Part shown: one piece after another, positions 1-41,784 of the stretch
How positions within the stretch are numbered: the stretch's first letter is position 1
Layout of the letters: each line of letters opens with the position of its first letter
Program-made: the position numbers and the translations under genes
Assembly (NCBI GenBank): GCA_028289815.1
Contig: JAPYNQ010000007.1
Span: 1-41,784, forward strand
Length of the DNA stretch: 41,784 nt
Direction of reading: 5' to 3'
Source of the DNA: Gammaproteobacteria bacterium
Lineage (GTDB): Bacteria > Pseudomonadota > Gammaproteobacteria > JAJDYQ01
Notes under the pieces: generated by a model
Told to the model about the DNA's origin: nothing
Databases searched by the model: none
What the model saw: the letters and a program-made list of their open reading frames with translations, nothing else

Positions 1-177
1 AATATGCTATTAGCACATAATAACTGAAAGCTTCGAGTTCTTCTGTCAGGAAATTTGATAGAACGATATATTTATTTTGTATTATAGTTTTTTTTATGTT
101 TATATATCTGTTTGATGTAATCTACAACAGAGATGATAAGCTTCTCTTGAAGAGAGCCTGGAATTGGTTGTTCACAG

Positions 178-1833
178 TCATTTTTGATAAAAACGATCAT
201 ATATCATTTCATAGGTTATCGGGGCGTAGTAATCAGCTTTTTTCAGCAGATATGCTGCCTTATCTTCGTGGCCATTGCTTTGCATGATGCGTGCCTCCAG
301 CCGGTAGTAATATGATCGGTCAGGGCTTGTGTGTTGCAGCCATCGTACCCACTCCAGTGCATGGGCGGGGTGGGTTCTGAACCAACTGTTAATCCAGATT
401 TGCATTGTCAGCAGGTTGCTCGGAAAGGCCCGCACAATAGTGGCTTTCAGACTCGTAGGGTGCGGTACCTGTCTGTCGAGTGCAATGTAATTTACCAGTA
501 TCTGTAGCAATACTGCGGGTATCAGGGTAGTGACTATCAGTATCAGCGGTCGTCTGCACACGGCAGATTGTAGCGTAAAGGTGTTGGTATGCCTTGGTTG
601 ATGCAGAAGTAATACCGCAAGCGTGACGCTGAATATCAATAGTGACCAGGCGTGATATAAAGGCCCGGAGAGTAGCCCGACGATTAGTAGAGAAATTGTT
701 GCTGCAACAGCTGAGGTTATATAGGGATTCCTGCGGGATGTATGGCTCTGATGAAAATGGTATAAATTTCTGGATAGCACCGAGGTAATGAAATAAAGCA
801 GTGCCAGCCCACCAAGGAGACCCCAGTCGGTAATAAACTGGACGATAAAATTATGCGGCTGTACCGCCGCTATATATCGTTGCGGCATGAATAAATAGCC
901 GTCAGGTCCCAAGCCTACGACAGGATGTGTTGTCGTAGCCGATAAAGCGTCTTTCCAGAGCGTTATCCTCATGCTTGACGATAGATCCATTTTATCCAGC
1001 AGTGAAATATCATCTGGTATTTTTTGTCTGGCAACCACCATAGCCAAACGGTGGTCCTTGACCGGATAGTTGAGTGAAGCCGAATAAGATATAAGTACGA
1101 TAAGGAATACGAGAATACTACTCTGCAATTTTTTCCTGCTGTATGTCACCAAGAGTATGGATACTGTCATTATTGCCAGAAGAGGTGCTCTGCCGCCACT
1201 CCAGATAATAAAGGCGAGCGAAAGAGCACAGCCTGCGAAATAGAAAGCAGATACTATCCTCAGCTTTTTAGTATTGACCAGCATGGAGAGTGACATGGTA
1301 TAACTGACTACAGGCAGATATGACGAGTTTCTTATATGATTGAAAGGTTTAATATTGGTAACCCAGGGATGCGTTTCAGGCATAGGCAGTCGATACCAAG
1401 TAAATAGTATGAATATCAAAATGACCAGGAAAGCAATGGTTATTGAATCCGGTATCAGACGTAGTAATCCGGGATTATTTTTTAATGTGTGTGCTAGTAA
1501 AAACATGAATAGCATGGTACTGACCCACTCAGCCTGCCTGACCAGCGCAGCAACAGTATGCTCCGCCATAACAGCAGACAGGTTTGAGAATATGATCCAG
1601 ATTAGCAGGGCATATTTTTCACGAGCAGTGATATGGATTGTAGCGGGCTGTGCGGATAAATGTGTTAGCCAGTAAAGCATGAATAATACTTCAACCAGCA
1701 TGGTCAATGACCGGGTTGAATAAGTATTAGGATAGGGTGAAATAAGATACTGCCCTAGCAGCGTCATCAGGATTGCAGAGGTGCATAGACAAAGCAGCAG
1801 GATTCGGGGTTTATTATAGTTCACGGTGTGCAT
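178..1833 (-). CDS. O-antigen ligase / PglL-type O-oligosaccharyltransferase family membrane protein
   Basis: A 551-residue polytopic membrane protein with about ten hydrophobic segments. It carries the Wzy_C/WaaL-type signature: a WSGGR motif near residues 211-215, an Arg at 289 in SSSMRITLW, and a large loop ending in PHNFIVQFITDWGLLGG with His327. In this family (WaaL, PglL, PilO/TfpO) the loop His and Arg residues transfer a lipid-linked glycan to lipid A or to a protein. The last 50 residues look like a TPR-type helical pair (ALEWVRWLQ, then NGHEDKAAYLLKKA), as in protein-targeted ligases. Its start lies 20 bp inside the end of the sulfatase-fold gene, so the two are probably translationally coupled. 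Two pilins ending in Ser lie upstream in the same direction, which makes pilin glycan ligase an attractive inference. O-antigen ligase or polymerase remains possible. Confidence 0.85.
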   Translation of the reverse strand: MHTVNYNKPRILLLCLCTSAILMTLLGQYLISPYPNTYSTRSLTMLVEVLFMLYWLTHLSAQPATIHITAREKYALLIWIIFSNLSAVMAEHTVAALVRQAEWVSTMLFMFLLAHTLKNNPGLLRLIPDSITIAFLVILIFILFTWYRLPMPETHPWVTNIKPFNHIRNSSYLPVVSYTMSLSMLVNTKKLRIVSAFYFAGCALSLAFIIWSGGRAPLLAIMTVSILLVTYSRKKLQSSILVFLIVLISYSASLNYPVKDHRLAMVVARQKIPDDISLLDKMDLSSSMRITLWKDALSATTTHPVVGLGPDGYLFMPQRYIAAVQPHNFIVQFITDWGLLGGLALLYFITSVLSRNLYHFHQSHTSRRNPYITSAVAATISLLIVGLLSGPLYHAWSLLIFSVTLAVLLLHQPRHTNTFTLQSAVCRRPLILIVTTLIPAVLLQILVNYIALDRQVPHPTSLKATIVRAFPSNLLTMQIWINSWFRTHPAHALEWVRWLQHTSPDRSYYYRLEARIMQSNGHEDKAAYLLKKADYYAPITYEMIYDRFYQK

Positions 1834-3931
1834 TTCGTAGAGATGGCAGCATAGTAGTACGTGCTTCCATAGAAGACCATTTTTTCAGTGAATCCATGAT
1901 GGTCTCATTGCCACAAAGTTTATTTTGATCAAATCCGGTATCGTCCCGATAATGCTCACAAAGCTGATTGAACATATCGTATGCGGGGGCATTGAGTCCT
2001 TCTACAGGTGTACTGGCAGGCCACCATACGCCGGTTTTGTGATTCACCAGTATCAGTTCATCTTGCAGATCCGGAAACAATGCTAATAGCCAGTCCCGGT
2101 AAATGATGCCCCGTTGCTTGTCGTACATTAACAGGTCAATCTTGTCGGGCATGAGTCTCACTTGGCCCTGTGGATTGACTTCGTAGAAGGAGATTCCGCC
2201 TCTGATGATATCCTCGACATCTACTGAGTCTGCGGGGACAAAGGTGGTACCGAAACTGCTCTCAAGATAAAGATGCCGATCATGGTTGCTATCAGACAGG
2301 GGCATACCGTCAAGTTGGTTTCCGTGGCGAATCCCAAGATCGTTCAATACTGTCGGGTAAATATCTATAAGGCTTTTCAATTCATTGCTTCTGGATGGTC
2401 TGGTTTGTGGTGTTTTTCGTGCCAGCAGTACCCTGAATTGCTCCAGGTCGGTAATTTTTGTGCCATGCCCTGGTGCGTTTGTGGCAAATGTGGTGTAGGG
2501 GTTCCCCGGTGTAAGCCTGTCTGTACTGAAATCAAAGCTTTCTCCGTGGTCCGATATCAGGTAGATGTGTGAATTTTCGATGAACTGTAGTCGTTGCAGC
2601 ATAGCCATCAGCTGTTTGAACTGCTCATCAACCAGCTGCAGCATTGACAGATAGGTGAAATAGACGGATTCGTTGTAGCTTGTCGGTTTTCCATGTCCCT
2701 GTACGACCTGCATCCCTCTGCTGATGAAGGGGTAATGTGGCAGTGTCAGATGTACCGTGAGAAATACGGGTTTTCCTCTCGCCCCGTGCAGTGCATGCTC
2801 TATTTCGTCAATAAAAGTCTCCGGCCTGTAGAGCGCCGGGTAGGCACGGTTGCTATATACATAAGGAAAAAACCATTTGCAAAATCGGGTTTCGCAAAAC
2901 AAATCCAGTACAGGGTGTCCGATTGCGAGGGAAATAAGAAAGTCGGCGGCACCTGCTTTGGGGCCAACGACCTCGTCAAAGCCGAAGTCTTCGTCAATAT
3001 GGCTGAAGCGTCTTTCATCCATCGCATGGATGGTATGGAAGTGGTTTTTTCGCAATACGGCGACCATATTGTCTTTAAGGTCGAGAGGACGCTTGTCAAT
3101 CAGATTAAACCGTACTTTGTTGTTGACCGGGTGCTTTCCGGTAAGCAGGGCGGACCAGCTTGCGAAGGTTCTTGCTACCGGTGTAAATGTATTCGAATAA
3201 ATCTCCGAGCTCTGTAGAAAATGATCAATGTTAGGCGTCAGGCTGGGACTGAAGCCATTAATACCGAGTTTGTCCGGGCGCAAGGCATCAATACCTATGA
3301 TAATAATATCAGGTGTCGTGTGCCCAGCCCTGACGACAGATGGCGGACTTGCCGGATAGTAGAGGCCGATCAATACGCCGATAATGCCGAGCATGGCGAC
3401 GGTACGCATAGTCGGACTCCAGCCGCTCATGATCCGAAATGCCTGAAACAGAGCCGGACTGAACAGCAGCAGTGCCAGTATCGTCAAAAAGAAGCCCGAG
3501 CTTAACAAGGTATTGGAGAACACCGCCGTGGAGGCCAGCCCGAACAGCTTGCTGTTCAGGCCGAACAGCAAAGTAGTGGCGATGATAAATACCAGTAGGT
3601 TGGCTCGCAAGGGATAGTGATATACACGAATCACAGCCGCCGCCGCCAGAGCGCAGATGCCGGCCCATAGCAGGTATAGCACCAACAGCCCAATGAAGAA
3701 GCCTGCCAAATCAAGTAGCAGATGCAGATTAAGTATCTGCTCCAGAATTTTACGATTTGTGTCGTCATTCAGAATCTGACGCGAGTCAGCGCTGAACAGC
3801 AATATGGTCTGGATGAACAGGCACAGCGACAGATTCAGCAATCCCTGAATCCTGATGCTGGTAATTATAATCTTGGTCCCGCAGTCTGGTGCTTCAGATT
3901 GGCTTTGAATTGCCTGGGTTTGCTTGTCCAT
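1814..3931 (-). CDS. Membrane-anchored sulfatase/alkaline-phosphatase-fold protein (LTA-synthase or EptA-like)
   Basis: A 705-residue protein with about five N-terminal transmembrane segments (roughly residues 26-195), followed by a periplasmic sulfatase-fold domain. Metal and active-site elements are visible: GIDALRPD with Asp215, ISDHGE with Asp461-His462, and PGHG with His489. At the nucleophile position the motif is VARTFASWSALLTG. There is no Cys-x-Pro-x-Arg for formylglycine, and Thr255 is the likely nucleophile. That pattern fits phosphotransferases such as LtaS, EptA and Neisseria PptA better than true sulfatases. The family moves phosphoethanolamine or phosphoglycerol from phospholipid onto glycan or protein. 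Its place in a pilin locus suggests pilin or pilin-glycan decoration, which is inference. A true sulfatase acting on an unknown substrate is not excluded. Confidence 0.85.
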   Translation of the reverse strand: MDKQTQAIQSQSEAPDCGTKIIITSIRIQGLLNLSLCLFIQTILLFSADSRQILNDDTNRKILEQILNLHLLLDLAGFFIGLLVLYLLWAGICALAAAAVIRVYHYPLRANLLVFIIATTLLFGLNSKLFGLASTAVFSNTLLSSGFFLTILALLLFSPALFQAFRIMSGWSPTMRTVAMLGIIGVLIGLYYPASPPSVVRAGHTTPDIIIIGIDALRPDKLGINGFSPSLTPNIDHFLQSSEIYSNTFTPVARTFASWSALLTGKHPVNNKVRFNLIDKRPLDLKDNMVAVLRKNHFHTIHAMDERRFSHIDEDFGFDEVVGPKAGAADFLISLAIGHPVLDLFCETRFCKWFFPYVYSNRAYPALYRPETFIDEIEHALHGARGKPVFLTVHLTLPHYPFISRGMQVVQGHGKPTSYNESVYFTYLSMLQLVDEQFKQLMAMLQRLQFIENSHIYLISDHGESFDFSTDRLTPGNPYTTFATNAPGHGTKITDLEQFRVLLARKTPQTRPSRSNELKSLIDIYPTVLNDLGIRHGNQLDGMPLSDSNHDRHLYLESSFGTTFVPADSVDVEDIIRGGISFYEVNPQGQVRLMPDKIDLLMYDKQRGIIYRDWLLALFPDLQDELILVNHKTGVWWPASTPVEGLNAPAYDMFNQLCEHYRDDTGFDQNKLCGNETIMDSLKKWSSMEARTTMLPSLRNAHREL

Positions 3932-4084
3932 TGTTTATACTGGTCCGGCGCCTTTGATATTCGGATTGATCAGAAGGAATCATTGTATTGATGATTTTAG
4001 TCCGAGGCTATGGTGTATCAGAGCCGCGTTGTAATCCGGTTGCCAGTCTGCCGGGTAATATTCTGTGTCAGTCTCCAGATCGTG

Positions 4085-4963
4085 TTATGCGCGTTTGTTC
4101 GACGCGACGTACAGCAGGGTAGTGATCTGTTCAGAGACCAAGCCGATCATAAATACCAGCATGGCGACCACGAACAACAGCAGTCCCATATTGGTGAATC
4201 TTCCATCTGTCAAATAGGTGTAAAGATAATATGAGCTACCGAGGATAAAGCAGAGCAGAGAGGCAGGGGCAAATATCTTTAAGGGTGAGTACAGTGCGCT
4301 GATTTTGAAAATAATAACGAAGAAGCGAATGCCGTCTTTTATCAGGTTGATATGACTTTTACCTGAGCGTTTGCCGGCTTTTATCGGTATGTAGGTAATA
4401 GTCTTGCCGCTTCGGGAAAGCGCCATAGTTATGGTTGTGGGATAGGAAAATCCATTCGGCAGCAGATATAGAAATGCCCTGAAATCGTCGGCACATACGG
4501 CGCGAAAACCCGATGTCAGATCTTTGATTGACTGGTTTGTTAAATAACTGGCAAGCCTGTTGTAGATAAAATTTGCTATGCGGCGAAAAAGGTTGGCATG
4601 AGTAGATGAATGCCGGGCACCGACCACCATGCTGTAATCTTGGTTGAGCTTTTCAATCAGCCCTGGAATATCTTCCGGACTGTGTTGACCATCAGCATCC
4701 ATGAATATGAATACTTCACCGGTTGCTGCTCGCGCGCCCGCCTTGACTGCAGCACCATTACCCATGGGATGAGGATGGTTGATAACTTTATCGGCATAGT
4801 CTGCCGCGACTTTCCCGGTATTGTCCGACGAACCGTCATTGACAACGATTAGTTCGGCACCACCCAGAATATTTCTGACGGCAGGCAGTACCTTGTCCAA
4901 TCCCGTTGCTTCATTTTTCGCAGGGATGATGACACTTATCATAGCATCACTGATTTTGTTCAT
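4085..4963 (-). CDS. GT2 glycosyltransferase, polyprenyl-phosphate sugar synthase type
   Basis: A 292-residue protein with an N-terminal GT-A domain: ISVIIPAKNEA at the start, VNDGSSDNT with Asp43, and the metal-binding MDADGQH at about residues 88-94. Two C-terminal transmembrane segments follow (about 225-250 and 258-285). This layout is that of DPM1/GtrB-like enzymes, which load a sugar from a nucleotide donor onto polyprenyl phosphate at the cytoplasmic membrane. Such a product is the donor used by GT-C enzymes, and two GT-C-like genes lie immediately upstream on the same strand. It therefore probably supplies their substrate (inference). The sugar cannot be read from the sequence. An internal Met at residue 8 is an alternative start, and neither start has a convincing Shine-Dalgarno sequence. 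Confidence 0.88.
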   Translation of the reverse strand: MNKISDAMISVIIPAKNEATGLDKVLPAVRNILGGAELIVVNDGSSDNTGKVAADYADKVINHPHPMGNGAAVKAGARAATGEVFIFMDADGQHSPEDIPGLIEKLNQDYSMVVGARHSSTHANLFRRIANFIYNRLASYLTNQSIKDLTSGFRAVCADDFRAFLYLLPNGFSYPTTITMALSRSGKTITYIPIKAGKRSGKSHINLIKDGIRFFVIIFKISALYSPLKIFAPASLLCFILGSSYYLYTYLTDGRFTNMGLLLFVVAMLVFMIGLVSEQITTLLYVASNKRA

Positions 4964-5015
4964 GGCACCATGTCTTATTAGGATGTACTCTTATTTTAGA
5001 GCAATTACATGCGGC

Positions 5016-6985
5016 TTACATCCGGTTTATGCGCGGCTGGTTCGTTTTTCGTTGTTGATTTTTCTGAATCATTTCTCCAAATGCATTAATCGTATCAATA
5101 TGTAATTTTACATTAAGTCGGCTGAATGTTTTCGGTATGTCATCAAGTATGATTGTTGCTTCCTGGTAGAGTCTCGCCGATATCAGGTAGCTTGCCTGCA
5201 GTAGCCTGATATCCAGGGTAGGCTTGTAGGTGTATGCCTGTTCCAGGCTATCCATCGTCTTTTGCAGGTTGCCCCGGGATACGAAAATACGCGATTCCAT
5301 GCGGTGTATATGGTGCCTGTTCCATAGGTCTGTATGCTTAAAGCCCGGCGCTTCCTTGATCCTGTTCAATAGACGATGAAATGATTGAATATTCAGGCTC
5401 TCAGGGCACTTTTCATCATAGGCATAAGTTTCCAGGCTGGTCAGTGCTTCCGAAAGATGTCCATAATAACTGGCCTGTTTCAGTTTTTTGAGTGCCTCGT
5501 TGACTCTTACGGGGTAATCATGCTTGTCAGGCACTGCAAAATAAAGCAGGGTGAGGATTGAAGTGGCGCTGTCACCTCTGTTTTTATACAGATAATTTAC
5601 ATGGCGCTGTGCTGCCTGTTTGGCTTCCCGGGACGCCAGAGGATATAAAATTTTTCCGGCAAACAGGCGTGCCCTGATGGAGTCCGGGTGTTCCTCTACC
5701 CATACGGTGGCGGCCCGAACGGTGTCACCCCATAATGACGCATTCGATAGAGACAGTGTTGCTGTTATAGCGATATAGATGCCGAGAAAGGTATAGGCGT
5801 ATCGGCGGTGACGGGTGGGAGTCCGGTATAAAAAGCAGACCACGCTGATCAGTATGCCCAGCATGGGTAGATAGTTTCTGTGCTCAAAGTAAAGCTACCA
5901 GGGGTAGCACGGTAGATTCCATTAAGTGCCCGGCATAAAACCAGAGTATGGCAAATGCCGCCAAGCGGATTTCATGTCTTCCGATAATCGCGATAACCGG
6001 CAGCAGAATAACCAACAGGACACTTATGAAGGTTGAGTCGGGTTCAAACAGGCTTCGGGATACAATAAAATCGTCATGAAAAGCACCGAGCCCGTTCAGG
6101 CGAGGTACAACGATTAACGACAGATAGTCAATCATCGCATGGGACTGGCTATACAGACGTTGGGGAAGATCAAAAGGGTCTGGCGGTATAGTAATCGCTC
6201 GAAAGCCCCATATATGTGATCAATATGATCAGCAGGGCTGCGGGTATAATGGCAAACAGGATTAACCAGTGCCTCAGCAGGGGTGTGCGTTCTTCAGCAC
6301 GGAAGAAAAAATACCCTGTGACAAGTATGTAGAGAAATACCAAGGCGGCATTTTCCTTGCTGTATATACCTGACAGTGTAAGCAACAGGATTAATATACT
6401 TAACAGCAGAGATTTTTTGATATTGCCTTCCAACAGAGATTGCCTGGCATAAAGCCAGGTAATGAGCGTAAGCAGGGTGAAAGTTGCGCTCAGAATGGTC
6501 ATGCGCTGAATAACGTAAAATACGGTTGACGCCTGCAGTGGATGTATCGCCCAGATCGTAGCGACTGTCATGGCGATGAAACCCGCTCTTTTATCTTCCT
6601 GCCTGACAGTCAGACAGGTCTCGCCTGCTGCCCGTATTAATTTCCATGTGAACCAGAATATGAGCACGCTGTTGAGTACATGCAGCAGCAAACTGGTGTA
6701 TTTATGGGGGTACGGATCGCTGGGCCAAGCATGGTCGTTAATGAAGAAGCTGGCCAGGCTGACCGGTCTTCCCGTCGGACCGGAGTCTCCCTCATAAAGA
6801 AAGGCCAGAAAGCGAATATGAATACTTTCATTCGCCCATTTCTTTAATGCACCAAGGTTAGCATCGTCATCAAACAGAAAGGGTCCGTACAATCCAGGAT
6901 ATAAAATGTAGATTGTCAGTGTAACCGGAAGGAATATCCACAATATTGAGTAGCCTATAGAGGTAGTGAAGGCTTTCTGCGGCAT
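5016..6985 (-). pseudogene. TfpW/TMTC-like membrane glycosyltransferase, broken by two +1 frameshifts
   Basis: Three consecutive minus-strand reading frames (6170..6985, about 5884..6135 and 5016..5864) join into one protein of about 655 residues. The joined protein aligns end to end with the intact 644-residue neighbour at 7033..8967. The first break is near 6170-6175, where the coding strand reads CCCTTTTGATC: removing one T restores RPFDLPQRL, matching RNFTLEERL in the paralogue. The second is near 5890-5895, at GCTTTACTTTGAG: removing one T restores VAYFEHRNYLP, matching EIYFEHRNYLP. The N-terminal part keeps GPFLFDDDANL, SGPTGRPVSLASF and several membrane segments. The C-terminal part has helical repeats resembling TPRs. 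Both lesions are an extra T in a T run, so base-calling error is as likely as real decay. If intact, it would be a second GT-C-like pilin glycosyltransferase. Confidence 0.82.
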
Positions 6986-7032
6986 GGATGTAAGTGAATG
7001 AATACGACCTGTATTTTACAGGCAGGTACCAG

Positions 7033-8967
7033 CTATTGTACCTTTCTTTTATCGCTTATGATCTGTCTTTCTAGGAGTTCGATCTCAATCATATAACCCG
7101 GTTTACCCGGTTGATGATCCACCTTGTTGTTCGGCTGTTGCTTTAGCCATAACAGGTGTTCCAAGGCTGCATCATACAGTCGGTGGGTTGCCAGTAAGGC
7201 GGCTTGCACGAGCGCACTTTCGGTATTGAGTCTGATTTGCTGGGAGTGCCTGAAGCTGGATACCGCCTGCTCGCTGTTGTCGTGTAATAGATAAATCAGC
7301 CCGCGAATATGAGACAGCTCATGTAGTACATACTCGCCTCTTTGGGCATGGGGATTTTGCTCCAGGGCTGCCAGGATCTGCAGCGAGTATTCATAATGGC
7401 CTTCAATACATGGCGTGGATGCCAGAAGCTCGACGGCCGACAGAACCAGTTCGTAGGTGCCGACCCGGGACTGATAGTACCCGGAGCGCATGGATTCGAG
7501 AAACCCTGCCCGATTCAGTTTTTCTTCCAGTGTTCGATATTTGCAGTTGAGTTCCAACCAGTGCAGCTGTACGGCCGTCCTTTCAGAGAGGCGGGATCTG
7601 GCGGTTTCCATGATAGACAGGGCTTCAGCCGGCCTGTGATATTTTTCGGCGACTATGGCTGCATTTCTCAGCGCACGCTGTGACCAGGGATGAATGCTCA
7701 TCCATTGCCGGGCAAGCAGTTGCTCGCTGGACCAGATAGTGGTTCTCTGCCAGGTCAACCATGCAAGCAGCGAGATAAATATCACGGGCAGCAGCGCCCA
7801 TAGTGGTCTTTGTTCTATCAGTCGGAACAGCCCTGACATAACGGGCAGGAAAAGAAATACTGCGGGCAAATAATTACGGTGCTCGAAATAGATCTCAAGC
7901 GATATGACCGTTGACTCAATAAGATGACCGGCAAAATAGAACAGTATGCCCATACTGAACCAAGGGAGACGCCCTCGGTAAGTCCACGAGAAGGTGACGA
8001 GCGATACGATGATCAGCAGGGCGGGCAAGGTCGTTGCCGGTTGCAGCCAGCTTTTGGACAACGGGAAATCCTGGGTCAATAATCCCGGGCTGCCGATATG
8101 GGGGATAAACCAGTAGTAAAGATAATCAAGCAGTACCCTGGGTTGGGTCAGCAGGCGCTCCTCCAGAGTAAAGTTGCGAAGGGCGTATGCGGCAGGGATG
8201 TCTCCGCTCCGGATGCCGTAGGTAAAATAGCCGATGATGAGCAGCAGTGGCGCCCATAAAAAAACCAGCTTCCAGTACGGATTCAATGGAATTTTCAGTC
8301 GTTGCAGCACGGTAAGTTCAATGACCAGCGCCAGTATCGGCAGTAAGGCGCCATTTTCCTTGCTGAAGGTGGCGAGCAAGCCTGTGAAAATCAGGGAGGT
8401 ACTCATCAAACCATAGGCCTGCCGTTGGTCTTTGCCGAGCAGGTCTCTTCCATAGACATAGCCGATCAATCCGAGCAGCACAAACAGGCATGACAGCAAC
8501 GCCATACGCTGTACAGGATAGAGTACGGTTGAAACATTCAGGGGATGTAGCAGCCAGATTGCAGTGACACAAAAGGCCACCGCACCGTCTGTTTTGTAGT
8601 TATGACAGATACTCAGCAGCTTTCTGCTCAGTATAAACAACAGCAGCCCGTTCGAAAGGTGAATAGCCAGATTAGTGGTCTTGAACGGTCGAGGGTCGGT
8701 TGGCCAGTTGTTCGCATCCATGAGGAAGCTCAGCATGGTAACAGGCCGTCCGGTCGGTCCGGAGGTATTGCCGAAGACAAATAACCTGAAGGTCTCCCAG
8801 TCTCTGACGCCATTATACTTGCCAAGTGCATTCAGATTGGCAAAGTCGTCAAACAGGAACGGCCCGCTTAAGCCGGGCCAGTAAACGATGATGCAGATAA
8901 GGGTTAGTAGGATAAGACCGGCAAATGTGACAACGACCGAAGGTCGCGGTAATGAAGGATCAGGCAC
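7033..8967 (-). CDS. Polytopic membrane protein with C-terminal TPR-like region, TfpW/TMTC-type candidate GT-C glycosyltransferase
   Basis: A 644-residue protein with about ten transmembrane segments in its first 420 residues and a helical-repeat tail. The first periplasmic loop holds GPFLFDDFANLNAL with an Asp-Asp pair at residues 40-41, followed by SGPTGRPVTMLSFL. Later signatures are LLHPLNVSTVLYPVQRM, AGHLIESTV and YFEHRNYLP. The acidic pair after the first membrane segment is typical of GT-C enzymes, and the membrane-plus-TPR layout recalls TMTC O-mannosyltransferases and the Pseudomonas pilin arabinosyltransferase TfpW. The exact reaction is not established here. The start codon is GTG (8967), only a few bases past the pilin terminator. 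No separate Shine-Dalgarno is obvious except GAGG inside the terminator stem, so translation may depend on read-through. A paralogue broken by frameshifts lies directly downstream. Confidence 0.8.
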   Translation of the reverse strand: MPDPSLPRPSVVVTFAGLILLTLICIIVYWPGLSGPFLFDDFANLNALGKYNGVRDWETFRLFVFGNTSGPTGRPVTMLSFLMDANNWPTDPRPFKTTNLAIHLSNGLLLFILSRKLLSICHNYKTDGAVAFCVTAIWLLHPLNVSTVLYPVQRMALLSCLFVLLGLIGYVYGRDLLGKDQRQAYGLMSTSLIFTGLLATFSKENGALLPILALVIELTVLQRLKIPLNPYWKLVFLWAPLLLIIGYFTYGIRSGDIPAAYALRNFTLEERLLTQPRVLLDYLYYWFIPHIGSPGLLTQDFPLSKSWLQPATTLPALLIIVSLVTFSWTYRGRLPWFSMGILFYFAGHLIESTVISLEIYFEHRNYLPAVFLFLPVMSGLFRLIEQRPLWALLPVIFISLLAWLTWQRTTIWSSEQLLARQWMSIHPWSQRALRNAAIVAEKYHRPAEALSIMETARSRLSERTAVQLHWLELNCKYRTLEEKLNRAGFLESMRSGYYQSRVGTYELVLSAVELLASTPCIEGHYEYSLQILAALEQNPHAQRGEYVLHELSHIRGLIYLLHDNSEQAVSSFRHSQQIRLNTESALVQAALLATHRLYDAALEHLLWLKQQPNNKVDHQPGKPGYMIEIELLERQIISDKRKVQ

Positions 8968-8970
8968 AAT

Positions 8971-9000
8971 AAAAAAGGGCCTCTGTCAAAGAGGCCCTTT
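8971..9000 (-). terminator. Rho-independent terminator of pilin gene 1
   Basis: On the minus strand a perfect 10-bp stem (AAAGGGCCTC / GAGGCCCTTT) with a 7-base loop runs straight into a T6 tract. It lies 26 bp after the pilin stop codon and 3 bp before the GTG of the next gene. It should make most transcripts monocistronic for pilin and limit expression of the modification genes. Confidence 0.88.
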
Positions 9001-9026
9001 CAGTCCTGTAAACAGGTGAACTCGAA

Positions 9027-9449
9027 CTAGCTGCGGCAGCGTGACGGGCGGTATTTGTTGTCCACACTACCGCCGCTGCATTTCCATTCAATGGAACCAC
9101 CACTGGCATTAGGTGATAATTGAATAGTATTATTGGTAGCGTCCACCTTGGAGTTGTACGTCACAGTAATCAAGCCATTGACTACAGCAACGCTAGTTAC
9201 CGCGTTACCAGAAATATCGGTTGAAGTTGCAAGGCCCGCAACACCATTACTTGTTGGCCAAGCACCCTCGGACGAGTAATACTCTGCTACCGCAGCTTTT
9301 ACACCACCAGCCAAGGAGAAACCTTCGGTCACATTGGAGCGCTTGGTGTAGTCCTGATAAGCAGGTAATGCGATAGCCGCAAGAATACCGATGATGGCTA
9401 CCACGATCATGAGTTCGATCAGGGTAAAACCGGATTGTGTTTTTTTCAT
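9027..9449 (-). CDS. pilA: Type IV pilin (major pilin candidate)
   Basis: A 140-residue type IVa prepilin. The leader MKKTQSG is cut by PilD before Phe. The mature N-terminus [21 protein letters not shown] has the conserved Glu5 and forms the pilus core helix. The C-terminal Cys pair (IEWKC ... SRC) encloses 13 residues, the usual disulfide loop. The protein ends in Cys-Arg-Ser. In P. aeruginosa group I pilins a C-terminal Ser is the glycan attachment site, so this residue may be modified here too (inference). A strong AGAGGAG Shine-Dalgarno, a sigma-54 promoter and a strong terminator mark a highly expressed single gene. The second pilin upstream is more divergent in its core helix, so I take this one as the major subunit. 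Confidence 0.95.
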
Positions 9450-9507
9450 TTCAGACTCCTCTAAAAGTTATTAACGAACAGGTATAAAGTAGACCTGTGT
9501 AAACATA

Positions 9508-9523
9508 AGCAATTCTCGTGCCA
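9508..9523 (-). promoter_or_regulatory. Sigma-54 promoter of pilin gene 1
   Basis: On the minus strand the sequence TGGCACG-AGAA-TTGCT matches the sigma-54 -24/-12 consensus (TGGCAC, N5, TTGC) exactly, with the invariant GG and GC correctly spaced. The expected start site is near 9497, giving a leader of about 48 nt. The encoded NtrC-type regulator PilR is the natural activator. Confidence 0.87.
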
Positions 9524-9815
9524 CTTAATGCCAAGCCGCTCCGGATTCCGCATCAGGAAGGGCTTTCCAGCATACTACCACAGCGTGACATCACTGTGGA
9601 TAGCTTGGTAAGAATATTATTGTTCCGCTTGAATTGACAAAATTTGTCCTTTGGTGACAGATTTTGGCTACATTTTTGGCCCGGTCTCCGATACGGTTGT
9701 ATATTCGGGATACCGCCGGACAGGAACAACCTGCCCGAACCGGTTCAGTGAGTCACTGTGAATGAAGATGCTGCCGGGGCCGGCATCGGCAGGCTGTGTC
9801 GGAAAGTTATAGATT
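9524..9815 (-). promoter_or_regulatory. Upstream region of pilin gene 1 with TGTCA elements (possible PilR sites)
   Basis: This gene-free stretch between the two pilin genes holds three minus-strand TGTCA words: at 9655-9659, 9635-9639 (in TTTTGTCAATT) and 9586-9590. Relative to the predicted start they lie near -160, -140 and -91. In P. aeruginosa, PilR binds TGTC-containing sites upstream of pilA, so these are candidate enhancers. The assignment is inference from a short word. The remaining sequence up to the next terminator shows no gene. Confidence 0.4.
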
Positions 9816-9816
9816 G

Positions 9817-9842
9817 AAAAGGGCCTCTGCCTAAAGAGGCCC
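9817..9842 (-). terminator. Rho-independent terminator of pilin gene 2
   Basis: On the minus strand an 8-bp perfect stem (GGGCCTCT / AGAGGCCC) with a 6-base loop is followed by TTTTC. It lies about 30 bp after the stop of the second pilin. It closely resembles the terminator of pilin gene 1, which suggests that the gene duplicated together with its terminator. Confidence 0.8.
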
Positions 9843-9872
9843 CTATACTTAAACCTGTGCAGCAGATGAACC

Positions 9873-10307
9873 TTAGCTGCGGCAACGTGCCGGAAGGTAT
9901 TTTTCATCGACTCCAAATTGGGGATTGGAAGAAGGCCTGCAGACCCACTCAATGGAGCTGGAGCTGGCAACGGCCGACAACTGAAGCTGTTTGTTGTTTT
10001 GTACCCTCTCATTAAAAACAATCGTGATAACCCCGTTCCGGGTGTAAGCCTTTTTCATTGCCTCGCTGGTAACATTGGTGCTGCTTGCGAGCCCGGCATC
10101 CGGGTTATCCGCAGGCCATACACCTTTGGTCAGGTAGTGTGTAACAGCTGCTGTCCTTATGTTGCTAGTCATGGTAAGGCTTTTTGCTACATGTGAACGC
10201 TTGGTATAGTCTTGGTAGACGGGTAGCGCAATAGCGATGAAAATACCGATGCTGACCACAGCAAGCATGATCTCGATCAGTGTGAAGCCGGATTGTGTCT
10301 TTGTCAT
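9873..10307 (-). CDS. Second type IV pilin, divergent paralogue
   Basis: A 144-residue prepilin with leader MTKTQSG and mature start FTLIEIMLAVVSIGIF; Glu5 is kept. It shares [13 protein letters not shown] and a C-terminal CRS with the neighbouring pilin, but differs through most of the head domain. Its disulfide loop is longer (18 residues between the Cys pair, including NPQFGVDEKYLPAR). It has its own sigma-54 promoter, a GAGGAG Shine-Dalgarno with the same spacing, and its own terminator. It could be an alternative major pilin, a minor pilin or an antigenic variant. The C-terminal Ser again offers a possible glycosylation site. Confidence 0.92.
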   Translation of the reverse strand: MTKTQSGFTLIEIMLAVVSIGIFIAIALPVYQDYTKRSHVAKSLTMTSNIRTAAVTHYLTKGVWPADNPDAGLASSTNVTSEAMKKAYTRNGVITIVFNERVQNNKQLQLSAVASSSSIEWVCRPSSNPQFGVDEKYLPARCRS

Positions 10308-10368
10308 TTCAGACTCCTCAAAAGGGTTAATGTGAATGAATCAGGATAAAATCTCATAGAGCGGGTGC

Positions 10369-10384
10369 AGCAATTAGCGTGCCA
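10369..10384 (-). promoter_or_regulatory. Sigma-54 promoter of pilin gene 2
   Basis: The minus strand reads TGGCACG-CTAA-TTGCT, again a full sigma-54 -24/-12 match. It is almost identical to the promoter of pilin gene 1 apart from the 4-bp spacer. The predicted start is near 10358, giving a leader of about 50 nt. A minus-strand TGTCA at 10516-10520 lies near -160, the same distance as the distal element of the other pilin. Confidence 0.87.
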
Positions 10385-10527
10385 TCTCCTGCAAGCGGGT
10401 CTGAACGCCCTGTCAGGGCAGTTTTATGGGCACATGCCCCGGTGGTTTTATTGCTACGGCATGATCGGGTGGGAATGCCGTTATTGGGTCTGAATAAGCA
10501 GAATATGTCTTTATATGACAGCTATTG

Positions 10528-11901
10528 TCAGTTCTTGATGCCCAGTTTGGCCATGCGGTATCTCAGCTGCCGTTGTGTCATTTTTAATATTCGGGCTGTT
10601 TCCATTCGATTCCAATGTGTCTGTTGCAGTGCTGAAATGATCTCGGTCCGTTCAATCTGTTCCAGATAGTCTGCCAGAGGTTTCTCGCCACGTGCGGTGA
10701 CAGATGTCGAATGTCCCGTTATGTCATCGGTTTTTGTCGATATATCGGCAGATTTAGGCTGAGTTGCCGTTGCCAGGTTGAGATCCCGAGCCTCAATCGT
10801 ATGGTTCTCACAAATAGCTGTAGCGCCCTCCAGTATGTTTTCCAGCTCCCTGATATTACCGGGGTAGTGGTATTCCTCCAGCCGGCTTAGTGCCGAATCG
10901 GTGATTGCTATATCGGTGTGATGTTTATGTTGCAGGCTTTCTATAAAATGCCGTGTCAATAAAGGGATGTCGCCATGCCGCTCCCGGAGGGGCGGCACTT
11001 GCAGATTAATTACGTTTAATCTGTAATACAGATCATCCCGAAACTCCTGTCTTTCCACCAGCCTTGCAAGGTTTTTGTTGGCAGCGCTCAATATTCTCAC
11101 ATCCATAGGCTGTTCATTATGCTCTCCCACGCGCCGGATTGCCCTTTCCTGTATGGCACGCAGCAGTTTGACTTGCATAGGTGGGGGGAGCTCGGCAACC
11201 TCATCAAGAAACAATGTGCCTCCTTGCGCGGCATGGAACAAGCCCTGTTTATTCTGGGTTGCACCGGTAAAACTGCCTTTTTTATGGCCGAAAAATTCGC
11301 TTTCCATCAGCTCGCCGGGTATGGCACCACAATTGACAGGAATAAAAGGTCCCTCGGACCTTGCCCCCAACCGGTGGATTGACCGTGCTACCAGCTCTTT
11401 ACCAACCCCCGATTCACCGCTGATGTGGACGGGTGCTTCACTTCTGGCAAGCTTGTGAATCATTTTTTTGACGTTCCGGATAGCGTCGGATTGACCCAGA
11501 AGAAGCCTGTCGGTTGAAGCGGTCTCAGGGCGCTCACTTTTCAGTTTGAGCGTGTTGGTAGCGAGACTGCGTAGCCTTGCCAGGTCCAGAGGCTTGGAAA
11601 TAAAGTCAAATGCACCTGCTTTCAGGCTTTCCACGGCAAGGTCGGCGCTACCGAAAGCGGTAATCACGGCGACCGGCAGATCGGGATAATTTGCTTGTAA
11701 TTTGTTGAGCAGCTCCATGCCGCTGCCGTCCGGCAGTCTCATGTCGGTGATACACAGGTCATATTGATTTTTATCAAGAAAGTCGTAGGCCTCAGCCAGG
11801 GTTTCAGCCAGCGTACATTGGATGTCCATGCGTGAGAAAGTGAGATCAATGAGCTCGCGTATGTCGGCTTCATCGTCGAGAATCAGGGCGTGGTGAGGCA
11901 T
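10528..11901 (-). CDS. pilR: Sigma-54-dependent response regulator PilR
   Basis: A 457-residue NtrC-type activator. The receiver domain has acidic residues LDDE near the start and the phosphoacceptor Asp53 in CITDMRLPDGSG. The AAA+ domain has Walker A GESGVGKE, the sigma-54 contact loop as GSFTGA (the Ser variant usual for PilR), and GGTLFLDEVAELP as Walker B. A Fis-type helix-turn-helix (METARILKMTQRQLRYRM) ends the protein. I start at the ATG at 11899-11901, which overlaps the pilS stop by one base (TAATG). An upstream in-frame Met would lie inside pilS. With PilS it should switch on both pilin promoters just downstream. Confidence 0.95.
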   Translation of the reverse strand: MPHHALILDDEADIRELIDLTFSRMDIQCTLAETLAEAYDFLDKNQYDLCITDMRLPDGSGMELLNKLQANYPDLPVAVITAFGSADLAVESLKAGAFDFISKPLDLARLRSLATNTLKLKSERPETASTDRLLLGQSDAIRNVKKMIHKLARSEAPVHISGESGVGKELVARSIHRLGARSEGPFIPVNCGAIPGELMESEFFGHKKGSFTGATQNKQGLFHAAQGGTLFLDEVAELPPPMQVKLLRAIQERAIRRVGEHNEQPMDVRILSAANKNLARLVERQEFRDDLYYRLNVINLQVPPLRERHGDIPLLTRHFIESLQHKHHTDIAITDSALSRLEEYHYPGNIRELENILEGATAICENHTIEARDLNLATATQPKSADISTKTDDITGHSTSVTARGEKPLADYLEQIERTEIISALQQTHWNRMETARILKMTQRQLRYRMAKLGIKN

Positions 11902-13514
11902 TATTCCTGTATCCTGTTGAAACTGATTCTGAAACGTGCGCCGCAAGCCGGATCATCAATATACTGTAGATGGGTATGATTAATCTGGCTGAGTTCCCGG
12001 GCGATATAAAGCCCCAAGCCGGTGCCCCGGGAAAGCGTCGTGAAAAAAGGTTCGAATAGTTTTTCCCGGTGCTCCTCAGGGACACCGTCCCCGTAATCTA
12101 TGACATCAATTCTTACGGTTTCGTTGTCGGTGCTGCACACAATTTTCAGTAATATATCAGGATTCTTTATTCGTGAATGTCGTATTCCATTCTCACTCAC
12201 GTTATACATTATCTGGTCCAGATGGAGCGGGTCAACATAGACATAAAGGGGCGATTCCGGATGCTCGATGTGAATAGACCCTGAGGTGATATCCCTCTCG
12301 TTGATGATACCGGTGATAAATTGATTGATCCAACTGGTGAGCTCCAGCCTTTCAGGGGTAAATTCTTCTTTACGGGAAAGGGCAAGAATGCTTTTGACGA
12401 TAGTATCCAGTCGCTCCGACTGATTTTGAATAATCTCAATCAGTCGATAGTCCGATTCCTCCAGTTTATTGGCTTCGCTCAGAAGCTGGCCGGCATGGGT
12501 GATTGCGCTGAGAGGATTCCTGATCTCATGCGCGATACTGGCAGTCAGCTGACCCAATGAGGCCAACTTGGATTGCTGAGCCCGATGTGAAAGAAGTGAA
12601 GTGTCATCGAGAAATATGAGCGTTGCAAGGTTTGATTTCCCCTTCAGGCTTTTGAAGTGGGGTAATAATTCCTTGCCGTCGGTCACATTTCTGAATGGTT
12701 CAGGTGTATTTTGTCGGCCCTGTCTCCACTGCATCAGACATTCATACAGTTTTGGTGCAAAGATATCAAGCGAGCGGGAAACAACACCACTGCCATGCCC
12801 CAGCATGTTTCGTGCTGCCGAATTGCACAGCTGAATGGCATTGCGGGAATCCACCACCACCACGCCGGTTTCCAGCTGCTGGAGTGCCAGTTCATTGATG
12901 GTGGTCAGATCGGTTAGTTCCTCCCGTCTTTGTTCCGCGAGTGCCTCCGAGGTACGTATTCTCTGCGCCAGCAAGTGTGAGAGTAATGCGACGGCGAACA
13001 ATGCAGCACCCAGCAGGCCGTTTTGCGCGTATTCAAATGACAGTGATTCTCCGCCGACCAACATCTGGTAACCTTGTATGCCTTGTATGAAAAATATTGC
13101 CAGCGTGGCAATGGCAGCAAAAGCAAAAGGAATATGGCGGCTCGACAGGATACCGCTGGCCGCAATAATGACCAGCAGCAAGACACCAAAACCGCTGGCG
13201 ATACCCCCGCTGGCATACATCAGCAGCGTAATAAAGGCGATATCGGCGATGATTAAGCCGTATGTTTGTAGCTGGAAGGATGGTTTCCTGAGACGACTGA
13301 AAAATCCGCTCAGGAATATTATGCACAACCAGATAATAATGGCGTAACCAAACAGATCGGGCAGCGTCTGGCCGAAAGTATTACTGCCTTCGCCCGCGTG
13401 GAAGATGACGGCAATAACCCCGGCGATGACCAAGCGGTAGAGATTGAATACATGTAATGCCCGCCACGGCTTATCAGGGGTATCCGGGGTGGATATCGCA
13501 GTTAAAGTGCCCAT
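11901..13514 (-). CDS. pilS: Sensor histidine kinase PilS
   Basis: About 537 residues from the chosen start. Six hydrophobic segments lie in the N-terminal third, a cytoplasmic PAS-like region follows (TGVVVVDSRNAIQLCNSAARNML), and then a HisKA domain with SIAHEIRNPLSAITHAG. The ATPase domain has an N-box (YNVSENGIRHS), DYGDGVPEE and GTGLGLYIARELS. PilS senses pilin in the membrane and phosphorylates PilR in Pseudomonas. The reading frame is open to 13661, but the ATG at 13514 puts MGTLTAIST about 30 residues before the first membrane segment, matching the usual length of about 530. No strong Shine-Dalgarno decides the start. It overlaps pilR by one base, so the two are translationally coupled. 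Confidence 0.93.
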   Translation of the reverse strand: MGTLTAISTPDTPDKPWRALHVFNLYRLVIAGVIAVIFHAGEGSNTFGQTLPDLFGYAIIIWLCIIFLSGFFSRLRKPSFQLQTYGLIIADIAFITLLMYASGGIASGFGVLLLVIIAASGILSSRHIPFAFAAIATLAIFFIQGIQGYQMLVGGESLSFEYAQNGLLGAALFAVALLSHLLAQRIRTSEALAEQRREELTDLTTINELALQQLETGVVVVDSRNAIQLCNSAARNMLGHGSGVVSRSLDIFAPKLYECLMQWRQGRQNTPEPFRNVTDGKELLPHFKSLKGKSNLATLIFLDDTSLLSHRAQQSKLASLGQLTASIAHEIRNPLSAITHAGQLLSEANKLEESDYRLIEIIQNQSERLDTIVKSILALSRKEEFTPERLELTSWINQFITGIINERDITSGSIHIEHPESPLYVYVDPLHLDQIMYNVSENGIRHSRIKNPDILLKIVCSTDNETVRIDVIDYGDGVPEEHREKLFEPFFTTLSRGTGLGLYIARELSQINHTHLQYIDDPACGARFRISFNRIQE

Positions 13515-13963
13515 CGCCGACGGGAAATCCCTGTTGTGATATTGAAACACCGATAGCCTTTCCTGCTTGGCTGGGCGCTGCGCCGACATCGCCCACCATG
13601 AAAACAGAAGAAGGATACTACTATAAAAAGTGTCTTTTTCGTAAAGCCATGACCGGCACACCTGTCGAACAGATAGCCGGATGCGCCGTTTTTTTGCATA
13701 ATTTTATCCATAGTGCAGAAATAAACCAGCAAATATAATGCCAATCAGCAGAAGTGAGAACTTGGCCAGAACTCGCAGGCTGTCCGGCAAGGCGAAGTGG
13801 CGGCAAGCTATATGAGCTACAGACTCTTTGAAAGAAGCCAATAGATGGTTGTGACTTTGACTCTGGTTGTTAAAAACCCTACGCATGGCAGCGATTTTTT
13901 ATGACTGGACATGTTGCCTGGAATGAATCAGTATTCCGGGCACACACCAAAGTGGGGTGATCC
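13515..13963. other. Intergenic region between pilS and sucC
   Basis: No gene is well supported here. On the minus strand, 13704..13886 encodes 60 residues ending in a hydrophobic helix (LAKFSLLLIGIIFAGLFL) and a stop. Further down, in another frame, an open stretch contains GDGHFNCDIH. In relatives a small PP0621-type protein with one helix and a CxxC/C-H metal motif sits just before pilS, so this could be a decayed copy, but the CxxC is not present. On the plus strand GGGGTGA directly before 13964 is the sucC ribosome binding site. Confidence 0.3.
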
Positions 13964-15133
13964 ATGAATCTGCACGAATATCAGTCCAAGGCGCTATTCC
14001 GGGAGTATAAAATTCCCGTACCCAAGGGCCAGGTGGTCGAAGATATCTCCGAGTTGGATGAAGCGGTTAAATCGGTGGCATCTGATGCCTGTGTGGTTAA
14101 GGCCCAGGTACATGCCGGGGGAAGGGGGAAAGGCGGTGGAGTAAAAGTTTTGCGTGCACCCGGCGAGTTGCGTGAATACGTCAGCGGCCTGATCGGTTCC
14201 CGGCTGGTGACGCCGCAGACGGATATAAACGGCTTGCCTGTAAACCGGTTGCTTATAGAGCAGACGCTGGATATAGACCGGGAGCTTTATCTGGGACTTC
14301 TGGTTGATCGTACACATCGCAGGGTTATAGTGATGTGTTCAGCCGCAGGGGGTATGAACATTGAAGATGTTGCTGCAGCCACGCCGGAAAAGATTCATAC
14401 CAGGCACATAGAGCCCCAGACCGGACTAATGCCGTATCAGGGTCGTGAGCTGGCTTTTGCACTGGGATTACATGGAGACCAGGTCGGACAATTTGTCCGC
14501 ATAGTGAGCGCACTATATCGGCTCTTTATTGATAAGGACATCTCGCTGGTTGAAATAAATCCTCTGGTGGTTACTGCACACGGCGAGCTGATGGCGCTCG
14601 ATGCCAAGATCAACCTTGACGATAATGCCCTGTATCGCCATCCTGCCTTGGCATCACTGCGAGACGAAAGCCAGGAAGATGAGCGTGAGCGCACTGCCCG
14701 TCGGCATGATCTGAATTACATTTCGCTGGACGGCAATATCGCCTGCATGGTAAACGGTGCCGGTCTGGCGATGGCTACTATGGACTTAATCAAACTGCAC
14801 GGAGGAGAACCGGCTAATTTTCTTGATGTGGGCGGCGGTACCACGGCAGAAAGGGTCAGCGAAGCCTTCAGATTGATTCTGTCCAATCCCAAAGTGGAAG
14901 CCATACTGGTGAATATCTTTGGTGGCATTGTCCGTTGCGATTTGATCGCCGAGGGTATTATTGAAGCGATAAATAATGTTCACGTAAGCGTACCGATTGT
15001 CGTGCGGCTGGAGGGCACAAATGTTGAGCGGGGGCGCAAAATGCTGGAGGAATGTGATTTCGATATTATCGCCGCCGACGGGCTTACGGATGCCGCCCGG
15101 AAAGTGATCGCACGACTCGGAGGCAAGCCATGA
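13964..15133 (+). CDS. sucC: Succinyl-CoA synthetase (ADP-forming) beta subunit
   Basis: A 389-residue protein, the usual length. It begins [12 protein letters not shown] and has the ATP-grasp nucleotide-binding region [19 protein letters not shown], the metal-binding VEINPL, and the C-terminal ligase domain with [13 protein letters not shown] and [10 protein letters not shown]. With SucD it converts succinyl-CoA, ADP and phosphate to succinate, ATP and CoA in the TCA cycle. The GGGGTGA Shine-Dalgarno supports the start. The stop overlaps the sucD start (ATGA), so the two subunits are made in a coupled 1:1 fashion. It is unlinked here to sucAB, as is common in Pseudomonas-like genomes with sucC next to pil or nadE genes. 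Confidence 0.97.
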
Positions 15134-15999
15134 GCGTGCTGGTCAACAGGGACACCAAGGTACTTTGCCAAGGTTTTACCGGCAGACAGGGGACATTTCA
15201 CTCCGAACACGCAATTGCCTACGGTACCCGGATGGTCGGCGGCATTACACCGGGCAAGGCCGGTCAGACTCATCTGGGACTACCTGTTTTTAACACCGTA
15301 TCCGAAGGCGTGCGTGAGACGGGCGCTGATGCCAGTGTTATCTATGTGCCCGCGGGTTTTGCCGCCGATGCCATCCTGGAGGCGGCGGATGCCGGCATAA
15401 AAATTATCGTCTGCATTACCGAGGGTATTCCGGTGCTGGATATGCTGAAGGTGAAAAGCGTGCTGGAAGGCAGCGAAGTTTCCTTGATTGGGCCGAATTG
15501 TCCGGGGATCATAACCCCGGACGAATGCAAGATCGGCATTATGCCGGGGGCTATACATCGACAGGGAAAGGTCGGGATCGTCTCGCGCTCAGGCACCCTG
15601 ACCTATGAAGCCGTACATCAGACAACCCTGGCCGGCCTGGGACAATCTACCTGTATAGGTATCGGCGGTGACCCGGTTCAGGGCATGAACTTTATTGACT
15701 GTCTCAAGCTGTTTAATGAAGACGAACAGACTGAAGGCATCGTTATAGTCGGGGAGATAGGCGGCACGGCAGAGGAAGAAGCGGCAGCATACATTCAGTC
15801 CGAGATCAACAAGCCTGTTGTTGCATACATTGCCGGGGTTACGGCGCCGCCCGGAAAGCGTATGGGGCATGCTGGCGCGATTATCTCGGGCGGCAAAGGG
15901 ACAGCCGAAGACAAGTTCGCGGCATTGGAGAGAGCCGGAGTGGCAACAACACGCTCTCCCGCGGAGATCGGAACTACCCTGCAAAACTTGATGGCCTGA
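15130..15999 (+). CDS. sucD: Succinyl-CoA synthetase alpha subunit
   Basis: A 289-residue protein. The CoA-binding Rossmann part has [17 protein letters not shown] and [19 protein letters not shown] lies mid-protein. The phosphohistidine loop [17 protein letters not shown] places the catalytic His at residue 247, as in the E. coli enzyme (His246). It forms the phosphoenzyme intermediate of the SucCD complex. The start overlaps the sucC stop by four bases. A gap of 31 bp separates it from nadE, with no visible terminator between them, so the three genes probably form one transcript. Confidence 0.97.
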
Positions 16000-16030
16000 C
16001 AGATCTTCAGACTTAATCCCGGAAGTGACA

Positions 16031-17659
16031 ATGCAGAAGCAGGATTACCGCCTGGTCATGGCCCAACTGAATCCGTTGGTTGGTGATATTGATGGGAACA
16101 AAAACCTGGTGCTGGAGGCGATCAGGCATGCGCGCAGGGTTCATCATGCAGATATCATTGTATTCAGCGAGTTGGTTATAAGCGGTTACCCGCCTGAAGA
16201 CCTGCTTTACAGGTCAGATTTTATTACCCGTTGTGAGCAGGCGATTAAAGAGATCGCATCGTGCTGTCAGAATATAGCGGCTATTTTCGGTACGCCTGTG
16301 CGCGTTGATGGTGCAACCTACAATGCTGCGGTGGTTATTCGTGATACCCGGAAAATTGGCATGGCATACAAGCAATGCTTACCTAATTATGGGGTTTTTG
16401 ACGAGAATCGTTATTTTTCCTCGGGGAGCGAAACCCTGGTTGTGGAATTATTACCGGGTATCAAGGGAGGGATTACCGTATGCGAAGATATCTGGTCTCC
16501 GCGGCCGGTTGCAAAAGCGGTAGCCAGGCAGGCCGATATCATTATTAATATAAACGCCTCCCCATTCCATGACGGCAAACATATCCAACGTGCTGACGTA
16601 CTTAAGGCGAGAGCCAATGAAAGTGCGGTACCATTGATATACGTCAATCAGGTTGGTGGTCAGGATGAACTGGTTTTTGATGGCGGGTCAATGGCAGTGG
16701 ATGCCGGCGGTAAAGTATGTGCCCGTTCTGCGGTGTTCAAAGAAAGCAGACAGCTTGTATCTGTCCGGCGTACTGACGGCGGGCTTGCCATAAGCGGACA
16801 GACTGAATTCATGCCTGAGGGCGACAGACTGATCTACGATGCCCTGGTTTACGGTGTATCCGAATATGTCAGAAAAAACCGATTTTCAGGGGTGGTACTT
16901 GGCCTGTCGGGAGGCATAGACTCAGCCCTGACGCTGGCTATTGCCGTGGATGCCCTGGGTGCCGACAAAGTCAGCGCGGTAATGATGCCATACCTATATA
17001 CCTCGGCTATCAGCCTGGAAGCTGCTGAAAAGCAAGCGGCACACCTCGGGATAGATTACAGCGTGATGCCGATAGGGCCGGTATTTGATGAATTTGAGCG
17101 CCTGCTGGACAAACAATTTGCAGGGGAAAATAAAGACATTACCGAAGAAAATATACAAGCCAGGATCAGAGGCGTGGTACTTATGGCGATTTCCAATAAA
17201 AAAGGCAAGCTGCTTCTGACCACCGGCAACAAGAGCGAAATGGCCGTAGGCTATACAACGCTATACGGCGATATGGCCGGTGGTTACGCGCCCCTGAAAG
17301 ACGTTTACAAAACGACAGTATATCGTTTAGCCGAATATCGTAACAGCATATCAGGCGTCATCCCCATGCGGGTCATTGAGAGAGCACCTTCGGCAGAGCT
17401 GGCACCGGGTCAGGCAGACCAGGACACATTGCCTGCATATGAAATTCTAGACGATATCCTCAAGCGCTATATTGAAGATCACGACAGTATTTCCTCGATC
17501 ATTGACGCGGGACATCCGCCCGCACAGGTACATGATGTTGTACGCAGAGTCGATATCAACGAATACAAACGGCGCCAGGCCCCGCCCGGTATAAAAATCA
17601 CCGACAAGGCCTTCGGTCGCGACTGGCGCTTCCCGATCACATACTTTAAGAGAATATAG
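16031..17659 (+). CDS. nadE: Glutamine-dependent NAD+ synthetase
   Basis: A 542-residue two-domain enzyme. The N-terminal nitrilase-type glutaminase domain has the triad Glu47 (FSELVISGYPPEDLL), Lys114 (YKQCLPNYGVFDE) and Cys151 (GGITVCEDIW). The C-terminal synthetase has the ATP PP-loop LSGGIDSAL at about 291-300. It amidates nicotinate adenine dinucleotide to NAD+ with ammonia channelled from glutamine, the last step of NAD synthesis. A GTG at 16025 is in frame, but I prefer the ATG at 16031 because GGAAG lies five bases before it. It follows sucD closely. The lower-GC accessory island begins just after it. Confidence 0.95.
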   Translation: MQKQDYRLVMAQLNPLVGDIDGNKNLVLEAIRHARRVHHADIIVFSELVISGYPPEDLLYRSDFITRCEQAIKEIASCCQNIAAIFGTPVRVDGATYNAAVVIRDTRKIGMAYKQCLPNYGVFDENRYFSSGSETLVVELLPGIKGGITVCEDIWSPRPVAKAVARQADIIININASPFHDGKHIQRADVLKARANESAVPLIYVNQVGGQDELVFDGGSMAVDAGGKVCARSAVFKESRQLVSVRRTDGGLAISGQTEFMPEGDRLIYDALVYGVSEYVRKNRFSGVVLGLSGGIDSALTLAIAVDALGADKVSAVMMPYLYTSAISLEAAEKQAAHLGIDYSVMPIGPVFDEFERLLDKQFAGENKDITEENIQARIRGVVLMAISNKKGKLLLTTGNKSEMAVGYTTLYGDMAGGYAPLKDVYKTTVYRLAEYRNSISGVIPMRVIERAPSAELAPGQADQDTLPAYEILDDILKRYIEDHDSISSIIDAGHPPAQVHDVVRRVDINEYKRRQAPPGIKITDKAFGRDWRFPITYFKRI

Positions 17660-17740
17660 ATTGTGTTCTCCCATGCGGCTTGCGTACTAATGTGGAGAGG
17701 CGCAGAATAGTAGACTGCTAGTTAGGCATAACGTATTTCT

Positions 17741-17797
17741 ATTGGCTATTGGGGAATAATGTGCTATGATTTGTAACATAATTGGCTACTGTTAGCC
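17741..17797 (+). repeat. Direct repeat and small dyad around the accessory promoter (possible operator)
   Basis: ATTGGCTATTG (17741-17751) recurs with one change as ATTGGCTACTG (17781-17791), 40 bp apart. One copy covers the -35 box and the other lies just after the start site. The second copy also forms a short dyad, GGCTA-CTGT-TAGCC (17784-17797). Repeats in these positions suit a repressor that loops or covers the promoter, but no regulator gene is adjacent. This is inference. Confidence 0.35.
17742..17770 (+). promoter_or_regulatory. Sigma-70-type promoter of the accessory module
   Basis: A -35 box TTGGCT (17742-17747) is followed after exactly 17 bp by the -10 box TATGAT (17765-17770), with an extended -10 TG one base upstream (TGC-TATGAT). 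The predicted start is near 17777, about 38 nt before the ATG at 17815. It points into the glycine-zipper/nuclease gene pair. Confidence 0.62.
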
Positions 17798-17814
17798 TAT
17801 GGGGGACTTATAAA

Positions 17815-18090
17815 ATGAAAATCGGAAAAATGGCTGCTCGGTTGACTGGTGCTATTGCTACCACAAGTATAGTAACCGGGCTTGTTACGACCTTCGGTAC
17901 GGCGAGTACAGGTACTGCTATCTCATCATTGAGCGGTGTTGCCGCAACCAAGGCTACTCTGGCAGCGTTGGGTGGCGGTTCATTAGCAGCAGGTGGCTTT
18001 GGAGTCGCTGGAGGAACTGTTGTTCTCGGCGCTATAGCATGGGGTGGTGCTATTGTAGGCCGCCGCATTTATCAGAAATTCGAACGGTAA
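17815..18090 (+). CDS. Small glycine-zipper membrane peptide
   Basis: A 91-residue protein starting MKIGKMAARLTGAIATT. It is very rich in Gly, Ala, Ser and Thr, with SLSGVAATKATLAALGGGSLAAGGFGVAGG and two likely hydrophobic helices, ending in a basic tail RRIYQKFER. I recall similar STGTAI...LSGAAA...LGGG segments in unrelated bacterial proteins, where they look like membrane-inserting glycine zippers. The function is unknown. The ATG at 17815 has GGGGGA eight bases before it. The upstream in-frame ATG at 17782 would lie in the promoter dyad. The next gene begins right after its stop in the -1 frame, and its open frame overlaps this one. The pair may therefore act together, or be made as a fusion by frameshifting. 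Confidence 0.6.
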   Translation: MKIGKMAARLTGAIATTSIVTGLVTTFGTASTGTAISSLSGVAATKATLAALGGGSLAAGGFGVAGGTVVLGAIAWGGAIVGRRIYQKFER

Positions 18091-18095
18091 TTAAT

Positions 18096-18632
18096 TTGTC
18101 TCTTTCTGACTGGCTTAGCGACATTCCGATAATTGGTGATGTGTGGGAGGTGTCCGCCGAGGCGTTCGCCGCCTTATTGGCAGATTCTTATTCTGAGCTG
18201 CGCGAAAACATGAGTTGGGTGGAAGTTGATAGTACCGGACTAGATACCCGAAACCATCTGTTAGCCGAAACATCTCTTGATCCTGTGCAGTTGAATAAGA
18301 GCGAGACCGAAATAATCAGTGGAAAGTGGGAAGATATAACTGGTTTCGTTTCAACTGATCCTCAAGATTTTGATATAGACCATCGTGTACCTTTCAGAAA
18401 AGTCGTTGAGATGCATACTGACTTTGATAAACTTGAGCGCGAAGAACAGTTGGCCATTTATAATGACCGTGACAATCTACAGGTACTTCGTGATAGGGAA
18501 AATTTGATAAAGAGTGATATGTCTCATTTTGATTATGCGCACCGAATCAAGGATCCTGAGGTACGTGAAAAGTTTCTTGCAAGTGCGGAAAGTTATATTG
18601 AGAAAATTCAAAGAGAGAAAGAGAGACTATAG
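18096..18632 (+). CDS. HNH/GH-E-like nuclease domain protein
   Basis: About 178 residues if started at the TTG at 18096; the frame is open from 18039. The C-terminal half carries a nuclease signature: FDIDHRVPFRK (Asp95-His96), then YNDRDNLQVL (Asn127) and RENLIKSD (Asn136, Lys139). This D-H-x-V-P / N-D-x-x-N-L / N-x-x-K-x-D order is typical of HNH and GH-E nucleases, often found as toxin tips. The N-terminal part (LSDIPIIGDVWEVSAEAFAALL) is amphipathic and unrecognised. The start is weakly supported and has no good Shine-Dalgarno, so coupling to, or frameshift fusion with, the preceding peptide is possible. It may be a toxin, an effector or a restriction nuclease. A DNA methyltransferase lies convergent to it. 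Confidence 0.6.
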   Translation: MSLSDWLSDIPIIGDVWEVSAEAFAALLADSYSELRENMSWVEVDSTGLDTRNHLLAETSLDPVQLNKSETEIISGKWEDITGFVSTDPQDFDIDHRVPFRKVVEMHTDFDKLEREEQLAIYNDRDNLQVLRDRENLIKSDMSHFDYAHRIKDPEVREKFLASAESYIEKIQREKERL

Positions 18633-18954
18633 CCTAGTGCTCATGATAGAATGGGGTTACCAACTTAGAGATAAACAGATCTTGCGGCAGTCCGTCGTTT
18701 TGCTAAAGTACATCGGTCGGAATGTCGAGATGCACTATTATTTCAGCTGTGTACAATCAATTAGCCTCTTAATGAACAATGCAGCGTTATCTTCATGGAA
18801 CATACAGTGATTGCATAGGGCTAGATGCATTTTATATCACTCATAATGAACAGGACATGTGATCGGGAAATGCCTAACCTCTAGTAGCGCGGCCTTGCCG
18901 TTATCTCTCGTTTGATACGCTGAAAAGCCCACATGAGAAATGTCATTTTGCAGA
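18633..18954. other. AT-rich intergenic region between nuclease and methyltransferase
   Basis: No gene is firmly supported in these 322 bases. One small frame (18643..18810, 55 codons, MIEWGYQLRDKQ...) starts 11 bp after the nuclease stop and could be an immunity or antidote peptide. It lacks a ribosome binding site and recognisable homology. The composition is clearly less GC-rich than the flanking core genes. Confidence 0.3.
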
Positions 18955-19764
18955 TCACATGCCATACAAAAAATCAATCGCTGTTTGCCCCTGATCCAAT
19001 TTATCAAGTCGATCATTGGCGGCTTCAACAAATGCCGGCTGCATCTCAAAGGCCATAAAATTTCTTTTATATCTTTTGCATACAACAGGACAGGTTCCGA
19101 CACCGGAAAACGGATCCAAGACCATATCCCCCGGATTTGAACTGGCAAGCACCAGCCTTTCAATCAGTTTTTCAGGTTTCTGAATCGTGTTCAAAGCCTG
19201 TCTTGAGACCAGCTCTTTTGATTTATAGGTAAGCTGCTTGATATCCCCCCACACATCACCGGGATTTTTGCCGTTTTTATTAAACCTGGTTTTACCGTAT
19301 TGTCCGTTAGTAACCGAGGGGACGTTTTCACATCTCCGGCGATGCTCCAGCTCAACCAACTGTGAGACGCGGATACTTTCAAGGTTAAAACAGCGAGGTT
19401 TTTTACCTTTTATAAAGTAGCCGATAATGTCATAGTTATTGGTATAGCCCCGCCGCCCCTGGGCGAGTCGGCTGGGTTGATACCAGATAATTTTTGATTT
19501 CAGATTAAGATAAGGCCGGTAATCAATAAAATCCAGGCAATCCGGTTTGCCGAACAGGTATAAAGTGCCACCTTCCTTCAATTTTGCGGAAAACGTCTTG
19601 ATCAACTCGAGATTAAACTCCTGAATTGAAGGGATCCGGTCCCAGTCATTTTGCGTGACCCCGTAGGGACCGTCGCTGATGATCAGATCGATGGATTGAT
19701 CCTCGATTTTATTGCAGAAACCAAAGAAATCTCCGCAATATATCCTGTTATGCTCCGGCACCAT
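18955..19764 (-). CDS. DNA methyltransferase, beta-class (N6-adenine or N4-cytosine)
   Basis: About 269 residues from the Met at 19764. Motif IV comes first as SDGPYGVTQNDWD, a DPPY variant with Gly in place of the first Pro. The AdoMet-binding motif follows near the C-terminus as VLDPFSGVGTCPVVCKRYKRNFMAFEM. That order (IV, target recognition, I) defines the beta class, which includes CcrM and HinfI-type enzymes, but the extra C-terminal domain of CcrM is absent. TQKPE-like IQKPEKLIERL lies before motif I, as usual. Other starts (ATG 19806, TTG 19818) are possible, but 19818 lies in the T run of a putative bamD terminator. No cognate nuclease is fused to it. The HNH gene 322 bp away is convergent. 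Confidence 0.85.
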   Translation of the reverse strand: MVPEHNRIYCGDFFGFCNKIEDQSIDLIISDGPYGVTQNDWDRIPSIQEFNLELIKTFSAKLKEGGTLYLFGKPDCLDFIDYRPYLNLKSKIIWYQPSRLAQGRRGYTNNYDIIGYFIKGKKPRCFNLESIRVSQLVELEHRRRCENVPSVTNGQYGKTRFNKNGKNPGDVWGDIKQLTYKSKELVSRQALNTIQKPEKLIERLVLASSNPGDMVLDPFSGVGTCPVVCKRYKRNFMAFEMQPAFVEAANDRLDKLDQGQTAIDFLYGM

Positions 19765-19816
19765 ATTTCTTGTCTGACGGGTGCTTTGATTAAAATGGGT
19801 CCACATCCGAATAAGC

Positions 19817-19849
19817 AAAAAAGCGTCTGGCTATCCGGCAACTGCCGAC
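19817..19849 (-). terminator. Possible terminator after bamD
   Basis: On the minus strand GTCGGC pairs with GCCAGAC (one bulged base) around a short loop, followed by GCTTTTTTGC. It begins two bases after the bamD stop. The stem is imperfect, so the strength is uncertain. Confidence 0.38.
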
Positions 19850-19850
19850 G

Positions 19851-20681
19851 TTATTTCCAGAACCGATACCATTTTACCGGTTCTTTGCCGGTATCGCTTT
19901 TACGGGTTACTTCCCGTTTTAATACCGGATGTTCAGGATAATTAAGCTGCAACACCCTTCTGGTGTCATCCGCCAGATCATCCATATCCATCATGGTATA
20001 GCCTACCAGCATAACGGCCAGGGCGTTGGGCACGGCTGTTGTCTGGGGATGGTTTTCAACAACACCGATACCGCGGTTTACAGCGGCCGAATAGGCGCCT
20101 CGCTGGATATAGTATCTGGCGACATGCACATCATACTCGGCAATGTTGTTTCCCAAGTAGATCAATCTCTGTTGGGCGTCCTCTGTGTATCGGCTATCGG
20201 GATAAAGCGTGATCAATTCGGAAAAATCGTTGAATGCCTGCAATGCGGCAGCCTGGTCCCGTTGCGAGCGATCAGTCGGGATATAGCGCTGAAAAAAGCC
20301 GAAGTTACGGTTAAAATTAGCCAGGCCCTTGAGATAGTAAGCATAGTCAAGATTGGGGTGTCTTGGGTAGAGCCTGATAAATCTGTCGGCGGCGGTGAGC
20401 ACATGCTCAGGTTCACCGTCTTTGTAGTGCGCGTAGGCACTTTCCAGCAAAGCCTGTTGGGCGAACTGACCAAACGGATATCTCGTCTCGAGTTTTTCAT
20501 AATAGTCAATCGCCGTATTATAGTTTTCATCATTCAGCTGGTTGCGTGCCGCCTCGTAAAGCCTGTCGGCGGACCAATCTTTGGTCTCGTCGTCATCGTT
20601 GTCTTGTTCGCCGAGGGAGGCGCAACCGGACAGAGAAAGCCATATGCTTGCAGAAGACAGCAATAAAAACAGTGTACGCAT
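19851..20681 (-). CDS. bamD: Outer membrane assembly lipoprotein BamD
   Basis: A 276-residue lipoprotein from the chosen ATG at 20681: MRTLFLLLSSASIWLSLSGC, with lipobox Cys20. Five TPR-like helical pairs follow, including the family signature LYEAARNQLNDENYNTAIDYYEKLETRYPFGQFAQQA and HPNLDYAYYLKGLANF. BamD is the essential periplasmic partner of BamA in inserting beta-barrel proteins into the outer membrane. The frame is open further upstream, but only this Met gives a proper signal peptide. It is divergent from rluD across 73 bp that must hold both promoters, the same layout as comL/rluD in Pseudomonas. Confidence 0.94.
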   Translation of the reverse strand: MRTLFLLLSSASIWLSLSGCASLGEQDNDDDETKDWSADRLYEAARNQLNDENYNTAIDYYEKLETRYPFGQFAQQALLESAYAHYKDGEPEHVLTAADRFIRLYPRHPNLDYAYYLKGLANFNRNFGFFQRYIPTDRSQRDQAAALQAFNDFSELITLYPDSRYTEDAQQRLIYLGNNIAEYDVHVARYYIQRGAYSAAVNRGIGVVENHPQTTAVPNALAVMLVGYTMMDMDDLADDTRRVLQLNYPEHPVLKREVTRKSDTGKEPVKWYRFWK

Positions 20682-20754
20682 GGGTTTAGGGTTTCGGTTT
20701 GAGGCCAGAGGCATGGAGTATACTTTATTTCCCGGACAACATTGAATCGGAATA

Positions 20755-21693
20755 TTGAAAATTTTCCTTAAGGTCCCTCGGCGGTGCAACGGATACCGCC
20801 TGGATCAGGTGCTGGCAGCCTGTTTACCCGAATATTCCCGTTCCCGATTGCAAAAATGGGTGAAGCAGGGCAGCGTTACTTTGGACGATACCGGCTGTCG
20901 GCCCCGAGATACTGTGTTGCAAAACCAGACCATACGCATTGAAGTCGATGACAAGGCAGTGCGAGCTGGCCGGGGAGTCGAGCCCCAGGATATTCCGCTT
21001 AACGTGGTGTATGAGGATACGGACTTAATTGCCCTGAATAAGCCCGCGGGCCTTGTGGTTCATCCGGCTGCCGGTAACCCGGATGGCACATTGCAAAATG
21101 CCCTGCTATTTCACTATCCCGAACTGGCACGGGTGCCTCGCTCCGGGATTGTGCATCGGCTGGACAGAGATACGACCGGCCTTATGGTGATAGCTCGCAC
21201 GCCCCAATCTCATACCGACCTGATTCGCCAGCTGCAGGCCCGGCAAATAGAGCGCGAATACGAAGCGATAGTCAACGGCGTCATGGTGGCCGGCGGCAGA
21301 GTTGAGGCGCGGATTGGTCGACATCCGGTCAATCGCAAGCGAATGGCGGTTGTTACCGGTGGCAGGGAGGCTGTAACTCACTACCGGGTGCTGGAGAAAT
21401 TTCATGCCCATACCCACATTCAGCTGCAGCTGGAGTCAGGCCGAACGCACCAGATACGTGTACACATGGCGCATATTCACTATCCTGTTACAGGTGACCC
21501 GGTTTATGGTGGTCGTAAAAAAATTCCTGCCGGTGCTACGCCGACGCTGAAAAGGCTGCTGCAAGAGTTCACAAGGCAGGCCCTGCATGCCTGCAAGCTG
21601 ACGCTGCTGCATCCCGCCGATAAAAAGCAGACTGGCTGGCAGGTCCCTGCGCCCACCGACATGCGTAACCTGCTACAAGAGCTCAGGAAGTAG
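20755..21693 (+). CDS. rluD: 23S rRNA pseudouridine synthase RluD
   Basis: A 312-residue protein with an N-terminal S4 RNA-binding domain (GYRLDQVLAACLPEYSRSRLQKWVKQGSV) and the RluA-family catalytic domain with GIVHRLDRDTTGLMV. The catalytic Asp is residue 139, exactly as in E. coli RluD. It makes pseudouridines in helix 69 of 23S rRNA. The start codon is TTG: an in-frame stop at 20743 leaves no ATG near enough. Sequence GRTHQIRVHMAHIHYPVTGDPVYG is the conserved C-terminal motif. It is followed after 7 bp by pgeF, giving an rluD-pgeF-clpB cluster. Confidence 0.95.
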   Translation: MKIFLKVPRRCNGYRLDQVLAACLPEYSRSRLQKWVKQGSVTLDDTGCRPRDTVLQNQTIRIEVDDKAVRAGRGVEPQDIPLNVVYEDTDLIALNKPAGLVVHPAAGNPDGTLQNALLFHYPELARVPRSGIVHRLDRDTTGLMVIARTPQSHTDLIRQLQARQIEREYEAIVNGVMVAGGRVEARIGRHPVNRKRMAVVTGGREAVTHYRVLEKFHAHTHIQLQLESGRTHQIRVHMAHIHYPVTGDPVYGGRKKIPAGATPTLKRLLQEFTRQALHACKLTLLHPADKKQTGWQVPAPTDMRNLLQELRK

Positions 21694-21700
21694 CGCGGAC

Positions 21701-22456
21701 ATGCTCAGACATACCGACCTGCTCCTGCCTGAATGGCCGGTACCCGCGCACGTCAGGGCGATTACCACCACGCGTCACGGCGGTGTCAGCGTGGCGCCGT
21801 GGTATAGCCTGAATCTTGCGGAGCGTGTCGCAGATGACATGCGAAACGTTCAACGCAACCGGCAAATCCTTTCGACATTTCTTGACTTTCCTCACGAACC
21901 GGTCTGGTTGCAACAGGTACATGGCAGTAATGTGGCTGTGGCCGATGCTTACGCAGACCAGCCCTGTGATGCGGGCGTAACCCGTCAGGAAAAAATACCT
22001 TGTGCCGTACTGACTGCAGACTGTTTACCGGTACTGCTTACTGATTGCCCGGGAACAGTAGTCGCGGCGGCTCATGCCGGCTGGCGGAGTCTTGCCGCCG
22101 GGGTACTGGAGAACACAATCAACAGCATGTCAGTTCCGGCCTCGGCAGTCCTGGCCTGGATGGGCCCTGCCATAGGCCCGAAAAATTTCATGGTCGGCAA
22201 AGATGTATATCAAACATTCACAGATTTTTCAGCCGAGGCCGATAAAGCCTTTACTGCGATTGATGGCAGTTACTGGTTATGTGATATCTACCGGCTGGCC
22301 AGGCAACGATTAAATGCTATAGGGGTCACCCGGATATATGGTGGAGGGCGCTGCACCTATGAAGAACAAGACAGCTTCTACTCCTTTCGTCGCGATGGAA
22401 TAACCGGTCGCATGGCCAGTCTGATCTGGCTCAATCGCGATACCGGCGTACCGTAG
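21701..22456 (+). CDS. pgeF: Peptidoglycan editing factor / YfiH-family copper oxidase-fold protein
   Basis: A 251-residue YfiH/DUF152 protein. Conserved metal and substrate residues are visible: TRHGGVSVAPW near the N-terminus, WLQQVHGSNV, TADCLPVLL with the catalytic Cys, and AAHAGWRSLAAGV with His. In E. coli YfiH removes wrongly inserted Ser from peptidoglycan precursors (PgeF). Related proteins act as purine nucleoside phosphorylases or were called laccases. It lies 7 bp after rluD and shares its transcript, a conserved gene pair. The clpB heat-shock promoter begins just after its stop. Confidence 0.93.
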   Translation: MLRHTDLLLPEWPVPAHVRAITTTRHGGVSVAPWYSLNLAERVADDMRNVQRNRQILSTFLDFPHEPVWLQQVHGSNVAVADAYADQPCDAGVTRQEKIPCAVLTADCLPVLLTDCPGTVVAAAHAGWRSLAAGVLENTINSMSVPASAVLAWMGPAIGPKNFMVGKDVYQTFTDFSAEADKAFTAIDGSYWLCDIYRLARQRLNAIGVTRIYGGGRCTYEEQDSFYSFRRDGITGRMASLIWLNRDTGVP

Positions 22457-22461
22457 AAATC

Positions 22462-22490
22462 CTTGAAACCCGACCGGGCGGCCCAATCTA
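22462..22490 (+). promoter_or_regulatory. Sigma-32 heat-shock promoter of clpB
   Basis: CTTGAAA (22462-22468), 13 bp, then CCCAATCTA (22482-22490) matches the sigma-32 consensus CTTGAAA-N11-16-CCCCATNTA in all of the -35 box and in eight of nine positions of the -10 box. The predicted start is near 22497, about 29 nt before the clpB ATG. It lets clpB be induced by heat independently of rluD-pgeF. Confidence 0.82.
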
Positions 22491-22525
22491 GCGCATAACC
22501 ACAGCCTTACGGAAGCTCAAGTCAC

Positions 22526-25099
22526 ATGCGTATGGATAAATTAACGGCCAAATTTCAGCTGGCCATACAAGACGCTCAAAGCCTGGCGGTAACGCGCGAC
22601 CACCAATACATAGAACCTTTACACCTGATGACCGCGCTGCTGGATCAGGAAGGCGGCTCAACCCGTCATCTGCTACTTCAGGCGGGTACCGACATCAACC
22701 GGTTACGCACCCAGCTGGGCGCCGCCCTGGATAGCATACCTGTTGTTTCCGGGACTGACGGCGATGTTCATATCTCCGGTGAGCTTGGCAAGCTGTTTAA
22801 TATCATGGAAAAGCTCGCCGGCAAACGCAGCGATCAATTTATATCCAGTGAAATCTTCGTACTGGCGGCCCTCGACAGCAAAGGCAAATTAACCGATTTA
22901 TTGAAGGGTGCGGGGACAACCAGAGAGGCGCTTGAAAAAGCCATAGAGCAGCTGCGCGGAGGTCAGCAGGTGAATGATCCGAATGCCGAAGATCAACGCC
23001 AGTCCCTGGAGAAATATACGATTGACGTTACCGAACGTGCCGAACAGGGCAAACTGGATCCGGTCATCGGCCGTGATGATGAAATACGGCGCACAGTGCA
23101 GGTATTGCAACGGCGCACCAAGAACAACCCGGTGCTGATTGGCGAACCCGGCGTCGGCAAGACGGCGATTGTTGAGGGATTGGCGCAGCGCATTGTGAAT
23201 GGTGAAGTCCCCGAAGGCCTCAAAGGTAAGCGACTGTTATCTCTGGATATGGGCGCCCTGATCGCCGGAGCAAAGTTTCGCGGTGAATTTGAAGAGCGCC
23301 TCAAGGCAGTCCTCAACGACCTTTCCAGGCAGGAAGGCCAGATTATTCTGTTCATTGACGAGTTACATACTATGGTGGGCGCCGGCAAGAGCGAAGGCGC
23401 GATGGATGCCGGCAATATGCTCAAGCCGGCTTTGGCGAGGGGCGAATTGCACTGTGTCGGGGCAACGACCCTGGACGAATACCGTCAATATATTGAAAAA
23501 GATGCAGCCCTGGAGCGGCGATTTCAGAAAGTGCTGATTGAAGAACCCACCGTAGAAGACACCATTGCCATCCTGCGCGGACTGAAGGAACGTTATGAAA
23601 TACATCATGGTGTCGATGTAACCGATCCGGCCATTGTTGCGGCGGCCACACTATCCACACGCTACATCACCGACCGTCAGCTGCCGGACAAGGCGATTGA
23701 TTTAATTGACGAAGCGGCATCGCGCATTCGCATGGAAATCGACTCCAAGCCGGAACCTATGGACAGACTGGAACGGCGCCTGATCCAGCTCAAAATAGAA
23801 CGGGAAGCCCTCGCCAGAGAAACCGATGATTCATCAAAAAAGCGTCTGCAAACCCTGGATTCGGAGGTCGCCAGGCTGGAAAAAGAATATAGCGACCTGG
23901 AAGAAATCTGGAAAGCTGAAAAAGCCGCTGTGCAGGGTTCCCAACATATCAAAGAAGCGCTGGAGCGTGCCCGTATCGAAATAGAAACGGCCACCCGGGC
24001 CCACGACCTGGCACGGGTATCGGAACTGCAATACGGACGTATCCCGGAGCTGGAGGCGCAATTAAAAGCAGCCAGTGAAGCGGAGCATCAGGACATGCAG
24101 CTACTGCGTAACAAGGTAACGGACGAAGAAGTTGCCGAAGTTGTCTCGCGCTGGACCGGAATACCCGTTTCCAGGATGCTGGAAGGAGAAAGAGACAAAC
24201 TGTTGCGCATGGAAACAGAGCTGCAGGAACGTGTTGTCGGCCAGGATGAGGCGGTAAAGGCAGTGTCTGATGCCATACGTCGTTCCCGTGCGGGACTGTC
24301 CGATCCCTGTCGCCCGAACGGATCATTTCTGTTTTTGGGGCCGACGGGCGTGGGCAAAACCGAACTATGCAAGGCCTTGGCCGAATTTCTGTTTGATACG
24401 GAAAGTGCCGTGGTTCGGGTTGATATGTCGGAATTCATGGAACAGCATTCTGTTGCCCGTTTAATCGGCGCGCCGCCGGGGTACGTCGGTTATGAAGAAG
24501 GCGGCTACCTGACCGAAGCCGTGCGCCGCAAGCCTTATTCCGTACTCCTGTTAGATGAGGTGGAAAAAGCTCACCCGGATATATTTAATATCCTGCTGCA
24601 GGTACTCGATGATGGTCGGTTGACGGATGGTCATGGGCGCACGGTGGACTTTCGTAACACGGTTATTGTGATGACCTCCAATCTCGGGTCACAGCTCATC
24701 CAGGAAAAGGCCGGCGAGGGGCAATACGATCAAATGAAGGCCGCAGTTATGGAAATTGTCGGTAGCCACTTCCGCCCGGAATTTATCAATCGAATAGATG
24801 AAAGTATTGTTTTTCACCCACTGGGCAAAGCACATATCCGCACGATTGCCGATATTCAGATTAATGAACTGCGCAAACGCCTGCATGAGCAGGATATGAG
24901 CCTGGTGGTAAATGATGAGGCGCTGGATCTGATTGGTGAAGCGGGATTCGACCCGGTGTATGGGGCACGACCACTCAAACGTGCCATACAGCAAAGGCTG
25001 GAAAATCCACTGGCCCAAGCCATCCTCTCGGCGAAATTCAAGCCGGGAGATGTGATACACGCAGGGGAGACAGAAGGCAACATAACCTTTACCGGCTGA
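22526..25099 (+). CDS. clpB: Protein disaggregase ClpB
   Basis: 857 residues, the same length as E. coli ClpB. The N-terminal Clp repeat domain begins [21 protein letters not shown]-1 has Walker [14 protein letters not shown] and Walker [15 protein letters not shown]. The coiled-coil middle domain (about 410-525) is rich in Glu, Lys and Arg. AAA-2 has [12 protein letters not shown] and [12 protein letters not shown], with the pore loop GYVGYEEGG. It works with DnaK/DnaJ/GrpE to dissolve heat-aggregated protein. GGAAG lies ten bases upstream of the start. The sigma-32 promoter confirms heat-shock control. Confidence 0.97.
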
Positions 25100-25135
25100 C
25101 ATACATATCGGGTTGCTGTCGGGTTATAATCCGGT

Positions 25136-26680
25136 ATGGCTTCTACGCGGTACGTCTATGCCGGTCTTTTGCTGACGACAGGCTATCTGCTCTACATCTC
25201 AGGGCAAATAGCCTTTATTGATTATCTCGGCTCCATTGCCAATGATAGCGTAAACTATCTGGTCATGGCGCGCTACATGGGTATCTGGTCAAAGCCGGAT
25301 GAAGCCATACAGCTTGCTTGGCAATACGAAGACTTCCCGGTTTTTTTCCCCTTTATACTATCCCTGTTTAACGTAGCGGATTCGCTGTTAGCGGCGCATT
25401 CGATAGTTATCCTGTTCGGCGCTGTCAGCGTCTGGTTTTTGTACCGACTGTCAGCACATATCCTGAAAAATGAATGGATAGCCGTGTCGGTTGTCGGCGT
25501 GTCGGTTTTAATGCCCGGATACATCCTGGGGTTACAAGGCATCCTCAGCGAATCGCTCTACATACTGTTAAGCCTGTTATTCCTGTATTACTACAGACAA
25601 CAAAAGCCGGACTGGCTTACAGCGCTACCCATACTGGTAGCGCTGCTGTCAACCCGCACCATTGGCATTTCGATGCTCGTGGCATTAAGCCTTGTAACAC
25701 TATACGGATATGTCCGTTCCGGCAGATATTATAAGCATCACTTTATGATGGCGACGATGGCGACGGTGTTGTATATCGGTGTAAAAGCCCTGTTTGCGCC
25801 CGCACGGGAAAGCCATTATATCGGCGTCTTTAAGCAATTTTTTGCAGACGGGACCGGGATAATCGAAAAGCTGTCCGGTCAGCTCTCGGCGTTGCTTGAC
25901 GCATGGAGATCCCAATGGCTGATATACTGGCTGGATAGCATACAGCCCAACCATATTCTGGTAATACTTTTCCTGTTGTTAAGCCTGGCCGGGCTGGTGC
26001 TGTACTGCTACCGTAATCCGGATCGAGTCATGGGCTGGTATGTCATAATATACCTGTTGGTTTTGATACTATGGCCGCACCCGGGGCAAATGGTTCGCCT
26101 GCTTATGCCGGTTATGCCGTTTATGGTTTTGTTTGCAGTCTATTTTATCCGATCAATATTGATCCGGCTGCCTGGCAAGGAAAAAATAACACGCAATACA
26201 CTACTTGCTGTGATAGCCATGCTGTCAACAGTGTTGCCGTCACACGTGCACATTCATAAACGAATTCTGATCGCCGAAGCGCAACAGATACCCTTAATGC
26301 AGGCGATGTTTCGCATCCCGGACTGGCATGAAGCCACTCAGGAAAGCCTGATACAAAATGCCATGCTGCAGAGCTTTATGACAATCGGTGATACAGTCGG
26401 CAAAGCAGAAGTTCTCTACTACGAACCATCCTATCTCGCCGTGCTGGCAGGAGTAAAATCAGCCAAGCTCGGAATAACTGACAATATAAAAGAACTGAGG
26501 CGCAGGGTAACCGAATCCGGGTCAGACTACCTGTTATTGACCTACTACCACCCCAGAAAAAAACGCGGGAGCAACTCAGGCCTGACGATCAGAAGGCACC
26601 TTGACGGCATAATCCGGGAACAGGCATGCAGCTATCTGCACGGGATTGAAATTGCATGTTTATACAAAATTGTCAAATAG
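25136..26680 (+). CDS. Polytopic membrane protein, probable GT-C family glycosyltransferase
   Basis: 514 residues with about eleven transmembrane segments and a soluble C-terminal tail. The first periplasmic loop after the first helix holds GSIANDSVNYLVMARYMG with Asp37, in the position of the catalytic acidic residue of GT-C enzymes (ArnT, PMT, AglB types). TRTIGISMLVALSLV and HPGQMVRLLMPVMPF resemble conserved loops of such transferases. The donor would be a polyprenyl-phosphate sugar and the acceptor is unknown. It begins 36 bp after clpB. A DPM1-like GT2 gene is convergent with it, which could provide the lipid-linked sugar (inference). No specific family name can be given from sequence alone. 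Confidence 0.75.
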   Translation: MASTRYVYAGLLLTTGYLLYISGQIAFIDYLGSIANDSVNYLVMARYMGIWSKPDEAIQLAWQYEDFPVFFPFILSLFNVADSLLAAHSIVILFGAVSVWFLYRLSAHILKNEWIAVSVVGVSVLMPGYILGLQGILSESLYILLSLLFLYYYRQQKPDWLTALPILVALLSTRTIGISMLVALSLVTLYGYVRSGRYYKHHFMMATMATVLYIGVKALFAPARESHYIGVFKQFFADGTGIIEKLSGQLSALLDAWRSQWLIYWLDSIQPNHILVILFLLLSLAGLVLYCYRNPDRVMGWYVIIYLLVLILWPHPGQMVRLLMPVMPFMVLFAVYFIRSILIRLPGKEKITRNTLLAVIAMLSTVLPSHVHIHKRILIAEAQQIPLMQAMFRIPDWHEATQESLIQNAMLQSFMTIGDTVGKAEVLYYEPSYLAVLAGVKSAKLGITDNIKELRRRVTESGSDYLLLTYYHPRKKRGSNSGLTIRRHLDGIIREQACSYLHGIEIACLYKIVK

Positions 26681-26720
26681 CATCCCTGAAATACGGCGGG
26701 AAACCCGTATTGAGCGCCGT

Positions 26721-26752
26721 ACCATGCCGCTATGGTAATATGCGACAGATTC
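26721..26752 (+). repeat. Short dispersed intergenic repeat, copy 1
   Basis: CCATGCCGCTATGG forms a small hairpin (CCAT/ATGG). After exactly 8 bases comes GACAGATT. The same two boxes with the same spacing occur at 30752..30783. This copy lies between convergent genes. Confidence 0.55.
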
Positions 26753-26763
26753 CCGAAGATTGC

Positions 26764-27462
26764 CTACCGGAATAAATTATACTTCAAAATACACCGAATC
26801 GCCGCAACACCATCTTTCCAGCCTATTTTTTTACCCTCGGCATAAGTTCGACCATAGTAGCTTATGCCGACCTCATAAATCCTGAGCTGAGGTTTCCAGG
26901 CGGCAATTTTTGCAGTAATTTCAGGTTCAAAACCAAAGCGATTTTCCTCCACAGGTATGGCCTGAATAATGTCCCGGCGAAAAACCTTATAACAAGTTTC
27001 CATATCCGTCAGATTCAGATTGGTCATCATATTGGATAGCAGCGTGAGGAATTTATTACCTATGCTGTGCCAGAAATACAGGATACGTTCCGCATCCGCG
27101 CCCTTGAAGCGCGAGCCATAGACGACATCCGCAACACCGTCCTCGAATGGCTTGAGCAGTTTGGGATATTCATTCGGATCATACTCAAGGTCGGCGTCCT
27201 GAATGATAACGATATCCCCGCCGGCGACTCCGATTCCGGTTCGCAACGCGGCACCCTTACCCATATTCTGTGCATGCGTCATGATGACAGTATCGCGGTA
27301 TTGGCGAATGACATCCGGGCTGCTGTCCGATGAACAGTCATCCACGACAATGATTTCCTTATCGTAAGGGAGTTCCACTGCCATAACCGCCTCAAGCAGC
27401 CTGCCTATGGTATCCCCTTCATTGAAGCAGGGAATGATGATCGAAATTTTCTCAATGTGCAT
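26764..27462 (-). CDS. GT2 glycosyltransferase, dolichol/polyprenyl-phosphate mannosyltransferase-like
   Basis: A 232-residue soluble GT-A enzyme: [20 protein letters not shown] at the start, [15 protein letters not shown] with the nucleotide-binding Asp pair, and [15 protein letters not shown] with the DXD-type metal site. YGSRFKG and [15 protein letters not shown] are typical of the DPM1-like subfamily. No transmembrane segment is present, unlike the GT2 at 4085..4963. It should transfer a hexose from a nucleotide sugar to polyprenyl phosphate. A GAGG lies four bases before the ATG. The gene is convergent with the GT-C-like gene at 25136..26680. Confidence 0.9.
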
Positions 27463-27555
27463 ACAGCCTCAAATGTCCTGTTGCCTGCCGGAGACTTCCC
27501 CGTCGGCGTAAAAATCTGATATGCTGCATATTACCGGATACGATGTTTTTCGCAT

Positions 27556-28863
27556 ATGGATTCTTCACGGTTTAATACCCGGTTACTGTCCGACATTCAG
27601 AACTCACCGACGCCATTTCATGTGGTTCACCGCATGTCCGGGCTACTGCTTGAGCGGGGATTCAAGCGCCTGCACGAGCGGGATAACTGGGGCGAACTTG
27701 GCGGCAGTTATTTCGTAACAAGAAATGACACATCAATCATTGCCTTTCAAACCACGCCGCAGAATATTCACAGCGGCGGCATCCACATGGTGGGTGCGCA
27801 TACCGATAGCCCCTGCCTGAGGGTTAAACCCAACCCTGTTATAAACAAACAGGGCTACCTACAGCTGTCGGTCGAGGTTTATGGGGGCGTACTACTCAAC
27901 CCCTGGTTTGATCGCGACCTGTCGCTTGCCGGCAGAGTGACATGCCGCGACCGGGACATGGCAATCCGCTCGGTCCTCATTGATTTCGGGCGACCTGTTG
28001 CGATGATACCGAGCCTGGCCATCCACCTTGATCCGGACGCAAACCACAAAAGAGGCATCAATGCACAGACCGATATAACCCCCATTCTGCTATGTCAGGC
28101 AGAAGCAAAGACCCACGACTTTCACCTCATGTTGCAACAACAGATCGAGCGCCAGCATAAAAACATCCCGATTGACAAAGTGCTGGCTTACGAGCTGTCT
28201 TTCCATGACATGCAGGCCCCCGCCATAATCGGTCTCAATAATGACTTTATTGCAAGCGCACGGCTGGACAACCTGCTGAGCTGTTTTATCGGACTGCGGG
28301 CATTCCTGGAAGCGGACACAGCCCCTGCAAAACTGCTCATATGCAACGACCACGAAGAAATCGGCAGCGTCTCGGGCAGCGGTGCTCAGGGAGACTTTCT
28401 CGAAACCGTACTGCAACGGTTAGCGGGTTCGGATGAACAACTGGCGCGCCTGACAGATCGGTCCATGCTGATCTCCTGCGATAATACACATGGAATTCAC
28501 CCCAACTACAGCGACAGGCACGACGCCAATCACGCGCCGATACTCAATCAGGGGCCGGCCATCAAGACCAATGCCAACCAAAGATATGCGACCAACTCGG
28601 AAACAGGTGCATACTTTCGCCAGCTATGCGAACAGGCCGAGGTTCCTGTCCAGGATTTTGCTGCACGCAGCGACATGAGATGCGGCAGCACGATAGGCCC
28701 CATTACAGCGGCCCGCACAGGAATAAAAACCGTGGATATTGGCATACCCCAGTTCGCCATGCACTCAATCAGAGAAACCTGTGGCAGCCGGGACACCGAA
28801 TACCTGTACAAGGTACTTCGGCACTACTTCTCGGATACAGGTCCGCTCCGGCACCAGCCATGA
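27556..28863 (+). CDS. apeB: M18 family aminopeptidase
   Basis: A 435-residue zinc peptidase of the aspartyl aminopeptidase (M18) family. Metal ligands and catalytic residues are visible in GAHTDSPCLRVKP (His and Asp), NDHEEIGSVSGSGAQGDFLE (Glu-Glu) and DNTHGIHPNY. VEVYGGVLLNPWFDRDLSLAGRV is a family signature. It removes acidic or other N-terminal residues from peptides in the cytoplasm. The start ATG lacks a strong Shine-Dalgarno. A DUF6150 gene follows 43 bp downstream. Confidence 0.94.
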   Translation: MDSSRFNTRLLSDIQNSPTPFHVVHRMSGLLLERGFKRLHERDNWGELGGSYFVTRNDTSIIAFQTTPQNIHSGGIHMVGAHTDSPCLRVKPNPVINKQGYLQLSVEVYGGVLLNPWFDRDLSLAGRVTCRDRDMAIRSVLIDFGRPVAMIPSLAIHLDPDANHKRGINAQTDITPILLCQAEAKTHDFHLMLQQQIERQHKNIPIDKVLAYELSFHDMQAPAIIGLNNDFIASARLDNLLSCFIGLRAFLEADTAPAKLLICNDHEEIGSVSGSGAQGDFLETVLQRLAGSDEQLARLTDRSMLISCDNTHGIHPNYSDRHDANHAPILNQGPAIKTNANQRYATNSETGAYFRQLCEQAEVPVQDFAARSDMRCGSTIGPITAARTGIKTVDIGIPQFAMHSIRETCGSRDTEYLYKVLRHYFSDTGPLRHQP

Positions 28864-28906
28864 AATGCCGAATCCGAAATTCCCCCGACCGATACGGAGA
28901 GCGACC

Positions 28907-29188
28907 ATGCCGGTCATGCTGAAAACAGACAGCCGCGCCGGAGCCGATTTTCAGGTATGTATTGTCGGCAATCGAAGAGACGCGCATTTATGGGTTGCCC
29001 AGGTCCCGGGACGCGCCGAGGCCGGAAACCCGGCATACTGGTTTTACACCGATAGCCGGGCAGACGCCGACCATAGTATATATATAGTTGCAAGCCGCGC
29101 CGGGGCCGACCTGAACATCTGCTATGTCGAAACCCGCGGCGAAGCCGGCTGGCGCGTTGCCGAACACCCCCTGAAGGATATCCTCTGA
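28907..29188 (+). CDS. DUF6150 family small protein
   Basis: A 93-residue protein built from imperfect repeats of the type D-S-R-A-x-A-D-x-x-I-Y-I-V: [41 protein letters not shown] and [17 protein letters not shown]-type strand pair (PAYWFYT) lies in the middle. I recognise this pattern as DUF6150, whose function is unknown. I chose the ATG at 28907 because GGAGAG lies five bases before it. The frame is open back into apeB, and an ATG at 28865 is the alternative. Confidence 0.75.
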
Positions 29189-29309
29189 CCGTCAATTCCT
29201 CACGATCAGTTAGGAGCAAAGGCAGACAGGCCTGCCATACTGAAGAAGCGATATTTCAGAGCCGCCTGCTATCGGCTGTACACCCGTATCGCGCCCCGGA
29301 GGGTAAATC

Positions 29310-29337
29310 TGGACACCTGCCCGAACAGAAATATAAT
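29310..29337 (+). promoter_or_regulatory. Sigma-70-type promoter of the reductase gene, possibly giving leaderless mRNA
   Basis: TGGACA (29310-29315), 16 bp, then a perfect TATAAT (29332-29337). Transcription normally starts six to eight bases after the -10 box, which is at the ATG (29344) itself. No Shine-Dalgarno precedes that ATG, consistent with a leaderless transcript. Confidence 0.55.
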
Positions 29338-29343
29338 ACCCAC

Positions 29344-30705
29344 ATGAACAAACACTTTGATCTGATTGCCATAGGCGGCGGCAGCGGTGGACTTTCCGCC
29401 CCGGAATGGGCGGCGCGCTATTACGGCAAAAGATGTGCCGTAGTGGAAAGCCGGGAGCTGGGAGGTACCTGCGTCAATGTCGGCTGTGTGCCGAAAAAAA
29501 TCATGTGGTTTGCCGCCTCCCATGCACACCACCTGCATACTGCCGGCGATTTCGGATTTGATGTGACCCATAACGGTCACGACTGGAGCAGGCTGGTTAC
29601 AGGCCGTAATCGCCATATTCAAGGCATCCTGAACTGGTACGACACACTCCTCAAAGACCTCAATATTGCCCACCTGCGAGGCCAGGCGCAGTTTATTGAC
29701 AGCCACACCATAGCCGTCAACGGCGAGCACTGCACAGCCGACCATATCCTTATCGCCACCGGTGGCAAACCCCACATGCTGCCGGTACCGGGTGCCGGGC
29801 TGGGCATCACCTCGGACCAATTCTTTGAGCTGCAGGAACGTCCCGACCATGTCTGTATTATTGGCGGTGGTTATATCGGCGTTGAGCTGGCCGGCGTACT
29901 CAATGCGCTGGGTTCCAATGTCTGTATGACCATGCGCACCCATGACGAAGACTTTCTGCCGCAATTCGACTGTACCCTGAGGGAAGTGCTGATGGAAGAA
30001 ATGGTAAAGGCCGGCATTCGTATCGAACCGGGTAACAGCACCATCGGCAGCCTGCAAAAACAACCGGACGACACGATTACCCTGAGCTGGGGAAACGGCG
30101 AACAACTCCAGGGTTTCGATCAAGTCATCTGGGCCGTTGGTCGCACACCGAATACCGAAAACCTGAGACTCGATGCCGCCGGAGTAACAACCGACAAACA
30201 GGGTTTTATTACCGTTGATAACTATCAGAACACCAACATAGACGGCATTTATGCCGTCGGAGATGTTACCGGTCGCATGGCACTGACCCCGGTCGCCATT
30301 GCGGCGGCGCGGCGTCTGGCAGATCGCCTGTTTGGTGGTCAGCCGGAGCGAAAGCTGGATTACGAATACATTCCCTCGGTTATCTTTTCCCACCCCCCGA
30401 TGGGCACCATAGGCATGACCGAACAGGATGCCAGACGCACCCACGGCGGCACCGTCAGGATATATCAATCCCGTTTCTCACCGATGGCCTATAGCCTCTC
30501 GAGGCGCAAAGTCGATACCGCCCTGAAGCTGGTCTGTATCGGGGCGGATGAAAAAATTGTCGGCTGCCACATGATCGGCGATGGCGTCGATGAAATGCTG
30601 CAAGGCTTTGCGGTTGCCATCAGAATGGGGGCGACCAAGGCCGACTTTGACAACACCGTCGCCATCCACCCGACCAGCGCGGAAGAGCTGGTCACCCTGA
30701 GATAG
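29344..30705 (+). CDS. Glutathione-disulfide reductase family flavoprotein, possibly glutathione amide reductase
   Basis: A 453-residue class I disulfide oxidoreductase: FAD-binding [11 protein letters not shown], redox pair Cys43/Cys48 in [13 protein letters not shown], second dinucleotide fold [11 protein letters not shown], and C-terminal His442-Glu447 in HPTSAEEL. The fold and length are those of glutathione reductase (Gor). Two pockets differ from E. coli Gor. At the glutathione site residues 21-22 are Glu-Trp instead of Asn-Arg (human Arg-Arg). At the NADPH site the position of Ala179 is Gly, Arg198 is kept, but the Arg204 equivalent is Pro (LPQFD for LRSFD). Chromatium glutathione amide reductase also has Glu21 and QFD as I recall it, and uses NADH. 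Either name is possible, so I leave the symbol open. Confidence 0.93.
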
Positions 30706-30751
30706 ACGCCGTGCCATCAAGGCAACCCGGAAAAGCTGCCGCAGCCACCGG

Positions 30752-30783
30752 GCCATGCCGCTATGGCATCATTCGACAGATTT
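30752..30783 (+). repeat. Short dispersed intergenic repeat, copy 2
   Basis: Same structure as the copy at 26721..26752: CCATGCCGCTATGG, 8 bases, GACAGATT. It lies between the reductase gene and glyS, outside any coding region. Confidence 0.55.
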
Positions 30784-30857
30784 TCTTAAAAGACGGCCCG
30801 AAGTAATTTCCCCCGTTTCATGGAATAATACAAGCCGATTTGCAGCCACATATCGCC

Positions 30858-32927
30858 ATGATGAAAACACAGGACCTGCTGTTTGAACTGGGCACCGGAG
30901 AGCTGCCGTCGGCTACGCTGAAAAGGCTTTCACAATCACTGTCCGAAGCATTTGCCGATGGCCTTGCCGGTGCCGGTCTGGCATATACCGAAATCCGTAG
31001 CTTTGTCACGCCCCGCCGATTAGCGATTATTGCCGATAACTGTGCCACTCGACAGCCGGACCGCGAAATCCGCCGCCGCGGCCCGGCCATTCAGGCCGCG
31101 TTTGACGACAGCGGCAACCCGACCAGGGCAGCCACAGGATTTGCCCGCTCCTGCGACACAACGGTTGAGCAGCTCGGATACGAGCAAACCGACAAAGGCG
31201 AATGGCTGTCCTGCAATGTCCGACAGGCCGGCAAACCTGCCGCCGAGCTACTGCCGGCAATTGCTGCCCGGGCGCTGCAGCGGTTGCCGATCCCTAAACG
31301 CATGCGCTGGGGTGATACCAGCGCCCGGTTTATACGACCGGTTCACTGGTTAGTGTTCATGCAGGGCAAAGACACCATCCGCTGCAAACTCATGGGAGTC
31401 CGGGCCGGTCGGCAAAGCTGCGGACACCGCTTTCATCACCCGCAGGCCATCACAATAGACAAACCGTCCGAATATGTCGGGCGATTGGAGGCCGGCAGGG
31501 TTATTGCCGATTTTACCGCCCGCCGCCGGCGCATTGATGAACAGGTGCGCACAGCGGCAGCCTCGCTGGGCGGTCAGGCCGACAGAGATGCAGCGCTGCT
31601 TGACGAAGTAACCGCACTGGTTGAATGGCCGGTACCCGTTACCGCCGGTTTTGAAGAAAGATACCTGCAAGTACCGCACGAAATACTGATCCACACCATG
31701 AAAAAAAACCAGAAATACTTCCCGATCTTCAAGCAGGACGGCAGCCTGATGAATAAATTTATCGCTATTGCCAACATCGACAGCCGCAATCCCGACGTGA
31801 TTCGCAGCGGCAACGAGCGAGTGATACGCCCACGGCTGGCGGACGCCGGATTCTTCTGGGAGCAAGACGGCAGACAAAGGCTGGAAGACCACCTGGAAGC
31901 GACAAAATCTGTCGTATTCCAGCAAAAACTGGGCAGCCTGTATGACAAGTCAAGGCGCGTTTCCGGCCTGGCCGCCGGGATTGCTGCGGCTATCGGCGCG
32001 GACATACCGTTGGCACAGCGAGCCGGCCTCCTGTCCCGTTGTGACCTGATGACAGCCACCGTTGGCGAATTTCCCGACATGCAGGGCATTATGGGGCGAC
32101 ATCAGGCACGCCGCGACCACGAACCCGAAGAGCTGGCCCAAGCAATGGACGAATTTTATATGCCGCGTTTTTCTGGCGACCGACTGCCCGCAACGGCGAC
32201 CGGCATAGCCATATCGCTGGCCGAAAAAATGGATACCCTGCTGGGCATTTTCGGTATCGGTATGAAGCCGACCGGCGACAAAGACCCCTTTGCGCTGCGC
32301 CGGGCCGCCCTGGGCGCACTGCGCATTCTCAGAGAGCACCAGCTCAACATCGATCTGCATCACCTGCTGCAACAGGCCGCCGAGCAGCTCGGCGACCGGC
32401 TTGCAGACCACAATGTTGTCGATGAAGTCTATGATTTTATGATAAACCGTCTGAAAAGCCTGTATGCCGAAGACGGCATTACTGCCGAGGCATTTGCATC
32501 CGTAGCGGTGCGCCGTCCCGGTAACATAGCCGATCTCGACAAACGGCTGCAAGCCGTTATCGGCTTTCAGCAGCTGCCCGAGGCCGAGGCGCTGGCTGCT
32601 GCCGACAAGCGCATCGGCAACATCCTGAAAAAGGCCGACGAACGCCTGCCGCCGCAGCCGGACCCCAGGCTGTTCAGACAGGAAGAAGAAACCGCGCTCA
32701 ATAATCAGATTGACGCCATTGGTGCCGCGGTTGCGCCCATACTGTCGCAAGGAGACTACAAGGCCGTGCTGAAAAGACTGGCGGCGCTGCGCCGGCCGGT
32801 GGATGCCTTCTTTGATGCCGTCATGGTGATGGTCGAAGACCGGGCTACCAGAACCAATCGTCTGGCGCTGCTGGCACGCCTGCAACGCCTGTTTTCGCAG
32901 GTGGCCGATATTTCCCGTCTGACATGA
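30858..32927 (+). CDS. glyS: Glycyl-tRNA synthetase beta subunit
   Basis: 689 residues from the chosen ATG (MMKTQDLLFELGTGELPSATLKRL), the same length as E. coli GlyS. The family signature LLFELGTGELP, tRNA-contact regions, HETMKKNQKYFPI-like IHTMKKNQKYFPIF, the HD-type segment and the C-terminal anticodon-binding region are all recognisable. With GlyQ it forms the alpha2beta2 enzyme that charges tRNA-Gly. glyQ normally lies directly upstream, but here that place holds the reductase gene. A TTG at 30840 is in frame but less likely. The stop overlaps gmhB by four bases. Confidence 0.96.
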   Translation: MMKTQDLLFELGTGELPSATLKRLSQSLSEAFADGLAGAGLAYTEIRSFVTPRRLAIIADNCATRQPDREIRRRGPAIQAAFDDSGNPTRAATGFARSCDTTVEQLGYEQTDKGEWLSCNVRQAGKPAAELLPAIAARALQRLPIPKRMRWGDTSARFIRPVHWLVFMQGKDTIRCKLMGVRAGRQSCGHRFHHPQAITIDKPSEYVGRLEAGRVIADFTARRRRIDEQVRTAAASLGGQADRDAALLDEVTALVEWPVPVTAGFEERYLQVPHEILIHTMKKNQKYFPIFKQDGSLMNKFIAIANIDSRNPDVIRSGNERVIRPRLADAGFFWEQDGRQRLEDHLEATKSVVFQQKLGSLYDKSRRVSGLAAGIAAAIGADIPLAQRAGLLSRCDLMTATVGEFPDMQGIMGRHQARRDHEPEELAQAMDEFYMPRFSGDRLPATATGIAISLAEKMDTLLGIFGIGMKPTGDKDPFALRRAALGALRILREHQLNIDLHHLLQQAAEQLGDRLADHNVVDEVYDFMINRLKSLYAEDGITAEAFASVAVRRPGNIADLDKRLQAVIGFQQLPEAEALAAADKRIGNILKKADERLPPQPDPRLFRQEEETALNNQIDAIGAAVAPILSQGDYKAVLKRLAALRRPVDAFFDAVMVMVEDRATRTNRLALLARLQRLFSQVADISRLT

Positions 32928-33496
32928 GCGGCACAGGCCCCAGGCACATACAAAAGCTGATCGTCCTTGACCGCGATGGTGTCATCAACCACGACTCGGA
33001 TGAATACATCAAAACCCCGCAGGAATGGCAGCCCATAGCAGGCAGCCTGGAAGCCATTGTCCGGCTCAACCATGCCGGCTACAGCATCGTGGTTGCCACC
33101 AACCAGTCAGGCATCGCACGCCTGCTGCTCACTATGGACAACCTGATGGCCATTCACAACAAAATGCTCAGGCTTACCGAAGCGGCAGGCGGTCGCATCG
33201 AGGCAGTATTCTTCTGCCCGCATGCGCCGGCCGACCACTGCGGTTGCCGCAAGCCGGCACCCGGTATGTATCTGGACATCAGCCGGCGCTTTCGCATCCC
33301 CCCGCAACAGCTGTTCACCATCGGCGACTCTCTGCGAGACCTGCAAGCCGCGCACGCCGTTCGGGCCCGCGCCTGGCTGGTGCGAACCGGCAAGGGAACG
33401 CAAACCGAAACACGGCTGAGCGAAGCCGGCTTGAGCGATACCCCCGTATTCGACAACCTGGCTGCCGCCGCCGGGCACATCATAGCGCAGCTATAG
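32924..33496 (+). CDS. gmhB: D-glycero-beta-D-manno-heptose 1,7-bisphosphate 7-phosphatase
   Basis: A 190-residue HAD-family phosphatase. The nucleophile motif is VLDRDGVIN (Asp16, Asp18), motif II is VATNQSGIA, and the GmhB-specific zinc site is CPHAPADHCGCRKPAPGM. Motif IV is TIGDSLRDLQAA. It removes the 7-phosphate in ADP-heptose synthesis for LPS inner core. The start overlaps the glyS stop (ATGA) and plsC follows after 10 bp, the same order as in Pseudomonas. Confidence 0.95.
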   Translation: MSGTGPRHIQKLIVLDRDGVINHDSDEYIKTPQEWQPIAGSLEAIVRLNHAGYSIVVATNQSGIARLLLTMDNLMAIHNKMLRLTEAAGGRIEAVFFCPHAPADHCGCRKPAPGMYLDISRRFRIPPQQLFTIGDSLRDLQAAHAVRARAWLVRTGKGTQTETRLSEAGLSDTPVFDNLAAAAGHIIAQL

Positions 33497-33506
33497 CACC
33501 AGCCCC

Positions 33507-34277
33507 ATGCTTTATCTGCGCTCACTGCTGTTTTGGGCAGGGCTGGTAATATCCACCCTGGTCATCACACCGTGGATCCCCCTGCTGTATCCCCTGCCAT
33601 ACCCGATTCGATACCGTTATGCCCACCAGTGGACCCGTTTCAATCTCTGGTGGCTGCAACGCACCTGCAAGCTGCAATACACCGTCACCGGTGCAGCCGA
33701 CATCCCGGCTGCACCGCACATCGTCATGGCCAAACATCAGTCGGCCTGGGAAACCATGGCCCTGCAAAAGCTGTTTCCGCCGCAGGCCTGGGTGATGAAG
33801 CGGGAGCTGCTCCGCATTCCGTTTTTCGGTTGGGCCATCGCCTGCATGGAACCGATAGCGATAGATCGAAATGCCGGGCGCAAGGCGGCAGAGCAGATCA
33901 TCCGGCAGGGCAAAAAGAGACTCGAACAGGGCCGCTGGCTCGTTATCTTCCCTGAAGGCACGCGGGTGCCGCCCGGCAAAAAAGGCCGTTACGGCATGAG
34001 CGGCGCAATCCTGGCGACACAAACCGGTTATCCGGTCATACCGGTGGCTCACAACGCCGGAGAGTTCTGGCGGCGCAACGATTTTATAAAGCGCCCCGGC
34101 ACGATTGATATTGTCATCGGCGAACCTGTGGCCACCGACAACCTGACGGCTGCGCAGCTCAACCGCAGGATTCAAAACTGGATAGAAGGACAGATGAAAA
34201 GAATCAGCCATACGCCTTGGACCGGCGAACAATATCGGCGGGAACCCCGGGTAAGGCAACAAAAAAAACCGGAATGA
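33507..34277 (+). CDS. 1-acyl-sn-glycerol-3-phosphate acyltransferase (PlsC/LPLAT family)
   Basis: A 256-residue membrane-associated acyltransferase with an N-terminal helix pair. Motif I is KHQSAWETM with His77, but Glu82 stands where most PlsC enzymes have Asp (HX4D). This HX4E form is usual in the gmhB-linked subfamily. Motif II is PFFGWAIACMEPIAIDR and motif III is IFPEGTRVPPG. It acylates lysophosphatidate or a related lipid. The main cellular plsC may lie elsewhere. It closes the glyS-gmhB operon. Confidence 0.9.
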   Translation: MLYLRSLLFWAGLVISTLVITPWIPLLYPLPYPIRYRYAHQWTRFNLWWLQRTCKLQYTVTGAADIPAAPHIVMAKHQSAWETMALQKLFPPQAWVMKRELLRIPFFGWAIACMEPIAIDRNAGRKAAEQIIRQGKKRLEQGRWLVIFPEGTRVPPGKKGRYGMSGAILATQTGYPVIPVAHNAGEFWRRNDFIKRPGTIDIVIGEPVATDNLTAAQLNRRIQNWIEGQMKRISHTPWTGEQYRREPRVRQQKKPE

Positions 34278-34629
34278 ACCATTTCCGGTATGGACAGTTG
34301 CCGCTTCGGCCGGTGATATACCGCCAAACCATTTGTTGTGATAGAGTTCACAAAACACAGAATTTTTATGTAAACATGGCCTTGCGCCCGAATTTTCGGG
34401 TTGATCGCAGGCACTCTACAAGGTTTAATGCCAAGGCACGAAAAAACCGGGGGGTAACCAGATGACAACGGCATCAGGCGGCACGCCGGTGTTACAACCG
34501 GCATATCTTGTACCCGACAGGAGGCCGTCTGCTCCTGACGGAAGGGCTTGCGAAATGCCCGGGCATACGCTTGAATGGAAAATATCAGAGTTGCAAAAAG
34601 GCAGCCGACCGCCAAAGGAGATGAGTTAA
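34278..34629 (+). promoter_or_regulatory. Regulatory region and structured leader of the giant adhesin gene
   Basis: This 352-base gap has no gene. It holds a CRP-like palindrome, a plausible -10 (TAAACA near 34371) and then about 245 nt of likely leader. Several dyads lie in the leader: GCCGG-TGTTACAA-CCGGC near 34485, CAGGAG-GCCGTCTG-CTCCTG near 34517, and GGGC/GCCC near 34543. I could not match it to c-di-GMP or another riboswitch class. AAGGAG (34615-34620) is the adhesin ribosome binding site. Confidence 0.45.
34337..34352 (+). promoter_or_regulatory. CRP/Vfr-type binding site
   Basis: TGTGA-TAGAGT-TCACA is a perfect TGTGA-N6-TCACA palindrome, the CRP consensus core. If transcription starts near 34383-34386, the site is centred near -40, the position of class II CRP activation. 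The regulator itself is not in the window. Confidence 0.6.
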
Positions 34630-37600
34630 ATGTACTTAACAATCACGAAAACCACCGAGCACGTTATGCTGCAACTTGATAAAGCCCTGTCGGGCATCCG
34701 TTCGGTCGTCCGCCGAACGCGCTTGCGTGACCGGCAGCCGGTCCGCCGGTGGTGCAGTCGTGGCCTGCCCAATCCGGATTCACAGCCGGCTCGGCCCCGA
34801 TACACCCGGACACCATCTCCCCGCAATCCCGTCTTCCTTCCCCGTTATCTGTTGTCTGCTGCCCTGTTCCTGCTGTTGCCGGCAGCCACCCCGGCCCTGG
34901 CCCAAAACACGGTCTCGCTGTCGGTCAGTGCCGATTCCATTACAGAAGGGGAGGATCCCCTGATCATTACCGCGACGCTCGACAGCCCTAACACCACTGG
35001 CGGTATTTTGATCATTCCGTTGCAGCTCCGCGGTTCGGCCAGCACGGTGCGGCCGAGCGACTACACCCTTGCCCCGATGATCGAGATTTCCCGTGGTGCC
35101 AGCGCCGGCACGACCACCTTTACAATGACGAGCGACGAGGATGACGAACCGCGTAGGACCGCTACCGTTGAGCTGGGTAGTCCGCTGTTGGGAGGATTGA
35201 CCGCCGGAGACCCGGACCACGTCACCATTACCCTCATTGATGATGACCCGACGGTGGCCTTGTACGATATTGCCGACCCCCTCATTGGTGAGGTCCCGGC
35301 GGTCGGTCGTCCCAACAGTAACCGCACCAGAATCACCATTGACCTGGGCCGCCCCCTGGTGGCCGGTGAGGAAGTAACTATCCCTGTAGGGTTCTTTGGA
35401 GCAGGAGGTAACCGCGTTGGTTTCAGGATTGAACTGATTCCCGCTGAAGGCCAGAGCACCACCGTCAGTCCTCCGCACAGCATTAGTGTACCGGCTCTGG
35501 TCCTGACCGGTCCAACCGCACAGTTCGTAAACCTGAATTTCACCGCAATCGACAACGATGTTAATTCTGGTACTTTTTTTAGTAGAGTTAACCCTATCTT
35601 CTTTGGAGTAGAACATAATCTGGGTGGCTCCTTTACTCTGGGCCCACGTGGCGAAGGCGTTGTATCGATTTTTGATGACGAAGTGGGTCTCCCGCAAATT
35701 TCTATATATACTACACTCGGTGGGGCTGGTGTACAGTCTCGAAGATCATTTCTGGAGTCGGAACCGGTGCCAGATGGACGGTCTTTGCGGGCAGTAGCGA
35801 CTATCTTAGGCGGTCGTATCTGGCACACAGGACTGGAAGTGCTCGTGGATGCTCAACAGCAAGGTAGCGTTATTCGGGGCCTGCGTCGAACCAATGCCAT
35901 TATTATCGGACAAGGTGAGGGATCAGATGCCGGTTCGTCCTTTATGCTTTCACTTTCTCCCGATGACGGTGATGATCAACCCAACGCGATACTGACGCTG
36001 CGTGTACAAGCAAGTAACCAATATGAGTTAGCCACCGCCGATCCTAACAATTTAACGGGGACAGGGAACAGTATTTTTCAGTTGCTTCGGGTCGACGACG
36101 ATACCACCACAGTAACCCTGACGGGTAGTGTGGACAATGTAGACGAAGGGGGCAGCAAAACATTCAGTGTCTCCCTCAACCGCGGACTGGTCAACGGCGA
36201 GTCGCTGCCTGTGCCGCTGGTTCTCGGCGGCAGCGCAACCGCAGTTAGCGACTATACCCTGACCTGTGCGCCCGCCATCGGCGTCACCTGTCAGAATCTC
36301 AATGGCGGCAGCGGTACCCCCACAGTAACCTTTACCGGGCCGTCATCCGGTTCAAGTGCGACCAACGTTACCCTGACGCTCAGTGCCCGGGGCGATGGCA
36401 TAGCCGATGCCGGCGAGACCGTCGAGATCGGCCTGGGGCCGCTGGATGAAAGCTCCGGTACCGGTCGAGGTGAGTTGTCACTAGGTCAGTTAGACGCCCG
36501 ACCTGATTTATTCCCCGGAGGTAGAGTCCCGCTGGGCGGTCCGATAGTCGGCGAGGGCAGCCTTGCATTCGTGATCCAGGCCGACATGTCGGCTGTGCCG
36601 GCCCTGCTGCTGTCATCGGGCGATACGCTGGCATTGACTGAGGGTGATACCGGCAGCTACACATTGATGCTGGCGACGCGGCCGACGGGGACAGTGACGG
36701 TAACGATTGCCAGCCCGGTTGACCTGATGCCGGATACCTCCCGCCTGACATTTACCACCGGCAACTGGAACCGCTCGCAGACCATCACCGTAACCGCCCT
36801 TCCGGACCCGGATATCGCCGATGAAAGCCTCACCCTCGGACACAGCGCCACCGGCGGCGGCTACAACGGGCAGATGGCAGACCTGACCGTGATCGTGGCA
36901 GACAACGACACTCCGGGTATAGCCATCGTGCAGACCGGCGCTGGAACCACCGTCAGCGAGGACGGCACCACCACCGACAGCTACACCGTGAGTCTGGATA
37001 CGCAACCCGCCGCCGATGTAACCGTCACGCTGTCTCGGTTTGCACAGACAACTGACCCCTTCAATGACTACATGCCTGATCCCGGCAGCCTGGTCTTTAC
37101 ATCAGCCAACTGGAACATGCCGCAAACCGTCATTGTGACCGGAGTAGATAATGATTTTAATACGAACCCCATTAATTCGAGTACTCCCGAGCCAAATTCG
37201 ATAGTAACAGCTCGTCATTCCTCTGCCTCAGCCGGCGACCCGGCCTACGATGACCTGATACTTGATATACAGGTCACCGTTATTCCCGACGACGACCGGC
37301 GAGGTGTCACCGTTGTTGTCCCGCCGGACGGCATCACGGTCCGTGACGACGGCATCATCAGCACAAGTACCTATACCGTGGTGCTGGATTCGCGGCCGAT
37401 TATTTTGGCGCAAAGAGCAATTCCTACTGTGATCATTGATATTCGTGCCGGTGACGGTATCCTCGTGAGCAGTGGTGGCGGGGCCGCTGCTGCCACGTCA
37501 GAATTATTATTCCTTGCCAATAACTGGGACCAACCGCAGACAGTCACGGTGGTCGGCATCCGTGACGACATTGATAATGTCCCGGACGACCGCACAGCCA

Positions 37601-40600
37601 CAATCACCCATAGTATCGTTTCTGGGGTTTTTTATGAGAGGAGATTGGCACCCGGTGCTGTGTCGGTGACAATCACCGACGACGACCAAGCCGGCCTGTT
37701 GCTGCGACCGGATTCGCTGCGGGTAACCGAAGAGTTGATGGCCTCCTATGCGGTGGCACTGGCAACGGAGCCGTCGGCGGCAGTGACGGTGGAGATTGGG
37801 GGTAATCCGGGCCTGGGCGACCTGCGGCTCAATGGCAGCACCTCCACGCTCACCCTGACATTCACATCGGCCGACTGGAGCCGGGAACAGCTCGTGACGG
37901 TGTCAGCAGGCAGTGACCCCGATACGACAAACGATCAGGTCAGCCTGCAGCACAGCGCCTCGGGTGCCACCGAATATGCCGGTTTGCCGCCACGGGAACT
38001 GTCAGTCACAGTTGTGGATAACGGCGTGGCCGGCGTATCGGTTGTGCCCACCGGCGCCGACACCGTTGTCAGCGAGGACGGTGTTACTGACAGCTATACC
38101 GTGGTACTGAACCGGCGACCCACAAACGAGGTCACCATCACAGCCACCGCCGACGCGGGTATTACCCTGGATACTAATCCCGATGTGGGCGGCGACCAGG
38201 GGAGTCTGACATTCACGACCACAAACTGGAACCAGCCGCAGACCGTGTTCGTGGCCGCTATAGATGACGACATTGACGATGGCGAAGCCCTCATGACAAC
38301 AATCCGCCATACCATTGCCTCTTCTGGTGGTGATTACAGTGCCGTGACCATTTCAGATCTGTCTGTAACGCGCACCGACAACGACACGGCAGGAGTGACC
38401 ATCACGGAAACCTCCCGCACCCCTGGGTCAGGTTCCGCTGTTACTGACACGGCTGTTATTGAGAGCGGACAGGTCAACTCTTTAGATGTGACAACAACCG
38501 ATACCTACACCCTGGTGCTTGATACGCAACCGAGCGGAAATAATGATGTGACCGTCGTGGTGACCTCGGGTGATGAGACGATCGCCACGGTACGCCCGGA
38601 AAACCTGATCTTCACCTCTTCGAGCTGGAATCGACCGCAGACCGTGACCGTGACAGGCGTTGATGACGATGTCGACAATACCGATCCACGCCAGGTGCGC
38701 CTGTTACACGATATTGCCGGACCCGGCGATAGTCAGGGCTATGTTCCCGGCCTGCAGTCCGATCTCACTGTTACCGTATTTGATGATGCTGACCGGCGCG
38801 GCCTGGTATTGACTGTGGATGGGACAGCGTTGATAGATACCCGGCCTGGAACGTTCGAGGGCATAGCCATGAACGAAGGCGAGACCGCGACTTACTCGGT
38901 TCGCCTGAGATCCCGACCGGTAACAGGCGAGGTCACGGTAAATATAGACATGACCGATCTGAGAGTAGATGGTCTGGAGCCGACTCAGACGGCAGGCCTT
39001 TTGGAACTGAGCACGGACGAACTGACCTTTACCACCGACGATTGGAACCAACCGCAGACCGTTACCGTAACCTCGCTGTCTAACCTCGGGAGTAGGCAGG
39101 TTCAGTTCAGGCTGTTTCATCGGGCGACAGGTTCGGCGGGCAGCGACTATGCCGCAACTGCCAATGTCGCGGCAACCATGCGGGTGGCGGTCAACAGTGT
39201 GTCGCGGATTAGCATCGTCGCCGATGCCCCGTCGTTGACAGAAGGCGGTACCGCCACCTTTACCATAACCGCCTCCCCCGTGCCGTCCAGAGGCCTGCCA
39301 GTCAGTCTCAGGGTTACAGAAACCGGCGGCGGTAATTTTGTGGATTCCACCAACGCAGGCGACCAGATGATTACCATTCCGACAGGCGGCACGGTTTCCT
39401 ACAGCATAGGCACCGAGGCTGATCGTGTTGACGAAGCGGATGGCACGCTCACGGTGACATTGCTGACTGGCAGCGGCTACTCATTAGTTGTCGGTTCATC
39501 CACGGCCACAGTCAATATCATGGATGACGACACAGCCAGCGTGACCATCACCGAGACAGACGGCGGCACCACGGTCAGCGAAGACGGTACCACCACAGAC
39601 AACTACTCTCTGGTGCTGACCTCGCAGCCGCTCGCCAGCGTAGCGATTACGGTGACTTCCGGCGATATAAACGCGGTGATCGTGGACGAAGCAGCCCTGA
39701 CCTTCACCAGCGACAACTGGAATAGGGTACAGACGATCACGGTGACCGGTGTCGATGATGATGTTGACAGCGAGCGCACAGCCACTATCAACCACGCCAT
39801 CAACAGCGATGTCGGCGGTGGATATATCACGACCCTGTCTGTTGACCCTGTGTCGGTTACGATTACTGACGACGACACGGCAGGAGTAACCGTCGCCGAG
39901 ACAGGCAGCGGCACCACGGTCAGTGAGGATGGTGGGACGACCGACAGCTACAGCTTGATGCTGACGGCACAGCCGATTGCTAATGTGGTTATTTCGGTAA
40001 CTCCCGGCGATGCGGCTGTGGCGGCCGTGGACGAGGCAACCCTGACCTTCACCAGCGACAACTGGAATAGGGTACAGACGATCACGGTGACCGGTGTCGA
40101 TGACGATGTTGCCGTGGAGCGCACAACACTCATCAATCATGCGGTCATGACCGGCGACGGCGGCACCTACACCGCCAGTCTGGTTATTGCCCCGGTTACC
40201 GTGATGGTCACCAACGATGACACGACAGGCGTGATGGTCAGCAAGGCCGCCGCTACGGTCAGTGAGGACGGTGGGACGACCGACAGCTACACCCTGGTGC
40301 TGGCTACGCTGCCGACCGCCGAGGTAGTGGTTACGGTCGCCTCCGCCGATACGGCCATTGCCACCGTCAGCACGACAACCCTGACCTTCACCACCACTAA
40401 CTGGAACAGGGTACAGACCATCACGGTTACCGGCGCAGACAACAACCGTGACGATGCCAACAACCGGCGTGCAACCACTATCACTCACACGGCACAATCC
40501 ACGGATACCGCTTACGATACCGACGATAGTCTGAGTATCAGCAATGTCTCTGTCACTGTCACCGACGAGGATGTGCCGGTACTGTCGGTGTCGGCGCAGG

Positions 40601-41784
40601 GCGACATTGCCCGTCTTTCAGAGGGCGGCTCAGCCACGATTATCGTCACATCGAACATCCCCGTTGACGGCGAGATTAACTTCGGTGCACCTGTCGCACC
40701 CGATGGCACAAGTGTCTCGATCACCAGTGCCGCAATCGGTAGTGGCGGGACTACGCAGACTTTTACGGTGACGTTTAATGGAGACGATATGGATGTACCG
40801 AACCGGCCAGCGACAATCAGCATCGCGGCCGGTTCCGGCTATACCCTCGGCACCCCCACCATTGCCCTGATCTTGGTGGATGATGATCCCACGACGGTGA
40901 CCCTGGCGGCGGATGACACGGATGCCTTACCCACAGGCGACACTAGGCAATTCACTATCACCTTGGGCCGCGACCTGATAGCCGGTGAAGAGCTGGTCGT
41001 ACCGCTGGTCTTTTCCGGCGACGCAATACGCAATACCGACTACAGCCTGGCCGGTGGGAGTGAGGCGGGTGTTACCTATGACTTTAATGCCCCTGCCGTG
41101 ACCCTCTCTGGTACGGGCACCGGCACGGTTCTGGCCGACGACCCGATGGTTGCCACCATCACCGTGACTGCGTCAAACACCACCCCCCGAACGCTTGAGA
41201 TTGATCTGGGTACGCTGGACGATACCACCGGCACCAATCTTGGCGGTGGTGCCCGAGGCACAGGCAGCCTGGATCTCAATCTTGTCGTCCCGGGCGTGAC
41301 CCTCAGCTTGACCAGTGTCACAGTCGCCGAACCCAATATAAACGGCGACTACACCGTGGTACTGGACACGGAACCGTCCAGCAATGTAGTGTTGACAGTG
41401 GAATCCGGCAATTTATCTGTGGCGACAGTGAGCCCGACAAGTCTGACTTTCGCACCGGTCAACTGGGATGATGTGCAGACGGTGACGGTGGTGGTCGTGG
41501 ATGACTCTGCTGACAATGTCGGCGATGAACGCACGACGATGGTCACACACACGATCACGACTGCCGATACCGATAATGACTACCCGGTCAGCCTGGATAT
41601 CGATGATGTCGTGGTGACAGCCACAGACGACGACGGCGCGAGTGTCGATATCAGCAAGCCGACAGTCACAATCAACGAAGGTGGTGGCACGGACACCTAT
41701 ACCATAGAGTTGGGCACGCAACCGGCCGGCAATGTGGAAATTACGGTGGAATCCGATACGCCGGATGCGGTCACGGTGAGCATA
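34630..41784 (+). CDS. Giant secreted Calx-beta-like repeat adhesin (3' end outside window)
   Basis: One uninterrupted frame from the ATG at 34630 to the window edge: 2385 codons with no stop. AAGGAG lies nine bases before the start, and an in-frame TAA directly precedes it. The N-terminus is unusual: about 70 mostly basic, Arg-rich residues, then a hydrophobic signal core and ALA-QN, predicting cleavage after residue 91. The rest is beta-strand repeats rich in Asp, Thr, Val and Gly. Some units are Calx-beta-like (VTLTGSVDNVDEGGSKTFSV, SEGGSATIIVTSN). Others carry LTFTSxNWNxxQTVTVTGVDDDVD followed by a TIxHxxxS strand, a VTVTDDDxAGV linker and VSEDGxTTDSYTLVL; I count eleven such NW motifs, the first near 36748 and the last near 41448. 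The DDD motifs suggest calcium binding. It probably mediates surface or biofilm adhesion. The export system is not visible. Confidence 0.9.
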   Translation, partial: MYLTITKTTEHVMLQLDKALSGIRSVVRRTRLRDRQPVRRWCSRGLPNPDSQPARPRYTRTPSPRNPVFLPRYLLSAALFLLLPAATPALAQNTVSLSVSADSITEGEDPLIITATLDSPNTTGGILIIPLQLRGSASTVRPSDYTLAPMIEISRGASAGTTTFTMTSDEDDEPRRTATVELGSPLLGGLTAGDPDHVTITLIDDDPTVALYDIADPLIGEVPAVGRPNSNRTRITIDLGRPLVAGEEVTIPVGFFGAGGNRVGFRIELIPAEGQSTTVSPPHSISVPALVLTGPTAQFVNLNFTAIDNDVNSGTFFSRVNPIFFGVEHNLGGSFTLGPRGEGVVSIFDDEVGLPQISIYTTLGGAGVQSRRSFLESEPVPDGRSLRAVATILGGRIWHTGLEVLVDAQQQGSVIRGLRRTNAIIIGQGEGSDAGSSFMLSLSPDDGDDQPNAILTLRVQASNQYELATADPNNLTGTGNSIFQLLRVDDDTTTVTLTGSVDNVDEGGSKTFSVSLNRGLVNGESLPVPLVLGGSATAVSDYTLTCAPAIGVTCQNLNGGSGTPTVTFTGPSSGSSATNVTLTLSARGDGIADAGETVEIGLGPLDESSGTGRGELSLGQLDARPDLFPGGRVPLGGPIVGEGSLAFVIQADMSAVPALLLSSGDTLALTEGDTGSYTLMLATRPTGTVTVTIASPVDLMPDTSRLTFTTGNWNRSQTITVTALPDPDIADESLTLGHSATGGGYNGQMADLTVIVADNDTPGIAIVQTGAGTTVSEDGTTTDSYTVSLDTQPAADVTVTLSRFAQTTDPFNDYMPDPGSLVFTSANWNMPQTVIVTGVDNDFNTNPINSSTPEPNSIVTARHSSASAGDPAYDDLILDIQVTVIPDDDRRGVTVVVPPDGITVRDDGIISTSTYTVVLDSRPIILAQRAIPTVIIDIRAGDGILVSSGGGAAAATSELLFLANNWDQPQTVTVVGIRDDIDNVPDDRTATITHSIVSGVFYERRLAPGAVSVTITDDDQAGLLLRPDSLRVTEELMASYAVALATEPSAAVTVEIGGNPGLGDLRLNGSTSTLTLTFTSADWSREQLVTVSAGSDPDTTNDQVSLQHSASGATEYAGLPPRELSVTVVDNGVAGVSVVPTGADTVVSEDGVTDSYTVVLNRRPTNEVTITATADAGITLDTNPDVGGDQGSLTFTTTNWNQPQTVFVAAIDDDIDDGEALMTTIRHTIASSGGDYSAVTISDLSVTRTDNDTAGVTITETSRTPGSGSAVTDTAVIESGQVNSLDVTTTDTYTLVLDTQPSGNNDVTVVVTSGDETIATVRPENLIFTSSSWNRPQTVTVTGVDDDVDNTDPRQVRLLHDIAGPGDSQGYVPGLQSDLTVTVFDDADRRGLVLTVDGTALIDTRPGTFEGIAMNEGETATYSVRLRSRPVTGEVTVNIDMTDLRVDGLEPTQTAGLLELSTDELTFTTDDWNQPQTVTVTSLSNLGSRQVQFRLFHRATGSAGSDYAATANVAATMRVAVNSVSRISIVADAPSLTEGGTATFTITASPVPSRGLPVSLRVTETGGGNFVDSTNAGDQMITIPTGGTVSYSIGTEADRVDEADGTLTVTLLTGSGYSLVVGSSTATVNIMDDDTASVTITETDGGTTVSEDGTTTDNYSLVLTSQPLASVAITVTSGDINAVIVDEAALTFTSDNWNRVQTITVTGVDDDVDSERTATINHAINSDVGGGYITTLSVDPVSVTITDDDTAGVTVAETGSGTTVSEDGGTTDSYSLMLTAQPIANVVISVTPGDAAVAAVDEATLTFTSDNWNRVQTITVTGVDDDVAVERTTLINHAVMTGDGGTYTASLVIAPVTVMVTNDDTTGVMVSKAAATVSEDGGTTDSYTLVLATLPTAEVVVTVASADTAIATVSTTTLTFTTTNWNRVQTITVTGADNNRDDANNRRATTITHTAQSTDTAYDTDDSLSISNVSVTVTDEDVPVLSVSAQGDIARLSEGGSATIIVTSNIPVDGEINFGAPVAPDGTSVSITSAAIGSGGTTQTFTVTFNGDDMDVPNRPATISIAAGSGYTLGTPTIALILVDDDPTTVTLAADDTDALPTGDTRQFTITLGRDLIAGEELVVPLVFSGDAIRNTDYSLAGGSEAGVTYDFNAPAVTLSGTGTGTVLADDPMVATITVTASNTTPRTLEIDLGTLDDTTGTNLGGGARGTGSLDLNLVVPGVTLSLTSVTVAEPNINGDYTVVLDTEPSSNVVLTVESGNLSVATVSPTSLTFAPVNWDDVQTVTVVVVDDSADNVGDERTTMVTHTITTADTDNDYPVSLDIDDVVVTATDDDGASVDISKPTVTINEGGGTDTYTIELGTQPAGNVEITVESDTPDAVTVSI
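39695..40110 (+). repeat. Near-identical tandem repeat inside the adhesin gene
   Basis: The 71 bases at 39695-39765 recur at 40040-40110 with one mismatch, an offset of 345 bp (115 codons). Similarity extends more weakly over the whole unit, and a third, more diverged copy starts at 40381. Identity at the DNA level, not just the protein level, points to recent duplication or gene conversion. Confidence 0.8.

Follow-up and report, generated by a model that had tools for sequence, protein, structure and literature searches.

A giant NW-repeat adhesin gene cut by a contig end, probably the 5' part of an autotransporter-type gene

The last part of the window encodes the beginning of a very long bacterial surface protein. 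Probably this is the 5' part of a gene whose product is a giant adhesin of type-Va-like autotransporter design, the barrel having been lost past the contig end. The window is the whole stretch of DNA that was analysed, 41,784 nucleotides, and it is also an entire contig (C67) of an assembly of 2.18 Mb in 89 contigs. The truncation of the gene is therefore a feature of the assembly rather than of where the window was placed. The gene is 5'-complete and 3'-truncated, and runs on the plus strand from 34630 to the contig end at 41784.

In the proposed arrangement, a long basic Sec signal peptide would carry the protein through the inner membrane, and a C-terminal outer-membrane beta-barrel would move the passenger out onto the cell surface. 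This passenger would be a rod of some 20 beta-sandwich domains, with at least 12 NW repeats of Calx-beta-like fold, probably stiffened by Ca2+ at acidic linkers. Such a rod may keep the distal domains off the cell, for attachment to host or neighbouring cells. We infer adhesion as the role of the protein.

An earlier note on this DNA described a stop-free plus frame here, and this is what is found: 2385 codons from an ATG at 34630, with zero stops. At the local base composition, the natural logarithm of the probability of finding no stop is about -83. A Shine-Dalgarno sequence, AAAGGAG (34614-34620, +), lies 9 nt upstream of the ATG, and the in-frame codon score resembles that of other genes. 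The frame is that of a real gene.

The note also took the many minus-strand frames over this gene to be shadows of its codons. On the opposite strand, 22 ORFs reach 60 codons or more, up to a maximum of 333. In 300 synonymous-codon shuffles that encode the same protein, the number was 22.5 ± 2.7 and the longest measured 244 ± 70 codons; the probability of a longest frame of at least 333 codons was 0.12. Both number and longest length match the shuffles, so the frames are shadows, as the note had it. Frame length is what speaks for genuine overlapping genes of up to 333 codons; against the shuffles such genes are hardly credible, and they were dropped as candidates.

The mode of export is best read from the sister genes. 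The genome contains a family of NW-repeat genes, nearly all of which are broken at contig ends. N-terminal halves are found on six contigs (C67 itself, C4, C71, C21, C13 and C46, the last with an interrupted frame), and C-terminal halves on five (C1, C16, C32, C56 and C78). The final segments of all five C-terminal halves, each about 475-490 residues long, are homologous. These segments are beta-barrels, and in all five NW genes with an intact 3' end they terminate in Trp or Trp-Gln. The Pfam Autotransporter cut-off (PF03797) was passed by two of the four sister barrels scanned, with E-values of 3e-11 and 4e-11. Because all five intact 3' ends are autotransporter-type barrels, the window gene most likely encodes the N-terminal portion of an autotransporter of type-Va-like design. 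By analogy with its sisters it probably carries a barrel too, its own C-terminus lying beyond the contig end.

With six N-terminal halves and five barrels, at least one half is without a known partner. There is an exact 95-nt overlap between C46 and C1, and the final 99 nt of C71 and C13 are identical; the contigs thus seem to have been broken within repeats during assembly. A search for exact overlaps between C67 and other contig ends found none with any barrel-carrying contig. Assigning the 3' half of the window gene by synteny was tried and rejected: in two genus-mates (G001 and G002), plsC precedes other genes, and no partner was found. On contig C32 (L042, 1-700), the frame is broken beside a direct repeat of the bases with which the contig itself begins; the cause is probably a fault of assembly and not a mutation.

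In both genus-mates, the gene next to plsC is not an NW adhesin. The adhesin gene at this position is therefore specific to the window's lineage, and its absence from same-genus genomes counts against the autotransporter reading. It also agrees with another explanation, in which the window gene is decayed or incomplete, its frame breaks soon past 41784, and it yields no functional anchored product. Broken NW fragments do occur in this genome, at 13709-14779 of C3, at 73893-74835 of C60 (with an in-frame TGA), and on C46; these are probably decayed copies or assembly errors. The window gene itself has 2385 intact codons, a good Shine-Dalgarno sequence, a gene-like codon score and conserved motifs in every unit, which makes decay improbable.

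The autotransporter reading starts with a signal peptide in residues 1-91, which includes a basic N-region of 73 residues. This N-region (residues 1-73; 34630-34848, +) is followed by the hydrophobic core and c-region (34849-34902, +), with cleavage probably before Q92. By a simple rule it is a Sec signal peptide: there is a basic region, a 12-residue hydrophobic window with a Kyte-Doolittle mean of 2.4, and ALA-Q. The signal peptides of the sister proteins share the LAQ/VAAQ ending. The earlier note spoke of some 70 basic residues. An N-region of about that length is there and it is net basic, but its residues are not all basic: residues 1-91 include 16 Lys/Arg and 4 Asp/Glu.

An N-region length of 73 residues is the most likely one, and whichever usable ATG, GTG or TTG start is taken, the length is at least 42. 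It is possible, if unlikely, that the long N-region is untranslated, and that the protein starts close to the hydrophobic core with an ordinary signal peptide; this would be compatible with the autotransporter reading. The codon-usage score of codons 1-70 is 0.03, versus 0.24 ± 0.10 for genes and -0.16 ± 0.09 off-frame. Lying between the two, the score leaves translation of the whole N-region ambiguous, and codon usage in this stretch is equal in two forward frames. Relatives of the region are also absent in the three genomes of the genus. Yet of the in-frame starts up to the hydrophobic core, codon 1 is the sole one preceded by a Shine-Dalgarno sequence; the alternatives at codons 13 and 32, and the TTG codons 75 and 83 inside the core, have none. 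Moreover, other NW proteins have long N-regions. One on a contig of G001 has at least 52 residues and a single possible start, and two in the sponge symbiont AqS3 have 61 and 57 residues (best start).

Taking the N-region as translated, a long signal peptide of this kind is uncommon. Roughly 10% of autotransporters have signal peptides of over 50 residues (PMC2805444, PMC8151025), and many of the long ones collected in PMC2805444 are without the conserved ESPR motif. Long ESPR-less signal peptides are in that sense already known for autotransporters (PMC2805444). Like ESPR-type extended signal peptides (PF13018), the one described here has a long basic extension ahead of an ordinary signal peptide, on a probable type V protein. 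It differs in that a Pfam search of residues 1-120 gave no match to PF13018, and in that the extension is well over the 25 residues of ESPR. The earlier note supposed that the long N-region may slow export or recruit a special pathway; slowed export would agree with a proposal made for ESPR (PMC8151025).

After the signal peptide come beta-rich units without the NW motif (residues 92-656; 34903-36597, +), which are LapA- and cadherin-like by weak, sub-threshold Pfam matches. The earlier note had counted at least eleven NW repeats in the protein, and a repeat HMM indeed gives 11 complete units, plus a twelfth that is cut at the contig end. All are on the plus strand. Repeats 1 to 7 are at 36598-36891, 36895-37239, 37282-37635, 37669-37977, 38008-38349, 38371-38742 and 38812-39165. 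The adhesin contains 8 literal NW dipeptides; the remaining NW-type units carry DW (repeats 4 and 7) or SW (repeat 6). Repeats 8 to 10 are at 39517-39843, 39859-40185 and 40207-40533, and repeat 11 is at 41290-41598. Repeat 12 (41620-41778, residues 2331-2383) covers HMM positions 2-55 of 109. About three further units without NW are interspersed among the repeats after residue 656. One is a Calx-beta/LapA-like unit (39208-39516, +), with a sub-threshold LapA match and a weak repeat-HMM match. Another two, at 40555-41289 (+), appear Calx-beta-like from their sequence pattern, and the first of these also has a weak repeat-HMM match. Adjacent units have a DNA identity of up to about 78%, and Tandem Repeats Finder detected no tandem array in the adhesin repeats.

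Of the 2294 residues of the mature adhesin (34903-41784), 3 are lysine (0.13%); in the housekeeping proteins of the window, lysine makes up 4.0%. This near-absence of lysine is common to the sister repeat proteins. Acidic residues number 302.

The NW unit is a repeat without a Pfam model. Whole-protein scans against Pfam, NCBIfam and PHROG gave no significant match for the adhesin. The Pfam Calx-beta family (PF03160) was not matched up to an E-value of 10, either by the whole protein or by eleven single NW units; the units without NW have LapA-domain matches below the Pfam threshold. PDB sequence searches with the repeat and with the barrel returned nothing significant.

The earlier note suggested predicting the structure of a repeat. 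An AlphaFold2 model of two units (NW repeats 8-9, using window repeats only) is all-beta and has a pLDDT of 72. The top PDB match in a Foldseek search with this model is NCX1 (E 3e-7), and CBD12 of NCX1 and of CALX1.1 are in the top fifteen. TM-scores come to about 0.4 when both domains are taken, which makes the match evidence for the fold of the unit and not for the angle between units. A single-sequence AlphaFold2 model of residues 1-480 was discarded as uninformative (pLDDT 36). The NW unit is thus predicted to be a beta-sandwich like the CBD of NCX, which is a Calx-beta-like fold. The note's term "Calx-beta-like" holds for this predicted fold, which matches NCX1/CALX, but a Pfam sequence match is absent.

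With the Calx-beta domains of NCX1/CALX (CBD1/CBD2), the unit shares the predicted fold, and acidic positions kept in loops and at unit junctions. Unlike those domains, with which identity is about 16-19%, the NW array is bacterial, extracellular and tandem. In 48 units of this genome's family, acidic columns (D/E/N) are conserved at the unit junction (0.95, 0.85 and 0.71), as are others that follow the NW strand (1.0 and 0.88). The junction columns fit Ca2+ sites, and from such columns we infer that Ca2+ may be bound.

Calx-beta and cadherin-like repeats are typical of T1SS adhesins, LapA and BapP among them (PMC12153261), and the adhesin has weak LapA-domain matches. This suits a giant adhesin of Bap/RTX type, exported by a T1SS, with a C-terminal RTX signal past the contig end. 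RTX/Bap adhesins, such as LapA, SiiE, BapP and MpIBP, are likewise tandem Ca2+-type beta-sandwich rods. They use T1SS, however, and the window protein has an N-terminal Sec-type signal peptide and sisters that end in barrels in five of five intact cases. Among the window proteins scanned (some small frames left out), there was no T1SS exporter, ABC exporter, membrane fusion protein or two-partner transporter. Export by T1SS therefore seems very improbable. An Rfam scan of the window found nothing.

The preferred type Va reading has its own misfits. A Sec signal peptide, a surface passenger, and a C-terminal barrel in each intact sister gene are as in type Va autotransporters (PF03797). The passengers known in type Va are either beta-helices, usually with an autochaperone, or alpha-helical globular folds (PMC5767081), whereas this one is a long array of Calx-beta-like sandwiches. 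A beta-helical passenger with autochaperone is common, though not universal, in type Va; sandwich repeats are found here instead, with NCX1 as best fold match. In addition, NW repeats are spread over many phyla, on proteins with differing ends. That they sit elsewhere on other anchors, for example C-terminal tails that close with a hydrophobic stretch and Arg, or likely T9SS ends (endings judged by eye), argues against autotransport.

The full design does exist in one frame elsewhere. In AqS3 (MEIF01; G047), which lives in symbiosis with the sponge Amphimedon queenslandica, contigs C164 and C178 each encode a long signal peptide, many NW repeats and a terminal barrel. These complete proteins are larger, at 4637 and 5504 aa, and their barrels are about 22-25% identical. 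On AqS3 contig C34, frames stay open for 9657 and 8232 codons and show NW repeats or matches to the barrel; they are among the largest in this analysis. Among 274 genomes of the class, homologous barrels turned up in 7. A pattern scan of the genome collection with the barrel gave 19 matches, none of which were confirmed.

Genus-mate G001 (JAJDYQ01, isolate jk18x34bins.42) comes from an Ircinia sponge metagenome, going by its name: jk18x denotes MAGs from Caribbean Ircinia sponges (PMC9531527). No NW repeats were found in G002. Because the relatives G001 and AqS3 are sponge-derived, the organism of the window is presumably a sponge symbiont too. Enrichment of Calx-beta in the symbionts of Ircinia is described in the literature as a eukaryotic-like feature (PMC9531527).

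Some members of the wider family are unusual in other ways. The sister N-terminal half on C21 (L048, 1-552, minus strand) has a CxxCH haem-c motif right after the signal peptide, followed by an NW repeat. From this sequence, an autotransporter tipped with a cytochrome c is possible; the PF13442 match (E 0.016) is below the cut-off. The combination of haem-c and NW units recurs in a different family, where a likely lipoprotein (L084 in genome G045, 4559-6400, +) carries three NW repeats together with a CxxCH motif. The barrels L116, L123 and L179, from an Ircinia cyanobacterial MAG and from Latescibacteria, are placed among proteobacterial barrels (support 98/94 and 95/95). This is either transfer between phyla or mis-binning.

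Calcium has been described as dispensable for the stiffness of autotransporter adhesins, in contrast to RTX adhesins (PMC7493085). In the literature searched, which did not extend to subscription journals and preprints, no paper was found that describes autotransporters with Calx-beta passengers. Passengers made of Ca2+-type sandwiches would be unusual among type Va-like autotransporters. If true, a calcium-type rod on an autotransporter barrel would merge the RTX and autotransporter designs, and would test what drives passenger export. Tentatively, sponge-associated bacteria may have a class of giant autotransporters in which Calx-beta-like folding, triggered by extracellular Ca2+, would replace the pull of a beta-helix or autochaperone for passage through the outer membrane; the long ESPR-less signal peptide would then slow export to match. 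Since this 2.2 Mb genome alone holds six or more N-terminal halves, and relatives come from sponge metagenomes, the family is a candidate host-attachment system.
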